A stretch of DNA of 64,000 nt, taken from positions 1 to 64,000 of the forward strand of contig CALVFU010000003.1 of assembly GCA_944326905.1 (NCBI GenBank). Reading direction: 5' to 3'. Below, piece after piece: positions 1 to 64,000 of this stretch. Under the pieces are notes generated by a model. The model searched no databases. It saw only the letters and a program-made list of their open reading frames with translations, and was not told where the DNA came from. Source of the DNA: Candidatus Gastranaerophilales bacterium. GTDB taxonomy: Bacteria > Cyanobacteriota > Vampirovibrionia > Gastranaerophilales > Gastranaerophilaceae. Both the position numbers and the translations under genes were made by a program. How positions within the stretch are numbered: the stretch's first letter is position 1; each line of letters begins with the position of its first letter.

Positions 1-47
1 CTCTTAACCTGCCGCAGCACATCAAAGACTTAATAGAATACGATTAA
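1..47 (+). CDS. C-terminal end of a truncated upstream gene
   Basis: A reading frame is open from the left edge and stops with TAA at 45-47. Its visible residues are LNLPQHIKDLIEYD. A good terminator follows 28 nt later on the same strand, which supports this being a real gene end. Too little is visible to name it. Confidence 0.4.
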   Translation, partial: LNLPQHIKDLIEYD

Positions 48-74
48 TGTAAATATAATTTGACCTCTCTTTCA

Positions 75-110
75 CCCTGTTTCAAGTGCTTGAGGCAGGG
101 TTTTATTTTA
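75..110 (+). terminator. Rho-independent terminator of the left-edge gene
   Basis: A 12-bp stem (75-86 with 89-100, two G-U pairs; the top pairs must open to form a loop) is followed by TTTTATTTTA. It overlaps the stop codon of the converging acetolactate synthase gene. Confidence 0.8.
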
Positions 111-1706
111 TACAAGTTCATCTTCACTTGTTATACAGTCAACTACAATAGGCTCATTAGTCATAAATATATCGGGAAGAGCGGCTTTTAACGTGTGTAT
201 ATTTTCAATCCTTATTCCTTTTATACCATATCCTTCTGCCAATTTTATAAAATCTGGGTTGCACATTTTAGACTGGTAGTATTTCCCATTATAAAGCTTT
301 TCTTGGATTTGTTTTATCATCCCTAGATATCCGTTATTCATAACAAATATTTTTATTGGAATATTGTATTCACGTACTGTTGCAAGCTCTTGGATATTCA
401 TTTGGAAAGAGCCGTCACCTGTAATATTTATAATAACTTCCTCAGGCATAGCAAAGTGTGCGCCGCAGGCTGCCGGAAGTCCAAAACCCATTGTTCCCAT
501 TCCGCCGGAGGTTAAAAAGTGTTTAGGTTTATTGAATTCAAAGCATTTTGCCGCCAGCATCTGGTGTTGACCAACATCCGTTATTATAATTGGATTGAAG
601 CATTTAGTAAAAGTATTTATTTCAGCTAAGACTTCATTTGTCAGCATTTTTCTTGATTTTGCTGGTTGAAAAATCTTTTTATCATTGTATTTGATAATTT
701 GCCTTTTTATTAAACCATAATTATAGAGACTGCTTATAACGTCTTTACAATCTGCCGTTAATTCTTCTACTACATTTACATTCTTAAACTTGTATGGCTC
801 AATATTAATATTTATAACAGGTGTTCCGTCTGCAAACATGTTTGTTTTACAAGTTGTTCTATCACTAAAGGCAACTCCAAATGCAACAATTAAATCAGCT
901 GACAAGAGGGTTTTATTTGCTCTCTCACTGCCGTTAATCCCAATCATACCGCAGTAACTGCCGATATTTTCGGAAACATTTCCAACGCCCATCAATGTAG
1001 ATACAGCCGGTACATTAGTTTCTTTAATTAGTTTCGATAGTTCAAAAAAGGCATCAGCGCAGCCGCCGCCGATTAGAAAAACAGGATTATTAGCTTTATT
1101 AATTTTTTCTGCTATTTTTTTTATATCTAAATTGTTAGTTTGAATAGAAAATTTATTATTATTTATATTTTTTTTATATTCATATTTTTTTTCTAAAACG
1201 GCACGAGATAATTGTACAAGTACTGGTCCTTTTTTACCACTAGTACTCTCTGCAGCAGCATTTTTAACAACGTTATAAATATCATCATTGACATTTGGTT
1301 TATAACAATTTTTTGTAACAGTTTTTACCATCTCTTCAAATTTTACATTTTGAAAAGATTTACCGCAATAATTACATGGCGTTCCTGCAATTACCAGAAT
1401 TGGGATAGAATCTGCAAAAGCGTTTGCAATCCCCGTAACAGTATTAGTTGCGCCTGGACCCGATGTAACAAGGACTATTCCTGTTTTTCCAGATACTCTT
1501 GCATAGCCTTCTGCTGCATGAACACAGGCTTGCTCGTGTCGGCATAGACAATGTGTTATCTCAGGTGTTTCTGCCAGTTCATTATAAATTGAAAGAACAC
1601 AGGCCCCCGGATATCCAAAAATATTTGTGACAGAAGAATCTTTTAGCGCCTCTACCGCTAGTGCAGCTCCTGTTTTATAAATTGTCGGCGACATAACTGA
1701 TAACAT
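108..1706 (-). CDS. ilvB: Acetolactate synthase large-subunit homologue (TPP enzyme)
   Basis: This thiamine-diphosphate enzyme should condense pyruvate with pyruvate or 2-ketobutyrate, the first step of branched-chain amino acid synthesis. The N-terminal Pyr domain shows RHEQACVHAAEGYAR with the catalytic Glu. The C-terminal PP domain shows GDGSFQMN and NNGYLGM. At 532 residues it is slightly shorter than usual (about 560-590). The usual LGMV-x-Q-W-Q segment reads LGMIKQIQ, so the Trp linked to 2-ketobutyrate preference is Ile. No regulatory subunit (ilvN/H) or ilvC lies nearby. There is no Shine-Dalgarno sequence; a second ATG lies 12 nt downstream. A related TPP decarboxylase cannot be excluded. 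Confidence 0.82.
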   Translation of the reverse strand: MLSVMSPTIYKTGAALAVEALKDSSVTNIFGYPGACVLSIYNELAETPEITHCLCRHEQACVHAAEGYARVSGKTGIVLVTSGPGATNTVTGIANAFADSIPILVIAGTPCNYCGKSFQNVKFEEMVKTVTKNCYKPNVNDDIYNVVKNAAAESTSGKKGPVLVQLSRAVLEKKYEYKKNINNNKFSIQTNNLDIKKIAEKINKANNPVFLIGGGCADAFFELSKLIKETNVPAVSTLMGVGNVSENIGSYCGMIGINGSERANKTLLSADLIVAFGVAFSDRTTCKTNMFADGTPVININIEPYKFKNVNVVEELTADCKDVISSLYNYGLIKRQIIKYNDKKIFQPAKSRKMLTNEVLAEINTFTKCFNPIIITDVGQHQMLAAKCFEFNKPKHFLTSGGMGTMGFGLPAACGAHFAMPEEVIINITGDGSFQMNIQELATVREYNIPIKIFVMNNGYLGMIKQIQEKLYNGKYYQSKMCNPDFIKLAEGYGIKGIRIENIHTLKAALPDIFMTNEPIVVDCITSEDELV

Positions 1707-1715
1707 ATTTCAAAA

Positions 1716-1744
1716 AATATAACAAAATATAAGTTAATTGTAAA
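1716..1744 (-). promoter_or_regulatory. Promoter of the ilvB-like gene
   Basis: On the minus strand TTTACA is followed by a 17-nt spacer and TATATT, 9 nt before the start codon. The predicted mRNA would have only about 2-3 untranslated bases, in keeping with the missing ribosome binding site. Confidence 0.6.
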
Positions 1745-1759
1745 GAATTACTTAGTTTC

Positions 1760-1788
1760 TTGAATTAAAAATTTTATCGTACTATAAT
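1760..1788 (+). promoter_or_regulatory. Sigma-70-type promoter of the SLH gene
   Basis: TTGAAT, a 17-nt spacer and a perfect TATAAT lie about 36 nt upstream of the SLH start codon, leaving a leader that carries AAGAGGA. Confidence 0.75.
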
Positions 1789-1823
1789 TATCTTGGAATT
1801 TTATTTTAAGAGGAATGTATATT

Positions 1824-3125
1824 ATGAAGAAGTTATTAGCATCAATGTTAGCTGTTGTAATGTTAGGCTTTAACACATTACCAGTTTTGGCTGCCTATGG
1901 TATTGATGATTCTTACTGGGCAAGTAAAGAAATAAACAAAGTAGTTGAAGATGGTATTTTACCTTTAGATGCATTAGGAAATTTTAATCCTGAAAATTCT
2001 ATTACAAGAATTCAATTTGTGCAAGGCTTATTAAAAGTTTTATCTAACGAGAATCTTGACGTTACTATTACAAATACTATGTCGGATATATCAGTTTACG
2101 ATAATTATTATGATGATGTCTTAAGAGGGCAGCAGCTAGGCGTAGTTTATGGTTATCCTGATGGCACTTTCAAGCCGGAAAAGAACCTTTTAAGGTCTGA
2201 AGTTACTTCTTTAATGAGTCATATCACTAAAGAACAAGATTACGATGCGACTCTCTTAAACGCTTTTAAAGATACAAGTGATATTCCGGGATGGGCAGAG
2301 TTGTCTTATGAAAAAGCAATCAGCTATGGATTATATGTTAATCATCCAGATGAAGAAATGCTTGAGCCAAATAGAGAATTGACCAGGGCTGAAGCAGCAG
2401 TTTTATTAGCAAAGTTAGCGGATATGCTTAATGTTGTAAAAGACGAGTACTTAGGCGGTAATCAAGAACCAGTCATTGAAGAACCGCAAGAAATAGTTCT
2501 AGGTGTAGAACATTTGTGTGTCCACAGACAAGCGCCTAACAACACTGTTACCTTAACTAATTTCAAAAAGACTGTTAATCAAGGTAACGTAGTACAAATA
2601 GCATTCTCAGAAAAATTCCTTTCTAAAAAGCATAAGGGCGGAGAAATTGTTAATTTCTACCTTCCTAAAGACCTGTACACCGTGGAAGGGACTAAAGTCC
2701 TTCCCGAAGGTACAAGGTTCGTAGCAGAAATAATGGATATTCAAAACCCTAAAATCTTTAATAAAAAAGCAAGAGTTAATCTGATTTTTAAACACATACT
2801 ATTACCAGATGGCAGTGTGATTGATATTACGGGTAAGCCGTTTACAAAAGATGGGCGTCTTGCTGAAGGTCCTTGGGTTACTTTTGGTAAAGTCTTGTTA
2901 TATACAATAACAGGCGGTGCTGTAGGTACAGGTGTTGGTATGAGTTTAGCGTTTATACCCAATCCTTCAAGAGTTGGTACAGCACTAGGTATTGGTATAC
3001 CTGTAGGTTGTACGGTTGGTTTGATTACGGGTCTTATTACCCCGGGTGTAAACTATAAGGCTAAACAAGGTGAGTGTATTTACTTGCTTCTTATTGATGA
3101 TGTAAATATTGAAGAACAATTATAG
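1824..3125 (+). CDS. Secreted SLH-domain protein with C-terminal barrel-like region
   Basis: The start is the second ATG: AAGAGGA lies 9 nt before it but directly abuts the first ATG. The N-terminus (MKKLLASMLAVVMLG...) is a signal peptide ending near VLAA. Three SLH repeats follow in roughly residues 25-200, each with a YWA/W-start and the GYPDGTFKP or LTRAEAA type signatures. They should tether the protein to cell-wall or secondary polymers. The C-terminal half has alternating beta-type sequence and a glycine-rich hydrophobic stretch (roughly 355-405) that could insert in a membrane. That half resembles the C-terminal part of the other SLH protein in this window. No porin motif is recognisable. 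It is followed by a strong terminator, so probably monocistronic. Confidence 0.8.
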   Translation: MKKLLASMLAVVMLGFNTLPVLAAYGIDDSYWASKEINKVVEDGILPLDALGNFNPENSITRIQFVQGLLKVLSNENLDVTITNTMSDISVYDNYYDDVLRGQQLGVVYGYPDGTFKPEKNLLRSEVTSLMSHITKEQDYDATLLNAFKDTSDIPGWAELSYEKAISYGLYVNHPDEEMLEPNRELTRAEAAVLLAKLADMLNVVKDEYLGGNQEPVIEEPQEIVLGVEHLCVHRQAPNNTVTLTNFKKTVNQGNVVQIAFSEKFLSKKHKGGEIVNFYLPKDLYTVEGTKVLPEGTRFVAEIMDIQNPKIFNKKARVNLIFKHILLPDGSVIDITGKPFTKDGRLAEGPWVTFGKVLLYTITGGAVGTGVGMSLAFIPNPSRVGTALGIGIPVGCTVGLITGLITPGVNYKAKQGECIYLLLIDDVNIEEQL

Positions 3126-3140
3126 TAATAAATACTTATA

Positions 3141-3175
3141 AAAACTCCTGAGTAATATTTTCAGGAGTTTTTTTT
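3141..3175. terminator. Bidirectional terminator between SLH and XRE genes
   Basis: AAAACTCCTGA (3141-3151) pairs perfectly with TCAGGAGTTTT (3161-3171). T-runs lie on the 3' side of both strands, so it can serve both converging genes. Confidence 0.85.
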
Positions 3176-3518
3176 ATATTGAATGCATTAACTTACTTAC
3201 TAGCTTTAGTGTTTCATAGTAATTTAGCAGTTCCTTATCTGTTTTTGCTGAATTTAAGATTTTTATTGCTTTTGCATATATTTGATTATTCATAAATAAA
3301 TTCTGCTCAACTTCTGTTGTTTCTATATCTTGTAAATTAAAATTAAGTATTTGGGATAATTTTTTTAATGTTTTGTATGTCGGCAGGTGTATACCATTTT
3401 CAATTTTTGATAAGTGTTTATTATCAATATTTGCGAGTTCTGCAAGTTTTTCCTGTGTCAGTCCTTTGCTCTTGCGTAATTCTTTTATTTTCTTACCTAA
3501 TTTACTATCTTTACTCAT
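3174..3518 (-). CDS. XRE-family helix-turn-helix regulator
   Basis: This 114-residue protein has an N-terminal Cro/C1-type helix-turn-helix (about residues 6-58: LGKKIKELRKSKGLTQEKLA, then HLSKIENG). A short helical C-terminal tail rich in Lys, Glu and Leu probably mediates dimerisation. The ATG start was chosen over an upstream in-frame TTG (3539) because the HTH fits it and the TTG lacks a convincing ribosome binding site. It has no partner gene, phage genes or toxin nearby, so its targets are unknown. Its C-terminus shares a bidirectional terminator with the SLH gene. Confidence 0.8.
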   Translation of the reverse strand: MSKDSKLGKKIKELRKSKGLTQEKLAELANIDNKHLSKIENGIHLPTYKTLKKLSQILNFNLQDIETTEVEQNLFMNNQIYAKAIKILNSAKTDKELLNYYETLKLVSKLMHSI

Positions 3519-3609
3519 ATTAGCCTGCTTTTTATACAATTTTCCGATAAATTAAGGTATATATACACCGCATTTTTAACACTAAAAACTTTATATAAGT
3601 GTGTTATAT

Positions 3610-3637
3610 TTGACAATTTTCTTTATTTTGATATAAT
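3610..3637 (+). promoter_or_regulatory. Consensus promoter with no protein gene behind it
   Basis: A perfect TTGACA and a perfect TATAAT are separated by 16 nt. The only thing downstream on this strand is a short AU-rich stretch and a terminator. Confidence 0.75.
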
Positions 3638-3643
3638 ATATAC

Positions 3644-3745
3644 AGTGAGAGTAAACATATACATACTTAAAAATTATATATAAATTTCTTTAATTTCACA
3701 TTAACTCCTAATAAATATTTATTAGGAGTTGTTTTTTTTATTTTT
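3644..3745 (+). ncRNA. Candidate small RNA, about 95-100 nt
   Basis: Transcription from the consensus promoter just upstream should start near 3644. It would end at a perfect 28-nt palindrome (AACTCCTAATAAAT and its complement, 3703-3730) followed by GTTTTTTTTATTTTT. No gene on this strand can use the promoter, and the terminator is poorly oriented for the converging glycosidase gene. The only reading frame inside is 12 codons from a GTG at 3645 (reading to YI-stop). I favour a non-coding RNA. I recognise no known family. Confidence 0.5.
3703..3745 (+). terminator. Terminator of the candidate small RNA
   Basis: A perfect 14-bp inverted repeat is followed by eight T residues on the plus strand. 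Confidence 0.85.
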
Positions 3746-3753
3746 ATAGAAAT

Positions 3754-4554
3754 TTATTTCTTCTTATAAATCATAAATGATTTTAGCTTTCTGCCGGTAT
3801 CATGCTCCTTAGCTTCAACAGAAATCACATTAATTTTATCTAAATAATTAAAGGATGTAGAACTGCCCCCGTCAAAAGCCATAGCTTTGTCTAATTTATA
3901 GTTTTCAACCAATGATCTTACTTCGAACATTGTCATTGGGTGTTGATTAGTAATTATAAAAATATGCACAATTCCATTTTTTAAACCAATGATTGTTCTG
4001 GCAGTTTTATGAAGAACAGATGCTGACTCTCTAATAATATTTCCGTCTTTATCTTTAATTATAAAAGCTTCTTCTTCTAAACGCAAATCAGGGTATATCA
4101 TAGGACCGCCTTGCGCTGACGCCATAAGCAGACATCCGTCAGGTAATGGTGTGTCATGTGGTGCAATATCAAATGTTTTATTCAGCCCGCAATCAAGAAT
4201 CCTAAATTCAGTTCTTCCTAATATTCTATCTAAATTATTCCGTAACTGCGGATTTTGTATAAGATTTTCATTAAAAAGAGGGTCTAAGTCATTGGTTGTT
4301 TTAGAGGTAACATAGGAGATAGTTTTTTTATTGATTGGATCAAAAAAGCCGGCATTTATTGTTAATGCTGAGCCGTTCATTTGATGAATTTTTTTGTTAG
4401 TTTCAAGCTCATTAACTGTTACAAAATCAATATATTTTGCTGCTTTTTTATCATTTAATACAATATGATATATACCATCATCAAAGTCTATTTGGGGTTC
4501 TGCGTAAGCGCAGGAAAAATTAAAAATGAGTAATAAAAGAATAAATTTCTTCAT
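3754..4554 (-). CDS. Secreted phosphodiester glycosidase family protein (NAGPA-like)
   Basis: This 266-residue protein has a signal peptide (MKKFILLLLIFNFSCAYA) and then the NAGPA fold seen in N-acetylglucosamine-1-phosphodiester alpha-N-acetylglucosaminidase. Family signatures are visible: INAGFFDP near residue 70, ARTIIGL near 185 and the Asp-Gly-Gly motif in MAFDGGSSTSF near 230. The family removes sugars from phosphodiester linkages; the substrate here is unknown. It is the last gene of an operon with LPS transport genes, ending 3 nt from the LptF/G gene. That suggests an envelope glycan or cell-surface phosphodiester substrate, which is inference. Confidence 0.82.
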   Translation of the reverse strand: MKKFILLLLIFNFSCAYAEPQIDFDDGIYHIVLNDKKAAKYIDFVTVNELETNKKIHQMNGSALTINAGFFDPINKKTISYVTSKTTNDLDPLFNENLIQNPQLRNNLDRILGRTEFRILDCGLNKTFDIAPHDTPLPDGCLLMASAQGGPMIYPDLRLEEEAFIIKDKDGNIIRESASVLHKTARTIIGLKNGIVHIFIITNQHPMTMFEVRSLVENYKLDKAMAFDGGSSTSFNYLDKINVISVEAKEHDTGRKLKSFMIYKKK

Positions 4555-4556
4555 TA

Positions 4557-5696
4557 TTATTTCCCTTTAGCATTAGTTACAGGCTTGATTTTTGATGAAA
4601 GCTCCTTAGATTGATAAAATTTATATGTTGCAAATGCAAATAGTAATGGAGAAAAAGAGGCAGCAAGCAATGGAGGTAAAACACCTTTTTCAGCCAACAA
4701 ATCAAAGAACGGCAACGTAATATAATAAATAAATACACACCCAATTGCAATAACAAAACCTACAAGCGAGCGTTCTCTCGGACGTGAAAAACCAAGAATA
4801 GCTCCCATTAGCGCCAGAAGGATACATACAAGCGGATGAATAAAGCGCTGGTAGTACTTATTAGCATTAAGTCTAAATTCTTCGTCAAGGCTCTCTGATT
4901 TTAGCAGCTTAATGTATCTTGCTAAACCCGCATTATCTATTTCTCTATCACGTTTAGTAGAATATTCCATCAAGGTCTTTGCATTATTGGCTTCTTCACC
5001 TTCTATAATATCTAATGAAGGTATTGTTGATATTTCTTCAAAAATACCATCACCTGATATACCGTACGAAATCACATTTTTTAACGTCCATTTGTCATCC
5101 TTAATAACACCAGTCTCTGCAACTTGTATATTAGTTAAAGGATGAATGTCGCTGTATACTTTTTGTGCAAAGTCTAAAACAATTATATTATCCATTGAAT
5201 CTCTATTATATCTAGATACAATAATACCCATTAATGGGTGTTTATCAACATCTTTTTTTATGTAAACAAATTGTGACACAGGATTAACTTTTTTTATTTC
5301 ATTAAGTTTTTCACAAGAATACGGAATGAGTTTATCGTACGTTACAAAGCATAGATAAGTTACTATAAGCGACAATACCACAACAGGAGCTATAATTCTT
5401 GCAAAAGACATTCCTGCAGCTCTAAATATAGTAAGCTCAAAATCTTTGCTTAATTTATCAAAAGTAAATAAAGTTCCCAATAATAGACCTACAGGAAAAG
5501 CTTTACCTAAAATTTTAGGCAGTTCGCAAACCAAAACCATAACTGCAACCTGCGGGCTATATACACCCTCTATTGTATTTTTAATGGTTTTTAAAAGCAT
5601 TTCCGGTGCAATCCATATTACGGTAAAAAGTATGATAGCAACAAGTGTTGCTAAAAGAACCTGTGTAAAAATATATTTGTCATATATTTTTATCAT
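4557..5696 (-). CDS. LptF/LptG family permease (YjgP/YjgQ)
   Basis: This 379-residue inner-membrane permease belongs to the family that extracts LPS from the membrane in the LptB2FG exporter. Three N-terminal membrane helices (about residues 12-32, 60-80, 98-118) precede a large soluble beta-jellyroll region. Three more helices follow in residues 280-370, the usual 3+3 layout. Its ATG overlaps the lptB stop by 4 nt, so the two are translationally coupled. Only one F/G-type gene is present here; a homodimer or a second copy elsewhere is needed. LptC and LptA are not in the window. Confidence 0.88.
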   Translation of the reverse strand: MIKIYDKYIFTQVLLATLVAIILFTVIWIAPEMLLKTIKNTIEGVYSPQVAVMVLVCELPKILGKAFPVGLLLGTLFTFDKLSKDFELTIFRAAGMSFARIIAPVVVLSLIVTYLCFVTYDKLIPYSCEKLNEIKKVNPVSQFVYIKKDVDKHPLMGIIVSRYNRDSMDNIIVLDFAQKVYSDIHPLTNIQVAETGVIKDDKWTLKNVISYGISGDGIFEEISTIPSLDIIEGEEANNAKTLMEYSTKRDREIDNAGLARYIKLLKSESLDEEFRLNANKYYQRFIHPLVCILLALMGAILGFSRPRERSLVGFVIAIGCVFIYYITLPFFDLLAEKGVLPPLLAASFSPLLFAFATYKFYQSKELSSKIKPVTNAKGK

Positions 5697-6418
5697 AATT
5701 TAAAGTCCTTTCCAAGATAAAATTCTTTTGCTATCGGATCTTCTGCAACTTCTTCGCTGCGTCCTTGGATTTTTATTTTGCCATCAAATATAACATAGGC
5801 TCGGTCAGTTATGGATAATGTAGCTTTTGGGTTGTGATCAGTAATCAAAACCCCAAGCCCTTTATCTTCAGAGAGTTTTCTTATATTATCTTTAATTTCA
5901 CCTATTGCAATAGGATCAATCCCTGTAAAAGGTTCGTCTAAAAGAATAAAATCAGGGCTTGCTGCAAGTGCTCGAGCCAATTCAACTCTTCGTCTCTCTC
6001 CACCTGATAATGATATTGCTTGTGCTTTTCTTAATTTTGCAACACCAAACTCACTCAGCAAATCTTCTAATTTTTGTTGTTTTTCTTCTTTATTTAATTT
6101 ATCATTCATTTCCAAAACCAGTTTGATATTATCTTCTACCGTTAATTTTCTAAAAATAGAAGTTTCCTGCGGAAGGTAACCGATACCAGCTTTAGCTCGT
6201 AAATTCATAGGCCAAGATGAAATATCTTCGCCATTAAAAACAACTTTTCCTGAATAAGGCTTAACAAGTCCTACAATCATATAAAAAGTTGTAGTTTTAC
6301 CTGCTCCGTTTGGTCCAAGCAAACATACTACTTCGCCTTTATTAATATAAAAAGAAACATCATTTACAACACTTCTATCGCCATAAACCTTTACAAGATT
6401 AAAAGCTTCTATCTTCAT
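5693..6418 (-). CDS. lptB: LPS export ABC ATPase LptB
   Basis: The 241-residue ATPase has Walker A GPNGAGKTTT (about residue 35), a Q-loop (YLPQE), the signature LSGGERRR, Walker B FILLDEPFTGID and an H-loop (ITDH). LptB-typical stretches are present: the YMIVGLV-x-P start, LTVEDNI and the C-terminal YLG-x-x-F. It powers the permease encoded immediately downstream. It overlaps both neighbours by 4 nt, placing it in the middle of a coupled operon. Confidence 0.92.
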   Translation of the reverse strand: MKIEAFNLVKVYGDRSVVNDVSFYINKGEVVCLLGPNGAGKTTTFYMIVGLVKPYSGKVVFNGEDISSWPMNLRAKAGIGYLPQETSIFRKLTVEDNIKLVLEMNDKLNKEEKQQKLEDLLSEFGVAKLRKAQAISLSGGERRRVELARALAASPDFILLDEPFTGIDPIAIGEIKDNIRKLSEDKGLGVLITDHNPKATLSITDRAYVIFDGKIKIQGRSEEVAEDPIAKEFYLGKDFKL

Positions 6419-7653
6419 ACCAAACCTCTATTTTCTGCTAAAATAGCTCCTATATCCTTTCTGTAAGTAATACTTTTAAAATTGAGCTCTTTTACTTCAG
6501 TGTATAATGTTTCTCTAGCACGTGCAATAGTACCCGCAAGAGTTGTGAGAATTACATTTTTTCCTTTAACTGTTTCATATTCCAGATATTTATTCTTTTC
6601 AAGCGGATACATTGTAAGAATTGTATCTTCTGCAAGATTTTTTACGCCCTCAATAATATCACCATCATGTTTTGCTGAAATAACGAGAGATAGCGCATTA
6701 CAATCCTTTTGTGGAATATAATCATACATATCTGCAAAGAGTCCTTCTAGACAATCATTTATTACCTTTACTAAATCAATATCCAGAAGTGCCAGCAGTC
6801 CTGGAGCATCAGTATCAGAGAGAAAATATTTTGAATTGGTGATAATAAGTCTTTCGTCGTCTGTTAATATACATTCAAATCCAAAAATTCCTATAAATGG
6901 TGTCCCTTGCTGTTCAAAGTACTCTATAAAAGAATTTGCGGCACTAGTTGTTAAATAATCTATACCCGCATCAGTTAATTTATAAAAAGGAGATAAAGCT
7001 CCAAGTCCATTTGTTAATACACCGCCGTCTCCATCAAGTGAAAAATTGTAATTAAGTGCTGTACCAAGCGGTAAAGCCTTATACCCGTCTGATATAAAAT
7101 AAATTGAAAAAGTTTTTCCGTAAATAAATTCTTCAATCAGAATTGTTTCGTTTTTAAATACCAAATCATCAATTACAGCTTTTGCAATTTTTTCATTAAC
7201 ACAAATAGCAGCCGATTCTTTTAATTTTGACTTGATTATAATCGGAAATTTAGCACTTTTTATATAATCATACGCTGCACTTGCCTTATCAAATGATGCA
7301 AATCTTGGAATAGGTATATGAAGTTTATAGAGTAATTTTTTTATTCCTATTTTATCATTAAAGAATGAAGAGGCATTCAGAGCTGGTGCAAATAACTGTA
7401 ATTTGTTTTCTTCAAAAATATTAGCAAGCTCTTTAGTTGCAAATTCAATATCTACTGGGATAGTTATTGAAATCTCATTATTCTTAACAAACTCAGCAAT
7501 GCCCGCAGAAGAGTAGTTTTCTATTTTCACAGTTGTTGTAAATTCATTAATTACTGAATTTCCAGGATAAACAAAAACTTCACTCCGCGAAGAAAGATAT
7601 TTTGCTAATGAATATACCTGTGCACTCCTGCCTAATATCAATATTTTTCTCAT
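6415..7653 (-). CDS. PurD-like ATP-grasp protein with degenerate active site
   Basis: The 412-residue protein matches phosphoribosylamine-glycine ligase (GARS) in length and overall order. It shows EEFIYGKTFS (for EEFLxGEExS), GGVLTNGLGALSP (for TGGMGAYSP) and the C-terminal LTTLAGTIARARETLY... YRKDIG. Many catalytic segments are changed. The N-terminal GxGGREHA loop reads LGRSAQVY. The ATP-site KxxGLAxGKGV reads IKSKLKESAAI. The metal-binding RFGDPE region reads KYFLSDTDA. It is therefore probably a divergent paralogue rather than the purine enzyme. It opens the lpt operon and overlaps lptB by 4 nt, hinting at an envelope role (inference). Confidence 0.65.
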   Translation of the reverse strand: MRKILILGRSAQVYSLAKYLSSRSEVFVYPGNSVINEFTTTVKIENYSSAGIAEFVKNNEISITIPVDIEFATKELANIFEENKLQLFAPALNASSFFNDKIGIKKLLYKLHIPIPRFASFDKASAAYDYIKSAKFPIIIKSKLKESAAICVNEKIAKAVIDDLVFKNETILIEEFIYGKTFSIYFISDGYKALPLGTALNYNFSLDGDGGVLTNGLGALSPFYKLTDAGIDYLTTSAANSFIEYFEQQGTPFIGIFGFECILTDDERLIITNSKYFLSDTDAPGLLALLDIDLVKVINDCLEGLFADMYDYIPQKDCNALSLVISAKHDGDIIEGVKNLAEDTILTMYPLEKNKYLEYETVKGKNVILTTLAGTIARARETLYTEVKELNFKSITYRKDIGAILAENRGLV

Positions 7654-7763
7654 AATAATTATTATATCTTAAAAATGAACTCTATTTATATTTTTGTAAA
7701 TTTTTATAAACCCATACCAATAAAAAAGCAATTTTTTACTATTATATGTTTTATATTAGTACT

Positions 7764-8573
7764 ATGGTGCAAAGTGTAGGTTACAATTATAATCCTTATT
7801 ACAATTATGGATTTAATAATAATCAAATGGAAACTGGTTATGATTGGCGTGAGTCTCTGACAGATAATCCACTATTGTCCATCGGTGGTTTATTTTTAGC
7901 CTCTCAAGGTATTAATCTCTTATCTAAAAACGCGTCTAAAGCTCTTATGCGAGGTAAAGAATTTACCTCGCACGAAAATGTTTTTGATGTGACGAGAGCT
8001 ATGCATAAAAAAAACAATTTAGCTGTAGATATATTTTTTGTTGGACAAGATAATATTGATAAAGTCAGCAGAGCAAGCGGAATAAGATTTGATGATCTTA
8101 GAGAAGTTGCAAACGGCAAAAATGCATTTTATGCAGATGAAGCTAAGGTCGCTGTTGCTCCTAAAACGAAGCCTTCTCTTATACTGCATGAATTAGGACA
8201 TGCAATTAATGCAAAAAAGCCATTTTTAAAACTGCTTCAAAAATCTAGAAATTATGCGTTAAACGTACCAACACTATTGGTTGCAATTAATTATCTGTTA
8301 TCTTTAAATAAACGTACGAGAGATGAAAATTTTATTGAAAAAAATGCCGGTCTTATAGGTTTCTTAGCATATGCACCTACAATTGCAGAAGAAGGTCTCG
8401 CGTCTATCAGAGGAATTAAAGCGGCACAAAGTTCCCTAAAAGGAAAAGGTGTAAATTTGGGTCCACTTAAGAAAAATTATTTCTTTGCTTGGCTAACATA
8501 CCTCTTTGCAGGTATTGGTCTCGGCATAGCTTCTAAATTATCCGTTAAAACCGGCATTCCAACTACAATGTAA
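7764..8573 (+). CDS. Membrane-associated HExxH metalloprotease-like protein
   Basis: This 269-residue protein begins with a Tyr/Asn-rich segment (NYNPYYNYGFNNN). A zinc-protease motif LILHELGHAIN (His142, Glu143, His146) follows, with a candidate third ligand in AEEGLAS (Glu209/Glu210), the spacing of M48-like gluzincins. Hydrophobic segments near residues 40-55, 165-180, 195-210 and at the C-terminus (FAWLTYLFAGIGLGIA) suggest membrane association. There is no classical signal peptide. The ATG at 7764 was chosen over 7746: TATATT lies exactly 6 nt upstream and the earlier ATG lies in the promoter. Substrate unknown. Confidence 0.6.
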   Translation: MVQSVGYNYNPYYNYGFNNNQMETGYDWRESLTDNPLLSIGGLFLASQGINLLSKNASKALMRGKEFTSHENVFDVTRAMHKKNNLAVDIFFVGQDNIDKVSRASGIRFDDLREVANGKNAFYADEAKVAVAPKTKPSLILHELGHAINAKKPFLKLLQKSRNYALNVPTLLVAINYLLSLNKRTRDENFIEKNAGLIGFLAYAPTIAEEGLASIRGIKAAQSSLKGKGVNLGPLKKNYFFAWLTYLFAGIGLGIASKLSVKTGIPTTM

Positions 8574-8576
8574 CTG

Positions 8577-8903
8577 TTATTGCATACTGTTGTTGGTCAT
8601 ATCAGAAGGTAAACAAACTCCAAATTGACAATTAGAATCATACTGACTTTGGTTTTGTAATTCGTTGTGGTCTTTGAATGTCCGTTCTACACTGCTCCTA
8701 TCTGCTGGTGATATACGTATGAACGGCTCTCCGTTAAAATCTGCATTGCCGCTATAGTCTCTATAGATTTGCTTATATGGTTCTCTTATACGGGCTGCAT
8801 CAGTTGCAGTGCATACTGTATTTGTGTTTTCTATTGAGCAAGCTGTATAAGATAAATTTGCACAAAACAGTAAACACGTTATTATAAAAAATATCTTTTT
8901 CAT
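8577..8903 (-). CDS. Small secreted protein, function unknown
   Basis: This 108-residue protein has a clear signal peptide (MKKIFFIITCLLFCANLSYT). The mature part is about 88 residues, polar, with four cysteines (in ACSIENTNTVCTA and NCQFGVCL) that could form two disulfides. A strong ribosome binding site (AGGGGG) precedes the ATG. I recognise no family. It converges with the metalloprotease-like gene with only 3 nt between stops. Confidence 0.6.
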   Translation of the reverse strand: MKKIFFIITCLLFCANLSYTACSIENTNTVCTATDAARIREPYKQIYRDYSGNADFNGEPFIRISPADRSSVERTFKDHNELQNQSQYDSNCQFGVCLPSDMTNNSMQ

Positions 8904-8986
8904 TTTAACCCCCTTTGTCTATTTAAAGGTTAGTTTATTTATGAAAAAAAACATTGTCCAAGTTGATTAGCCTTTTGTGCGTAGAT

Positions 8987-10636
8987 TTATTTAATAAGTG
9001 TTTTTGCAAACTCAATTGATACATCAGATAAAACCCCTCCGGCAAGTTCAGCAACTGCTTTTATTTTATCTTCCGCAGAAAGTATTTTTACAGATATTTT
9101 AGTCAAATCATCTTGTAATTTTGATACATAAAAATGCCTGTCTGAGCGGGATGCTATAATTGCTTGGTGTGTTATCATTATTATTTGCCTGTACTTTGCA
9201 AGCTCTTTTACTTCATCAGCAACACTTTGTGCCGCTTTCCCTGATATTCCCGTATCAATTTCATCAAATATAACTGTATCAATATTATCACTTTGCGCAA
9301 AAATCACTTTCAGCGCAAGCATAACTCGAGAAATCTCACCGCCTGAAGCAACCTTTATCAAAGGTTTTGGCAGCTCTGAAATGTTTGTTGAAATCAAAAA
9401 TTCAACATCATCAGCACCAATAGTATTTAACTCTGATGGGCGCACGTCAATTAGAAACTTTACTTTGGGTAATTCCAATGATGTTAATTTTTCAGAAATC
9501 ATACAGGACAAAACTTCCGCATATGTCTTACGAAGTTCAGTAATTTTTTCTGCAAGTTTGTGAAGCTTACTTAAAACCTGTTCCAAATCTATTTTTAGCT
9601 GTTCTTCATCAGCTTCATTTGTTTCAACAGATGCAAGCTCTTTTTGTGACGCAAATAAAGTATCTAGTACACTTGAAAGTGAGCCGCCGTATTTACGTTT
9701 TAATTTATCAAGCAAAAATTGTCGTTCCTGTAGATTGTTTAATTTCTCCGTATCATTATCTAAATTTTGAGAATAATCTCTTAGTACTGAAGCAATATTT
9801 TTTACACTATCCATCACGTTTATTAATTCTACTTCTGTATCCGCCAATGATGGTTCTAGAGCGGTTATAGCTGATAAATTCTTCTTTACTTTACTTAGAC
9901 CTTCAAGAATGGATTCATCATCATTGCTTATAGCCCATGATATTGAGCCTGAAAGTTCTTTAAGCCTTTCTGCATTTTCAAGTATATTGATTTCCTGCGC
10001 TAACACTTCATCCTCATTATCAGACTTTATTTCTGCGCTTTCTATTTCATTTATTTGAAATTTTAAGAAATCTATTTGTGCTTCGGTTAATTGATTTGAA
10101 TTTTTTATATTTTCAAGCTTGCTTTTTAAATTTTGGTAATTTTGCCATACGAGTTTATATTCCTCTAAATATGGCTGAAGTGTGGATTTTGCATAATTAT
10201 CAAGCAGTGTAATATGACATTTTGGTTTCATAAAAGTATACATTTCATGCTGTGAATGTATATCGATAAATATTTCTCTTAAAAACCTCACTGCCTCCTG
10301 GCTTACCATACTGCCATTAACTTTTGTTCTAGTTCCTGATTGGGTAATTTCTTTTGTAATAATAATTTCATCCCCGAGATTATCAATCCCGTAGGCTTCA
10401 TAAAAAGAAGAAAGTTTTTCACTTGTATTTGCAACTGTTAACTCAATAACAGCTTTCGTCTCTCCTGTTTTTATAAGTTCTTTTGAAGCTTTTGCTCCAA
10501 AAACAATATCAATCGCATTTATAATAATACTTTTACCGGCACCGGTTTCACCAGTTATAATATTTAGACCTTTATCAAATTCCAATAAAAGTTCATCTAT
10601 CAGTATGAAATTCTTTATAAACAACCTAGATAACAT
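8987..10636 (-). CDS. recN: DNA repair protein RecN
   Basis: This SMC-like ATPase acts in double-strand break repair. The 549 residues match the usual length. Walker A GETGAGKS lies near residue 31, followed by central coiled-coil arms. The C-terminal ABC half has the signature VASGGEISRVMLALK and Walker B TVIFDEIDTGISG, then the H-loop ITHQ. No ribosome binding site precedes the ATG. Instead a promoter places the transcription start at or near the ATG (see the promoter entry). It stands alone. Confidence 0.93.
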   Translation of the reverse strand: MLSRLFIKNFILIDELLLEFDKGLNIITGETGAGKSIIINAIDIVFGAKASKELIKTGETKAVIELTVANTSEKLSSFYEAYGIDNLGDEIIITKEITQSGTRTKVNGSMVSQEAVRFLREIFIDIHSQHEMYTFMKPKCHITLLDNYAKSTLQPYLEEYKLVWQNYQNLKSKLENIKNSNQLTEAQIDFLKFQINEIESAEIKSDNEDEVLAQEINILENAERLKELSGSISWAISNDDESILEGLSKVKKNLSAITALEPSLADTEVELINVMDSVKNIASVLRDYSQNLDNDTEKLNNLQERQFLLDKLKRKYGGSLSSVLDTLFASQKELASVETNEADEEQLKIDLEQVLSKLHKLAEKITELRKTYAEVLSCMISEKLTSLELPKVKFLIDVRPSELNTIGADDVEFLISTNISELPKPLIKVASGGEISRVMLALKVIFAQSDNIDTVIFDEIDTGISGKAAQSVADEVKELAKYRQIIMITHQAIIASRSDRHFYVSKLQDDLTKISVKILSAEDKIKAVAELAGGVLSDVSIEFAKTLIK

Positions 10637-10642
10637 ACTTAT

Positions 10643-10671
10643 AAATTAGCTTAAATACACATTCAAATCAA
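10643..10671 (-). promoter_or_regulatory. Leaderless-type promoter of recN
   Basis: On the minus strand TTGATT, a 17-nt spacer and TAATTT end exactly 6 nt before the recN ATG, so transcription should begin at the start codon. Confidence 0.5.
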
Positions 10672-10679
10672 TATTTACA

Positions 10680-10729
10680 AAAATTTACAATTCAATCTAA
10701 AAAAGTCAATTATTATACAATTATATACT
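10680..10729 (+). promoter_or_regulatory. Promoter of the CHAP-like gene, shared promoter class
   Basis: CAATT lies 17 nt before TATACT, which runs into TTATATATATA, exactly as at the palindrome-bearing promoters elsewhere in the window. At the position where those carry TTTTGTAACAAAA, only the core TTTACAA remains (10680-10692). Confidence 0.5.
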
Positions 10730-10757
10730 TTATATATATAAGCAGGAGAATATTATT

Positions 10758-11645
10758 ATGAGTTTTGACGGCGTAACTAACTATACTCTTAATAGATATC
10801 CATTACAATGCAGTCAAACGTGTACATGCACACAGTATAATCAACCTGGCGCATCTACACCTGCCTTATTTAATTATGGAATATCAGGAGGCTTTAATTT
10901 TACGCCTGGTGGAGTATATGGGATTAACCTGCTTAACCCTCTTATTCAGTTGTTTAATAATTTTAATTTCCAAATGCCATGCTTTAATTTATTTAGTTAT
11001 ATGAATAGCATGCCGGCTTTTAATTTTTCGAATTTTAGTTCTATGTTTACGCCAACATATACGCTACCATCGTTTGGCAATTTAACAATCTCATCATCTA
11101 CTGATGAGACAACATCGTCTTCTTCAACAAAAACTTATTCCGGCAGTATAACAACTATTTCAGCCTATAGTAATAAAAAAGAAACTCTTTTAAAGAACAT
11201 AGCGCAAAATGATACAAAATTTGAGGAACAGTTAAAAGAAAAAGGTGTTGTTTATAATAAAGATTTAGGACACAATTTGGCAAGTTATATTATTGCACAT
11301 ACAACAAATACAACTGGTCGCTGCGCGCACTATGTAAATAACGCATTAGAAGAATATAATATAGATCCAAAGCGCGGTGATGCATATACTAGGGCTAATG
11401 TACTTGCCGCAGATAAAAACTTTACCGAGGTACAAGTAAATAGCAAGGAGGATTTGAAATCCTTGCCGGGCGGTGCTGTCGTTGTATATGACAGAGGGGC
11501 ATGCAATTATAGTGATGATTTTGGGCATGTGTTTATCGCAACTGGAAATGGCGGTGCAGCCTCTGATCACTTACAAAACCAAATAAAATTTGGCGACGGT
11601 ATAAGAGTCTTTATCCCGACAAAACCGTTAGAAACTACAGTTTAG
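10758..11645 (+). CDS. Protein with C-terminal CHAP-like Cys/His domain
   Basis: This 295-residue protein has no signal peptide. Residues 1-135 are low-complexity, rich in Asn, Phe, Pro and Ser, with a CSQTCTCTQ cluster near the start. From about residue 165 the sequence resembles CHAP/NlpC-type amidases: a candidate nucleophile Cys in TTGRCAHYVNNAL (about 193) and a candidate His in DFGHVFIATG (about 257). Such domains cut peptidoglycan peptides, but activity and export are unproven. AGGAG precedes the ATG. Its stop overlaps the converging glutamate synthase gene by 11 nt. Confidence 0.55.
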   Translation: MSFDGVTNYTLNRYPLQCSQTCTCTQYNQPGASTPALFNYGISGGFNFTPGGVYGINLLNPLIQLFNNFNFQMPCFNLFSYMNSMPAFNFSNFSSMFTPTYTLPSFGNLTISSSTDETTSSSSTKTYSGSITTISAYSNKKETLLKNIAQNDTKFEEQLKEKGVVYNKDLGHNLASYIIAHTTNTTGRCAHYVNNALEEYNIDPKRGDAYTRANVLAADKNFTEVQVNSKEDLKSLPGGAVVVYDRGACNYSDDFGHVFIATGNGGAASDHLQNQIKFGDGIRVFIPTKPLETTV

Positions 11646-13002
11646 CCAAATATTCATTAATTGCTTTTGCAGCCTTCTTACCTGCGCCCATAGCATTAAT
11701 TGCATTAGATTCTCCTATCGGAGCGACATCGCCGCCTGCATATATATGTTCAATTGATGTCTCGCGAGTGTCAGGATTAACAATAAAATAACCTTTTCTA
11801 TCTACATCAAAATCAATGCCTTCAGCCTTTGCTGATTTTTGAATAATAGGGTTTGGTCCAGTGCCAAGAGCCACAATAATAGTATCAATCTCTAAAGCAA
11901 GAAATTCACCAGTTCCAATCGGCGACCGCCTGCCAGATTCATCAGGCTCACCCAATTCACAAATTTCAAAATTCATTGATCTAACATATCCGTTTTCTCC
12001 AATAATTTCTTTGGGAGAAAGCAAAAATTTAAAAATAACCCCTTCTTCTTTTGCATGGCGAATTTCTTCCAGTCTTGCAGGCAGTTCTTTTTCCGTTCTT
12101 CTATATACAATATAAACAGTTTTATACCCTACTCTAACGGCTGTTCTTGCTGCGTCCATGGCAACATTACCGCCGCCGATAATTGCAGCTTTTTCTCCTA
12201 CACGCAAAGGAGTAGCCGTTTGCTGCTCGTTTGCATGCATAAGGTTTACTCTTGTTAAAAATTCATTAGCAGATAATACACCATTTAAATTTTCACCAGG
12301 GATTCCAAGCATTTTGGGAAGCCCAGCACCAGAACATAAAAATATCGCATCAAATCCGTCATCTTTTAACTGTTCAAGTGTAATTGATTTTCCTACAATG
12401 ACATTTTTTTCGAATTTTACGCCCATAGATTTTAAATTATCAATTTCTTTATCTAGAATATTCCTTGGAAGCCTAAATGGGGGGATACCATATCTTAAAA
12501 CCCCGCCGAATTCATGTAAGGCTTCAAATACAGTAACCTCATGACCCGCTTTACGAATATCAGCAGCAGCTGTAATTCCTGCACATCCAGAGCCTACAAT
12601 GGCCACACGCTTGCCTGTTGGTGTTATTTCAGGTATAACGGCAGTAGTGTTATCTCCTACGTATCTTTCAAGTGCACCTATTGCAATCGGCTCACTTTTA
12701 ATACCTAATATACATTTACCTTCACACTGTCGTTCCTGAGGACAAACCCTACCGCAAACAGATGGGAGCATTGATGTTTCTCTGATTATTTCACCAGCTT
12801 TATCTATATTATCTTCTTTTAAAGCCTTAATAAAATCTGGGATATTAATATTTACAGGGCATCCTTTTACACATTGCGGATTTTTGCAGTGCAAACACCT
12901 TTGGGCTTCTAACTTTGCCTGCTCATATGTAAAATTTTCTTCTACTGGTTCAAAGTTTGTTCTTCTTATATTTGCATCTTGTTCTTTTGCTCTTTGTCTC
13001 AT
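11635..13002 (-). CDS. gltA: NADPH-dependent glutamate synthase-type flavoprotein (GltA/GltD family)
   Basis: This 455-residue FAD and iron-sulfur protein belongs to the family of glutamate synthase small subunits and NfnL/SudA. The N-terminal ferredoxin-like part holds two cysteine clusters (CLHCKNPQCVKGCP and CGRVCPQERQCEGKC). An FAD-binding GSGCAGITAA follows near residue 138, then an NADPH-binding GGGNVAMDAAR near 277, and the terminal AGGDV motif. No large glutamate synthase subunit and no NfnS partner is next to it, so the physiological electron acceptor is open. It follows the radical SAM gene by 24 nt and is probably co-transcribed. GAGGAG precedes the start. Confidence 0.85.
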   Translation of the reverse strand: MRQRAKEQDANIRRTNFEPVEENFTYEQAKLEAQRCLHCKNPQCVKGCPVNINIPDFIKALKEDNIDKAGEIIRETSMLPSVCGRVCPQERQCEGKCILGIKSEPIAIGALERYVGDNTTAVIPEITPTGKRVAIVGSGCAGITAAADIRKAGHEVTVFEALHEFGGVLRYGIPPFRLPRNILDKEIDNLKSMGVKFEKNVIVGKSITLEQLKDDGFDAIFLCSGAGLPKMLGIPGENLNGVLSANEFLTRVNLMHANEQQTATPLRVGEKAAIIGGGNVAMDAARTAVRVGYKTVYIVYRRTEKELPARLEEIRHAKEEGVIFKFLLSPKEIIGENGYVRSMNFEICELGEPDESGRRSPIGTGEFLALEIDTIIVALGTGPNPIIQKSAKAEGIDFDVDRKGYFIVNPDTRETSIEHIYAGGDVAPIGESNAINAMGAGKKAAKAINEYLAKL

Positions 13003-13026
13003 ACATTCACTCTCCTCAGTAATATT

Positions 13027-14568
13027 TTACTTCAAACCTGAAATATTCATCAACCGTCTGTTTTCATTTTCTAAAAATTTTTTCCCTGGATGTACTATAT
13101 TAATATTATCCCATGGAAGCAGTTCATTGTAATCAAATTTACGCGTCACATAATAATCTGTATCAATATTTAATTTTTTAGCTGCTATTTTATACCCGCC
13201 TAGTTTTCCGCCGGCTTTATAAACCTCGTATAGATATGAAGCAATATTTACATCTCCACGAGAAATCAAAGTTTGATAATAATCCCATTTTACACTTGTA
13301 AACTTTGATTTTATTCCAATTTTAGCCAGTTCTTTTGTAAGATATTTTTGTTTTTTATCTAATGTGTAATTATTTTCTCTTGCTTCCCACTGAAATGGTG
13401 TATGGGGTTTAGGAATAAAAGTAGAAAATGAAAAAGTTAAATCCAGCTTTTTATTTATCTTTTTAATTTTTTTCCCTAAAATAATAAATTCTTTAATGTC
13501 TTTTTCTTCTTCAGTTGGCAAACCAATCATGCAGTAAAATTTTATGCCCCAAAGCCCTGCTTCAGAAGCTGCTTTTACGGCTGCAATAATTTGGTTTTCT
13601 TTTAAATTTTTGTTTATTAGTAGCCTTAAACGCTCCGATGCAGCTTCAATTGCTATCGTAAAAGTCTTTTGCCCAGATAATCTTAAGAGTTTTAATACGT
13701 CACTTGTTATGGCATCCACTCGTAATGATGAGAAATTGACATTTATATTTTCTCCACTATCAATTTTTGATATCAGGTATCTGCAAATTTTATTAAAATC
13801 AGGGTGGGCACTGATTTGGGCGCCAAGCAACGCTATATTTGAAGTATAGTGAAGCCCCAATTCAATTTTATTGATTATCTCCTCATACGCAGCAAACCTT
13901 ACAGGCAGATTAAGATAAGAGGCAAGGCAGAAGCCGCATCTGTTAAAGCAGCCTCGTTCTACTTCAACAATAAACGTATTGCTAAAATATGAGTTTGGGC
14001 TTAATATCGGAGTATAGACACAGTTTGATAGTTTATGAGTAATTTTATTTGTTTTGTTTTTTATAGTTGGAACATATACTCCATCTATCTTTGAGAGCGC
14101 AGCTAAAATATCAGCTTTCTCTCTCATCCTGTATAGTATCAACTTATCGATTACCGTTTTTAAAAGGTCTTCGCCATCACCAATAAGAAAAAAGTCAAAG
14201 AATGGTTCAAATGGCGCAGGATTAGATGTTATAACAGGTCCACCAGCAAATATAAGCGGCATTTTTCTATCTTTTGACCAAACTGAAATATTTAGTTCTT
14301 CAATTATTTTAAAGACATGTATAAAATCCATTTCATATGAGAGTGAAAAAGATAGGGCATCAATACGTGCAGGAATAAAATTTTTTGTATCAATATTTAT
14401 AGGATAAACATTAATATCATCCCTTTCGTCCAATGATTTATATAACCACATATAACCAAGCGAAGATAACGCAAAACTTTCAACGCCGGGGAAGCCCATT
14501 AAAAGGTTATATGCATTTTTATCTGCGATTGACGGATTATAAAGATAGTTATAAGAATCAGACTTCAT
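13027..14568 (-). CDS. B12-binding-type radical SAM protein
   Basis: The 513-residue protein has an N-terminal region of the cobalamin-binding Rossmann type (FAGGPVITSNP... IGDGE). The radical SAM core has CFNRCGFC, the CxxxCxxC cluster that binds a [4Fe-4S], near residue 206. Downstream are the SSLR-x-D and IGLPTEE stretches typical of this fold. The substrate is unknown. Its start overlaps the end of the AI-2E permease gene by 11 nt, so the two are coupled. The Ser/Ala-rich repeat protein encoded about 1.8 kb away is a conceivable but unproven substrate. Confidence 0.82.
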   Translation of the reverse strand: MKSDSYNYLYNPSIADKNAYNLLMGFPGVESFALSSLGYMWLYKSLDERDDINVYPINIDTKNFIPARIDALSFSLSYEMDFIHVFKIIEELNISVWSKDRKMPLIFAGGPVITSNPAPFEPFFDFFLIGDGEDLLKTVIDKLILYRMREKADILAALSKIDGVYVPTIKNKTNKITHKLSNCVYTPILSPNSYFSNTFIVEVERGCFNRCGFCLASYLNLPVRFAAYEEIINKIELGLHYTSNIALLGAQISAHPDFNKICRYLISKIDSGENINVNFSSLRVDAITSDVLKLLRLSGQKTFTIAIEAASERLRLLINKNLKENQIIAAVKAASEAGLWGIKFYCMIGLPTEEEKDIKEFIILGKKIKKINKKLDLTFSFSTFIPKPHTPFQWEARENNYTLDKKQKYLTKELAKIGIKSKFTSVKWDYYQTLISRGDVNIASYLYEVYKAGGKLGGYKIAAKKLNIDTDYYVTRKFDYNELLPWDNINIVHPGKKFLENENRRLMNISGLK

Positions 14569-15592
14569 ATTTGTTAATATTTTTTATATACAATTCATCA
14601 ATTAAAACACAAACTGTAGCCGCAATTGCAGGCGCAAAAATCACCCCTACGACACCAAGGAATTTTGCAGTTACCAGAAGTGAAAAAAAGATTACAAGAG
14701 GATGTAAATCCATAAATTTTGAAAATATATACGGCCTCAGCAGGTTATTTTCTGCCCACTGCGCAATCATAAAAGCAACCGTTATGCCTATTAAAACAGG
14801 GATGCCCATCTGCCAGCAAACAGCAATAGAAATAAGGAACGCAATAAGGGGACCGACGACCGGGATTATATCCAATACCCCAGTTATTACACCAAGAATT
14901 ACCGCATAATCAACACGCATAATCAACAGAGCGATTGTAAAAATAAAACCGACAGCCGCCATTGTAACAACTTGTGCAAATACATATCCGCCGATTTTTT
15001 TTGAAATAGTTTCCAGAATTTCATCTACATTTTTTCCGTCTTTTTTAGGAAATAATTTTACAATTGAAGCTTTGATATGTGCTTCATCCAGCATAAAATA
15101 GTATGTAATAAGACAAAAAGCAAAGAAATTAACTAGTCCAGAAGCCACGCCAATAGTTACTGTAATTGAGCGATTAACAAAATCAGATACAAACTCTGTG
15201 GCGTGCTGAAATAGAGATGAAGCATCCACTAGTGATGTGATTTTATATCCAAAGATATTCATGCTCAATAAATAGTCTTTAAACCGCAAAAAATGTTCAG
15301 GCAAATGCTGAAATAAAATTTTTACCTGTTCATATGATAAAATAACAGGGATAAAAAGAATAAACAAAACAACTACGAGTAAAAATAGTAACAATGCAAC
15401 AGCCAGCGACCGTTTCATCTTCTTCTCAAGTTTGTTTACTATAGGATTAAATGAACATGCAATTACATAAGAGGCGAAAAATAGCATTATCACATTAGTT
15501 ACTTGCGCCAGTACCCAAAGTGCAACAAGTATTATTGCAAATACTATAATATTTTTAACAGAAATATACTCTTTTAATACTGAAAATGACAT
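14558..15592 (-). CDS. AI-2E family transporter (YdiK/PerM type)
   Basis: This 344-residue permease has two or three N-terminal membrane helices, a soluble segment (about residues 85-130), and a C-terminal helix block containing the family GVITGVLDIIPVVGP and LHPLVIFFSLLV stretches. Family members are thought to export small molecules or ions; the substrate here is unknown. The start was set at the ATG preceded by AAAAGGAGCGGGAT rather than at an upstream in-frame codon without a ribosome binding site. It heads an operon with the radical SAM and glutamate synthase-like genes. Confidence 0.85.
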   Translation of the reverse strand: MSFSVLKEYISVKNIIVFAIILVALWVLAQVTNVIMLFFASYVIACSFNPIVNKLEKKMKRSLAVALLLFLLVVVLFILFIPVILSYEQVKILFQHLPEHFLRFKDYLLSMNIFGYKITSLVDASSLFQHATEFVSDFVNRSITVTIGVASGLVNFFAFCLITYYFMLDEAHIKASIVKLFPKKDGKNVDEILETISKKIGGYVFAQVVTMAAVGFIFTIALLIMRVDYAVILGVITGVLDIIPVVGPLIAFLISIAVCWQMGIPVLIGITVAFMIAQWAENNLLRPYIFSKFMDLHPLVIFFSLLVTAKFLGVVGVIFAPAIAATVCVLIDELYIKNINKYEV

Positions 15593-15707
15593 ATCCCGCT
15601 CCTTTTTCATAATTATAACAAACATATGCTGTATATACAATAAATACTTAGTATAATGATATAATTGTTCCGAAATGTGGAATATTAATTACGAAGGAAT
15701 ACAAAAC

Positions 15708-16313
15708 ATGATAAATACAGAAGAACTGACAGTTATAGATGGACATAAATTAAATTTTGAGCGTGATGAATTTCCTATAAATAATGATATAAGAGATATT
15801 TACGATTTTAATCTATCAAAATCGCTTGATAATTGTAAAACAAGTATGATTATGAAAGATAATTCAGATAATACGAATACTTGGAGTGTAAATGTAAATT
15901 TTAGAGGAAGAGAAATTATACAAATCCAAGATAATATTTATGAAATAGTTTCTGACAAAAGTGGGCTTTCCTTTAAGCTTTTTGGCAGTCAAGGTTTAAT
16001 TTTTAAATTTGAAACAGATAATGATTATAAACTGCCACCTCAAATATATGGCAAAGAATTATCAGCAAATGGTAATAATTTAAAATATTATACAAGCGCT
16101 GATACATGTGTTATAAGCAATGACTTAAATAACAAAATTTTAAAATATTCGTCATCAGAAAATATCAATAATCATATTTACACTAAATATTACGAGTTTG
16201 TTGAAAATACGGATATTTCTATTTATTTGTTGTTAATTGATTTTATCCCGTATAGAATTACTGTTTATTTTGGTAAAAAGGACTATGATATTTTAAACTT
16301 CTCTTATAAATAA
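15708..16313 (+). CDS. Hypothetical protein, beta-rich
   Basis: This 201-residue polar protein has no signal peptide and no membrane helix. It is rich in Asn, Asp, Tyr and Ile with alternating beta-type patterns, and ends IDFIPYRITVYFGKKDYD. I recognise no family. The start is the ATG preceded by AAGGA at good distance; an upstream in-frame ATG lacks one. An extended -10 (TGATATAAT, 15657-15665) lies upstream, and a terminator follows at once, so it is a single-gene unit. Confidence 0.6.
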   Translation: MINTEELTVIDGHKLNFERDEFPINNDIRDIYDFNLSKSLDNCKTSMIMKDNSDNTNTWSVNVNFRGREIIQIQDNIYEIVSDKSGLSFKLFGSQGLIFKFETDNDYKLPPQIYGKELSANGNNLKYYTSADTCVISNDLNNKILKYSSSENINNHIYTKYYEFVENTDISIYLLLIDFIPYRITVYFGKKDYDILNFSYK

Positions 16314-16314
16314 A

Positions 16315-16343
16315 AAAACTCCGATTTGAGCCGGAGTTTTTTA
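16315..16343. terminator. Terminator between converging genes
   Basis: AAAACTCCG (16315-16323) pairs with CGGAGTTTT (16332-16340). A/T tracts on both sides make it usable in both directions. Confidence 0.8.
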
Positions 16344-16359
16344 TTCAAGTCATTATTTA

Positions 16360-16719
16360 TTAACAAGAGTAAGAACAAGAACTACCTGTTGAAGTACTTA
16401 CTGAAGCAGATGCAGTAGTTGATGATGCAGCACACGCGCTGCTATAACCTGTGCTGAAGCTTGCAGGTGATGCTGATGCAATTGAACCGGCTGTTTCTAC
16501 TGGTGGAGTTGTGTATGCTGAGTAATCAACCTCTGTAGTTGTAGAAAATTCGCATACATCAAAGCCGCCCCAAGCGATTGAACCTGCTGTTTCGACAGCA
16601 GATGAGCCAGCTCCAATTACTGGTGAGTAATTATCAACTGTATCTACTGTATTTGTATAATGATTTTCTGGTTGTGAACTTTGTAGAATTGTACCAAAAC
16701 TTGATGTTCCTAATGCCAT
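16360..16719 (-). CDS. Ser/Thr/Ala-rich repeat protein, possible peptide precursor
   Basis: This 119-residue low-complexity protein has no signal peptide. The octapeptide VETAGSIA occurs twice about 30 residues apart, with the matching DNA repeated at about 85% identity. The C-terminal third is almost entirely Ser, Ala, Thr and Cys and ends SSCSYSC. AGAGGA precedes the ATG. Its promoter shares a palindromic site with the divergent ferritin gene. A secreted, structural or post-translationally modified peptide are all possible. I recognise no family and see no dedicated modifying enzyme next to it. Confidence 0.55.
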   Translation of the reverse strand: MALGTSSFGTILQSSQPENHYTNTVDTVDNYSPVIGAGSSAVETAGSIAWGGFDVCEFSTTTEVDYSAYTTPPVETAGSIASASPASFSTGYSSACAASSTTASASVSTSTGSSCSYSC

Positions 16720-16755
16720 TTTAAGTATCCTCTAACAAATCTTACATATATATAA

Positions 16756-16804
16756 AGTATATTTCTTTTTTCAAATTTCAGTAAACAAATCTTTTGTAAC
16801 AAAA
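16756..16804 (-). promoter_or_regulatory. Promoter with palindromic site, repeat-protein gene
   Basis: On the minus strand the palindrome TTTTGTTACAAAA (16792-16804) precedes TATACT (5' end at 16761) by 31 nt. TATACT runs into TTATATATATG. The same palindrome serves the divergent ferritin gene. Confidence 0.6.
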
Positions 16805-16841
16805 CTTAATAATTTAACAATAAATTTTTAAGTAATAAAAT
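16792..16841 (+). promoter_or_regulatory. Promoter with palindromic site, ferritin gene
   Basis: TTTTGTAACAAAA (16792-16804) is followed 14 nt later by CAAT (16818) and then by TAAAAT (16836-16841). These are the same spacings found at the other palindrome-bearing promoters. The first 20 bases are identical to the site upstream of the 82-residue protein gene at 32628. Confidence 0.6.
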
Positions 16842-16870
16842 ATATATTGTAAGTAGAAAGGAGTTTTGTT

Positions 16871-17380
16871 ATGTTTACGGAAAAATTAAACAAAGCATTT
16901 AACGAACAAATAAATGCGGAATTGTATTCGGAATACTTATATTTATCCATGAAAGCATATTTTGCTGATAAAAATCTTCAAGGTTTTGTAAACTGGATGG
17001 ATGTTCAGGTTCAAGAAGAGCACGCACATGCAATGGGGATGTTTGATTATGTAATAGAGAGAGGCGGAAAAGTTGAACTTCTTCAAATTGACAAACCAAG
17101 GATTGATTGGGAATCTCCGCTTGAAGTTTTTGAACACGTGCTAGAGCACGAACAATACGTAACATCAAGAATAAATGCTTTAATGGATGTTGCAGAAGAG
17201 GAAAAAGATAGAGCCGCATTATCATTCCTTGATTGGTATTTAAAAGAACAGGTTGAAGAGGAATCAAATGTTGGCGGTGTACTTGCGACATTAAAACTTA
17301 TCGGCAAGGATACACAAGCATTATTTATGCTTGATAAGGAGCTTGCTGCCCGCACATTTGTTGCTCCTGTTATAGGTTAA
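16871..17380 (+). CDS. ftn: Ferritin (non-haem iron storage)
   Basis: This 169-residue four-helix-bundle ferritin should oxidise Fe2+ and store iron as a 24-mer in the cytoplasm. Ferroxidase ligands are visible: Glu17 (NAELYSEYLY), Glu50 and His53 (QEEHAHAM), Glu93 (LEHEQYV) and Gln126/Glu129 (LKEQVEEES). AAAGGAG precedes the ATG. It is transcribed divergently from the repeat protein across a shared palindrome. No terminator lies before the tryptophan-leader promoter, so read-through into that leader would meet its terminator. Confidence 0.93.
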   Translation: MFTEKLNKAFNEQINAELYSEYLYLSMKAYFADKNLQGFVNWMDVQVQEEHAHAMGMFDYVIERGGKVELLQIDKPRIDWESPLEVFEHVLEHEQYVTSRINALMDVAEEEKDRAALSFLDWYLKEQVEEESNVGGVLATLKLIGKDTQALFMLDKELAARTFVAPVIG

Positions 17381-17397
17381 TATATATCCTTGATATA

Positions 17398-17426
17398 TTG
17401 ACAAATATATTTATTTGTGTGAATAT
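17398..17426 (+). promoter_or_regulatory. Promoter of the Trp-codon leader
   Basis: A perfect TTGACA (17398-17403) and a 17-nt spacer lead to GAATAT, which is preceded by TGT (extended -10 type). It ends 6 nt before the leader ATG, the geometry of the leaderless promoters in this window. The -10 itself is weak, and AATATT one base later is an alternative. Confidence 0.5.
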
Positions 17427-17432
17427 TTAGGT

Positions 17433-17483
17433 ATGAATTACCAAAATAAAAATATTAATAATATTTGGTGGCGCCTGTATTAG
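17433..17483 (+). CDS. Leader peptide with tandem tryptophan codons
   Basis: This 16-codon frame encodes MNYQNKNINNIWWRLY. Two adjacent TGG codons (17466-17471) sit just before the first hairpin, and the stop codon falls in its loop. The WWR segment recalls the E. coli trp leader peptide. There is no proper ribosome binding site (AGG is only 1 nt away), but the promoter spacing fits leaderless translation. It should act as a sensor of charged tRNA-Trp rather than as a functional product. Confidence 0.6.
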   Translation: MNYQNKNINNIWWRLY

Positions 17484-17549
17484 TACAGGTTCCTCTTATG
17501 TCTCTTGATAAAGGTAAACCTGTACAAATGATTGTCAGGTTTATTTTTT
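17466..17549 (+). promoter_or_regulatory. Tryptophan attenuator: competing hairpins before a terminator
   Basis: Segment 1, CCTGTA (17474-17479), pairs with segment 2, TACAGG (17484-17489). The longer segment 2, GTACAGGTT (17483-17491), pairs perfectly over 9 bp with segment 3, AACCTGTAC (17517-17525). Segment 3 is also the left arm of the terminator. A ribosome stalled at the Trp codons would cover segment 1 and favour 2:3 antitermination. A ribosome reaching the stop at 17481 would cover segment 2 and allow termination. This is trp-operon-type logic. Confidence 0.7.
17516..17549 (+). terminator. Attenuator terminator
   Basis: AAACCTG plus ACAA (with one bulged T) pair with TTGT plus CAGGTTT to give 11 bp with an ATGA loop, then ATTTTTT. 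It ends only 4 nt before the AAGGAG of the next gene, so it is placed to control that gene. Confidence 0.8.
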
Positions 17550-17565
17550 AATCAAGGAGAAAATT

Positions 17566-18747
17566 ATGTCAGTTAGTTTAATAAATACATTATCTAATCC
17601 CCTAAGAACAGCATCCAAATTTGTATCATATCAAGAAAGCGCATCAGGTCTATCTGCATCGCGCCTTATTCAAGATACAGGCACATGTCTTGCGCCCAAA
17701 GTGACATTTTCCAGAAGTAAAGAGGACTTAGCCGAAAATGTATTTCTTGAATTGTCTGAAAATGCAATCGTATATTTTGGACCTGCAATTCTAGGTGAAA
17801 AAGTTGCTCGTAAAGTATTTTCAAGGGGACTTAATTTAAAAGAAAAAGAATTAATTGCAAAATCATTAAAAGAATTAAATTGCACTGCCCCTAATATTAA
17901 GAAAAAAATTGTTCCGATAAAAGCAGCAATTGCACTATCTACAATGTTGATACCACTTGCTGAATTTTCGCTAAGCTATTTGAAAAATTTATTCACATTA
18001 AAAGTATTCAAAAAAAGTGATTTCCAAAATATAGCATCACTAGAAAAAAATGAAGAGGATAAAGAGCAGCAAAGAAAAGTTGAAAGAAGCGCAAAACAAA
18101 AAATTGGTATTGCCGCTGCTCTATACGGCGCTCTCCTAGGGGCAAGTATTCTTTTAGCCTCAAAAGGAAAAGATGCAAAAATTCTACAAAATTTGAGCGA
18201 AATTATATTAGCGCCTGGAGATAAACTTGTTAAGAACAATAAAAAAAGGGCGAAATTTTTAAATAAATATTTCAGCCAGGATTTTAACTCTGAAAATGGA
18301 AAACTTGCAATGAGCAAAGGTCAGTTGACAGCGTGTGTAACTATAGGCGGACTTGGATACTTCGGCTCATCAGCCGACAGAGGTAAAGAAAATCTACTTG
18401 AAACAACTTCAAGATTTCCGCTTGTTGGTTTTTATATAATTACCGGCGGGGAACTATTTGACAAAGGCTTTAAGAAATTATTAAATAAATTCGGATATTG
18501 TAAAGATGTAATAAACGAAGATTTTTCATCACCAAGCTTCAAAGAATTAGAAACAAAAGCAAAAGAGTTATCTATTATAAATAAATCAAATATAAAAAAT
18601 GAATTTAAAAAGCTTGCAGGGCAAAAGGTATTAGTATCAGGTGTTCCATACTTATTCGGCATTGGTATTATGGGGTTCTTTGTAGCAGGGATGACAAATT
18701 ATTTTACAAGGAAAAGGCATAAAAACTTTATACAAAAAAGCTGCTGA
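17566..18747 (+). CDS. Trp-free membrane protein under Trp attenuator, function unknown
   Basis: The 393 residues contain no tryptophan at all. About four hydrophobic segments are visible: near residues 112-135 (AAIALSTMLIPLAEFSLSYL), 183-202 (IGIAAALYGALLGASILLAS), 268-290, and 360-382 (YLFGIGIMGFFVAGM). Long Lys/Glu-rich soluble stretches separate them, including a probable coiled coil around 155-180. There is no signal peptide and no family I recognise. AAGGAG lies 6 nt before the ATG. The leader suggests expression rises when charged tRNA-Trp is scarce, so a role in tryptophan supply is a reasonable but unproven guess. It abuts the converging gene. Confidence 0.75.
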   Translation: MSVSLINTLSNPLRTASKFVSYQESASGLSASRLIQDTGTCLAPKVTFSRSKEDLAENVFLELSENAIVYFGPAILGEKVARKVFSRGLNLKEKELIAKSLKELNCTAPNIKKKIVPIKAAIALSTMLIPLAEFSLSYLKNLFTLKVFKKSDFQNIASLEKNEEDKEQQRKVERSAKQKIGIAAALYGALLGASILLASKGKDAKILQNLSEIILAPGDKLVKNNKKRAKFLNKYFSQDFNSENGKLAMSKGQLTACVTIGGLGYFGSSADRGKENLLETTSRFPLVGFYIITGGELFDKGFKKLLNKFGYCKDVINEDFSSPSFKELETKAKELSIINKSNIKNEFKKLAGQKVLVSGVPYLFGIGIMGFFVAGMTNYFTRKRHKNFIQKSC

Positions 18748-19119
18748 TTATTGTATTATACTTGATTCAGCTGTTCCGCCTTTTACAGTTGGCGCAGCAT
18801 TTTTAATGATATAGGGGCGAACAAAGCTCCAAATACCGTAAAGATTTACCAGGTTACCCGCAATCATAACTGTAGTTTTTATTTTTTTTGAAGATTGCGG
18901 GATAAAAGTTCCGAGTGTTAATGCTGATGTTCCAAGCATAAATGCTAAATATCCTTTAAATACACTCCTAGGTACTGCTACACAATCATTTAAATCAGCA
19001 GAATTTTTTATTTTTGTTGAAAATTTGTCAGTAAATTTTTCCTTTGGCTTAGAATAATAATTTAATTGTGTTTCTGTACTTTTAAAATTACTTTGATGTT
19101 GGATTGATTGTACTTTCAT
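18748..19119 (-). CDS. Small two-helix membrane protein with SIQ-type N-terminus
   Basis: This 123-residue protein starts MKVQSIQHQSNFKS, which resembles the start of the GH77-like protein in this window (MRINSIQKNIIF). After a polar region, two hydrophobic helices (about residues 55-75 and 83-103) form a hairpin. I recognise no family. The ATG was preferred over an in-frame TTG 18 nt upstream because TTGAAA-16-TATTAT ends 6 nt before it. Confidence 0.55.
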   Translation of the reverse strand: MKVQSIQHQSNFKSTETQLNYYSKPKEKFTDKFSTKIKNSADLNDCVAVPRSVFKGYLAFMLGTSALTLGTFIPQSSKKIKTTVMIAGNLVNLYGIWSFVRPYIIKNAAPTVKGGTAESSIIQ

Positions 19120-19125
19120 ACTCAA

Positions 19126-19153
19126 ATAATAACTCAAACAAAATAATTTTCAA
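19126..19153 (-). promoter_or_regulatory. Leaderless-type promoter
   Basis: On the minus strand TTGAAA, a 16-nt spacer and TATTAT end exactly 6 nt before the ATG of the small membrane protein. No ribosome binding site is present. Confidence 0.55.
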
Positions 19154-19215
19154 TAAATACTGAATTTGTAAAATCAAAATCTATTTATGATATAATTTAA
19201 TACAGAGGTAAAGAT

Positions 19216-19794
19216 ATGGCTATAAAAAAGATTTTACGATATGGAGAACCGTCACTTAGACTTCCATCAAGAGAAGTACATAAAGTTTCAGTAAAAGTTA
19301 AGGCGATAGTTGCAGATTTATATGATACTATGTATGCAAACAACGGGGTCGGGTTAGCTGCACCTCAGATTGGTGAAAATCTCAGAATATTTGTTGTAGA
19401 CTGTTCATCAGGTGATGAACCATTAAATCCTATTACTTTTATTAACCCCAAAATAATAAAGAAATCCGGCGCTTGCAAAAGCCATGAAGGTTGTTTAAGC
19501 TTTCCTGAAGCATACACTGACGTAAGGCGGTATGCTAATATTATGGTTAAGGCAACAGACATTCACGGACGACAGTTTGTTATGGAGGTGAAGGATGGTG
19601 TTTTACTAGCTCGTGCTATCCAACACGAATTTGATCATCTAGACGGAATTTTATTTATTGATCACTCAATAAATAGATTTGAAACAGATGAAGTTCTAAG
19701 TAAATACAATCTTCCGCCGGTTGAAGTTGATAAACTTCTTTCAGAGCCGGAACTTGATGAAATGCTAAAAGAACAGCAAGACAAGGGTAACTAA
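19216..19794 (+). CDS. def: Peptide deformylase
   Basis: This Fe/Zn enzyme removes the formyl group from the N-terminal Met of new proteins. All three family motifs are present: GVGLAAPQIG (about residue 43), EGCLSFP with the metal-binding Cys, and QHEFDHLDG with two metal-binding His and the catalytic Glu. Length 192 is normal; the C-terminal tail is slightly extended and acidic. It is the first gene of an operon and abuts fmt with no gap. AGAGGTAAAG precedes the ATG, and an extended -10 (TGATATAAT) lies at 19188-19196. Confidence 0.95.
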   Translation: MAIKKILRYGEPSLRLPSREVHKVSVKVKAIVADLYDTMYANNGVGLAAPQIGENLRIFVVDCSSGDEPLNPITFINPKIIKKSGACKSHEGCLSFPEAYTDVRRYANIMVKATDIHGRQFVMEVKDGVLLARAIQHEFDHLDGILFIDHSINRFETDEVLSKYNLPPVEVDKLLSEPELDEMLKEQQDKGN

Positions 19795-20733
19795 ATGATT
19801 AAAGTGGTTTTTTGGGGAACTCCGAATATTGGTGTAAAGACATTAAAATATCTTGCGGCATCGAAAGACTTTGATGTAGCAGGTGTCGTAACGCAGCCTG
19901 ATAAGCCTGCAGGACGCGGGAATAAACTTATGGCGTCACCTATAAAAAAAACTGCTATTGAACTTAATATCCCTGTATTCCAGCCGATTTCTATACGTAA
20001 AGACATTGATATACAAACAAAAATTAAAAATTTAAACGCTGATTTTTTTGTAACATTTGCCTTTGGACAAATTTTATCGCAAGAAGTTCTTGATATACCC
20101 AAATATGAAACTATTAATCTCCACGCTTCTCTACTTCCACGATACCGTGGCGCTAACCCAATACAAAGGTGTATTATTAACGGGGATAAAAAAACAGGTA
20201 TATGTACTATGATTACAGAACTTGGACTTGATTGCGGTGATGTTTGTATGTCATATCCTATAGATATCCCTGATGATATGACTTGCGAAGATTTATATAA
20301 AATTATAGCAGATAAGTCTCCTGCCCTAATTTCTGATACGCTCAAAGGTTTATATAACGGTACCCTTAAGCCGGTGAAACAGTGTGAAGAGGGTGCATGC
20401 ATTGCTAGTAAACTTAAAAGTGATGAGTTTAAAATAGACTGGACTAAAACAGCCTGTGAAATACATAATCTTATTCGCGGGGTATACAAGTCTCCCGGTG
20501 CATACTTCTGTTTTAACGGTAAGAATATAAAAGTTATGAATTCATGTGTAATAAGCCAACAATCAAACTGCAAACCGGGAACTATTATTTGTGTTGGAAA
20601 AGATGGTATTGACTTTGCAACAGGTAACGGAGTCTTAAGAATTACCCGCGTAAAGCCTGAAAGCAAAGGAGAAATGGCAGCACGCGATTGGTATAATGGT
20701 GTAAAAAATACAATAGGAGTTCTTGTAAAATGA
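19795..20733 (+). CDS. fmt: Methionyl-tRNA formyltransferase
   Basis: The 312-residue enzyme formylates Met-tRNA(fMet) with 10-formyl-tetrahydrofolate. It has the N-terminal FWGTPNIGVKTLKYL, the catalytic core HASLLPRYRGANPIQRCI, and the C-terminal OB-like tRNA-binding domain. It sits directly after def, the usual pairing, since one adds and the other removes the formyl group. Its stop overlaps the aroH start by 4 nt (ATGA). Confidence 0.95.
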   Translation: MIKVVFWGTPNIGVKTLKYLAASKDFDVAGVVTQPDKPAGRGNKLMASPIKKTAIELNIPVFQPISIRKDIDIQTKIKNLNADFFVTFAFGQILSQEVLDIPKYETINLHASLLPRYRGANPIQRCIINGDKKTGICTMITELGLDCGDVCMSYPIDIPDDMTCEDLYKIIADKSPALISDTLKGLYNGTLKPVKQCEEGACIASKLKSDEFKIDWTKTACEIHNLIRGVYKSPGAYFCFNGKNIKVMNSCVISQQSNCKPGTIICVGKDGIDFATGNGVLRITRVKPESKGEMAARDWYNGVKNTIGVLVK

Positions 20734-21080
20734 TAACACGCGGGATAAGAGGTGCTATTACCGTTGAACATAATAGCGAAGAGGATATAAAAAGTGCAAC
20801 TATTGAATTGTTATCTGAAATAGTTTTAAAAAATAATCTGGATTTAGATATGATTTCACATGTTATATTTACTATGACTGATGATTTAGATGCTGCATTT
20901 CCTGCTAAATTCGCAAGAGTTGATTTACACTGGAAAGATGTACCAATGATGTGTTATAACGAACTTAAAGTTAAGGATGCTTTAAAAAAATGTATTAGAG
21001 TAATGATTGTTGTAAACTGCGGAGAAAATTTTGTTCCTGAATTTATCTATTTAAAAGGAGCTGAAGGATTACGAAAATGA
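20730..21080 (+). CDS. aroH: Chorismate mutase, AroH class
   Basis: The 116-residue trimeric AroH-type mutase converts chorismate to prephenate for Phe and Tyr synthesis. It matches the family from the first residues (TRGIRGAITVEHNSEEDI, with the active-site Arg) through the VPMMCYNELKV region and the second active-site Arg in KCIRVMIVVN. It is fully coupled to fmt and to the next gene by 4-nt overlaps. The aroC, aroK and aroB genes that supply chorismate are elsewhere in the window. Confidence 0.9.
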   Translation: MITRGIRGAITVEHNSEEDIKSATIELLSEIVLKNNLDLDMISHVIFTMTDDLDAAFPAKFARVDLHWKDVPMMCYNELKVKDALKKCIRVMIVVNCGENFVPEFIYLKGAEGLRK

Positions 21081-21460
21081 AAAAAATTCTAATTGTAGAT
21101 GATGTTAAAGGGTGGAGAGACCAGCATATACTTATACTTAATGAATTATTAGACGGGGATGCTGAATTTGACACAGCAGAATCTGCAAGAGAGGGATATG
21201 AAAAAGTCTATAATAATATAAATGCTCCATATAATTTAATTATAACAGATTTGCAGATGGAAGAGGATTTTTTACCCAAATATGCCGGAGAGTGGTTTAT
21301 CGAACAGATTAGAAAATTAAATCAGTATAATAAGACAAGAATAGTAATTATTTCAGCAACATATAATATCAGTCTGATTGCTGAAAGCCTAAATGTCGGA
21401 TATATCCCGAAATCAACTGCATCAAAATTTCCTCAAAGCTACTTAGATGCTGTTCTATAA
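21077..21460 (+). CDS. Stand-alone response regulator receiver domain
   Basis: The 127 residues are just a CheY-like receiver: the acidic pair Asp8-Asp9 (ILIVDD), the phospho-acceptor Asp58 (IITDLQM), a Ser in VIISA and the conserved Lys in YIPKST. There is no output domain and no histidine kinase nearby. It overlaps aroH by 4 nt and the converging priA by 6 nt. A role linked to this operon is not evident. Confidence 0.82.
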   Translation: MKKILIVDDVKGWRDQHILILNELLDGDAEFDTAESAREGYEKVYNNINAPYNLIITDLQMEEDFLPKYAGEWFIEQIRKLNQYNKTRIVIISATYNISLIAESLNVGYIPKSTASKFPQSYLDAVL

Positions 21461-23653
21461 GATGTCAAGCGGATCAACATCAATTGAAAGTTTTATATCT
21501 TTTGGCATAATTATTTTATTTAAAAAAGATGAAACAAACTTATGCCCTTTTTGTGAAAGTTTGTTTTTAATTAAAATTTGGAACCTGTATTTATTGCTTA
21601 TTTTTTCAATAACGCAGGCAGATGGACCAAGAAGCTCCAAATATTCGCTAAAACCATATTTTTCAGTCATTTGAGTAAATCTCATTCCTATTTCCATAGC
21701 TGATTTTTCTGCACGATATTTATTTTCGGAGCTGATAATTAATCTTATTATCTGGCTAAACGGCGGATAGTCGTATTCCTGGCGTATTTTAATTTCTTTT
21801 TTGTAAAAAGTGTTATAATTTTGCTCTTTTGCACTTACAAAAGCATAATATGAAGGATTATAAGTTTGAAAAATCACTTGCCCCTCATCAACTCCGCGTC
21901 CTGCTCTGCCTGCAACTTGTGTAAGCAGCTGAAATCCTCGTTCAGAGGCTCTAAAATCAGGGAGCGAAAAGCCGGCATCAGCATTAAGTACGCCTACTAG
22001 AGTAACATTAGGGTTATCCAAACCTTTTGCAATCATTTGTGTACCAATTAGTATATCAATTTCACGGGCGAGAAATTTATTCAAGAGCTCAATATGAGCA
22101 TTTTTACGTACGAGGATATCGCTGTCAATTCTTGAAACACGTGCTTGCGGATAAAGCTCTTTTATGAGTAATTCTATTTTTTGAGTACCTGCGCCAGCAT
22201 TCCTAAGTGCATCAGAACCACAGTTAGGGCAAGTGTCCGGGAAATGCATGATTTTGTTACAATAATGGCATTTTAGCACTTTATCTGTACTGTGCCAAAT
22301 CATAGGAATAGAGCAATCAGGACACTCGATTATATGTCCGCAAGCCTGGCATTGTGTAGAAGTTGAAAAACCTCGTCTATTCATCAGTAGAATCACCTGA
22401 TGTTTTTTTTCAAGAGTTTTAATTATTTCAGTTTGCAGCGGTTTTGAAATCATACCTTTGTAGGCAGCTTTTCCATATTCCTGCATATTTATAACTTTAG
22501 TTTTTGCCGGCGGTTGATTATTATAGCGTTTATTCAATTCAAAAAGATTGTTATTATTGCTTGCATAATAATAAGAAGATATATCAGGAGTCGCAGAGCC
22601 TAGAATTATCGGTGCCTGGTGAAATTGTGCCAGCCGCTGCGCAATAATTTTTGCATCGTACCGAGGAGATGGATTTGATTGTTTATAGGCACTTTCGTGT
22701 TCTTCATCTACGATTATTAAGCCTATATTGTTTAAAGGTGCAAACACAGCTGAACGAACACCTGCAAGTATTTTTACATCATTTTTGTACAATCTTTTCC
22801 AGACGTCGTATTTCTCCCCTTCCGAAATATTACTGTGCCAAATTGCTACATCGTTAATTCCGAATTTGCGTGCTAAACGTTTAACCAATTGAGAAGCAAG
22901 TGCAATTTCTGGCGCAAGAAAAAGTACATTTTTGCCGGTATCAATTACATCCTTTATAAGTTTAAAATAAACTTCTGTCTTGCCTGAGGCGGTTATTCCA
23001 TGCAGCAGCAGCGGTTTTTGAGAACGCATTTTGGCAGTAATTTCTTTATAAACTCTGTCCTGTTCGTTTGAAAGATCATAAAGCGGCTCTATTTTTATAT
23101 CTTTAAATATATTTAACGGATTTCTGTAAATTTCTTCATCAAAAAATTTTAAATACCCTAGCTCAGCCATTTTTTTTATAGTTGCAAGAGTTGTTTTATT
23201 CTCTTTCAAAAAAACATTCAGCTGAGACTTACCATTTACCTTCAGCACTGATAAAATTTCTTTCTGGCGTTTAGTTGCTCCCTCTTCAGATATAAATTCA
23301 ACAGCTTTAGACACTTTAGAAGACATTTCAATAAATTTAGCCGGTATCGCCATATTAATCACTGTTACAAGATCTGTACAGTAATAGTTTGCAACCCACT
23401 CCAGCAATTTAAGATATTTAAGAGAAAATAGAGGATTTGTATCAAGTATTTTTGATATTTTTTTAGGAGTAAAGTCACCAGGGAGATAATCAGAGAAGCC
23501 GACAATAAAGGCATTAACAAGCCCCCGTCTGCCAAATGGTACTAAAACAGGCTGTCCTATTTGGATAACCTGTTTTAATTCTTCCGGGATAAGGTAACTA
23601 AAAGTCTTTACCCCTAAACCTGTTATATTAACCAATACTAACGCGTATTTCAT
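21455..23653 (-). CDS. priA: Primosomal replication-restart helicase PriA
   Basis: The 732-residue superfamily-2 helicase reloads the replisome at stalled forks. It has the N-terminal 3'-binding domain (FSYLIPEEL... GQPVLVPFGRR), Walker A GITASGKTEVY, the box DEEHE, and helicase motifs VLMNRRG and GTQMIAKG. The zinc-binding cysteine pairs (CQACG, CPDC, CHYC, CPNC) are inserted in the helicase core. Its start overlaps the stop of the upstream PC4-like gene (TAATG), so they are coupled. Confidence 0.95.
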   Translation of the reverse strand: MKYALVLVNITGLGVKTFSYLIPEELKQVIQIGQPVLVPFGRRGLVNAFIVGFSDYLPGDFTPKKISKILDTNPLFSLKYLKLLEWVANYYCTDLVTVINMAIPAKFIEMSSKVSKAVEFISEEGATKRQKEILSVLKVNGKSQLNVFLKENKTTLATIKKMAELGYLKFFDEEIYRNPLNIFKDIKIEPLYDLSNEQDRVYKEITAKMRSQKPLLLHGITASGKTEVYFKLIKDVIDTGKNVLFLAPEIALASQLVKRLARKFGINDVAIWHSNISEGEKYDVWKRLYKNDVKILAGVRSAVFAPLNNIGLIIVDEEHESAYKQSNPSPRYDAKIIAQRLAQFHQAPIILGSATPDISSYYYASNNNNLFELNKRYNNQPPAKTKVINMQEYGKAAYKGMISKPLQTEIIKTLEKKHQVILLMNRRGFSTSTQCQACGHIIECPDCSIPMIWHSTDKVLKCHYCNKIMHFPDTCPNCGSDALRNAGAGTQKIELLIKELYPQARVSRIDSDILVRKNAHIELLNKFLAREIDILIGTQMIAKGLDNPNVTLVGVLNADAGFSLPDFRASERGFQLLTQVAGRAGRGVDEGQVIFQTYNPSYYAFVSAKEQNYNTFYKKEIKIRQEYDYPPFSQIIRLIISSENKYRAEKSAMEIGMRFTQMTEKYGFSEYLELLGPSACVIEKISNKYRFQILIKNKLSQKGHKFVSSFLNKIIMPKDIKLSIDVDPLDIL

Positions 23654-23889
23654 TACTCAGCTTCTGCCATAAATTCCTTTTTTGCTTCTTCTATGGCCTC
23701 AGAAAGAATATCAAGCTGATCAGGAGCAAAAGTTACACCTTTTTTTGTCGGCAGCCAGGTAGCACCGTCATCAGTCGTATAATATATCCTTAAATTAAAA
23801 TAGCTTTTACCGCGATACTCACTGATTGATATTTGCAGTTGCTCAGTATCGGTTCTTTGTATTGCTGCTAAAATTTTTGGATCTGCCAT
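23653..23889 (-). CDS. PC4/p15-family transcriptional coactivator homologue
   Basis: This 78-residue protein matches the PC4 single-stranded-DNA-binding fold: four beta-strands (LQISISEYRG, KSYFNLRIYYTTDDG, TWLPTKKGVTF) and a C-terminal helix (APDQLDILSEAIEEAKK). PC4-like proteins bind ssDNA or melted dsDNA as dimers. Position directly before priA with TAATG coupling supports a role in DNA replication or repair rather than classical activation (inference). AGGGAGG precedes the ATG. Confidence 0.82.
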   Translation of the reverse strand: MADPKILAAIQRTDTEQLQISISEYRGKSYFNLRIYYTTDDGATWLPTKKGVTFAPDQLDILSEAIEEAKKEFMAEAE

Positions 23890-23998
23890 ATTAATTCCCT
23901 CCCTTTTATTGAATAATGAAATTATATCACAAGAATTATGTATTATAAAATTTTTGATTTATAATACAAAGTGAAAGGCAAATATAAGTGGAGTTATT

Positions 23999-25240
23999 AT
24001 GGGACAGACGCTGGTAGAAAAAATCATTTCAGAACACGCAGGAAAAGCAGTTAAAGCAGGAGAATTAGTAATATCGAAAGTAGATGTCGCCGCGGTACAA
24101 GATGGAACAGGACCCTTGACTGTAGCAGAATTTAAAAAGCTTGGAAAAAGTAAACTTAATAATCCAGCAAGAACAATACTTTTTATAGACCACGCATCTC
24201 CAAGCCCAAGAAAAGAGCTTTCAAATACTCATATTGTTCTGAGAGATTTTGCTAAAGAATATGGCGCTGTACTTTCTGAAGTTGGTTCAGGTGTTTGTCA
24301 CCAAAGACTTATTGAAACGTATGTTAATCCGGGAGAAGTTCTTGTCGGTGCTGATTCTCATACGTGTACTTCAGGCGCGCTGGGAGCTTTTGCAACCGGC
24401 ATGGGGTCAACAGATATTGCTGTGGCTATGGCTTTAGGAAAAACTTGGCTCAAAGTTCCCGGAACATTCAAAGTTATTGTAAATGGCACATTTAGACCTG
24501 GGGTATGTGCTAAAGACTTAATGCTTTATTTAATAGGTATGATTGGCGCAGACGGGGCAACGTATAAGGCTCTTGAATTTTGTGGAGAAACAATAAATAA
24601 TATGTCTATGTCTGACAGATTTACACTGTCTAATATGGCAGTTGAAGCAGGCGCTAAGTGCGGATTGTTTGCTACGGATGAAAAAACAAAAGAGTTTTTA
24701 AGATTGAGAGGCAGAGAAGAAAAATTTAGACAAATATTACCTGACCAAGATGCTGATTACGAAAGGATAATAGTTATTGATGCCGCAAATGTGCCGCATA
24801 CAGTATCGTGTCCGCATACTGTAGATAACACAAAACCTATTGGAGAACTCAAGAATATAAAAGTTAATCAAGTATTTTTGGGTACTTGTACAAATGGTCG
24901 GATTGAAGATTTGCGAATTGCTGCAGAAATTTTAAAAGGAAAAAAAATTCACCCTGATGTTAGAATGATAGTTTCACCGGCTTCAAGTGATGTGTTTAAG
25001 CAGGCTCTAAAAGAGGGATTAATTGATATATTTGTAGATGCAAATGCTGCTATAATGGCTCCCGGATGCGGTCCTTGTGTAGGTGTTCACGCTGGAATTC
25101 TCGGAGATGGTGAAGTTTGTCTTGCAACACAAAATAGAAACTTTCAAGGAAGAATGGGAAATACAAAAGGTTTCATCTACCTTGCCTCACCATATGTTGC
25201 TGCATACACTGCATTAAGAGGATATATTTCCGCTGAATAA
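23999..25240 (+). CDS. leuC: 3-isopropylmalate dehydratase large subunit
   Basis: This aconitase-family enzyme isomerises 2- and 3-isopropylmalate in leucine synthesis. The 413-residue length fits the short (archaeal/bacterial type 2) LeuC. Visible signatures are GADSHTCTSGALGAFATGMG, LGTCTNGR, and APGCGPCVGVH with the cysteines that bind the [4Fe-4S] cluster. LeuD, the obligate small subunit, is not adjacent. Homoaconitase-type paralogues look similar, so substrate is inferred. GTGGAG lies 5 nt before the ATG. Confidence 0.85.
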   Translation: MGQTLVEKIISEHAGKAVKAGELVISKVDVAAVQDGTGPLTVAEFKKLGKSKLNNPARTILFIDHASPSPRKELSNTHIVLRDFAKEYGAVLSEVGSGVCHQRLIETYVNPGEVLVGADSHTCTSGALGAFATGMGSTDIAVAMALGKTWLKVPGTFKVIVNGTFRPGVCAKDLMLYLIGMIGADGATYKALEFCGETINNMSMSDRFTLSNMAVEAGAKCGLFATDEKTKEFLRLRGREEKFRQILPDQDADYERIIVIDAANVPHTVSCPHTVDNTKPIGELKNIKVNQVFLGTCTNGRIEDLRIAAEILKGKKIHPDVRMIVSPASSDVFKQALKEGLIDIFVDANAAIMAPGCGPCVGVHAGILGDGEVCLATQNRNFQGRMGNTKGFIYLASPYVAAYTALRGYISAE

Positions 25241-25282
25241 ATATTATTAACAAACTGTGGAAAATAAAACGCAGTTGTTAAT

Positions 25283-26668
25283 TTAATAAGGTGCATCTGT
25301 ATTAATTTTATTTTTAAATTTAGTAATGTTTCCTTGGAATAATAATTTAATTGTACCAACCGGACCGTTTCTTTGTTTTGCAATTATAATTTCGGCTTCT
25401 CCTTTATTAGCTGCCTTTTGAGTCTCATCTTCTTCCTCCGATTTGCTTTTGTAGTATTCATCTCTGTATATAAACATAACTATATCAGCATCTTGCTCAA
25501 TAGCGCCGGATTCTCTTAAATCAGATAACATAGGTCTTTTGTCGTTACGAGATTCTACAGCACGAGACAGCTGTGAAAGCGCAATTATAGGGACATTAAG
25601 TTCTCTGGCAAGAGTTTTAAGCCCGCGAGAGATAGTAGATATTTGCTGCATGCGATCTTCTTTGCCTGAGCCTTCCATTAGCTGGAGATAATCAATCACA
25701 ATAAGACCAAGCTCTTTTTCCGTCATTGCAAGCCGTCTGCATTTTGCACGCAAATCTGTAAGATTACAACCAGCAGTATCATCAATATAAATAGGGGCTT
25801 CTGCAAAAGAATTCATAGCAACAACCAATTTATCAAAGTCCCGCTGCTCTACATTACCTGTTCTTAAACGTCTTGAATCAAGTTCGGCTTCAGAACACAA
25901 CATACGCTGCATTAGTTGATCTTTTGACATTTCAAGAGAAAATATAGCAACAGCTTTTTTTGCTCTCAAAGCTACGTTTTGTGCAATATTTAGTGCAAAA
26001 GCAGTTTTACCCATGGAAGGTCTGGCTGCCAAAATTATTAAATCTGACTTTTGTAGCCCGCTTGTCATCTCGTTAAGGTCATAAAAACCTGTATCAACGC
26101 CAATAAGCTCTCCTTGGTGTTTTGAGCGATACTCGATTTTTTCATATGTACTCATAACTAAATCTTTGACGTGGGTTAAGTCAGACGTTACTTTTTTTGA
26201 AGCTAAATCAAAAATAAGCCTTTCTGCGTAATCTAAAGATTCTTCAATAGAAGTTAAATCATACCCGCTTGAAACAATTTCAGAGCCAGCATTAATAAGA
26301 GCCCTCTTCATTGCTTTTTCTTGAACAATTTTAGCATAATACTTTATATTGGAAGTTGTAATTGTTTTGTAACTTAAATCATTGATAAACGCTCTGCCGC
26401 CTACCAATTCTAATTTACTGTTAAAATTAAGCGTATCAGAGACCGTAACTATGTCAATGCGCTCATTAGAGTTAAATAATTGAAGCATAGCTTCATATAC
26501 ATACCTGTGCGCAGGTTTATAAAAGGATTCAGGTTTTATATACTCAGCAACAGTAGAAAGAGTACTCGGATTAACTAATATAGCACCCAATATTGCTTCT
26601 TCTGCCTCAATATTCTGCGGCATTAATTGTGATAATTCGTCATTTTGTTTTTGTTTTACAGCCGGCAT
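25283..26668 (-). CDS. dnaB: Replicative DNA helicase DnaB
   Basis: The 461-residue hexameric helicase has the N-terminal DnaG-interacting domain (NIEAEEAILGAIL... FYKPAHRYVYEAM) and the RecA-like core. The core shows Walker A ARPSMGKTAFALN, Walker B LIVIDYLQLM, and the SQLSRAVE/DLRESGAIEQDADIV motifs. There is no intein. The gene is flanked by a pseudopilin gene with its own terminator, so it is probably transcribed alone from the promoter just upstream. Confidence 0.96.
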   Translation of the reverse strand: MPAVKQKQNDELSQLMPQNIEAEEAILGAILVNPSTLSTVAEYIKPESFYKPAHRYVYEAMLQLFNSNERIDIVTVSDTLNFNSKLELVGGRAFINDLSYKTITTSNIKYYAKIVQEKAMKRALINAGSEIVSSGYDLTSIEESLDYAERLIFDLASKKVTSDLTHVKDLVMSTYEKIEYRSKHQGELIGVDTGFYDLNEMTSGLQKSDLIILAARPSMGKTAFALNIAQNVALRAKKAVAIFSLEMSKDQLMQRMLCSEAELDSRRLRTGNVEQRDFDKLVVAMNSFAEAPIYIDDTAGCNLTDLRAKCRRLAMTEKELGLIVIDYLQLMEGSGKEDRMQQISTISRGLKTLARELNVPIIALSQLSRAVESRNDKRPMLSDLRESGAIEQDADIVMFIYRDEYYKSKSEEEDETQKAANKGEAEIIIAKQRNGPVGTIKLLFQGNITKFKNKINTDAPY

Positions 26669-26685
26669 TATAACTTCCCCTCACT

Positions 26686-26713
26686 AATATAATACCGCGA
26701 GTAATAATTCAAA
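26686..26713 (-). promoter_or_regulatory. Promoter of dnaB
   Basis: On the minus strand TTTGAA, a 16-nt spacer and TATATT lie 17 nt before the dnaB ATG, leaving a short leader with GAGGGGA. Confidence 0.5.
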
Positions 26714-26763
26714 TAAATATTGTAAGGACAAATAGTTACATAGTTTAATTAAGTTATATTAAC

Positions 26764-26789
26764 AAAAAAATCCTCGCGTATAACGAGGA
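26764..26789 (-). terminator. Terminator of the pseudopilin gene
   Basis: TCCTCG (26771-26776) pairs with CGAGGA (26784-26789). Seven T residues follow on the minus strand. Confidence 0.8.
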
Positions 26790-26810
26790 CTTTTATTGTT
26801 TAAAATTTTA

Positions 26811-27392
26811 TTAGTAATCAATTCTCCAGTTATTATCAGCTATATGGCCCGTGCAGTATATAGTAGGATTAGTTTCTGTACACAGTTCACCATACTGTTC
26901 TTGATCAAGCACTTTACTTCCAACTGGAAGCATCAAACCGTAGGTAGTCAGTACAAATCTAAATCTATCAACACCTTCAGTATTAGGCGACTTTGAGGGA
27001 CCATTGATATCTACATCGACAAGATAACCTTCATTAGGTGCACCAGCAGAAGCAGGTATTGTTCCTTCTGTCCCGCTTGTTATTTTTATAGAGGCACCAT
27101 CTTTTAAATTATACCAATTTCCAGAAGTATTAGTCATAACAAATATATCATCTAAATAACCTATAAGAGTAGCCGCGGTAGTTGAATTACCCAGTACGAC
27201 ATCAGGGTTATCAAGCAGAACCCTGCCTACCGCTTCCTCCATTGAAGTTTGAACCTTTGCCAATATAGGTCCAGTACCTGCATCTTGGTGCAGCCTCATT
27301 AATGCAGGCAGCGTAAGTGCTGCTACTATACCAATTATACCTATAGTAATCAGAACTTCAGTTAGTGTAAATGCCTTTTTTAATATAGTCAT
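26811..27392 (-). CDS. Type IV pilin-like protein (pseudopilin)
   Basis: The 193-residue protein has a prepilin N-terminus, KKAFTLTEVLITIGIIGIV, with Glu at +5 and a long hydrophobic helix. The residue before the cleavage site is Ala instead of the usual Gly. The globular part carries two cysteines near the C-terminus (LCTETNPTIYCTG). It should be inserted in the inner membrane and possibly assembled into a pilus or type II secretion pseudopilus; no machinery genes are nearby. The start was moved to the ATG preceded by GAGGATAAACAGA; an ATG 15 nt upstream lacks a ribosome binding site. Confidence 0.82.
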   Translation of the reverse strand: MTILKKAFTLTEVLITIGIIGIVAALTLPALMRLHQDAGTGPILAKVQTSMEEAVGRVLLDNPDVVLGNSTTAATLIGYLDDIFVMTNTSGNWYNLKDGASIKITSGTEGTIPASAGAPNEGYLVDVDINGPSKSPNTEGVDRFRFVLTTYGLMLPVGSKVLDQEQYGELCTETNPTIYCTGHIADNNWRIDY

Positions 27393-27476
27393 TCTGTTTA
27401 TCCTCATTTAACTACTATTCTATTATACTCTTTCTTCTTAATAAAAATCAACTCTCTAAATATTAGTAATTTTAAC

Positions 27477-27526
27477 TTTTGTAACAAAATTTGCTAAACT
27501 AGTCAATTTTTTTACATCTATAATCT
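27477..27526 (+). promoter_or_regulatory. Promoter with palindromic site
   Basis: TTTTGTAACAAAA (27477-27489) is followed after 14 nt by CAATT (27504) and 17 nt later by TAATCT, running into TTATATATATA. Confidence 0.65.
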
Positions 27527-27582
27527 TTATATATATAAGATATAATTTTTATCTACAAGATTTCGAGGAGCAAAATAATAAT

Positions 27583-28101
27583 ATGGATGAAAATATAGAA
27601 GTTAAAGATATTTTCTTTCAAAGCGGACTAAAATACACCTCTTGTATTTATTACAACGGCAATTTAGTTAAGCTCTCAAGATATTTTTCAAATGGTAATT
27701 TATCTGAACTCCATGAATTTAGCGAAGGGAAATTGACCACTAAAAAAATCTATAATCGCAGCGGTGAAGTACTGGAAACAATCAGCTATACATATTATGA
27801 TACAGGTGATATTGCAGCTATTTCCAAAGAAACAATTAATTCAGCTTCATCTGCTACATTTATCCGGGATGAATTAAAAAGAATTATAAATATAAGAATT
27901 AGGCGTAACAGCACTATTATTCGCAAAATAGACTATGAATATACTGCCAAAGGCATTCAATGTTATGAATTCAACCAATCCGGCGAGCAGGAGTATACCC
28001 TGATAAATCCCCCAAAAGCTGATGAAAGCTGGCTAAAAATACAAACCCCAAATTCACTTGTTATGAGGAAGTTCTTGGTTACAATTGCTGCTACAGCATA
28101 G
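27583..28101 (+). CDS. YwqK/MORN-like repeat protein, function unknown
   Basis: This 172-residue protein is built of short repeats of the type IYYNGNLVKLSRYFSNGNLSE and SYTYYDTGDIAAIS. They resemble the beta-hairpin repeats of YwqK-type and MORN-like proteins. No signal peptide or membrane segment is present. It is preceded by the palindrome-type promoter and by GAGGAG at a rather long 12-nt distance. Function unknown; the repeats suggest a protein- or lipid-binding beta surface. Confidence 0.55.
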   Translation: MDENIEVKDIFFQSGLKYTSCIYYNGNLVKLSRYFSNGNLSELHEFSEGKLTTKKIYNRSGEVLETISYTYYDTGDIAAISKETINSASSATFIRDELKRIINIRIRRNSTIIRKIDYEYTAKGIQCYEFNQSGEQEYTLINPPKADESWLKIQTPNSLVMRKFLVTIAATA

Positions 28102-28105
28102 GCTA

Positions 28106-28134
28106 TTGAAATAACAAAACAGATAGTATATAAT
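28106..28134 (+). promoter_or_regulatory. Promoter of the EF-hand gene
   Basis: TTGAAA, a 17-nt spacer and a perfect TATAAT end 12 nt before the ATG, giving a leader of about 6 nt and no room for a ribosome binding site. Confidence 0.7.
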
Positions 28135-28146
28135 GTTATATATACT

Positions 28147-28509
28147 ATGGATGTAAGTAATATAAGTTCAACTGATACAAGCTATCTTATCTGGGGTCTG
28201 CAAAATGACGCTCTTACCCCGGTTACAACTACTGCAAAAATTTCTGAAATCGAAACTGATGCTAATCAGCATGGTGTAAGTATTACTGATACTAATATTG
28301 ACGATGACAATGATGGTTATATTACAACAGATGAGCTTGACTCCTATTTTGAATACGCTCAAAATTTTGTTTCGAATAACAGAGCTGAACACTATTCTCG
28401 TGCCACAAATTACAGTGAGTATACGTACTTTAATGCCGCAAAAGCATATTCTTCAAATGACGCAGTCTATAATTTACCCCAGACAAGCACTTTTTCAATA
28501 AAAATCTAA
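28147..28509 (+). CDS. Single EF-hand protein
   Basis: The 120-residue protein has one canonical calcium-binding loop, DDDNDGYITTDEL (about residues 55-67), with acidic residues at positions 1, 3 and 5, Gly at 6, Ile at 8 and Glu at 12. The rest is polar, Ser/Thr/Asn-rich, with no signal peptide. A single EF-hand usually works as a dimer or as a calcium-stabilised structural element. The mRNA leader is predicted to be almost absent. Function otherwise unknown. Confidence 0.6.
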   Translation: MDVSNISSTDTSYLIWGLQNDALTPVTTTAKISEIETDANQHGVSITDTNIDDDNDGYITTDELDSYFEYAQNFVSNNRAEHYSRATNYSEYTYFNAAKAYSSNDAVYNLPQTSTFSIKI

Positions 28510-28602
28510 ATATTTTAATCTGACGGGTAATATATTTTATTATAATTAGCGTTATAAATTTAGCAGTTTTGTAGTATTCTAATTATAGAAGGAGAACTGT
28601 TA

Positions 28603-28998
28603 ATGAAAAAAAATGCACTTATTATTTTATTGATACTAATTGTACCGATGGTTGCATATTTTGCTCTATCAAAAAACAGCGGGACTTCAGTTGTTGAAGC
28701 TCAAGTTAATCAGCCGCAAATGATTAAATTTGCATCACGCATGTGTTATGATTGCCAAAGACTTGAAAAAGTTTTACACGAGGTTTATCCTGAATTCAGA
28801 GACAAAGTTACTCTAACTGAAATTACGGTTCAGGACAACTCCTCCTCCGTTCAAAACATGATAAAAAAATACAATGTGAAACTTGTTCCGACTTCAATCT
28901 TTATTGATAAAGAAGGAGATGTTAAAGCCAGAGTAGAGGGGTATATGGACAAAGAGGCCCTCAAGAAACATTTAGAAGAGATTTCATCAAATGGATAA
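28603..28998 (+). CDS. Membrane-anchored thioredoxin-like protein
   Basis: The 131-residue protein has an N-terminal membrane anchor (ALIILLILIVPMVAYFAL) and a thioredoxin fold with a CYDC redox motif (ASRMCYDCQRL) and the cis-Pro segment (KLVPTSIFID). It should exchange disulfides on the outer face of the inner membrane. The next gene, overlapping by 8 nt, is ccdA, which would feed it electrons from cytoplasmic thioredoxin. GAAGGAG precedes the ATG. Confidence 0.85.
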   Translation: MKKNALIILLILIVPMVAYFALSKNSGTSVVEAQVNQPQMIKFASRMCYDCQRLEKVLHEVYPEFRDKVTLTEITVQDNSSSVQNMIKKYNVKLVPTSIFIDKEGDVKARVEGYMDKEALKKHLEEISSNG

Positions 28999-29698
28999 TT
29001 TAGTTCAAATTTTTCAAAATCAAAATAATTTTAATATATTAATGCTATTTGCATCATTTTTAGGTGGGGTGATAGCGTCTGTTTCACCTTGTTCGCTTGC
29101 GATGCTTCCTATTATTGTAGGATATGTCGGCGGTTACAGCAAGGAGGGTCCGTTAAAAATTTCCTTACAAGTAATATGCTTTATGCTTGGAACAGCTGTA
29201 GTATTTTCAATTATTGGTATTATCTGCGCATTGACTGGTAAAGTGCTCGGTTCGTTCACCGGCGGATATTTTACCCTGTTTATTGCATCGCTACTACTTA
29301 TTATGGGGTTAAAATTAACAGATATATTGGATTTTGAATTTCCTGTAATTATTAAACAGCTTCCAGTAAATGACGGTCATAAAAATTTTCTATACCCGCT
29401 TATTTTAGGTATGGTATTTGCGCTTGCAGGCAGTCCTTGTTCAACTCCAATACTAGCAAGCATAATGGCATTTGCCTCATACTCTGAAAATTTATCAGTT
29501 TCAGTACTTATGCTATTTCTTTTTTCATTTGGGCAAGGAATTATTCTTTTAGCAGCTGCTATTTTTACGTCAAGCCTAAAAAAGATGAAGCAATTTGCAG
29601 GAGCATCTGATGTAATTTTGAAAATTTGCGGGCTGCTGCTTATTGTTGCAGCTATATACTTATATTACAAAGCTTTCCACCCGTTTTTTTTAACATAA
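28991..29698 (+). CDS. ccdA: Thiol-disulfide transporter CcdA (DsbD transmembrane family)
   Basis: This 235-residue protein with six membrane helices passes reducing equivalents across the inner membrane. The two redox-active cysteines are in VSPCSLAML (helix 1) and GSPCSTPIL (helix 4). It is coupled to the thioredoxin-like gene. Likely clients are extracytoplasmic cysteine proteins such as the Cys-rich SLH protein in this window (inference). Its stop abuts the plsY stop on the other strand. Confidence 0.9.
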   Translation: MDNLVQIFQNQNNFNILMLFASFLGGVIASVSPCSLAMLPIIVGYVGGYSKEGPLKISLQVICFMLGTAVVFSIIGIICALTGKVLGSFTGGYFTLFIASLLLIMGLKLTDILDFEFPVIIKQLPVNDGHKNFLYPLILGMVFALAGSPCSTPILASIMAFASYSENLSVSVLMLFLFSFGQGIILLAAAIFTSSLKKMKQFAGASDVILKICGLLLIVAAIYLYYKAFHPFFLT

Positions 29699-30301
29699 TC
29701 AGCGGACTTTATTCTCGTTTCCTGCTATAAGCCGTGATATATTTGAGCGGTGAAGATAAATAATATAAATTGCTCCAATCGCACAATAAATTATATAAGG
29801 TATTGGAGCATTAAATACCCACATAAGGACAGGTGAAAGAGCAACTGCAATTATAGAGCCAACAGAAACGTATTTTGAAATATAAGTAATAATACTCCAA
29901 ATAACAGCAACTGAAAGACCAACCATCCAATTAAGCGCAATTATAGTGCCAACGCCGGATGCTACAGACTTTCCGCCCTTAAACCCAAGAAAAATAGACT
30001 TGCTATGACCAACCAAAACGGCAACAGCTGCCAATACAGCACTCAGTCCGGGATAAATAACATTATGAAAGAAAATTTGAGCAATAATTACAGGAAGAGC
30101 ACCTTTTAAAGCATCCAGCAGCATTACTGTGAAAAACCATTTTTTACCAAGTACTCTTTTTACATTGGTTGCGCCGGTAGACCCAGAACCAACATTTCTT
30201 ATATCTTGTCCTGTTTTTGTTTTAACTATTATGTAACCAGTTGGAATCGAGCCAATTAAATACGCTAATATCACAATTCCAGCAATAATTAATAATTCCA
30301 C
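29699..30301 (-). CDS. plsY: Glycerol-3-phosphate acyltransferase PlsY
   Basis: The 200-residue multi-spanning enzyme transfers acyl groups from acyl-phosphate to glycerol-3-phosphate, the first step of phospholipid synthesis. The three family motifs are visible: GSGSTGATNVKR, a GHSKSIFLGFKGGKSVASG region, and the C-terminal HRSNISRL. It starts with GTG, supported by GGAGGG at good distance. It follows gltX by 61 nt with a strong hairpin between them. Confidence 0.94.
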   Translation of the reverse strand: MELLIIAGIVILAYLIGSIPTGYIIVKTKTGQDIRNVGSGSTGATNVKRVLGKKWFFTVMLLDALKGALPVIIAQIFFHNVIYPGLSAVLAAVAVLVGHSKSIFLGFKGGKSVASGVGTIIALNWMVGLSVAVIWSIITYISKYVSVGSIIAVALSPVLMWVFNAPIPYIIYCAIGAIYIIYLHRSNISRLIAGNENKVR

Positions 30302-30328
30302 TCCTTAATCCCTCCGTTTTTTACTAGT

Positions 30329-30353
30329 AAGGCGGAGAAATTAGCTCCGCCTT
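30329..30353. other. Hairpin between gltX and plsY
   Basis: AAGGCGGAG (30329-30337) pairs perfectly with CTCCGCCTT (30345-30353). Neither strand has a good T-run behind it, so it is more likely an RNA-processing or stability element than a terminator. Confidence 0.5.
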
Positions 30354-30362
30354 ATCTAAGAG

Positions 30363-31838
30363 TTATACTTTAGATTTTAATACTTTAGAAACACGTTTAA
30401 AAACTTTATCTTTGCCGAGTATAGCCAAAATTGCAGTCATATCAGCACCTTTTGTTCTTCCTGTAACGGCAGCTCTTATTGCCCACATAGTTTGTTTTGG
30501 CTTAATACCTTTTTCTTTAAATTCACCTCTAAATGCTTCTAATTTTTCATGAAGAGTTTCTTCATCAAAATTCCATGCTTTAGATTGTTTTAGAAATTCC
30601 GCAAGAACATCTTGTGCTGTATCCGTATCCAGGACATCAGTTTGGACTTCCGGCTCAATTTCAACATCCTCACCAAAGAAATACTCAACAGCATCTGTTA
30701 TATCAGAAAGCAAAATCAGCGGTTCACGCGTAATTTCAATCATTCTGTTAAACTGTGCTTCTGTTAATTGAGAAAGGTCATACTTTTTCAAATAAGGCAT
30801 AAGTTTTTTCTTCAATTCATCCATCGGAAGCATTTTTATATAATGACTATTCATCCATCTTAACTTGTCGTACTCAAATATAGAATTAGAGGAAGAAATT
30901 TCATTAATTCTAAAGTCCGCAGCAATTTCATCAACAGGCTTAATTTCAACACCATCAGACGGTGACCACCCAAGTAGTGCAACAAAATTTATAAGAGCAT
31001 CTGTTAAATAACCATTTTCAACAAACTCGGAAACTGCAGTTGCACCATGGCGTTTAGAAAGCTTACTTCTGTCTGGAGCTAATATCATGCCAAGATGTCC
31101 AAATTTTGGAACCTCGACACCTAATGCTTCGTATATTAGAATTTGTTTAAATGTGTTTGATATGTGATCTTCACCTCTTATAATATGTGAAATTTTCATA
31201 AGAGCATCATCAATTACAACTGCAAAATTATATGTCGGTGTTCCGTTAGATTTCATAATAACAAAATCACCGATAAGATCAGTATTTACTTTTAATTCAC
31301 CCTTAACCATATCATCAAATGAAAGTTCAGAAGTAGGATGAAAAGCATGCTGTGCTTTACTTACGTTAAACCTGATAGCCGGTTTTCTTCCTTCTGCTCT
31401 GAGTTTTGCCTTTTCTTCTTCTGTCAAATGTTCGCACTTCTTTGAATAAACATAAGGCTTTTTACTAGCAGTAGCTGCTTCTTTTTCAGCTTCTAATTCT
31501 TCGGGGGTACAATAGCACTCATAAGCATACCCCGAATCAACTAATTTTTTTGCATAAACAGGGTAAATATCAAACCTTTCAGACTGAGTATATGGACCAT
31601 ACTCTCCGCCAACATCCGGACCTTCATCCCAATTGAGACCTAAAGCCTTAAGACTATCAAAAATATTATCAATATATTCCTGCTTTGTGCGTTCTGCATC
31701 AGTATCTTCTATTCTTAAAATAAATTTTCCATTATTCTTTTTTGCAAATAAATAATTAAATAAAGCTGTTCTAGCAGTTCCAATGTGTAAATTCCCGCTC
31801 GGAGACGGGGCAATTCTTACTCTAACGTCTTCTGTCAT
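30363..31838 (-). CDS. gltX: Glutamyl-tRNA synthetase
   Basis: This class I aminoacyl-tRNA synthetase has 491 residues, with the HIGH motif in PSPSGNLHIGTARTAL, KLSKRHG as the KMSKS equivalent, and a four-cysteine-type region (CYCTPEELE...KKCEH) typical of bacterial enzymes. It may be non-discriminating (charging tRNA-Gln as well), as in cyanobacteria; that cannot be seen here. GGATT and a GAAAAAGG stretch precede the ATG. Confidence 0.96.
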   Translation of the reverse strand: MTEDVRVRIAPSPSGNLHIGTARTALFNYLFAKKNNGKFILRIEDTDAERTKQEYIDNIFDSLKALGLNWDEGPDVGGEYGPYTQSERFDIYPVYAKKLVDSGYAYECYCTPEELEAEKEAATASKKPYVYSKKCEHLTEEEKAKLRAEGRKPAIRFNVSKAQHAFHPTSELSFDDMVKGELKVNTDLIGDFVIMKSNGTPTYNFAVVIDDALMKISHIIRGEDHISNTFKQILIYEALGVEVPKFGHLGMILAPDRSKLSKRHGATAVSEFVENGYLTDALINFVALLGWSPSDGVEIKPVDEIAADFRINEISSSNSIFEYDKLRWMNSHYIKMLPMDELKKKLMPYLKKYDLSQLTEAQFNRMIEITREPLILLSDITDAVEYFFGEDVEIEPEVQTDVLDTDTAQDVLAEFLKQSKAWNFDEETLHEKLEAFRGEFKEKGIKPKQTMWAIRAAVTGRTKGADMTAILAILGKDKVFKRVSKVLKSKV

Positions 31839-31951
31839 AATCCTTTTTCCCTTTTGATAACTAATGTATCATACCACTCAATTATTGCACAAAAATACAA
31901 TATTTGCGCAAGTATTTACCTGATTTTGTTACATTATAATAAACGTACTTA

Positions 31952-32551
31952 TTACCCAACATCAAAAAAAGAAAAATAGTAGGTCATTAAAACAGCTATT
32001 GCAGCACAAAGAATAAATATAAAAGAATATACTATCCAGTTCCTGGTATTCATACACCAACGCATACCCGGAGAATGAACTCTTTCCGAATATGTACCTA
32101 AATAGTACACAACATAGAGAATATCAAAGAAAAACCATCCGAGTTCGTTATGAATAATTGCTGAGTCGTACTTTATATAAGTGTATTTTTCTATTATTCT
32201 CAAAATTCTATAACTAATTGCTAAAAATAAGATTTTTACAAGTGCAGCCGCTACAAAATAATTAACAAAATATGAAGCAATACAAATTGGCAGACCTAAT
32301 ATAATAAGCATTTTTAATTTTTTTCTATCTCGAGAATTAGCAATCTTTATAATTGGCTGATAATTTACACCAATCCACAAAAGCGCATAAAATCCAAAAG
32401 TTAAGCAGCTGAAAACAATAAACTGTCCAAGTGAGGTTAATTTAATATTTTTTATACACGGCTCAGCAAAAAATTCTTTACAGTACTCGCACTGCTCTGT
32501 ATCATTATATATTTCATTACCGCAATATGGACACTTAACTTTTACACTCAT
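31952..32551 (-). CDS. Zinc-ribbon membrane protein
   Basis: The 199-residue protein begins with a zinc ribbon (CPYCG, then CEYCKEFF). Four or five hydrophobic helices follow (about residues 40-60, 82-105, 125-150, 170-195). It resembles DUF4234-like membrane proteins with an N-terminal zinc ribbon. No enzymatic motif is visible. There is no ribosome binding site; a strong promoter places the transcription start at the ATG. Confidence 0.6.
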   Translation of the reverse strand: MSVKVKCPYCGNEIYNDTEQCEYCKEFFAEPCIKNIKLTSLGQFIVFSCLTFGFYALLWIGVNYQPIIKIANSRDRKKLKMLIILGLPICIASYFVNYFVAAALVKILFLAISYRILRIIEKYTYIKYDSAIIHNELGWFFFDILYVVYYLGTYSERVHSPGMRWCMNTRNWIVYSFIFILCAAIAVLMTYYFSFFDVG

Positions 32552-32557
32552 ATATCG

Positions 32558-32586
32558 ATTTTAAATTTTCTCATTTAATTTGTCAA
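32558..32586 (-). promoter_or_regulatory. Leaderless promoter, near-consensus
   Basis: On the minus strand a perfect TTGACA, a 17-nt spacer and TAAAAT end exactly 6 nt before the ATG. This is the clearest leaderless promoter in the window. Confidence 0.75.
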
Positions 32587-32627
32587 ACTTTAAAGATATA
32601 TAACATTTTTAACGCTTTAATATAAAT

Positions 32628-32687
32628 TTTTGTAACAAAACTTAATATTTTATTAAGAAAAAAGCAATTTTTACATGTGTATATACT
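32628..32687 (+). promoter_or_regulatory. Promoter with palindromic site, one helical turn further
   Basis: TTTTGTAACAAAA (32628-32640), then CAATT (32665) 17 nt before TATACT, which runs into TTATATATA. The palindrome-to-core distance is about 10 bp longer than at the other sites. Confidence 0.65.
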
Positions 32688-32728
32688 TTATATATACATA
32701 GTAAATATTTAATAGCGAGGACTTAAAC

Positions 32729-32977
32729 ATGGCAATCGGAGCAAGAGATTTTATTGACAAACTATTAGTAGAAAAATACGCTCAAGAACAAGTAGACAAC
32801 CATACGGATGATGGGCTAAAATCAAGAATTGAAGCAGATGATATTATGACTGCTCTTAATCAGTACTCTAATAATTACAGAAGTTATCTTGATGTATCAT
32901 CAAAATTAAATATAGCTTGTTATTCTGTAAATGCAAAAAATGCAAAATACACTCAATACGATTTGATATCAGCATAG
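32729..32977 (+). CDS. Small protein of unknown function
   Basis: This 82-residue, mostly helical, polar protein is without signal peptide or membrane segment (MAIGARDFIDKLLVEKYAQE...). GCGAGG lies 8 nt before the ATG. It is driven by a palindrome-type promoter whose first 20 bases match the ferritin promoter, so the two may respond to the same signal. No family recognised. Confidence 0.6.
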   Translation: MAIGARDFIDKLLVEKYAQEQVDNHTDDGLKSRIEADDIMTALNQYSNNYRSYLDVSSKLNIACYSVNAKNAKYTQYDLISA

Positions 32978-33009
32978 AAATATCATAATACATTTAATTT
33001 ACATCATAA

Positions 33010-34107
33010 CTAACCAATTTGGTCAGATAGCCAAGCTTTAAATTCATATACATTTTTAAGTTCTTTTTCAGTAACGACTCTTGCACCATTTGGAATAATA
33101 AGTTTAATTACCCCGCTATCCGCCTTTTTATCTAAAAGCATTAATTCAATTAGCTTATCGGTCTTAATTTTCTCTCTGATGTTTTTAAAACCATAAAGAG
33201 AGATTAAGTCCATTGCGGCTTTATAATACACTGTGTCAATATAACAGTTTTTAAGCGCCCAATTAAAAATAAGAGTAAGCCCCCATATAACAGCTTCACC
33301 ATGGGTGTATTTTTTGTATTTTGTCAGAGTCTCAAGTGCATGTCCAAGAGTATGTCCCAAATTTAAAACTTTTCTTAATCCTGCTTCTTTTTCGTCGGCT
33401 CTTACAACATTTATTTTATATAAAAGGCATATCGTTACAAGCTTCTCCAAAAAATATAAATCACGGCTTAAAATTCTTGATGAATTTATTGATAAAAATT
33501 CAAAAAGAGATTTTGGCTCATTATTACAACAGTTTCCCTCAATAAATGCATACTTCAATACCTCTCCAATACCTGACATATATTGACGTTCGCATAAAGT
33601 TTTTAAGAAATTAAGATTTATATAAACGCACTCGGGTTGATAAAATGAGCCTAATATATTTTTAGCTGACGGCATATCAATTGCTGTCTTCCCACCAACA
33701 GAAGAATCTACCATTGAAAGCAAGGTAGTTGGTACCTGAATAAAATTTATTCCTCTCATATAAGTAGCTGCAGCATAGCCAGACAAATCACCAACCACAC
33801 CGCCGCCTATTGCAATTAGTACGTCTTTTCGCGTCATTCTGTTATGTATTAATTTTTCAATAAGTCTTATATAATTTTTTAAATTTTTCTGCTCTTCGCC
33901 ATCTTTTAAAATAAATATCTCGTTTTTAGGAAACGGCAAATTTTTTGAGTATAATTTATATACTTTTTCGCTGAATACAATTACTCTTCTTCTGTTTTTG
34001 GTTCTTACCAGTAATTCCTTATATAAGCTTTCAACCGACTCATTATTTATATAAATATCATAATATTTATCATTTTCTGGTATACTAATTGCCAGTGTTC
34101 TTTCCAT
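33010..34107 (-). CDS. aroB: 3-dehydroquinate synthase
   Basis: The second enzyme of the shikimate pathway, converting DAHP to 3-dehydroquinate with NAD and a metal. The 365-residue protein shows GGGVVGDLSGYAAATYMRGI, the PTTLLSMVDSSVGGKTAID motif, and the metal-binding GHTLGHALE and HGEAV. It is the last gene of the aroC-aroK-aroB operon and overlaps aroK by 23 nt. AAGG inside aroK serves as ribosome binding site. Confidence 0.95.
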   Translation of the reverse strand: MERTLAISIPENDKYYDIYINNESVESLYKELLVRTKNRRRVIVFSEKVYKLYSKNLPFPKNEIFILKDGEEQKNLKNYIRLIEKLIHNRMTRKDVLIAIGGGVVGDLSGYAAATYMRGINFIQVPTTLLSMVDSSVGGKTAIDMPSAKNILGSFYQPECVYINLNFLKTLCERQYMSGIGEVLKYAFIEGNCCNNEPKSLFEFLSINSSRILSRDLYFLEKLVTICLLYKINVVRADEKEAGLRKVLNLGHTLGHALETLTKYKKYTHGEAVIWGLTLIFNWALKNCYIDTVYYKAAMDLISLYGFKNIREKIKTDKLIELMLLDKKADSGVIKLIIPNGARVVTEKELKNVYEFKAWLSDQIG

Positions 34108-34606
34108 TTACAACCTTTATTATTTCTTCTGCTATATTATATACAGACAGACATGTTGTGTCAATTACACAATCAGCAAGACCATAATTACCATGCCTTT
34201 TATCAAATAACAGTTTAATTTCTTTTTGTGGTTCATCAACATTTAGCAATGGACGCCCTGTAGTATCCTTAATTCTTTCATGCAATAACTCTGGAGCAGC
34301 GTATAAGTATATTACGTGCCCTAATTCTTTTAGTAAGCTCCTATTTTCTTCCTTTTCAAAACTTCCGCCTCCGGTTGCTATAACCTTGTTTTCCATGGAT
34401 GCTAAAGATTTAATCACACGCGTTTCCAGCAGCCTAAAATACTCTTCACCACAAGACTTAAAAATATCTGTGATACTAACCCCTTCTAATTCTTCAATCA
34501 AACAGTCAAGATCAATAAAATCATAATCAAGCTTATTTGCAAGAAACTTGCCGACAGTACTTTTTCCAGCTCCTGGCATACCAACTAAAATATAATTATT
34601 TCCCAT
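34085..34606 (-). CDS. aroK: Shikimate kinase
   Basis: The 173-residue kinase phosphorylates shikimate. P-loop GMPGAGKSTVG, the shikimate-binding FIDLDCLIEE, FRLLETRV, and the ATGGGS motif are present, with the lid Arg in TTGRPLL. It overlaps aroC by 11 nt and aroB by 23 nt, so translation of the three genes is coupled. Confidence 0.94.
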   Translation of the reverse strand: MGNNYILVGMPGAGKSTVGKFLANKLDYDFIDLDCLIEELEGVSITDIFKSCGEEYFRLLETRVIKSLASMENKVIATGGGSFEKEENRSLLKELGHVIYLYAAPELLHERIKDTTGRPLLNVDEPQKEIKLLFDKRHGNYGLADCVIDTTCLSVYNIAEEIIKVVNGKNTGN

Positions 34607-35762
34607 AGTGCCTTTTTACTTCCTCAATACTATCTCCGCCGTATTTGTGAAGAAATTCATCTGCAAGTACAATTGCAACCCGCGACTCAGCAACTATTGC
34701 ACAAGCAGGAACAGCACACGTATCTGAACGTTCAAAATGAGCTTCTGTCTGGATTTTCTTATGAATATCAACAGTCGGCAGAGGCTTTCTTAATGTAGGT
34801 ATCGGCTTCATTGTTCCTTTTAATACTAACGGTTCACCATTAGTCATTCCGCCCTCTATACCACCTGCATTATTGGTCTCTCTATAAATAATACCATTTT
34901 TAATTTTTATACCATCATGAACTTTGCTGCCTGGAAGTACTGCAGCATCCGCTCCAATACCAACTTCGACAGATTTAACTGCTGGGATACTCATTATTGC
35001 TTGCGCTAGCATGCCATCAATACATCTATCCCACTGTACGTATGAACCTAATCCCACAGGTAGATTAGAGTATATTACTTCAAATTTACCTCCAAGCGTA
35101 TCACCTTCCTCTTTTGCTCTATCGATTTCTTCTTTCATTTTCTCTGTAATAAACTCATCACAACAGCGCAGCACTGACTTTTCTGCTTTTTCTTTAATTA
35201 GAGTATATGTCTGAGGGCGCATATCCAGCGAAACATTACCAATTTGTGTAACGTGAGAAAACCCAACAATCCCAAATTCTCTTAATAATAGTTTAGTAAC
35301 AGCACCTACAGCAACTTCTACTGCAGTTTTTCTGGCACTAGAACGCTCTAAAACATCGCGCAAGTCTTCCAAATTATACTTTATTGCCCCTGCATAATCA
35401 GCATGACCTGGACGTGCTGTTGTAAAAGATTTTTCAGCTATCGCACGGAGAATTTCCTTATCAGAAAAGTTCAGTTCTTCAATACTCATTGGTATACGCC
35501 AATTTTCATAATCTAAATTTTTAATCTCAATACAAACGGGCGCCCCAGTAGTTTTACCAAATCTAACACCGGATTTAATCTCAATTGCGTCAGTTTCAAT
35601 CTTCATTCTGCCGCCTCTGCCATAACCAGACTGCCGCTTTCTAAGCTCAGTATTTATAAAATCAATATCAATACACAGCCCGCTTGGTAAACCATCTATT
35701 ATTGCGTTCAAAGATTTACCATGACTTTCCCCGGAGGTTAGAAATCTTATATTCTTTGTCAT
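34596..35762 (-). CDS. aroC: Chorismate synthase
   Basis: The 388-residue FMN-dependent enzyme makes chorismate from EPSP. Signatures are TSGESHGKSLNAIIDG at the N-terminus, RQSGYGRGGRM, ARPGHADYAG and RSSARKTA. The C-terminal half has NNAGGIEGGMTNGEP. It opens the aro operon. There is no evident ribosome binding site before the ATG. Confidence 0.95.
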   Translation of the reverse strand: MTKNIRFLTSGESHGKSLNAIIDGLPSGLCIDIDFINTELRKRQSGYGRGGRMKIETDAIEIKSGVRFGKTTGAPVCIEIKNLDYENWRIPMSIEELNFSDKEILRAIAEKSFTTARPGHADYAGAIKYNLEDLRDVLERSSARKTAVEVAVGAVTKLLLREFGIVGFSHVTQIGNVSLDMRPQTYTLIKEKAEKSVLRCCDEFITEKMKEEIDRAKEEGDTLGGKFEVIYSNLPVGLGSYVQWDRCIDGMLAQAIMSIPAVKSVEVGIGADAAVLPGSKVHDGIKIKNGIIYRETNNAGGIEGGMTNGEPLVLKGTMKPIPTLRKPLPTVDIHKKIQTEAHFERSDTCAVPACAIVAESRVAIVLADEFLHKYGGDSIEEVKRHYGK

Positions 35763-35799
35763 AAATATACACTACCAGATTCTTTTATTACACATTATT

Positions 35800-36267
35800 T
35801 TACTTAGCATTCAAAAAAATTTGCACCTTTGTTTGCATCATCTCTTCAACAATTTGCCATTTACCATTCGGCTGTTTCTTAACAATCATATATGTTTTTA
35901 ACTTATAGGTTTCTCCTGTAGGCTGTCTTAATGAAGATATTTTATAGGTTGTATCGTTAATTTTTGAAATTTTCACATCAGAATAATAGTTCTTATACTT
36001 TCTCACTTTTGCAATTGCTTGACCTTTTTTCATTTCTGAAATATATCTTGCTGTTGTTGTCTCTCTATCAACTAGAGTTCCATCAGGTTTAACGACTTGT
36101 CTTATTATTTTTGCACTCGGTGAATAAAAATCCGGGATTGTAGTACTATAGGTATTTGCAGCATTTACATAGTCATTAAAAAACTGTAATGCATCATCCT
36201 TATTATCAGCGTACACACAAAGAGAAAAAACAGACAAAAGTGCTAATATCATTAAAAGTTTTTTCAT
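35800..36267 (-). CDS. Secreted NTF2-like protein
   Basis: This 155-residue protein has a signal peptide (MKKLLMILALLSVFSLCVYA). The mature sequence (ALQFFNDYVNAAN at the start, KPNGKWQIVEEMM at the end) has the cone-shaped NTF2/SnoaL-like pattern with no recognisable active site. The start is the ATG preceded by AAAAGGAG; a GTG directly upstream was rejected. It follows lysC by 11 nt and is probably co-transcribed with it, though no functional link is obvious. Confidence 0.65.
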   Translation of the reverse strand: MKKLLMILALLSVFSLCVYADNKDDALQFFNDYVNAANTYSTTIPDFYSPSAKIIRQVVKPDGTLVDRETTTARYISEMKKGQAIAKVRKYKNYYSDVKISKINDTTYKISSLRQPTGETYKLKTYMIVKKQPNGKWQIVEEMMQTKVQIFLNAK

Positions 36268-36278
36268 CACAACTCCTT

Positions 36279-37541
36279 TTATTCCGGCAATGTCCCTTTT
36301 ACTTCGGCGATTTCGTCACAGCCGAGTTCAAAAGCACTATGCAAAGCTTTTACTGCCTCTTTTGCAAATTTTTCATTAACAAGGCAGCTAATTTTAATTT
36401 CACTTGTAGATATCATCTTAATATTTATATCATTTGCAGCCAGGGTTTTAAACATCATTGCCGCTATACCCGGATGGTCTATCATTCCTGCTCCTACAAT
36501 TGAAATCTTAGCAATATTATCATCTATCAAGATATTGCTGCACCCCAGCTCTTCTTTTATTTCATTTATTATTGACTGAACTCTACTTAAATCTTTTTTA
36601 TAAATCGTAAAAGCAATGTCGTTAGTGTTAGTATGTTTGCGAGCATAAGATTGGATAATCATATCAACGGAAATATCATCTTTTGCTAATCTATCAAAAA
36701 GTCTGCCGGCATTACCGGGTACATCAGGAACATCACATACTACAATTCTTAATTGTGATAAATCAGCGGCTACACCTGTAACTGTTCTTCTAATTTCCAT
36801 ATCTTCTACTCCTAATATTAATGTCCCTAAATTATCTGTTTTAAAACTGCTTCTAACCCTTAGCGGCATACTATACTGCTTAGCAGTCTCAACAGAGCGT
36901 GGATGCATTACATTAGCACCAACTCTGGCGAGTTCAAGCATTTCATCATAACTTATTTCATCTAATCTTGTTGCATTAGGTACAACACGGGGATCAGTTG
37001 TATAAACACCTTCAACGTCAGTATAAATATCACAACGAAGAGCATTAAGAGCTGCCGCTACTGCTACAGCAGATGTATCTGAACCGCCTCTGCCAAGAGT
37101 TGTAATTTCATTATCCGATGTAATACCTTGGAAGCCCGTTATAATAACTATTTCATCATTCTTAAGATGATTTATTATATTATCAGTCTTTATATCAACA
37201 ATACGCGCACAATTATAAGCTTTTTCAGTTATAATTTGAGCCTGCATAGCATTTAGACTAACAGATTTATATCCTTCAGCCTGAAGCGCCATTGCAAGGA
37301 GTGACGCAGATACGCACTCACCTGTCGACAAAAGCATATCTAATTCTCTTGGTGCTGGTGACTTATTTATTTGATCTGCTAGTTTCAATAATTCATCTGT
37401 TGTATGTCCCATTGCCGAAACAATTACAACAACTGAATTTCCTTTGTTTCTTTCTTTTAATATAACCTGTGCTGCATTTTTAATTTTATCAGTGCTTGCA
37501 ACCGAAGTTCCGCCAAATTTTTGTACAATAATATTGTTCAC
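36279..37541 (-). CDS. lysC: Aspartate kinase
   Basis: The 420-residue enzyme phosphorylates aspartate for Lys, Met and Thr synthesis. It has the N-terminal VQKFGGTSVAS, the catalytic core FQGI... TLGRGGSDTSAVA, and two C-terminal ACT domains (from about residue 265) that probably bind lysine and/or threonine for feedback control. It starts with GTG, preceded by AGGAATAG. There is no L-box riboswitch: only 57 nt separate it from the upstream gene. Confidence 0.95.
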   Translation of the reverse strand: MNNIIVQKFGGTSVASTDKIKNAAQVILKERNKGNSVVVIVSAMGHTTDELLKLADQINKSPAPRELDMLLSTGECVSASLLAMALQAEGYKSVSLNAMQAQIITEKAYNCARIVDIKTDNIINHLKNDEIVIITGFQGITSDNEITTLGRGGSDTSAVAVAAALNALRCDIYTDVEGVYTTDPRVVPNATRLDEISYDEMLELARVGANVMHPRSVETAKQYSMPLRVRSSFKTDNLGTLILGVEDMEIRRTVTGVAADLSQLRIVVCDVPDVPGNAGRLFDRLAKDDISVDMIIQSYARKHTNTNDIAFTIYKKDLSRVQSIINEIKEELGCSNILIDDNIAKISIVGAGMIDHPGIAAMMFKTLAANDINIKMISTSEIKISCLVNEKFAKEAVKALHSAFELGCDEIAEVKGTLPE

Positions 37542-37598
37542 TTTTTCTATTCCTAACTGCTCTATAAATTATACTGTCAACTTTTTATAAAGACAAGT

Positions 37599-38972
37599 TT
37601 ATCTTTTACAAATAGTTCTTGCAACATAAACGCCAGAAGCAGATGCTTGTATCAGACCTCTTGTAACACCGGCTCCATCGCCAATCGTAAAGAGTTTTTG
37701 TACACCCTCAGTTTCCAATTCATTAGTAAGCTTTACTCTTGCAGAATAAAACTTAACTTCTATACCATAAAGTAAAGTATACCTTGAAGCTGTACCTGGA
37801 GCTATTTTATCCAATGCGTAAAGCATCTCTATTATACTTTGCATTTGTCTGTACGGTATTACTAGACTTAAATCTCCAGGTGTTGCACTTGTTAATGTCG
37901 GGGTTATTATGCTGTTTTTTATTCTATCAGGAGTAGATCTTCTTCCATCCAGCAAATCGCCAAATCTTTGTACTAGAATACCTCCGCCAAGCATATTAGC
38001 GAGACTTGCAATGTGTTGACCATATGTTATTGGTTCTTTAAATGGTTCTGTAAATTTTTCGCTTACAAGCAGAGCAAAGTTTGTATTTTTTGTTTTAATG
38101 TTTGCATAACTATGCCCGTTTACAGTAGAAATCCCGTTATAATTTTCCTGAACAACTTCACCATAGGGATTCATACAAAATGTTCTTACTTCATCTCCAA
38201 AGGTTGGAGAATGGTATATAAGTTTAGATTCATATAACTTTTCTGTAATTGGTTCAAAAACAGGTGCGGGGAGCTCAACACGAACACCAATATCAACCGC
38301 ATTATTTACCATACCAATTTTATTCTTCGCAAACTCTTGTGTAAGCCAATCTGCCCCCTCTCTTCCAGGCGCAATTACCGTATATTCAGAGTTTATTACA
38401 TCATCATTATCAAGAACTATTCCTTTTACTTGTCCACATTCAACTATTAAGTTCTTTGCTGATACATTATTTAAAATAGTTATTCTTTCATCAAGAAAAT
38501 TTTGCATATTTTTAAGCACATCTAAGCTTCTTTCCGTACCCAGATGCCTTACAGGTGAATAAACAAGTTTTAATTCTGCCAATGTCGCCTTATGCTCAAT
38601 CTCTTCAAATATCTTTTTATCTGTACCAAATACTTCATCAGCAGCCCCAAATTCCAAATACAATTTATCGGCATAATCAATGAGATTTTCAACATCACAT
38701 CGAGACATGTAATCAACAAGATTTCCGCCAACATCAGGCGTAAGAGTAAGCTTACCATCTGAAAAAGCACCAGCGCCGCCCCAGCCGCATAACAAGCCGC
38801 AGCGCTTGCAAGATACACATTTTTCAGAACCTTCTCTAAGCGGACATTTTCTATTTTCTATTTTGGGACCTTTTTCTATTAATATAACTTTCCAGTCAGG
38901 TCTTAATTTAACTATTTCTAGCGCTGTAAATATACCGGCAGGTCCTGCTCCAACTATTGCAACATTATACAT
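37599..38972 (-). CDS. COG2509-type FAD-dependent dehydrogenase
   Basis: The 457-residue flavoprotein has an N-terminal Rossmann motif (VAIVGAGPAGIFTALEI), a cysteine cluster (EKCVSCKRCGLLCGWGG) typical of COG2509 proteins, and a C-terminal FAD-contacting GDGAGVTRGLIQA. The family is uncharacterised; the cysteines may bind iron-sulfur or take part in redox chemistry. AGAGGATAAA precedes the ATG. Confidence 0.8.
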   Translation of the reverse strand: MYNVAIVGAGPAGIFTALEIVKLRPDWKVILIEKGPKIENRKCPLREGSEKCVSCKRCGLLCGWGGAGAFSDGKLTLTPDVGGNLVDYMSRCDVENLIDYADKLYLEFGAADEVFGTDKKIFEEIEHKATLAELKLVYSPVRHLGTERSLDVLKNMQNFLDERITILNNVSAKNLIVECGQVKGIVLDNDDVINSEYTVIAPGREGADWLTQEFAKNKIGMVNNAVDIGVRVELPAPVFEPITEKLYESKLIYHSPTFGDEVRTFCMNPYGEVVQENYNGISTVNGHSYANIKTKNTNFALLVSEKFTEPFKEPITYGQHIASLANMLGGGILVQRFGDLLDGRRSTPDRIKNSIITPTLTSATPGDLSLVIPYRQMQSIIEMLYALDKIAPGTASRYTLLYGIEVKFYSARVKLTNELETEGVQKLFTIGDGAGVTRGLIQASASGVYVARTICKR

Positions 38973-39128
38973 TTTATCCTCTCTAAATCTTGTATTACTT
39001 ATTTACGATACTACAAATATACTTTACTTTAAAGTATTAGCTGCAGTATAATTAATTTTTGTTAAAATTTATATTTCCTAATAGTTTTTGTTATAATAGT
39101 TACTGGTAATATTTTTAGGAGAGCAAAA

Positions 39129-40169
39129 GTGAGTATATTTACAGGGTCTTACATCACGACAATAGTTTGTTTAGTAGGTGCATTTTTTTGGGGCGAACAT
39201 GTTAAGCCAGGAACAGGTTTTGCATGTGTATTTATTGCTGCAGTCTTGGGAATTTTGGAAGTAAGTTTGTCATTTGATAACGCTGTTGTCAACGCAGCTA
39301 AACTTGATAAAATGACACCACAGTGGCAGCATCGTTTTATTACCTGGGGTATCGCAATTGCCGTTTTCGGTATGCGCTTTTTATTTCCGCTTATAATTGT
39401 CGCTATTTTTTCAGGACTACATATAAGTAAAGTTTTTCCAATGGCACTTAATGAACCTCTAAAGTACGCCGAATACCTTCATCAATCTCACGCCGCGGTC
39501 GTTTCTTTTGGCGGAGCCTTTCTTATGATGTTATTCCTTCAGTTTTTTATGAATAAACGTAGTCATATGTGGTTAAAATTTATTGAAAAGCCCCTCTCTA
39601 AACTTGCAAATATTAAATACTTAGACTTTTTAACAGTTGTTCTAATTGTTTGTTTTATACTATCTAAGCAGTCTTTGTACCATGAAAATGATATCATTAT
39701 ACCAGCACTTATTGGAGCTTTTATCTTTACCCTTATAAATAAGCTGGCTCTCTTTATAGAAGAAAAAGAACATCGCCATGAAGCCGATGCTATTGCCCAC
39801 GCAGCAAAAGGAGGTTTTATAAGCTTTATTTATCTTGAGCTGATTGATGCATCATTCTCGCTTGATGGTGTCCTTGGCGCCTTTGCCTTAAGCCATGATA
39901 TCATTATAATCACATTGGGTCTTTGTATTGGTGCTATTTTTGTCCGCTCCCTTACAATTATGCTTGTTGAAAAGAAAACCTTAAAAAGTTTTATTTACTT
40001 GGAAAGCGGTGCTCACTGGGCAATAGGTGTTTTAGCTATGATTATGTTTATATCAACATATAAAGAAGTCCCTGAAATTTTTACTGCCCTCTCCGGTTTA
40101 TTAATTATCCTTGCTTCTCTGTATTCTTCTGTAAAACATAACAAAGGTATAACTAGCAAGGAAAATTAA
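39129..40169 (+). CDS. DUF475/TerC-like integral membrane protein
   Basis: The 346-residue protein has about eight or nine membrane helices and a duplicated motif: LEVSLSFDNAVVNA near residue 45 and LIDASFSLDGVLGAFA near 240. The pattern is typical of DUF475 proteins in the TerC/LysE superfamily, whose paired acidic residues are thought to bind metal ions. A cation export or metal homeostasis role is likely. It starts with GTG, supported by AGGAGAG. A promoter with TATAAT (39092-39097) lies just upstream. Confidence 0.8.
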   Translation: MSIFTGSYITTIVCLVGAFFWGEHVKPGTGFACVFIAAVLGILEVSLSFDNAVVNAAKLDKMTPQWQHRFITWGIAIAVFGMRFLFPLIIVAIFSGLHISKVFPMALNEPLKYAEYLHQSHAAVVSFGGAFLMMLFLQFFMNKRSHMWLKFIEKPLSKLANIKYLDFLTVVLIVCFILSKQSLYHENDIIIPALIGAFIFTLINKLALFIEEKEHRHEADAIAHAAKGGFISFIYLELIDASFSLDGVLGAFALSHDIIIITLGLCIGAIFVRSLTIMLVEKKTLKSFIYLESGAHWAIGVLAMIMFISTYKEVPEIFTALSGLLIILASLYSSVKHNKGITSKEN

Positions 40170-40200
40170 AAAACAAAAAACATAATAAAAACTTTATATA

Positions 40201-40244
40201 AAAAGAGCAGATTTTATAATCTGCTCTTTTTATATTTTATAGAA
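40201..40244. terminator. Bidirectional terminator between DUF475 gene and rpoC2
   Basis: AAAAGAGCAGATT pairs with AATCTGCTCTTTT. T-runs flank both sides, so it ends both the DUF475 gene and the rpoB operon. Confidence 0.9.
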
Positions 40245-40247
40245 GAA

Positions 40248-43200
40248 TTACTCACCAACAATATAATCAGGCGCCCCAAACATTCCTTCTATTTCTTCAA
40301 GAATAGCAGAAGGTTTTCTTGCTTGATTACGTTGTGCAGCACGTTTTTGGGCTTCTTTATCACGTTCCTCATTTGCATTGGTTAAGTGATGTAATCCTGT
40401 ACCTGCAGGTATCAACCGACCAATAATAACGTTTTCCTTCAAACCTCTAAGCATATCTTTTTTACCTTCAACTGCCGCTTCGGTAAGAATTCTTGTAGTT
40501 TCTTGGAAAGAAGCTGCTGAAATAAAGCTTTCAGTATTTAATGAAGCTTTTGTTATACCTAAAAGTATATACTCACAAGTAGCCTCTACACCTCCTGCAT
40601 TTTTCACAAGTTCGTTTTCATGCTCAAATGCTTGAAGCTCAACAAGCTCACCCGGCAATAAATTTGTGTCGCCAGGATCAACAACTCTTATTTTCTTAGT
40701 CATTTGTCGAACAATGATTTCAATATGCTTATCTGCAATTTCAACACCTTGAGAACGATATACACGTTGAACTTCATCAACAAGATACTGTTGAGCAGCT
40801 CTTGGTCCGCATAACCTTATAACATCTTGTGGATTTAAAGGTCCGCTTGTTAATGGTTGACCTTTCTTGATTTGTTGCTTGTGCGAAACAAGAATGCTTG
40901 CATCAATTGCAAATTTAATCTCTGTTCTGCCATTATCAGTTACCAAGAATAGTCTGGGTACATCATCTTCTATTTCGATTTCAGCAACACCATCTGATTC
41001 AGCAAGAATAGCACAGTCTTTGGGCTTACGTCCTTCTAGAAGCTCTTCTACCCTAGGTAAACCTTGAACAATATCGCCCGTTTTTTGACGTTCAAATACA
41101 AGTGTTGCAAGCATATCACCGCGGAGTACCAACGCTCCTGCTTCTAACTGCAGCATTGTTCCAGGGCTTATTAAGTATGGCCTGCCGTTTCTTATAACTA
41201 TTTCGTCTTTAGAAACTGATATAACCTTTCCTGATACAGGTGCCGTATCGCCGCTTGATGTTAATTCCTGATCAAGCCTTACAAACTCACCTTTCTTAAC
41301 TTTACTTGCAGATGATATTTTAACTTTTGATTCATAATTTTCACAATTAACCAAAAGTCTTCTTGCATCGGGCATTTTTTCATTTATTGCTGCTACACCG
41401 TCATTAACTGCCAAAACTTCTGTTTTCGCTATAGGTGTTTTAGGCTTAATTACTTCGCCGTTATCTACAAGAAGCTCGGTTTGTAATGCATTATTCATCT
41501 TTGCATTACCTTCAAGTTCACGCCGTACAATTAACGTTTCAAGTACTACTATCTTTAACTCACCTTGTTCATTTAATTCAACAAGCCCCTTCAAGTGTGA
41601 AAGATAGCCTTGCATTTGAAGAACAAGACTTGTTCTGGTTAAAGTTGCACCATCAATGTTTCTAACTCTTGCTCCATCTTTATACTGCAGCTGAGTAACA
41701 GGAACAATGCTTATAAGATTATCTGAAGAATTAAATCTGATTGATACATCTTTTGCTTCTACATTAAGAATTTGAACAGGTCTTATCAGAATTTGAACAG
41801 GCTTATCTTCTAATGACTCTTCATCTGCCATGCTTAAAGACGATTCAATCTCTTCATCCAAATCATCAATATCTAAATCATCATATTCAGATTCCATAAT
41901 AGAAACTATAGAGGTCTCTGTCGCCTTAATACCTTTTGCAATTACAGTACCTTCTTCAACTACAGCACCTTCTTCAACTTTTAATTCACTAATACTTTGT
42001 AAAGTATGTACTTTGCCCGGTCTAACTGTAATTTCATGAACAATATCATTGAATTCTTTAAATTCCACTATACCGTCAATATGAGTATAAACATCCTTTA
42101 CAACTTCAGTTCCGGCAGTAACAAATGTGCCATTATCTACCATCTTTAAAGAAGAATCTTTATTAATTTGGTGAACTTCTTCAGGAATAAATACAATTGT
42201 ACCCGGTTTAGTAACTATTTGATTTTCATCTACTTCCACGTCTACATATTTAATTTCACCAGATGTAGTAACAGAGCACTCGTCATCTATCAATTCGGCG
42301 ATAATCATACCATTTTCAACGGTTGTATCAATCGGAGTTTTAACTATGTAACGTTCGCCGGTTTTCTTTACTGTCCAGATTTGTTCTTTTTTTGTTTGCT
42401 CAAATGATGCATTAGAAGGTATCAATGAAGCAATTACAATTGTAATTTCTTTACCTTTAACAATTTTGTTAATTGTTTCACCTTCAAATTTAACATTTTC
42501 TATTTCCAAATCTTCAGAATAACGCACTTCACCGCCATGTTCACAAACAGTTAATGTTTCTGCAAGCTTTTCGCCTTGTTTAACTTTCTGTTCGTTTTTA
42601 ACAAGAACTTTTGAACCGCCGGGTAAATTATAAACATCGCCGCCTATTACCCAAACTATACCGTTTTTATTCGCAGTTCTTGAAATATTCCCTTGTCGGT
42701 CTTTCTTTTCATCCGCAACAAAGTCTTCAAAATATACTTCACCAGATAAGTCTGATGTAATATCTTTTGTCGCTTTTTCAGTCAAACGGCTACCGTCACC
42801 AGATGACACCGGTTCATATTCAGCTAGTTTAAAGCCTTTCTTCACTTCCTCTCCGTTTGTAAAATGAATAATTGCGCCGGCTGGAATATGATATTTTTCT
42901 GTCTTTTTGTCATTACTTACTTCAATATCAGCTTCATATATAGAAACTTGTACGATATCACCGTGACGTGTTCTCAGCTCCCTTGTTTTTACAGAAGATT
43001 TAACTTTACCGTTAATCCCTGCTTCAACAATCTTCATAGCACCTGAACCCTTAAATACACCACCCGTGTGGAATGTTCTCATTGTAAGCTGTGTTCCAGG
43101 TTCTCCGATTGACTGAGCAGCAATAATACCAATCGCTTCACCTATATCAACCAATTTTTGCGTTGTCATAGCCCAGCCGTAGCATTTTTGGCAAACACCA

Positions 43201-44096
43201 TACTCAAGCTCACAAGTCAAACCAGAACGAACTTTTACCTCCGTCAAATTAAGATTTTTAATTTTACGAATATCATTTCTATCTAAAGTAGTATTAGCTT
43301 TTACTAATACATTGCCTTTATCATCAACTATATCTTGAGCAACTGTTCTTCCTAATAATCTATCAATTAAAGGAACAATAACAGCATCGCCATCCATAAT
43401 CGGCTTCATATCAATATACTTATCAGTACCGCAGTCTTTTGCACGAATAATTACATCCTGAGCAACATCAACCAGACGTCTTGTTAAATAACCTGAGTCT
43501 GCTGTTTTTAACGCCGTATCTACAAGACCTTTTCTTGCGCCGTATGATGAAATAATATATTCAGTAACGGACAGCCCTTCTTTAAAGTTAGATTTAATCG
43601 GAAGGTCAATAATTTGTCCTTGCGCATCAGCCATCAAGCCACGCATACCAACAAGCTGCGATACCTGAGATAAATTACCTCTTGCACCTGAGAATGCCAT
43701 CATATACACAGGGTTTAATTTATCAAAGTTTTCGACAACTTGTTCCGTCAATTTTGCTGTTGTTTCAGACCAGGTGTCTATAACTTTAGTGTATCTTTCA
43801 ACTTCAGTAATTTCCCCTTTTAAGTATCTATTTGTTGATTTTTCAATTTCTTCTTCTGCTTGTCTTAGCAAGTCCTTCTTGACAGCCGGTACAGATAAGT
43901 CCGCAATTGAAATTGTAACACCTGACTTGGTTGCATATTTATAACCAAGATTCTTAAGGGTATTAGCCAATTCAGCAGTTTTGGCCCCGCCATACTCAAG
44001 ATAAATCTGAGACAAAAGGTTTTTTAAACCGCCCTTGTCCATTTGTTTATTTATAAACTCTGGAGCTGCTTTTGAGTGTGTGTATGTATTTTCCAT
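40248..44096 (-). CDS. rpoC2: RNA polymerase beta' subunit, C-terminal part (RpoC2)
   Basis: The 1282-residue protein is the second half of beta', as in cyanobacteria and plastids. It starts at FINKQMDKGGLKNLL, contains EPGTQLTMRTFHTGGVF (trigger-loop region) near residue 340, and ends with the conserved SAASFQETTRILTEAA and GKKDMLRGLKENVIIGRLIP motifs. Between them lies an insertion of several hundred residues made of repeated sandwich-barrel-like segments, equivalent to cyanobacterial SI3. A zinc-binding cysteine set (CELEYGVCQKCYG) is present. It follows rpoC1 by 27 nt with AGGAAATATAA before the ATG. Confidence 0.95.
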   Translation of the reverse strand: MENTYTHSKAAPEFINKQMDKGGLKNLLSQIYLEYGGAKTAELANTLKNLGYKYATKSGVTISIADLSVPAVKKDLLRQAEEEIEKSTNRYLKGEITEVERYTKVIDTWSETTAKLTEQVVENFDKLNPVYMMAFSGARGNLSQVSQLVGMRGLMADAQGQIIDLPIKSNFKEGLSVTEYIISSYGARKGLVDTALKTADSGYLTRRLVDVAQDVIIRAKDCGTDKYIDMKPIMDGDAVIVPLIDRLLGRTVAQDIVDDKGNVLVKANTTLDRNDIRKIKNLNLTEVKVRSGLTCELEYGVCQKCYGWAMTTQKLVDIGEAIGIIAAQSIGEPGTQLTMRTFHTGGVFKGSGAMKIVEAGINGKVKSSVKTRELRTRHGDIVQVSIYEADIEVSNDKKTEKYHIPAGAIIHFTNGEEVKKGFKLAEYEPVSSGDGSRLTEKATKDITSDLSGEVYFEDFVADEKKDRQGNISRTANKNGIVWVIGGDVYNLPGGSKVLVKNEQKVKQGEKLAETLTVCEHGGEVRYSEDLEIENVKFEGETINKIVKGKEITIVIASLIPSNASFEQTKKEQIWTVKKTGERYIVKTPIDTTVENGMIIAELIDDECSVTTSGEIKYVDVEVDENQIVTKPGTIVFIPEEVHQINKDSSLKMVDNGTFVTAGTEVVKDVYTHIDGIVEFKEFNDIVHEITVRPGKVHTLQSISELKVEEGAVVEEGTVIAKGIKATETSIVSIMESEYDDLDIDDLDEEIESSLSMADEESLEDKPVQILIRPVQILNVEAKDVSIRFNSSDNLISIVPVTQLQYKDGARVRNIDGATLTRTSLVLQMQGYLSHLKGLVELNEQGELKIVVLETLIVRRELEGNAKMNNALQTELLVDNGEVIKPKTPIAKTEVLAVNDGVAAINEKMPDARRLLVNCENYESKVKISSASKVKKGEFVRLDQELTSSGDTAPVSGKVISVSKDEIVIRNGRPYLISPGTMLQLEAGALVLRGDMLATLVFERQKTGDIVQGLPRVEELLEGRKPKDCAILAESDGVAEIEIEDDVPRLFLVTDNGRTEIKFAIDASILVSHKQQIKKGQPLTSGPLNPQDVIRLCGPRAAQQYLVDEVQRVYRSQGVEIADKHIEIIVRQMTKKIRVVDPGDTNLLPGELVELQAFEHENELVKNAGGVEATCEYILLGITKASLNTESFISAASFQETTRILTEAAVEGKKDMLRGLKENVIIGRLIPAGTGLHHLTNANEERDKEAQKRAAQRNQARKPSAILEEIEGMFGAPDYIVGE

Positions 44097-44123
44097 ATTT
44101 ATATTTCCTCAATTTCCTTTTAA

Positions 44124-45833
44124 TTAAGCAAGTGCTTTCCTTACTTCTTCATTAAATATAATTCTGCCAACAGTTGTTTCTATACGCTTTCCGTGTTCAT
44201 CTCTAACAACAATCTTATCGTGAAGCTTTATAACTCCTACTTCAAGAGCAGAGATCGCATCTTGGAAATTATAGAAATATCCCTTAACCGGCATGGATGG
44301 ATCTTTTAAGATTGTTAAGTAGTACATACCCAAAACCATATCTTGCGAAGGTGTAATAATAGGTCTGCCATTTGCCGGTGCAAGTATATTATTTGTTGCA
44401 AGCATAAGCATTCTTGCTTCTGTTTGAGCTTCTATTGATAATGGTACGTGAACAGCCATTTGGTCACCGTCAAAGTCGGCGTTAAAAGCTGTACAGACTA
44501 ACGGGTGAAGCTGTATTGCACGTCCTTCTACCAATTTCGGTTCAAAAGCTTGAATACCAAGTCTGTGCAATGTCGGTGCACGGTTTAACATTACAGGGTG
44601 CCCTTCAATAATTTCTTCCAGAATATCCCAAACTTTTGCCTCTGAACGCTCAATCATTTTCTTTGCTGATTTAATATTTTGAACATGACCACGCTCTATC
44701 AATTTATTGACAACAAACGGCTTAAACAGTTCAATAGCCATTTCTTTAGGTAAACCGCACTGATTTAATTTTAACGACGGACCAACAACGATAACTGAAC
44801 GACCTGAGTAGTCAACACGTTTACCTAGAAGATTTTGACGAAAACGACCTTGTTTACCTTCAATGATATTCGAAAGAGACTTCAATGCTCTGTTATTTGG
44901 ACCTACAACAGTACGACCGCGCCTTCCGTTATCTATAAGCGCATCAACAGCTTCTTGCAGCATTCTCTTTTCGTTTCTGACGATAATTTCAGGAGCACCC
45001 ATTTCCAGCAATCTTTGTAATCGGTTGTTCCTGTTTATAACACGTCTATATAAGTCATTTAAATCTGAAGTTGCAAATCTGCCGCCGTCTAATTGTACCA
45101 TTGGTCTTAAATCTGGAGGGGTTACAGGAAGTACATCCATAATCATCCAGGTAGGCTCTGTTTCAGAAGATATTAAAGAATCAAGAAGTCTTAATCTCTT
45201 AATCAGTTTGCCTTTCTTTTGCACAGATGTAACATGACCTGCCAACTCAGTCCTAATTGCTTCAGCAAGTTCATGAGTATTAATTTCTGCTAAAAGCTCC
45301 TTGATTGCTTCTGCACCGATTCCTACTTTTAGAGTTGTTTCTTCATTTTCCATTAAATAGTCTTCATATTCCTCTTCTGAAAGCAATTGCAGTTTTTTAA
45401 AGTTAGAATCTCCAGGATCAATTACAATGTAATTATTAAAATATATTACTTGTTCAAGATCTTTTAAAGTCATATCAAGAAGTAACCCAAGATAAGATGG
45501 GATTCCCTTTAAAAACCAAATATGAGAAACAGGAGCAGCTAGCTTAATATGCCCCATTCTGTGGCGCCTTACCTTAGAATCAGTAACTTCAACTCCACAG
45601 CGCTCACAAATAATACCTTTGTGCCTTACACGTTTGTATTTACCGCAATAACATTCCCAGTCCTTTGTAGGTCCAAAAATTCTTTCGCAAAATAAACCAT
45701 CACGCTCAGGTTTTAATGTTCTATAGTTAATTGTTTCAGGTTTTGTAACCTCACCGTATGACCACTTCAAGATTCTTTCTGGTGAAGCGATACTTATACG
45801 TATATAATCAAAATAATCAATACTAGTAGACAA
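44124..45833 (-). CDS. rpoC1: RNA polymerase beta' subunit, N-terminal part (RpoC1)
   Basis: The 569-residue protein carries the clamp and active site. The zinc-ribbon cysteines lie in [20 protein letters not shown], and the catalytic Mg-binding [12 protein letters not shown] near residue 450. It ends at [14 protein letters not shown], the standard cyanobacterial break. It is somewhat shorter than the roughly 620 residues of photosynthetic cyanobacteria. The start codon is TTG: AAGGAG lies 8 nt before it. An ATG 7 nt upstream is out of frame, abuts the ribosome binding site, and opens only a 5-codon frame. Confidence 0.95.
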
Positions 45834-45849
45834 TTTTCATTCTCCTTTA

Positions 45850-48800
45850 TTAATCACCGAGTGTAGTTGATGTTTCAAAGAAATTGATATTTAGCAATTC
45901 AGAATCAATGTCCGATAGAGTTCTTTTCGGAGCTGCTTTTCTGATATCATCCATATCACTCATCAAATCAACTTCAGTCCCGTTTTTCTTAGCAACAGTA
46001 ATATCCAGTCCGATACTTTGCAATTCTCTTACAAGTACCTTAAAGGATTCAGGGATACCCGGTCTCGGGATATTGTCCCCTTTAACAATTGATTCGTAAG
46101 CACGGTTACGACCATTTACATCATCAGATTTGATTGTAAGCATTTCTTGAAGGGTATAGGCTGCGCCATAAGCTTCAAGAGCCCATACTTCCATCTCACC
46201 AAATCGTTGACCGCCAAATTGCGCCTTACCACCTAATGGCTGCTGAGTAACCAATGAATACGGACCAGTACTTCTTGCGTGAATTTTATCGTCAACAAGG
46301 TGGACTAGTTTAAGGATATAAGAAAGACCAACAGCAATAGGCTCATCAAATCTTTCTCCTGTTCTTCCATCAATCAGATAAACTTTACCATCATCTCTTA
46401 CCCAATCACAACCCGACTCTTTGATACCTCTAAGAAGTTCAGCTTTAGTAGCAATCTCAGATTGATTTTCGCCATATTTTTCATCAAAAGACGGAGCTTC
46501 ATAGTGCTCTTTTGTGAGGTATGAAGCAAGTCCTAACAAGCACTCATAAGTTTGTCCGACATTCATACGAGAAGGAACACCAAGCGGGTTAAGAACAATA
46601 TCAACAGGAGTACCATCAGGTAAGAAAGGCATGTCTTCTTTTGGTAATATTCTAGATACAATACCTTTGTTTCCATGGCGCCCTGAGAGTTTATCACCAA
46701 CAGATACTTTACGTTTTTGAGCAATGTAAACTCTAATAACTGTATTCGCACCTGGCGGTAATTCGTCACCTTTTTCTCTGTCAAAAACCTTAACATCAAG
46801 AACCCTGCCACCTTCACCGTGAGGTACTCTTAATGAATTGTCTTTAACGTCACGAGCTTTTTCAGCAAATATGGCTCTTAATAATTTTTCTTCTGGTGGA
46901 TGTTCAGACTCTCCTTTTGGTGTAACTTTACCAACAAGAATATCATCAGCATAAACTCTAGCGCCGATACGGACAATACCTCGTTCATCAAGGTGTCTGA
47001 GAGCATCTTCTGAAACATTAGGAATTTCTCGTGTGATTTCTTCCGGTCCCAGTTTGGTTTGTCTTGCATCTATTTCTAACTTTTCAATGTGAATTGATGT
47101 AAATACATCATCATGGACACATCTTTCAGAAAGCAGAATAGCATCTTCGAAGTTATATCCTTCCCAGGGCATGTAAGCTACAAGCACATTTTTACCAAGT
47201 GAAAGTTCCCCGCAGCTTGTTGCAGCACCATCTGCAATTACATCTCCTGCGTTTACTTTATCTCCTTCGTGAACAATCGGTCTTTGGTTAATACAAGTAT
47301 CTTGGTTTGAGCGAACGTACTTCATTAAAGTATGTACATGCTGTTTCCCATGAATATCACGAATAACAATTTCCTCGCCAACAACTCTTTCTACAACACC
47401 ATCAACTTTTGCACAAACAACCATACCAGAGTCTTTTGCTGCTCTAGCTTCCAGACCAGTTCCGACAACCGGACGTTCAGTAATAAACAGAGGAACTGCC
47501 TGCCGCTGCATGTTTGACCCCATCAATGCACGGTTAGCGTCATCGTGCTCAATAAATGGAATCATAGAAGTTGCAACTGAAATAATCTGAATAGGACACA
47601 CACCAACAAAGTCAACTTTGTTTGATTCAGACATAGTAAACTCTGAACGATAACGAACAGGAACTTGTTCGTTCTTAAATGACCCATCCGCATTTAGTTG
47701 TACATCAGCCGGAGCACATCTGTAATTTTCATCTTCATCAGCAGTCATATAAACAACTTCGTCTGTTACTTTACCGTCTTTTACAACGAAGAATGGTGAT
47801 TCAACAAAGCCATATTCATTAACACGCGCGTGAGTTGCTAAAGAACCAATCAAACCAGCATTCGGACCTTCCGGGGTTTCTACCGGGCAAATCCTACCGT
47901 AGTGAGAAGGGTGAATATCACGAACAGCAAACCCAGCCCGTTCTCTTTGCAAACCACCAGGTCCTAGGGCTGAAACACGTCTTTTGTGAGTTAGTTCAGC
48001 AAGCGGATTTGTTTGATCCATAAATTGTGACAACTGTGATGACCCAAAAAATTCTTTTAAAGACGCTACCAGCGGTTTTGTATTTAAAAGATTTAAAGGC
48101 GTTAAGGTTTCAGAATCTTGAAGAGTCATTCTTTCTTTAACAATTCTTTCTATTCTTGAAAGCCCGACTCTAAATTGATTTTGCAGGAGTTCACCAACTG
48201 AACGTATTCTCCTGTTTCCTAAGTGGTCAATATCATCAAGAGTACCTTCATCATACGTAAGGTTAATCAAGTACTCAATAGACGCGACAATATCCTGAAC
48301 AGTAAGCGTACGCTGGTTTTTCGAAATATTTAAATTTAATTTTTTATTTAATTTATAACGACCAACCCTGCCTATATCGTATTTCTTTTCATCAAAAAAT
48401 CTTGCTTCAAGTATTTGACGTCCGCCTGCGGCTGATGCAGGATCACCAGGACGAAGTTTTTTGTATACTTCAATCAACGCTTCATCTGTAGTCTCTGTAG
48501 TATCCTTATCTAAAGTTTTTTTCAAAAACTCAAAGTGGGTAAACAGCGTTTCCATTTCAGAAACCGTAATCCCCATTGCTTTAAGAAGTGTAGTTGCAAG
48601 AATTTTTCTGTTTTTATCAATCTTTACATAGATTAAGTCATTTGAATCAGTCTCAATTTTAAGCCACGCCCCGCGATTAGGTATCATGGTTGCATTATAG
48701 AGACGTTTACCTGTCGGAGAAATTTCTCTTTTAAAGTAAACACCGGGAGAGCGAACAATTTGAGATACAATAACACGTTCAGCACCATTGACAATAAACG

Positions 48801-49164
48801 TGCCTTTATCGGTCATTGTAGGAATATCACCGATATAAACTTCTTGTTCTTTTATTTCACCGCTGTCACGGTTTACAAGCCTTACCATAACTCGAAGCTG
48901 TTTTGCATAAGTCGCATCATGAATGCGGGCTTCTTCAACAGTATACTTTGCATTATCGAAAGTATAGTTAGGGAGAAAGTGCAGCTCTAACCGTCCTGTA
49001 TAATCTTTTACAGGACTGAAGGCAAGTAATTCTTCTTTTAAGCCTTCTTTTAGAAACCACTCAAACGATTTCTTCTGCACATCAATTAAATCCGGTAAAT
49101 CATCCAATCTTGTATTTGGAATGCCCATCGGAGTTACTCTTTTAGCATATTTCGTTGTCGACAT
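45850..49164 (-). CDS. rpoB: RNA polymerase beta subunit
   Basis: The 1104-residue subunit is of the short cyanobacterial type without the large proteobacterial insertions. Conserved blocks include the fork/rifampicin region ([34 protein letters not shown]), [20 protein letters not shown], and [21 protein letters not shown] at the C-terminal end. It opens the rpoB-rpoC1-rpoC2 operon. GAGGTGA precedes the ATG. Unlike many bacteria, rplJ and rplL do not lie upstream; an SLH gene does. Confidence 0.97.
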
Positions 49165-49393
49165 TAAATCACCTCATCTATTCTAATGGTGTACATAAAC
49201 TATATAAAAAGTGTATATTTGCTATAAATTTTTTATTATTTTCGGACTAAATCCCCATACATACGCATGTTCTCTAATCGTACTACTTAAAAATCTCTCG
49301 TCAAGAATAAATGTATATATAACAATTATTGTTTACAAAATTTTACATTTATTTTGTAAATTTTTGTTAAGCACACTTTGCCTCAAGAATAAA

Positions 49394-49430
49394 CAAATAA
49401 AAAGGGGCTGCCGATAAATATCGGCAGCCC
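49394..49430 (-). terminator. Terminator of the Cys-rich SLH gene
   Basis: A perfect GGGCTGCCGAT/ATCGGCAGCCC hairpin (49405-49430) is followed on the minus strand by CTTTTTATTTG. The remaining 230 nt up to rpoB hold an AT-rich inverted repeat and presumably the rpoB promoter, which I cannot place with confidence. Confidence 0.9.
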
Positions 49431-49450
49431 GGAAGCGAACGATTTACTCA

Positions 49451-51406
49451 CTATTCGCTGCATCCGAAAGCTATTGTAACGTGTTCTCTCGGATTTATAG
49501 AAGATATTTTATAGCCTTTGGCATCTACAAGATATGCAACCTCGTCGCCGGTTGACTGTAATAAGCCAAATGTACCGGAAAGCGCAGTTCTTGTAATATC
49601 AATTGGAGCTTTAACTGTTTGGAAGAGCGCACCACCCAAGCTCCTTGCCGATGCTCCCAATTGACCTTGGAAAATATCCCCAAGGGCGATACCTGTACCG
49701 TTAGAAACATTTTCTACAGCATTTCCAAGATTAGAGAGCATACCGCCTGTAGTTCTGCCGACTATACCAACCATAGACCCTGCCCAGGTGAATGGGGCTG
49801 TTACAAGTCTGGCTATAATATTTGGCTGTTTTGAACAGTCTACTTGAGCTGTTAAAATTTGTCTTGGTAATTTAGCCTTGCAGCCATTATTGCTAATGTC
49901 GGTAAAGGCAAGTTTTAATGCACCTTTTTGACAGCCAGAAGGTCTTACAACCTCAACAACTTTACCAGTTACTTTTGATCCGCAAGGGAACAACTGTCCG
50001 TCAATTGTCACATCCTCTAACGTTTTTGCAGCAAATATCTGCCCTACATGCGAAGATTTCGCATTTATCTCATCTAAGAATTTTAGCTCTAAAGTAGGTA
50101 TTTTAACTATTTGCTCATTTTCTACGTAAGCTTTTTTATCTGTGGGACAAATCGGACAAGTGTCATTTGCTGTCGTTGGATTTGTGTCATAACCCATTGC
50201 TACACGCACATTTTGGAGCATAGAAGCAATTTCAGCACGTGTTGCTTCCGCATACGGTCTAATCATTTTAGAATTCGGGGAAGATTTCAATGCACCGCTT
50301 TCTAAGGCTTTTGCAATAGGAATTCTTGCCCATTCAGGTACTGATGCACCGTCAGAATAGCAGGATAATACTTGCTGAGCTTTTGCTGCATCCATTTCAA
50401 TATTAATACCTTTAGACATTGCGCATAAAGCTTCCGCACGAGTTACATTATTATTTGGCTTGAATAACCCGTCAGGATAACCTTTTAGAAGATTTTCATG
50501 AACAGCCTTTGCAATCACAGAATTTGCCCAGTGAGAAGCCGGCACATCACTAAATAAAGCTTCTGTACCGCATCCGCAGTCATTTTTATTAAAACCTTTA
50601 ACAATCATTGTTGCAAATTCTGCCCTGCTTATATTTCTTGACGGCTTAAACATTCTGTCAGGATAACCTACAACCACATCATTCATTGCAAGTTTATCTA
50701 TTGGACAAGATGCCCAGTAATTGTTCGGAACATCAGGAAACATATTCATGCTGGGAATATCAGCTGCGGCTCCTGTAACATTATTAAATTGCGACAAATC
50801 AAAAGGAACCATTGTCTTTTTGATTGCCTGAATAGAGTTTGCGGTACTAATTTGAATTGGGCAGCCGTTGCCATCCATTTTTCTTTCGTCTCGTAATATT
50901 GGAACGCCGCTATGCGCCACAGAAGAATCATTTAAACAAGGAATATCCGCAGCAGCACCTGTCATTGTTCCTTCAGGAAGGACTGCAGCTCCCATTGTTG
51001 AACTATTTAAACCATGAGTACCAACTGTAAAACCGCCTTCTCCTCTAAAGGTTGCTGCTGAACTTGCACATTCACCTATGTAATTATTTGAGCCGTAAAT
51101 CGCATTAGGGTAAGCATAAACCTGGTTCATAGAACATCTTGAAACAGGAGCGGCATTAGGACACACAGCACAAGACGGTACTGCAGGTTCGTCACAATCA
51201 GGAACATCACATCCGCAGCTCGGGACTTCCGTTTCACAAGGGCACGCAGCTCCTGTTACAACAGGAATATCCTCCGCTTGACAACATGATTCTCCAGTGA
51301 CCACAGGACGTTGGTCACACGGGCAGGCTGCCATTGCACTATTAAATGAACACGTTGCTATTCCAACGGCAATTGCAGCTGCCACAGTCAGTTTTTTAAT
51401 CGTCAT
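49451..51406 (-). CDS. Cys-rich secreted SLH-domain protein
   Basis: The 651-residue protein has a signal peptide ending near NSAMA. About a dozen cysteines follow in the next 70 residues (CPC, CC, CGC and CAVC groups) among short repeats such as VVTGAAC and TGAAADIP. Three SLH repeats lie roughly at residues 220-265, 285-330 and 345-395, with GYPDRMFKP and GYPDGLFKP signatures. The C-terminal part has a beta-rich domain like that of the other SLH protein (LPFGS/FPCGS...), then a hydrophobic glycine-rich stretch. The Cys-rich zone probably forms disulfides. AGGAGG precedes the ATG. A surface-layer or outer-membrane attachment protein is likely. Confidence 0.8.
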   Translation of the reverse strand: MTIKKLTVAAAIAVGIATCSFNSAMAACPCDQRPVVTGESCCQAEDIPVVTGAACPCETEVPSCGCDVPDCDEPAVPSCAVCPNAAPVSRCSMNQVYAYPNAIYGSNNYIGECASSAATFRGEGGFTVGTHGLNSSTMGAAVLPEGTMTGAAADIPCLNDSSVAHSGVPILRDERKMDGNGCPIQISTANSIQAIKKTMVPFDLSQFNNVTGAAADIPSMNMFPDVPNNYWASCPIDKLAMNDVVVGYPDRMFKPSRNISRAEFATMIVKGFNKNDCGCGTEALFSDVPASHWANSVIAKAVHENLLKGYPDGLFKPNNNVTRAEALCAMSKGINIEMDAAKAQQVLSCYSDGASVPEWARIPIAKALESGALKSSPNSKMIRPYAEATRAEIASMLQNVRVAMGYDTNPTTANDTCPICPTDKKAYVENEQIVKIPTLELKFLDEINAKSSHVGQIFAAKTLEDVTIDGQLFPCGSKVTGKVVEVVRPSGCQKGALKLAFTDISNNGCKAKLPRQILTAQVDCSKQPNIIARLVTAPFTWAGSMVGIVGRTTGGMLSNLGNAVENVSNGTGIALGDIFQGQLGASARSLGGALFQTVKAPIDITRTALSGTFGLLQSTGDEVAYLVDAKGYKISSINPREHVTIAFGCSE

Positions 51407-51499
51407 TTTTACCTCCTTTTTCTCAGATACACTCTTTCCGAGAAAACTAACTTCTAAATTATGTGTTTGATTATAATTAAATTCATTACCTTATATGGG

Positions 51500-51528
51500 T
51501 ATACAGCTGGAGTATTTGGTTTTATAAT
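51500..51528 (+). promoter_or_regulatory. Leaderless-type promoter
   Basis: TATACA, a 17-nt spacer and a perfect TATAAT end exactly 6 nt before the ATG of the DUF3326 gene, which has no ribosome binding site. Confidence 0.65.
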
Positions 51529-51534
51529 AGTTAT

Positions 51535-52482
51535 ATGGTTAAATTAGGAGCTTTAATAGTACCAACAGGAATAGGCGCTTCAATAGGCGGTTTTGCAGGA
51601 GACGCCTCTGGTTATGCTAAGAAAATTGCTGAGCGCTGCAAATTAATTGTTAATCCTAATGTGGTTAATGCCGGTTGTTTTTCAGGGATTACTGGAAACA
51701 TGCTTTATGTAGAAGGGTACGCAATTGATGAATTTTTTAAAGGAAATTTATCATTAACACCAAAAAACAATAATAAAATAGGAATCATATTTGATAGAGC
51801 AATTCCGCAAAATGTACTGAATGTCCATATTAACACTATCAACGCTGTCACAACAGTATATGGGATAAACATAATTGGATATGACATAACGGATGAAGAT
51901 GTTGGCGTTTATTTCGAAAACAAAGGAAATTATTCAACAGGAGGGATATTAGCGCCAGACACATTATTAAGAAGTGCTAAAAAGCTTATAGACAAAGGGG
52001 CAGAAGCTATTGCTGCTGTGTGCCGTTTTGAAGAAGACGCTTCAGATGATTATTCACATGGGGAAGGAGTTGATCCAATTGGCGGTGTAGAAGCTATTAT
52101 ATCACATTACATTACAAGAGAACTCAAAATACCATGTGCACATTCTCCAGCTTTTGATAATATAAGTATTTCAACTGATATTGTAGACGCAAGATGTTCC
52201 GCAGAATATATTACACCTACTTTTTTACCGTGTATACTTATTGGGCTCAATAATGCGCCGTTAATAAATTCAACTGGCGGTATAACCATTGAGCAGCTGG
52301 ATTTTTTACTCATGCCTTATAATGCTTTAGGTTCAATTCCTGTATTTGAGGCACAAAAAAGAAATATCCAGGTTTATGCGGTCATGGAGAATAAAACCCT
52401 TTTAAATGTAACAAATGATAAAATTCATGGAAAATGTGGTATAGTATATACATACGAAGAATTTCTGGAGGGCTTGGAATGA
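51535..52482 (+). CDS. DUF3326 family protein
   Basis: The 315-residue protein matches the DUF3326 family known from cyanobacteria and plants. It starts LIVPTGIGASIGGFAGDAS, has VNAGCFSGITGNMLYVEGYA, and an acidic EDYSHGEGVDPIGGVEAIISHYI-like region that could bind a substrate or metal. No signal peptide or membrane helices. The biochemical role is unknown. Its stop overlaps the next gene's ATG by 4 nt, tying it to a pseudopilin. The mRNA is predicted to be leaderless. Confidence 0.65.
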   Translation: MVKLGALIVPTGIGASIGGFAGDASGYAKKIAERCKLIVNPNVVNAGCFSGITGNMLYVEGYAIDEFFKGNLSLTPKNNNKIGIIFDRAIPQNVLNVHINTINAVTTVYGINIIGYDITDEDVGVYFENKGNYSTGGILAPDTLLRSAKKLIDKGAEAIAAVCRFEEDASDDYSHGEGVDPIGGVEAIISHYITRELKIPCAHSPAFDNISISTDIVDARCSAEYITPTFLPCILIGLNNAPLINSTGGITIEQLDFLLMPYNALGSIPVFEAQKRNIQVYAVMENKTLLNVTNDKIHGKCGIVYTYEEFLEGLE

Positions 52483-53297
52483 AAAAAGCATTTACATTCG
52501 CTGAAATACTTATTGTCCTTATGATAATTGGTATATTGATAGCGCTCTGTATGACTGCAGCTACTGAAAGCTTAAGAAATGCTTATAATTTATACTATTA
52601 TAGAACATTTAACACCCTTATGATAACCTTTGAAGACTTTTTATACCGCCAAAAACACATTGAAAACTACAATCCAACAACTGGCGAGCCGAAATCCGTT
52701 TCAAACATTGCAAGTGCTTTCAAACAGCACTTAGATGATTTGGTAAATGACGACTTTAGAATAAATGAAGATGATATAACGAGTTTTAGTTGCGGCAGTA
52801 TTAACGGAGATTTATACTATGATTACTGCGACGTTACCATTCCAACAATTAAAACAAAAGCAAATAATAATGAGTCCGTTACATATCGTGTTATTTTTCA
52901 CACAGGTTTTTACAGATCCGGCTCGCAGGCGACAAAACCAACCCATTTTGAGCCTATGATGATTCTTATAGGAAATGTAAAGGATGGCGGTAATTATTCA
53001 TTGCTGTATAATCCAACAAATGTAGTTGATAATGTCGGAATTTTACCGGCTTATATTGATAATGGAACAATCGGTAGATATATCACGGGTCAGACCTACA
53101 AAGGAGTTTTTCCAAGAACCTACAGAGAAGCCTTCTGTTCAGCGTACAACCCTTACGACGCAAATTCCGTTCTTACACACGATGATGATACTTTTTTCAA
53201 AATAGGGCATTATTGCGGAGCTACAGGAATAGAAATAAATGATCCAGACTATGTAGGAGGAGTACTGAGACTTATTCCACCTAAGGGGCTCAGATAA
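52479..53297 (+). CDS. Type IV pilin-like protein (pseudopilin), second copy
   Basis: The 272-residue protein starts with the prepilin segment KKAFTFAEILIVLMIIGILIA: Glu at +5, Ala instead of Gly at -1. The globular domain is larger than in the other pseudopilin here and holds several cysteines (FSCGSINGD... YDYCD, YCGATG). The ATG at 52479 is preceded by GGAGG and overlaps the DUF3326 stop. Upstream in-frame starts were rejected because they would place 15 residues before the pilin signal. Partner machinery is not in the window. Confidence 0.78.
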   Translation: MKKAFTFAEILIVLMIIGILIALCMTAATESLRNAYNLYYYRTFNTLMITFEDFLYRQKHIENYNPTTGEPKSVSNIASAFKQHLDDLVNDDFRINEDDITSFSCGSINGDLYYDYCDVTIPTIKTKANNNESVTYRVIFHTGFYRSGSQATKPTHFEPMMILIGNVKDGGNYSLLYNPTNVVDNVGILPAYIDNGTIGRYITGQTYKGVFPRTYREAFCSAYNPYDANSVLTHDDDTFFKIGHYCGATGIEINDPDYVGGVLRLIPPKGLR

Positions 53298-53309
53298 TTT
53301 TTCTATTGT

Positions 53310-53338
53310 TTCTAAATGTTAATAATTTGTATTATAAT
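53310..53338 (+). promoter_or_regulatory. Leaderless-type promoter of the Mce gene
   Basis: A perfect TATAAT (53333-53338) ends exactly 6 nt before the ATG. The -35 (TTCTAA at 17 nt) is weak. Confidence 0.5.
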
Positions 53339-53344
53339 AACCCT

Positions 53345-53968
53345 ATGAAGAATTTTAATAAGTATATACGTATAGAAATACTTGTGTGGATTATTCTTAT
53401 TCTCGCATTCTTTCTTTCAATCTCTGTATTATACCGGCAGTCGCAAAAAGAATACGAAACTCATAAAATATTTATGTCTGATATTGATGGTCTTATAGTC
53501 GGCTCGCCGGTCAAATTAATGGGAGTACAGGTAGGCTACGTAAGCGATATTAAAATCGTTGATGATAATGTATATATAAAATTTATAATAAGAGATAAAA
53601 ATATTCATTTACCGTGGGGAACAACTGCGACTGTAGAATTTAGCGGAATGGCAGGTTCTCGATCTCTTGAACTCTATCCTCCAACGGGAGCGGACGACGG
53701 CGAAAATGTTGACTATATAAAAGTGGTTAATCCTACGCGTTTAAGCAAATCTTTAAGTCTGTTATACGAAATGTATAATAAATTTATGGATATATGCTTT
53801 GGGATTTCTGCTTTTAATGCAAGCATAAATGCTGCAAACTTTGATCTTGAAATACCTCAAAATAATGATAATTTACAATTCGTAAAGTTTCTTGAATTTA
53901 CAAATCGTTGGTTAGATAATTCAAATAATAGGGTTTCTGAATTTGGAAAAAAATTGCGGAAGGATTAA
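53345..53968 (+). CDS. MlaD/Mce-domain protein
   Basis: The 207-residue protein has an N-terminal membrane anchor (ILVWIILILAFFLSISVLY). One Mce/MlaD domain follows (about residues 40-115: SDIDGLIVGSPVKLMGVQVGYVSDIKI, split here for reading), the lipid-shuttle core of Mla systems. The C-terminal part is helical and short. The usual partners MlaE (permease) and MlaF (ATPase) are not nearby. The ATG fits the leaderless promoter; upstream TTG was rejected. It precedes upp by 3 nt. Confidence 0.8.
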   Translation: MKNFNKYIRIEILVWIILILAFFLSISVLYRQSQKEYETHKIFMSDIDGLIVGSPVKLMGVQVGYVSDIKIVDDNVYIKFIIRDKNIHLPWGTTATVEFSGMAGSRSLELYPPTGADDGENVDYIKVVNPTRLSKSLSLLYEMYNKFMDICFGISAFNASINAANFDLEIPQNNDNLQFVKFLEFTNRWLDNSNNRVSEFGKKLRKD

Positions 53969-53971
53969 TAA

Positions 53972-54628
53972 ATGGAATTTAAAAACGTATTTGTAATATC
54001 AACACCTGTGGTTAATGAAAACCTGTGCATACTAAGAAGTAAATATACTGATACTATGGGTGTCAAATGTGCAACAAGACAGATAACAAATGTACTGCTC
54101 TATGAAGCATCAAAAAACCTGCCTCAAGTTGATACAGAAGTTGAAACACCATTAATGAAATTTACTACAAAATCAATAGACAGGAATTTAAGGATTATAA
54201 TTTCACCAATACTTAGAGCAGGGCTTGTTTTTACAGACTCAGCCTCTGATATGCTGCCAAGAGCAGAAATCCGCCATATCGGAATGTACAGAGATGAAAA
54301 AACTCTTAAACCTATATGGTATTATAATAAACTGCCCGAAAAATTTGAAAATCCTGAAAAAACATATGTTTATTTAACAGACCCAATGCTTGCAACCGGC
54401 AACTCATTATTGGAAACGATTAAAATGTATGAGGGCAAAGGTCTGGACGTATCTCATATAAGATGTGTATGTTTAATTGCAGCACCAGAAGGAATAAAAA
54501 ATATAAAAAATTCCTACCCGGATATTGAAATATTCACCGCTGCTATAGATCAATCGCTTAATGCCAACGGATATATACTACCAGGACTAGGTGATGCAGG
54601 GGATAGAATTTTCAATACTGTAAAATAG
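53972..54628 (+). CDS. upp: Uracil phosphoribosyltransferase
   Basis: The 218-residue salvage enzyme makes UMP from uracil and PRPP. It has the PRPP loop DPMLATGNSL (about residue 135), the uracil-binding GYILPGLGDAGDR at the C-terminus, and the N-terminal SKYTDTMGVK. It is 3 nt from the Mce gene with AAGGATT before the ATG, so co-transcription is likely without an obvious functional link. Confidence 0.93.
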   Translation: MEFKNVFVISTPVVNENLCILRSKYTDTMGVKCATRQITNVLLYEASKNLPQVDTEVETPLMKFTTKSIDRNLRIIISPILRAGLVFTDSASDMLPRAEIRHIGMYRDEKTLKPIWYYNKLPEKFENPEKTYVYLTDPMLATGNSLLETIKMYEGKGLDVSHIRCVCLIAAPEGIKNIKNSYPDIEIFTAAIDQSLNANGYILPGLGDAGDRIFNTVK

Positions 54629-54692
54629 CTTTTTATTAAAATAAGATACTTAAAGTATTTACATAATATATTTATACTAATAAAATATAGTA

Positions 54693-54749
54693 AGTCTAAA
54701 AATAATACACTTAATGTAAAGTTCTGAATTCTGTTCAGGACTTTTTTTT
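54693..54749 (+). ncRNA. Possible very short RNA or upp 3' end
   Basis: TTTACA-17-TAAAAT upstream would start a transcript of about 57 nt ending at the terminator. The same terminator may simply end the upp mRNA, so this is a weak candidate. No family recognised. Confidence 0.25.
54718..54749 (+). terminator. Terminator downstream of upp
   Basis: AAAGTTCTGA pairs with TCAGGACTTT (one G-U) and runs into TTTTTTTT. Confidence 0.8.
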
Positions 54750-54838
54750 AATCACTTTGCATAATGCGCGGTAAATTATGTCTTAAGATTTTTCAACACT
54801 TTGATTAACATCTTGAAACACCCAAAAAACATGTAAAG

Positions 54839-54889
54839 TTTTGTAACAAAATTATATACTTTTGGCAATTAATGTATATAAGAAATACT
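54839..54889 (+). promoter_or_regulatory. Promoter with palindromic site
   Basis: TTTTGTAACAAAA (54839-54851) is followed after 14 nt by CAATT (54866) and 18 nt later by AATACT running into TTATATATATG. Confidence 0.65.
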
Positions 54890-54932
54890 TTATATATATG
54901 AGGATACAAAACACACGGAGCTATAGAAGCAA

Positions 54933-55670
54933 ATGGCATATTTGTTATTATTACATCAAAAAATGAGCCTGAAGCGCAAAGTCAATAAATTGACTTTAGC
55001 TCAAACTTCTATTGGCACGCGTAAGGACAGAATCACTAAACGGATTGAAGCTGTCCAAAAATCTTTTGCAAAGAAGCAATCAAGACTTGAAGCCCAAGCT
55101 AAACAAATGACTTCAATGACTAACAGTATTATGAATAATAATATGCTAGCTATGTCCAGTCAATTCCAAATGGTTGATGCACAATCGCTGCTCTTAACGA
55201 ATGATAGCAATAATATGTATTATCAAAAAGAATATGCAGAGAGCTACAAAAAGTTACAAACTGCGATTCAAGAAAAAGGATATGATGATCCTACGGTAAA
55301 AGATTTGCAAAAACAATTTGAAGCGAATTTTACTAATAATAAAGAGTTCCAAGAAAAAATGCAGCAAGCACAACAAGCTGCAATGCAAATTAATAACCAA
55401 AAAGCAATACAAAAGCAAATGATGCAGCAGTATTGCAGTACATTCACTACTAATGTTAATGATCAAGTATCAATTTGGTTAGAGGCTAAAACGCAAGAAC
55501 TGGAAGACGAAGAGCAAATGGCACTTGCCCCGTTAAACGAAGAAGATACATTAATTGATATAGAACAAGCATCAAACGAAGCTCAATTAACCTATGCACA
55601 ATCTCGATTAGAAAGTATAGAATCGGCACTCTCTAATGCAACACAGGATGTTCCTAAATTCGGTGCATAA
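54933..55670 (+). CDS. Coiled-coil protein of unknown function
   Basis: The 245-residue protein is almost entirely helical and rich in Gln, Lys, Met and Glu, with long heptad-like stretches (residues 20-75, 100-160, 195-235). A short hydrophobic start (MAYLLLLHQKM) is too brief for a signal peptide. Similar overall character is seen in secreted or structural coiled-coil proteins, but I recognise no family. It is a single-gene unit between a palindrome-type promoter and a terminator, which suggests regulated expression. Confidence 0.6.
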   Translation: MAYLLLLHQKMSLKRKVNKLTLAQTSIGTRKDRITKRIEAVQKSFAKKQSRLEAQAKQMTSMTNSIMNNNMLAMSSQFQMVDAQSLLLTNDSNNMYYQKEYAESYKKLQTAIQEKGYDDPTVKDLQKQFEANFTNNKEFQEKMQQAQQAAMQINNQKAIQKQMMQQYCSTFTTNVNDQVSIWLEAKTQELEDEEQMALAPLNEEDTLIDIEQASNEAQLTYAQSRLESIESALSNATQDVPKFGA

Positions 55671-55721
55671 TTAAAAAGTTTATCTTACTAAAAATATTAT
55701 TTATCCTCACAATTACGAAGT

Positions 55722-55754
55722 CGTACTTGGATTTATTCAGGTACGCTTTTTTTT
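55722..55754 (+). terminator. Terminator of the coiled-coil gene
   Basis: CGTACTTG (55722-55729) pairs with CAGGTACG (55738-55745), followed by CTTTTTTTTT. Confidence 0.85.
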
Positions 55755-55787
55755 TGTATTTTTGATATGATTTTATTGTGGAGGATA

Positions 55788-57014
55788 ATGTACAAGGATA
55801 TGAAGTACAATTTAAAACAAGCCGAAAAAGCATTAGTAAAAGAATTTGAATTAATTGATGATATAAGAGATTACAATCAAAAGAAAGTACTCAAAGCATT
55901 TATTGATAATAAAGTTGCGCCGGAGCATTTTTACACTGTTTCAGGCTACGGACATGACGATGTTGGAAAAGAGATACTAGACAAGGTTTTTGCCCAGGTT
56001 TTTTGTGCTGAATCGGCGATTGCAAGAAACCACTTTGTATCTGGTACTCACGCTCTTTCTTGTGTCCTATTCGGTAATTTAAGGTACGGTGATAAATTAA
56101 TTTCTGCGGCGGGTGCTCCTTATGACACTATGCAGGAGGTTATTGGCATAACCGGCGGAAAACGAGAATCATTAATTGGTCATGGAGTTTTGTATGATGA
56201 AATTCCTCTTACACAATCTGAAGATATTGATTTTGAGCGTCTTGCATCCGCTATTGATAGAAGTGTTACAATGGTTGAAATTCAACGTTCAAGAGGATAT
56301 TCAACTAGAAAGTCACTTAATATAGATACCATTCGTAAAATAGTAAATATTGTAAAAAGTAAAAATCCTGATTGTATTTGTTTTGTTGATAACTGTTACG
56401 GTGAATTTGTAGAAAAAGAAGAGCCGCTTGAAGCAGGCGCAGACATAATTGCAGGCTCGCTTATCAAGAATCCGGGAGGAGGGATTGTTGAAACCGGCGG
56501 CTACGTAGCAGGGAAAAAAGAATATGTAGAGCAAGCCGCAATGGCACTTACAGCTCCCGGCATCGGCGCCGAAGGCGGAGCTATGCTTAACCAGCACAGA
56601 CTTATATTCCAAGGACTCTTTATGGCGCCTTCTATTGTATCTGAGGCTGTTAAAGGAGCTGTTCTGGCAAGCAAAGTATTTGAAGATATTGGTTACAAGT
56701 CAACACCGCGCCATGACGAACCGCGTACAGATATTATTCAAACTATAATATTTGACAAACAAGAGCCGCTTGAGCACTTCTGTAAAACAGTACAAGCTCT
56801 TTCGCCTGTAAACTCGTATGTAACGCCTATTCCTGATGATGTTCCGGGTTATGAGGACAAAGTAATTATGGCTGGAGGTACTTTTATAGAAGGCTCTACA
56901 ATAGAGCTTTCAGCAGATGGTCCCTTAAGACCTCCTTATGCGGCTTATATGCAGGGCGGGCTTAATTATGCTCATATTAAACTCGTTTTAGAAGGTATAT
57001 TACAAGGGGTCTAA
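55788..57014 (+). CDS. Methionine gamma-lyase family PLP protein (YnbB-type)
   Basis: The 408-residue fold-type I PLP enzyme belongs to the family once called aluminium resistance protein. The cofactor Lys is in GSLIKNPGGGIVETGGYVAG. The FVSGTHALSCVLFG segment and the RPPY-x-x-YMQGGL end are characteristic. The substrate is unproven in this family; a C-S lyase on sulfur amino acids is inferred. Of three in-frame ATGs, 55788 fits best: an extended -10 (TGATATGAT) and GGAGG precede it. It ends 32 nt before rsmH. Confidence 0.82.
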   Translation: MYKDMKYNLKQAEKALVKEFELIDDIRDYNQKKVLKAFIDNKVAPEHFYTVSGYGHDDVGKEILDKVFAQVFCAESAIARNHFVSGTHALSCVLFGNLRYGDKLISAAGAPYDTMQEVIGITGGKRESLIGHGVLYDEIPLTQSEDIDFERLASAIDRSVTMVEIQRSRGYSTRKSLNIDTIRKIVNIVKSKNPDCICFVDNCYGEFVEKEEPLEAGADIIAGSLIKNPGGGIVETGGYVAGKKEYVEQAAMALTAPGIGAEGGAMLNQHRLIFQGLFMAPSIVSEAVKGAVLASKVFEDIGYKSTPRHDEPRTDIIQTIIFDKQEPLEHFCKTVQALSPVNSYVTPIPDDVPGYEDKVIMAGGTFIEGSTIELSADGPLRPPYAAYMQGGLNYAHIKLVLEGILQGV

Positions 57015-57046
57015 ATTTCTATTAATAATGAAGAGAGAAAGTAAAG

Positions 57047-57982
57047 ATGACAGAATTTATTCATTATACAGTAATGAAAAAAGAAACAGTTGATATAATG
57101 AATCCCATGCCTGGAAAGTTATACATTGACTGCACACTCGGCGGCGGCGGACACAGTGAATACTTACTGCAAAAAATTGCTCCATCAGGAAAATTAATTG
57201 CTTTTGATATTGATGATGAGGCTATTTCGGCAGCAAAAGAGCGGTTAAAAAATTATAACAACTTAACAATAGTAAAATCATCGTACACAAAGATTAAATC
57301 CGTTCTTCAAGATTTAGGAATTAACAAAGTAAACGGCGGTATACTGCTTGACTTAGGGGCTTCTTATCACCAGCTCACAACCGCTAAACGAGGGTTTTCA
57401 TTTTCAAAAGATGCCCCTCTAGATATGCGATTCGATACAACCACTGAATTTTCTGCTTATGATGTTGTAAACCGATACAAAGAAGATGAACTTGTAAAGA
57501 TATTCTCAGAGTATGGTGAAGAACACTTTTCAAAAAGAATTGCTAAAAAAATTGTTGAGGAAAGAAAAAAAACTCCGATTAAAACAACTTTAGAATTATC
57601 AAACATTATCTTAAGCGCCGTGCCTAAAGTAAAATCAAATCTGCACCCGGCAACACGAGTATTCCAGGCAATAAGAATAGAAGTGAACCACGAGTTAAAA
57701 AATATAGATACAATTCTTAACGAAGCCTTGGATTTGCTCGATGAAAATGCTATAATTTCTGTAATAAGTTTCCATTCATTAGAGGATAGGCTGGTTAAAA
57801 CAAAACTAAAAAAAGAGGCGCAAAATTGCAGATGTAATAATCTTATATGCACTTGCAAGCCGCCAAGAATAGAATTAATAACAAAAAAACCAATCGTTCC
57901 GTCAGATGAAGAGATAAAAATCAATCCGCCGTCGCGCAGTGCAAAGCTAAGGGCGGCAAAATGTATCAGAGTATGGGGGTAG
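57047..57982 (+). CDS. rsmH: 16S rRNA (cytosine-1402-N4)-methyltransferase
   Basis: The 311-residue SAM-dependent methyltransferase shows HYTVMKKETVD at the N-terminus, the SAM motif YIDCTLGGGGHSEYLL, ILLDLGASYHQL, RGFSFSKDAPLDMR, ATRVFQAIRIEVN and the terminal HSLEDRLVK with NPPSRSAKLRAAK. In most bacteria it opens the division and cell wall cluster. Here only an ftsL-like gene follows and mraZ is absent. Confidence 0.95.
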   Translation: MTEFIHYTVMKKETVDIMNPMPGKLYIDCTLGGGGHSEYLLQKIAPSGKLIAFDIDDEAISAAKERLKNYNNLTIVKSSYTKIKSVLQDLGINKVNGGILLDLGASYHQLTTAKRGFSFSKDAPLDMRFDTTTEFSAYDVVNRYKEDELVKIFSEYGEEHFSKRIAKKIVEERKKTPIKTTLELSNIILSAVPKVKSNLHPATRVFQAIRIEVNHELKNIDTILNEALDLLDENAIISVISFHSLEDRLVKTKLKKEAQNCRCNNLICTCKPPRIELITKKPIVPSDEEIKINPPSRSAKLRAAKCIRVWG

Positions 57983-57986
57983 TTAA

Positions 57987-58478
57987 TTGGCTCAATCAAT
58001 TGCTAATAACAGTTATTACAAAGTACAACACGCCGGCAGAGCTGATATTTTAAAATCTAAACAAAATTATACAAATAATCCGTTAGTTGAACCAGATTTC
58101 AACCGTGTTATTGAAGGCTATTTTCCAAAGGAGAATTTCGTTAGAGATATGGCAATAAAAAAAATTAACACCACTTTGTGTATACTATTAGGACTTATTG
58201 TTCTTGTATCATTTGCCAGTTATTATTTTGTTCTCTCAACTGAGCTAAAGCTGAATGAACTAAGCAGGCAGACTATTATGCTTAATGAGGAAAATACAGA
58301 GCTGCAAAACAGTCTTGATGAGCTTAAATCTTTTAAAAACGTTGATGCCACTATGCAAAAAAATAATTTCCTCCAAAAAGCAGATAAGGTAATTGAAACC
58401 CCCGAAGTCTCGGTAGATATAACCCCGGAACAAAAGAGAAAATCACAGCGTACATTTAAGTGGTCTGTAGGATACTAA
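57987..58478 (+). CDS. FtsL-like division protein
   Basis: The 163-residue single-pass membrane protein has a cytoplasmic N-terminus, one helix (about residues 57-80: CILLGLIVLVSFASYYFVL) and a periplasmic coiled coil (ELKLNELSRQTIMLNEENTEL). That layout and its position directly after rsmH are typical of FtsL. Sequence conservation in FtsL is low, so the call rests on topology and context. The start codon is TTG, with GGGGG 8 nt upstream; it follows rsmH by 4 nt. Confidence 0.7.
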   Translation: MAQSIANNSYYKVQHAGRADILKSKQNYTNNPLVEPDFNRVIEGYFPKENFVRDMAIKKINTTLCILLGLIVLVSFASYYFVLSTELKLNELSRQTIMLNEENTELQNSLDELKSFKNVDATMQKNNFLQKADKVIETPEVSVDITPEQKRKSQRTFKWSVGY

Positions 58479-58489
58479 AAACAGACATT

Positions 58490-58549
58490 ATGAACTGAAC
58501 CTTAAAAACTAGACAAAGTAAAAAAGTCAGTTTTAGGATTACAGTTCAT
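58490..58549. repeat. Long imperfect hairpin between converging genes
   Basis: ATGAACTG (58490-58497) pairs perfectly with CAGTTCAT (58542-58549). Inner segments also pair (CCTT/AGG, AAAACT/AGTTTT, GAC/GTC) with a few bulges, giving a roughly 60-nt hairpin. No immediate T-run follows on either strand. It may be a weak bidirectional terminator or a palindromic repeat element. Confidence 0.45.
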
Positions 58550-58571
58550 TAACATCCGTTTTTCTTAACCA

Positions 58572-59510
58572 TTATTCCTCTCTTATATAGTCCTTGAAGT
58601 GCTGCAACTCAGCTTTGCTCCTTAGTTTAGCAAGTGCCGCACTTTCCAACTGTCTTATTCTTTCTTTTGAAAAACCAAGATTTTGACCAATCTGCTCCAA
58701 CGTCTTATAATCCTCATTATTTATTCCAAACCTGCAGCTCAGAATTTCTTTTTCTCTCACGTCCAAATAACTCATCAACTCATCCATGCTTTCTGTAAGG
58801 ATTTTATCTGATGTAATACTTTCAGGAGATTTGTATGAAGTATCGACTATATAATCTTCAACAGACAAGTCTTCCGTTATAGGTGCATCGAGGCTGATTG
58901 GATCTTTTGAAATTGCAGAAGTAATAAGTTTAAGCTTTTTCTTATCAAACCCTGTCAACTCAACCATTTCATCTACACTTGGCTCTCGTCCATGCAAAAA
59001 TGTAAACTTCGAATAAGCTTTTTTGTATTTACGCATCTTATCCTGCATGTGAACAGGAATTCTAATTAACTTTGCAGTGTTTGATATAGCTCGTATCATT
59101 GTCTGCTTTATCCACCACGTAGCATAAGTTGAAAACTTATATCCTTTACGGTAATCATACTTCTCAGCTGCTCTTATCAATCCTAAACTGCCTTCCTGAA
59201 CCAAATCCATAAACAAAACACCATGTCCTGTGTATTTTTTAGCTATACTCACAACAAGTCGCAGATTTGCATTGACTATCTTCTTTTTTGCTATTTCTTT
59301 CTCCTGTTTTTTACCTTCTCGTATAATTTTCCCTAATTTTAATTCCTCTTCTGAGGTAAGCATTTTTGTTCTTCCAACATCCTTGAGGTACATTTGCAGC
59401 AAATCATCTGCATCCATTATTGAACTGAATGTTTTTACTTCTTCACTTTCTGTATTAAAATCGCTATCAAAAATATATTCGTCACGTTCTTTTTTTATTG
59501 GAAATCCCAT
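58572..59510 (-). CDS. Sigma-70 family RNA polymerase sigma factor
   Basis: The 312-residue factor has regions 1.2 ([20 protein letters not shown]), 2 ([21 protein letters not shown], here shortened, and [11 protein letters not shown]), 3, and 4.2 ([20 protein letters not shown]). Region 1.1 is absent. Compared with the primary factor, region 2.4 reads [16 protein letters not shown] instead of RAIADQARTIRIPVHM. It is therefore a group 2-type factor or a diverged primary factor, as in cyanobacteria, which have several. AAGGAGGATAG precedes the ATG. It could serve the shared promoter class described here, but nothing shows this. Confidence 0.88.
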
Positions 59511-59568
59511 ATACTATCCTCCTTAATCCCTATATTTAACATGACGCATTAAACTTAAAAATGTTTCA

Positions 59569-59619
59569 AAATGTTACAATAATATTTCTAAATAGCAAAA
59601 TCTTTTATTTTGGTATATT
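59569..59619 (+). promoter_or_regulatory. Promoter with degenerate palindromic site
   Basis: AAATGTTACAATA (59569-59581) matches 9 of 13 positions of TTTTGTTACAAAA, including the core TGTTACAA. CAAAAT follows at the usual 15 nt (59596) and an extended -10 TGGTATATT at the usual spacing. ATGTTTCAA just upstream repeats the core on the same face. Confidence 0.45.
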
Positions 59620-59637
59620 AATTAAACAGGAGTTTTT

Positions 59638-61683
59638 ATGCGTATTAATTCTATTCAAAAGAATATTATTTTTGAGCGCAGATTTACTAAGCGTGAAGAA
59701 AAACGCGTAAATAAGCTGCACCCACAGGTACAAACCATTTTAAATCATACAGGTCATAATATATTAATTATCCACGATCCTTGTCTGCCTGCCGCTCCCG
59801 GACAAGATACAGGTATAGGTTATTTATTCAGTAAAGAAGGACTTAAGTATCTTAAAGAAATGAAATCCCTTATAGGGATTACCATGGTAGAAGTTCATCC
59901 GCAGGGTGAATATCGTATAAGCTCTAAAAACGGCTTCTGCTGTCCTTATTCTGGCGCTGCCCTTTCTCTAGGTTCGCATCTTATCCCACCTATAGAACTT
60001 ACCAAAAAAGAATTTGGTAATCTGCTTACTATTGATGAGGTATTATCTATAGCTAAAGCTAACACAGCTGCTAACAAAACTGAAATACTTAATTGGGAAA
60101 ATGTTTTAAAATCTAACTCTCAAAACGAAAAAATCCTTAAAAATGCTTTTCAACGATTTAAGCATCTGCCGCAAAACTCCACCTTAAAAAAAGAGTTTTC
60201 AATTTTTGTAACAGCAAATAATGATTGGCTTAATCCGCACGCCATATATCAAAATCTTTTATCGAAATATAATAAATCTCTTAAGCACTGGTCTTATATT
60301 GACAAAAATCTATACAACTCGGATTTTGTTTCAGAAGAAAAAAATAAACGTTTAGCCGAACTTTTTGAAAAAAATAAAGATGATATTGAGTTTTATAAAT
60401 TTAAACAGTTTCTTGCCGATAAGTTCCTAAACAAGTCAAAGACAGAACTAAAAAAAATAGGACTAACTCTAACCGGGGATATGTTAATAGGTTTTAGCGA
60501 GGCAGAAAGATTCGCATACCCCAAAGCTTTTATGGAGGGAAAAGATATAGGCTGGGGACTTCCGGCACTTGATTATAATACAATTCTTGATGCAAATTCA
60601 CCTGCTGCAAAACTCCTTAAGCGAAAAACTGAACTTTTTGCACAAAGATATGACGGTGCAATAAGGTTTGATGTAGCCTGGGCGTATCTAAATCCCGCAA
60701 TACGAGATATAAAGACTAAAGATATTGAGCATAGACAACTAAAAACAGATGCACTGTTAAAACTTATTGAAGACACCGTAAAAAAAGTCTGCGGAGAAAA
60801 ATTCAATGAAAAAAATCTTTTATACGAATTCGAGGCAGCTTCAGAGGATTTTCCTTTGGATAATATTAACCGCTCATTTATTCAACGAAGAATGAAAGTA
60901 TATTCAATGCAATATATGGGGCATGATTGGGGGCATTTATCAGCTTTTATAAATCACCAGCTATTTTCACCAGAATTTCTTATATCAGGACTAGGCAATC
61001 AGGATGTGCTTCCGCTAAGAAAATTTGCAGCTCTTGAAGCCATTAATTTTGAGACATTATCAAAAAGCGAAATTATAAAATTACTAAATAAAACCTTCGG
61101 CGGTGATATTAACATATTGAAAAGTGATACTAATCTATACAATGAACATATTTCCAAATATAAAGAATTGTATAATAAAAAACTGGCGCAAGCAGAAATT
61201 TTATCCTCAAAATATAATATTCCACTTGAAACCCTTCTAACAAACCCATCAGAATTTGCAAAAGCAAAAGCAGCTGAGTCTTTCGCAGGGCAAAATACAA
61301 TGTTTTATTTTATGGATGTATTAGGTAGTAATAAGGTTTTTGATTCTCATGATTTAAATTGGTACGAAAACTACAGATACAGAATCCCAGCTGACTATAT
61401 GGAAAGATATAATCAAGCTCTTAACAATGGTTTCGGTATAAATATTTTTGATATTTATGAAAGAAGGTTCAAATATCTTGGCCTGGATAAAAAATATCCT
61501 GAAATATTTAAAGAAATACAAAAATATAAAGATATTATTATATCTAATGAACCAAAGAAAAATCCAATTAAAAAATATCTGGCTATTGCAAGTTGCGGTG
61601 CGTTTTTAGCAGGATTAGGGCTTCTATATCTAATTAATTTTCAAAAGCAAAAAACAACCGGCAAAGAATTGCCGGTTAAGTAA
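59638..61683 (+). CDS. Membrane-anchored GH77 (4-alpha-glucanotransferase-like) protein
   Basis: The 681-residue protein aligns in order with amylomaltase MalQ. It shows IIHDPCLPAAPG (for HPTSLPG), DIGWGLPALDY (for GQ-x-WG-x-P-x-Y), a nucleophile region RYDGAIRFDVAW (Asp345), an acid/base region AASEDFP (Glu403), RRMKVYSMQY, and GNQDVL (Asp456) in place of THDN. The catalytic triad is kept but the flanking His next to the third acid is Gln. Unusually, a C-terminal hydrophobic helix (about residues 650-670) and a Lys-rich tail follow. It starts MRINSIQKNIIFERRF, like another protein in this window. CAGGAG precedes the ATG. Activity on glycogen-type glucans is inferred. Confidence 0.72.
   Translation: MRINSIQKNIIFERRFTKREEKRVNKLHPQVQTILNHTGHNILIIHDPCLPAAPGQDTGIGYLFSKEGLKYLKEMKSLIGITMVEVHPQGEYRISSKNGFCCPYSGAALSLGSHLIPPIELTKKEFGNLLTIDEVLSIAKANTAANKTEILNWENVLKSNSQNEKILKNAFQRFKHLPQNSTLKKEFSIFVTANNDWLNPHAIYQNLLSKYNKSLKHWSYIDKNLYNSDFVSEEKNKRLAELFEKNKDDIEFYKFKQFLADKFLNKSKTELKKIGLTLTGDMLIGFSEAERFAYPKAFMEGKDIGWGLPALDYNTILDANSPAAKLLKRKTELFAQRYDGAIRFDVAWAYLNPAIRDIKTKDIEHRQLKTDALLKLIEDTVKKVCGEKFNEKNLLYEFEAASEDFPLDNINRSFIQRRMKVYSMQYMGHDWGHLSAFINHQLFSPEFLISGLGNQDVLPLRKFAALEAINFETLSKSEIIKLLNKTFGGDINILKSDTNLYNEHISKYKELYNKKLAQAEILSSKYNIPLETLLTNPSEFAKAKAAESFAGQNTMFYFMDVLGSNKVFDSHDLNWYENYRYRIPADYMERYNQALNNGFGINIFDIYERRFKYLGLDKKYPEIFKEIQKYKDIIISNEPKKNPIKKYLAIASCGAFLAGLGLLYLINFQKQKTTGKELPVK
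61649..61677 (-). terminator. Terminator of the skp-like gene, inside the GH77 3' end
   Basis: AACCGGCAA and TTGCCGGTT form a 9-bp stem with a 4-nt loop. On the minus strand GTTTTTT follows. It overlaps the last codons of the converging GH77-like gene. Confidence 0.7.
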
Positions 61684-61696
61684 TCTGTTTATTTAA

Positions 61697-62170
61697 CTAT
61701 CTTACATATTGGCTTATTGAAGAAGTAATATCTGTACCCCCGTATAGTACTGAGCTCTTTGAGAGTATTAGATTATATCCTTCTGCCTTTGCTCTTTGAG
61801 CAATAACATTATTTATATTATCCTCAATCTTTTTTAACTTTTGATTATATGACATCTGCATAGTTTTTCTTTTAGCATTCAATTCCTTGTCATATCGGTC
61901 TGTAAGCTGCTTTTTTTTGAACTTGTCTGTTTGCTTATTAACATCAGCACGCGCCGCATTAATATAATTTTCAAGCTCTGTTTTATTACGAAGTTGTTCA
62001 TCTTTAAGCAACTTAACCTGCTGCGAATTTGATACTATTTTTGCAACATCAACAACTGCAACTCTGTAATTACTCGGGATATCTGAAATTGCCATATTGT
62101 TAGCGCCAATTCCAATACCTAACCCAAGAGCAAAACACGCTGCAAAAACTTTTGCTAAACTCTTTTTCAT
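61697..62170 (-). CDS. OmpH/Skp-family periplasmic chaperone
   Basis: The 157-residue protein has a signal peptide (AKVFAACFALGLGIGIGA), a short beta segment (YRVAVVDVAKIVSNSQQ), a long charged coiled coil (LLKDEQLRNKTELENYI... KAEGYNLIL) and a final beta segment, the Skp jellyfish layout. Skp escorts outer-membrane proteins across the periplasm. It is coupled to the GH57 gene by a TAATG overlap. Confidence 0.82.
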   Translation of the reverse strand: MKKSLAKVFAACFALGLGIGIGANNMAISDIPSNYRVAVVDVAKIVSNSQQVKLLKDEQLRNKTELENYINAARADVNKQTDKFKKKQLTDRYDKELNAKRKTMQMSYNQKLKKIEDNINNVIAQRAKAEGYNLILSKSSVLYGGTDITSSISQYVR

Positions 62171-64000
62171 TAATTATCCTCCTCCGATTCATTATTAATA
62201 GCATTAACCAGTGCTTTATTAAACATCTGTTCGTAAAATTCCGTATTAATGTTTAATCTTTTTCCAACTTCAAATAACATACTTATAAAATCTTTATCAA
62301 GTGTATAATCAATATGATGTAAAATATCATCAAACGCACTTACAATTTTACTAAAGTAAATCCCTTGTGCGTCAGAAATATCAACCTGGAGATCTAAATC
62401 TTCAATATGCCCTAACAGTTCTAATGTCGCTTCTGCCTGCTGTATTTCAAGTGACGCAGCAAGTCTTGCTACACTTTGAGCAATCTTTTTAGAGAATATT
62501 TTATTTGTCGGGTTTTTATAAATAGATATACCGAGCTGCTTTGCTTCAAAATTAATGTCCATAGCCTTTTGTATCGACTCAAAAGTAGGATTTTTTGCAT
62601 CGGCAAATAGTGCATTAAACTGTTTTGCAAGAACATATTGTGCAACAAGCTTAAACTCAATGGGAGGCTCTAAGCCCAATGACTGCAGCTGATATATTGA
62701 CCCTTTACTCTCCGTATATAATGTTTCATAAGTGTTTGCAAAAGCCTCCATCTTGTCTTTTAACAGGGTATCAAGCAATTTTTTTCTTGCTTCAATGAAA
62801 ATATCTTTTAAAGTAAAGTATTCTTCTCCAAAATATTTGTCAATTAAACGTAATATTTCAGTAACAGGAGAGGTTAAATACGTTTTAATAAGCTCCTTGC
62901 GCATATCTGTAAAATCTTCATTATATCCAGATATTGCACAGTGAAAATCTCCATCAGAGAATTGTAAAAGTGCAAATATCATATTCAGCCTCTCGCGCGT
63001 AATTTGCGATTCAATTTCGATATTACCTATCAATAATTGAGAATCAGCTTTGGAAATTTTTTTATAAGAATTTTGCTTAATTTTATAACTATAAACAATT
63101 TCTTCATCGTCAACATCTCTATACATTGAAGATACCGCCCAAAGACTTACAATTTGTTTAGGCGTAACAACAGACGGGCTTACGAATTTTTCAAAAATAT
63201 CTCTGCCATTTCCAAATTCAGGGATATTACTCTTAGCTTCAGATAAGATTTCCAAAAACGGAGTTTCAAAATCTTTTTTGCTAAAAACTTTTAATAACTG
63301 CAAGACGCGTGCAGCGTACTTCATAATCTGAACTGTTTCAATACCTGAAATTTCTGAGAAAAACCACCCGCAGCTTGTATACATCAGCATTGCATGTCGT
63401 TGAATTTCAAGAAGTTTCATTCCTTTAACCTTCATATCATTATCTAAATCCGGCAGAAAATACTCTTCTTGGAATTTTTTTACATTGGTTTCACTTCTAT
63501 CAAGAATTACATTAATATAATTTTCTCTTGCCTCCTTGGGATCTTTAAAGTATTTTTTTGCGTGGTTTTTATAGATAGTAACGGTTTCATCACGCAAGAA
63601 GTCAAGCGCATCTCTAAGCGGCTTTCTCCATTTTTGGTTCCAGCCAGGATGTCCGCCGGTTGAGCAGCCGCAATCCTCACACCATCTTCCAACCCCATGG
63701 AAACAACTCCAGGAAGATACTGGCTTAATATCCACCACCCAATCACTTCTGTATTTTTCTAAGTACTCACCATAATTTGTAATTTTAAAGCCGGCATCTT
63801 TTACTTTTAATTTTAGAGCATAAGACAGTCCCATATCGCCAAATTTTGTATGGTGACCGTAGCTTTCACCATCAGTAGCTATATTAATCAGCTGCGGATA
63901 ATCCCTTAAATCTGATATACCGTCGGTCAAACGGCGGACAAACTTATTACCATCTTTTAAGATTTCATCAAACGCAACGGAGCGAGAAATTGCTCCGTCA
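62170..64000 (-). CDS. GH57 glycoside hydrolase with DUF3536 region, 5' end missing
   Basis: The reading frame is open to the right edge; about 610 residues are visible and the N-terminal part of the GH57 barrel is missing. TDGESYGHHTKFGDMGLSYAL, then WSCFHGVGRWCEDCGCSTGG and HPGWNQKWRKPLRDAL are the hallmarks of DUF3536-type GH57 proteins, found in cyanobacteria and others. The enzyme probably acts on alpha-glucans, but substrates of this subgroup are poorly known. A TTG at 63930 is inside the gene, not its start. It overlaps the skp-like start by 1 nt. Confidence 0.82.
   Translation of the reverse strand, partial: DGAISRSVAFDEILKDGNKFVRRLTDGISDLRDYPQLINIATDGESYGHHTKFGDMGLSYALKLKVKDAGFKITNYGEYLEKYRSDWVVDIKPVSSWSCFHGVGRWCEDCGCSTGGHPGWNQKWRKPLRDALDFLRDETVTIYKNHAKKYFKDPKEARENYINVILDRSETNVKKFQEEYFLPDLDNDMKVKGMKLLEIQRHAMLMYTSCGWFFSEISGIETVQIMKYAARVLQLLKVFSKKDFETPFLEILSEAKSNIPEFGNGRDIFEKFVSPSVVTPKQIVSLWAVSSMYRDVDDEEIVYSYKIKQNSYKKISKADSQLLIGNIEIESQITRERLNMIFALLQFSDGDFHCAISGYNEDFTDMRKELIKTYLTSPVTEILRLIDKYFGEEYFTLKDIFIEARKKLLDTLLKDKMEAFANTYETLYTESKGSIYQLQSLGLEPPIEFKLVAQYVLAKQFNALFADAKNPTFESIQKAMDINFEAKQLGISIYKNPTNKIFSKKIAQSVARLAASLEIQQAEATLELLGHIEDLDLQVDISDAQGIYFSKIVSAFDDILHHIDYTLDKDFISMLFEVGKRLNINTEFYEQMFNKALVNAINNESEEDN

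Follow-up and report, generated by a model that had tools for sequence, protein, structure and literature searches.

The gene for a 393-residue membrane protein in a 64,000-nucleotide stretch of Candidatus Gastranaerophilales DNA (the window) is almost certainly under ribosome-mediated transcription attenuation of the tryptophan type, and its product is very probably made when charged tRNA-Trp is scarce. We favor a reading in which the attenuator drives a membrane protein that would help a Trp-auxotrophic gut bacterium obtain tryptophan, with paralogues tuned to other amino acids; that amino acid acquisition is the protein's own job we put forward with slightly less assurance. The regulation is strongly supported by sequence comparison; the transport role is a proposal. 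The evidence consists of the architecture of the leader, its conservation and covariation, a switch of leader codons between paralogues, the purge of the sensed residue from the proteins and the missing biosynthesis genes, and from it we infer the in vivo response and a part in uptake or scavenging.

The features of the locus are collected in Table 1. Direct reading of the window bore out the leader frame with adjacent Trp codons described in the original prediction, as well as the ribosome binding site behind the T-run, and the four pairing segments, in trp-attenuator order with their T-run, are present and supported by folding. Two details needed adjustment: segment 1 begins 1 nt, not 2 nt, after the Trp codons, and position 17398, given as the start of the feature, begins the -35 box of a likely promoter and not the leader.

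Table 1. Attenuator and structural gene at the window locus.
Feature	Position	Strand	Basis or remark
-35 box TTGACA, putative promoter	17398..17403	+	same distance to leader ATG kept in relatives
-10 region, GAATAT (17-nt spacer) or AATATT (18)	17421..17427	+	5-6 nt 5' of leader ATG
Leader peptide MNYQNKNINNIWWRLY, then stop	17433..17483	+	WW conserved across Trp clade
Leader start ATG	17433-17435	+	read in sequence
Sensor, two adjacent TGG (Trp) codons	17466..17471	+	read in sequence
Segment 1, GCCTGTA	17473..17479	+	folding, leader comparison
Leader stop TAG	17481-17483	+	read in sequence
Segment 2, (G)TACAGGT(T), GTACAGGTT	17483..17491	+	folding, leader comparison, permutation test
Terminator hairpin 3:4	17510..17549	+	T-run 17544-17549; -15.2 kcal/mol, z -5.0
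Segment 3, AACCTGTAC, partner of segment 2 (antiterminator) or 4 (terminator)	17517..17525	+	folding, comparison
Segment 4, CAGGTTTATTTTT	17536-17548	+	read in sequence
Shine-Dalgarno AAGGAG of structural gene	17554..17559	+	read in sequence
Membrane protein, 393 aa, without Trp	17566..18747	+	no family match; ATG at 17566

The window leader is more stable than its shuffled versions over its whole length (z -4.7), from the Trp codons onward (z -5.5) and in its terminator half (z -5.0), none of the shuffles being equally stable in any of the three cases. When segment 4 was removed, the 2:3 antiterminator became the minimum-energy form (-19.2 kcal/mol), and when it was restored the 1:2 plus 3:4 terminator form was favored. 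Hairpin 3:4 and its U-run form an intrinsic terminator ahead of the structural gene. A simple consensus terminator scan of the window did not list it, which is probably explained by a bulge in the 3:4 stem. In the proposed mechanism transcription would start at the leader ATG or immediately beside it. With charged tRNA-Trp scarce, the ribosome would stall at the Trp codons and cover segment 1, 2:3 would form and the gene would be transcribed; with charged tRNA-Trp available, the ribosome would reach the stop codon and cover segment 2, and 3:4 would end transcription. In 35 of 102 distinct WW leaders the end of the -10 box lies exactly 6 nt 5' of the leader ATG, and at the window this distance is 5-6 nt; transcription thus probably starts at that ATG or right next to it, the leader peptide being read from a leaderless transcript. 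A Shine-Dalgarno motif is present in other leaders.

The arrangement shares with the E. coli trp operon attenuator (trpL, RF00513) the adjacent Trp codons followed by Arg, the overlapping 1:2, 2:3 and 3:4 pairings, the T-run terminator and a stop codon at the 1:2 loop; the E. coli leader reads ...WWRTS. It differs from trpL in that it controls no trp biosynthesis genes but a membrane protein without a family match, in an organism without trpA, and in the probable leaderless transcript of many family members. The RF00513 covariance model gave no match in the window. The only Trp leader RNA that scored there at all was the Bacteroid-trp leader (RF01692, listed in PMC2864571), which belongs to a different phylum and reached 23.6 bits (E 1.6), half of its gathering score of 49 bits. 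In the ilvL, thrL and hisL attenuators, too, alternative hairpins follow a run of codons for the amino acid that is sensed; those attenuators control biosynthetic operons, whereas in the present case paralogues of a single membrane protein carry the Met, Trp and Ile leaders. The logic of uncharged tRNA switching on acquisition genes is shared with T-box-controlled amino acid transporters, although sensing here would be by ribosome stalling, and Rfam gave no T-box match at the window.

The alignment of relatives proposed with the original prediction was carried out, and the prediction withstood both of the comparative tests that could have refuted it. Of 146 related genomes, 62 encode relatives of the membrane protein, and GTDB genomes contain 264 coding stretches that match it; among the 80 of these matches listed, most carry Gastranaerophilales or Melainabacteria titles, many are "uncultured bacterium" and a few have other labels. 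In a sample of 292 genomes of the phylum the family is confined to the order of the window, and a sample of the class adds distant members inside that class, so that on present sequences the family appears restricted to it (Gastranaerophilales and kin). In the closest relatives the upstream leader is mostly 14-27 codons long with WW just 5' of the first pairing segment. Every Trp-clade relative whose upstream sequence was examined keeps the Trp leader (with WW in all but two, which have one W), and three seeming exceptions use a TTG start and have WW too. The neighboring genes vary between loci, the largest neighbor cluster comprising 15 ORFs among 80 loci, and no conserved neighbor pointing to a function was found at those loci. 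As the neighbors differ while the leader persists, the leader belongs to the membrane-protein gene. A covariance model built from the leader found one strong site in the genome of the window, at this gene, and its strong matches across 89 genomes all lie at the membrane-protein gene; the idea that the leader also controls other genes was rejected, the model finding no further strong site. Protein searches found no family members in viral contigs. A 14-base motif, TGGTGGCGCCTGTA, does match viral contigs, and was discarded as a sign of viral leader copies after the leader model scored the 80 viral loci examined as chance.

The pairing segments differ among relatives with compensation. A coordinated change is seen between the window (GCCTGTA / TACAGGT / AACCTGTAC / CAGGTT) and one relative, L040 (GCTTGCA / TGCAAGC / GCTTGCACT / GCAAGC). 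We permuted pairing partners 2000 times among 54 Trp leaders with distinct segment 1: pairing 1:2 scored 14.7 with own partners against 11.4 with swapped ones, and 2:3 scored 20.9 against 15.9, none of the 2000 permutations reaching the own-partner value in either case. Pair counts in the close set A2 contain no double changes and are uninformative, because the segments barely vary there. All three overlapping helices are present in simple ungapped form in 78 of the 102 distinct WW leaders, and 0.85% of shuffles matched the real helix score. The remaining 24, mostly of WWRGLV type, have no simple ungapped 1:2/2:3/3:4 set, which counts against our preferred explanation. In a subset of that type (L083 and some of L089-L149) the leader continues for another ~80 nt that contain additional hairpins, and a simple T-run is missing behind 3:4; these leaders may be controlled translationally or in two stages. 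The long Trp leaders L030-L047 and L050 have a second conserved Trp near the 3' end (FCWR or LSWR, then stop), beyond segment 2. Stalling at this Trp would place the ribosome over segment 2, a situation that the attenuation model leaves unexplained.

Another group within the protein family, not mentioned in the original prediction, is 34-46% identical to the window protein and has Met-rich leaders, for example MQNNTMMMQMMMMQSLMSGGHCYAFRMC or MMMQMMMMQ runs. A strong terminator ends most of the Met leaders listed, and their 2:3 pairing scored 21.7 with own and 16.7 with permuted partners (0 of 2000 permutations). Also new are one copy with an Ile-rich leader (L065) and one with a mixed Ile-Met leader (L062). 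Trp-type and Met-type copies share one genome in many cases, and many genomes retain a single type. On the protein tree the leader type changes 12 times, against 54.9 for shuffled labels, and Trp leaders precede all 75 of the 75 members of the Gastranaerophilales Trp clade. A third group is leaderless and in three copies (L237, L238, L234) lies just downstream of a probable tatC, judged by eye from a reading frame that resembles the TatC C-terminus; the types under leader control may descend from this group as a constitutive ancestor. In distant class members (L070, L071, L186, L190, L195, L240) the leaders contain many Met, Met/Ile or aromatic codons (FYWSWYGF), which suggests that leader control is old within the family.

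The protein composition follows the leader codons. Proteins behind Trp leaders have 0.06 Trp per 100 residues, compared with 0.70 behind Met leaders and 0.86 in neighboring proteins; non-start Met stands at 1.51 behind Trp leaders, 0.75 behind Met leaders and 2.31 in the same background. The window protein was noted to be free of Trp, and this holds as a property of its clade. At window position 42, Trp is the residue in 98% of Met-clade proteins, 69% of distant class members and 5% of Trp-clade proteins, most of which have Leu; at position 380 the corresponding values are 93%, 47% and 0%, with Phe in most of the Trp clade; position 143 is Met in 55% of Trp-clade proteins but in none of those of the Met clade. 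The direction of the purge agrees with the leader codons in both clades, the sequences being related and the comparison hence representing few evolutionary events. Two observations count against the preferred explanation: the single Ile-leader protein is not Ile-poor, and distant WW-leader genes outside Gastranaerophilales encode 1-9 Trp each. Met-clade proteins also contain little Cys (0.42 per 100 residues, against 1.11 for Trp-clade proteins), as though sulfur amino acids were generally avoided. Purging Trp would allow the protein to be synthesized during the starvation that induces it, and the paralogues would act likewise for methionine and, probably in one case, isoleucine, their leader codons and composition having switched to match. 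Since the amino acid read by the leader is one that the protein largely avoids, the protein is probably an emergency tool for obtaining that amino acid.

The genomic background is one of auxotrophy. No TrpA (tryptophan synthase alpha) was found in the genome of the window (94% complete), and TrpA exceeds the cut-off in just six genomes of its family. It is present despite the Trp gene in G054 (family) and G098 (order), and within the family it occurs in 1 of 43 genomes with the Trp gene and 5 of 45 others (p 0.20). A trade-off between the Trp gene and trpA loss within the family is therefore not supported, and auxotrophy is taken as background. The Trp-prototrophs G098 and G042, with a full trp operon, have no WW leader upstream of trpE. 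For methionine, the B12-methionine synthase activation (MetH) domain is absent from the order as sampled and MetE from the family, where PF02574 occurs in three genomes only, all without the gene. Neither MetQ nor Trp_Tyr_perm over the cut-off was found in 59 genomes. SLC6-type (SNF) transporters, a family that includes bacterial Trp transporters, are found in 0 of 20 sampled family genomes with a Trp-leader gene and 7 of 16 without (Fisher p 0.0014, relatedness ignored). This anticorrelation, a correlation only, fits the Trp gene replacing an amino acid transporter. Together with the auxotrophy and the Met-leader paralogues, it strengthens the suggestion made in the original prediction that the protein may help to obtain tryptophan.

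The protein has about 6 hydrophobic helices and a pI of 9.7, and AlphaFold models (pLDDT 90.4 and 86.8) are nearly all helical. Searches of Pfam, NCBIfam, PADLOC, PHROGs and PDB sequences gave stray weak matches only, and no credible match to known amino acid transporter families (SLC6/SNF, Trp_Tyr_perm or other Pfam or NCBIfam families) was found for 67 members. Foldseek and VIA searches of the two confident models gave nothing below E 0.1 and nothing above noise; the best VIA match, to MsbA (Z 5.5), is within noise for helical proteins. The earlier statement that this is neither a known trp gene nor a known transporter agrees with these results. With neither a homologue of known function nor a fold match, transport is a role that we infer, and about 6 hydrophobic helices are few for a stand-alone secondary transporter, which counts against acquisition. 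Abutting the end of the gene and convergent to it lies a 129-aa ORF without a family match (18748-19137, - strand), whose N-terminus carries an NFKS motif similar to the beginnings of several other proteins encoded in these genomes.

The absence of a transporter fold match also counts in favor of a rival reading, in which the attenuator works as described and the protein is instead a starvation-survival or growth-arrest factor, protecting the membrane or translation, with paralogues responding to different amino acids so that whichever is scarcest triggers the same response. Both Trp and Met are rare and encoded by one codon each, the protein is very basic and has a high Lys content (12.8%, against 8.5% in the background), and a precedent exists in the Down-Trp proteins of chlamydial persistence, where some proteins used under Trp depletion are Trp-poor (PMC3937554). 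The abstract of that study mentions no coupling of attenuator codons to paralogues, whereas in the present family the purge agrees with the leader codon in two clades and for two amino acids. Many genomes keep one type only, and no family genome sampled combines the Trp type with an SLC6-type transporter, which argues for an amino-acid-specific role; we consider a survival factor rather unlikely, at perhaps a quarter of the weight. Translational or mixed control, with the downstream hairpins of long WWRGLV leaders occluding the start region, deserves similar weight for part of the family: it would account for the 24 WW leaders without the simple terminator arrangement, but at the window itself the terminator in the leader is strong and carries T6.

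Alternatively, the signal read by the leader codons might be an antibiotic or the speed of the ribosome, and not the supply of an amino acid. Membrane proteins under leader control are often drug or ion transporters, such as the B. subtilis BmrCD efflux pump, controlled by an attenuator peptide (PMC4191407), and leader ORFs are found at Salmonella mgtCBR (PMC3641672). Stall peptides would, however, conserve the peptide, whereas here the N-terminal part varies freely while the WW or M runs stay, and the codon runs change identity alongside protein composition, making such sensing improbable. A chance resemblance, in which the hairpins are a plain terminator for the ferritin gene upstream of an ordinary gene, has in its favor that a terminator is expected at that place; it is refuted by the comparative data and next to impossible, for the leader tracks the membrane-protein gene and not ferritin through unrelated neighborhoods and its segments covary.

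On the preferred reading, that of an attenuator driving a protein for amino acid acquisition, the leader codons serve as a label for the role of an uncharacterized protein family. A broader proposal, which we offer tentatively and hold at a little under even, is of a family of acquisition membrane proteins with a new fold, whose substrate would be legible from the leader codons and in whose paralogues substrate (Trp, Met, Ile), leader codon and composition would change together. If true, this would be a new-fold uptake system in auxotrophs that are without MetQ and, with the Trp gene, nearly always without SLC6-type transporters, and a candidate route by which auxotrophic gut bacteria obtain Trp and Met. 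In the literature searched we found no attenuator described for the Gastranaerophilales lineage and no comparable attenuator based on Met codons. The present case extends ribosome-mediated attenuation by Trp-codon and Met-codon leaders to these uncultured relatives of Cyanobacteria. The two paralogous clades, each with the sensed amino acid removed from its own protein, form a natural experiment. Short or split copies of the gene (G066:C16, G081:C4, G261:C17 and G294:C23) are probably decaying genes.
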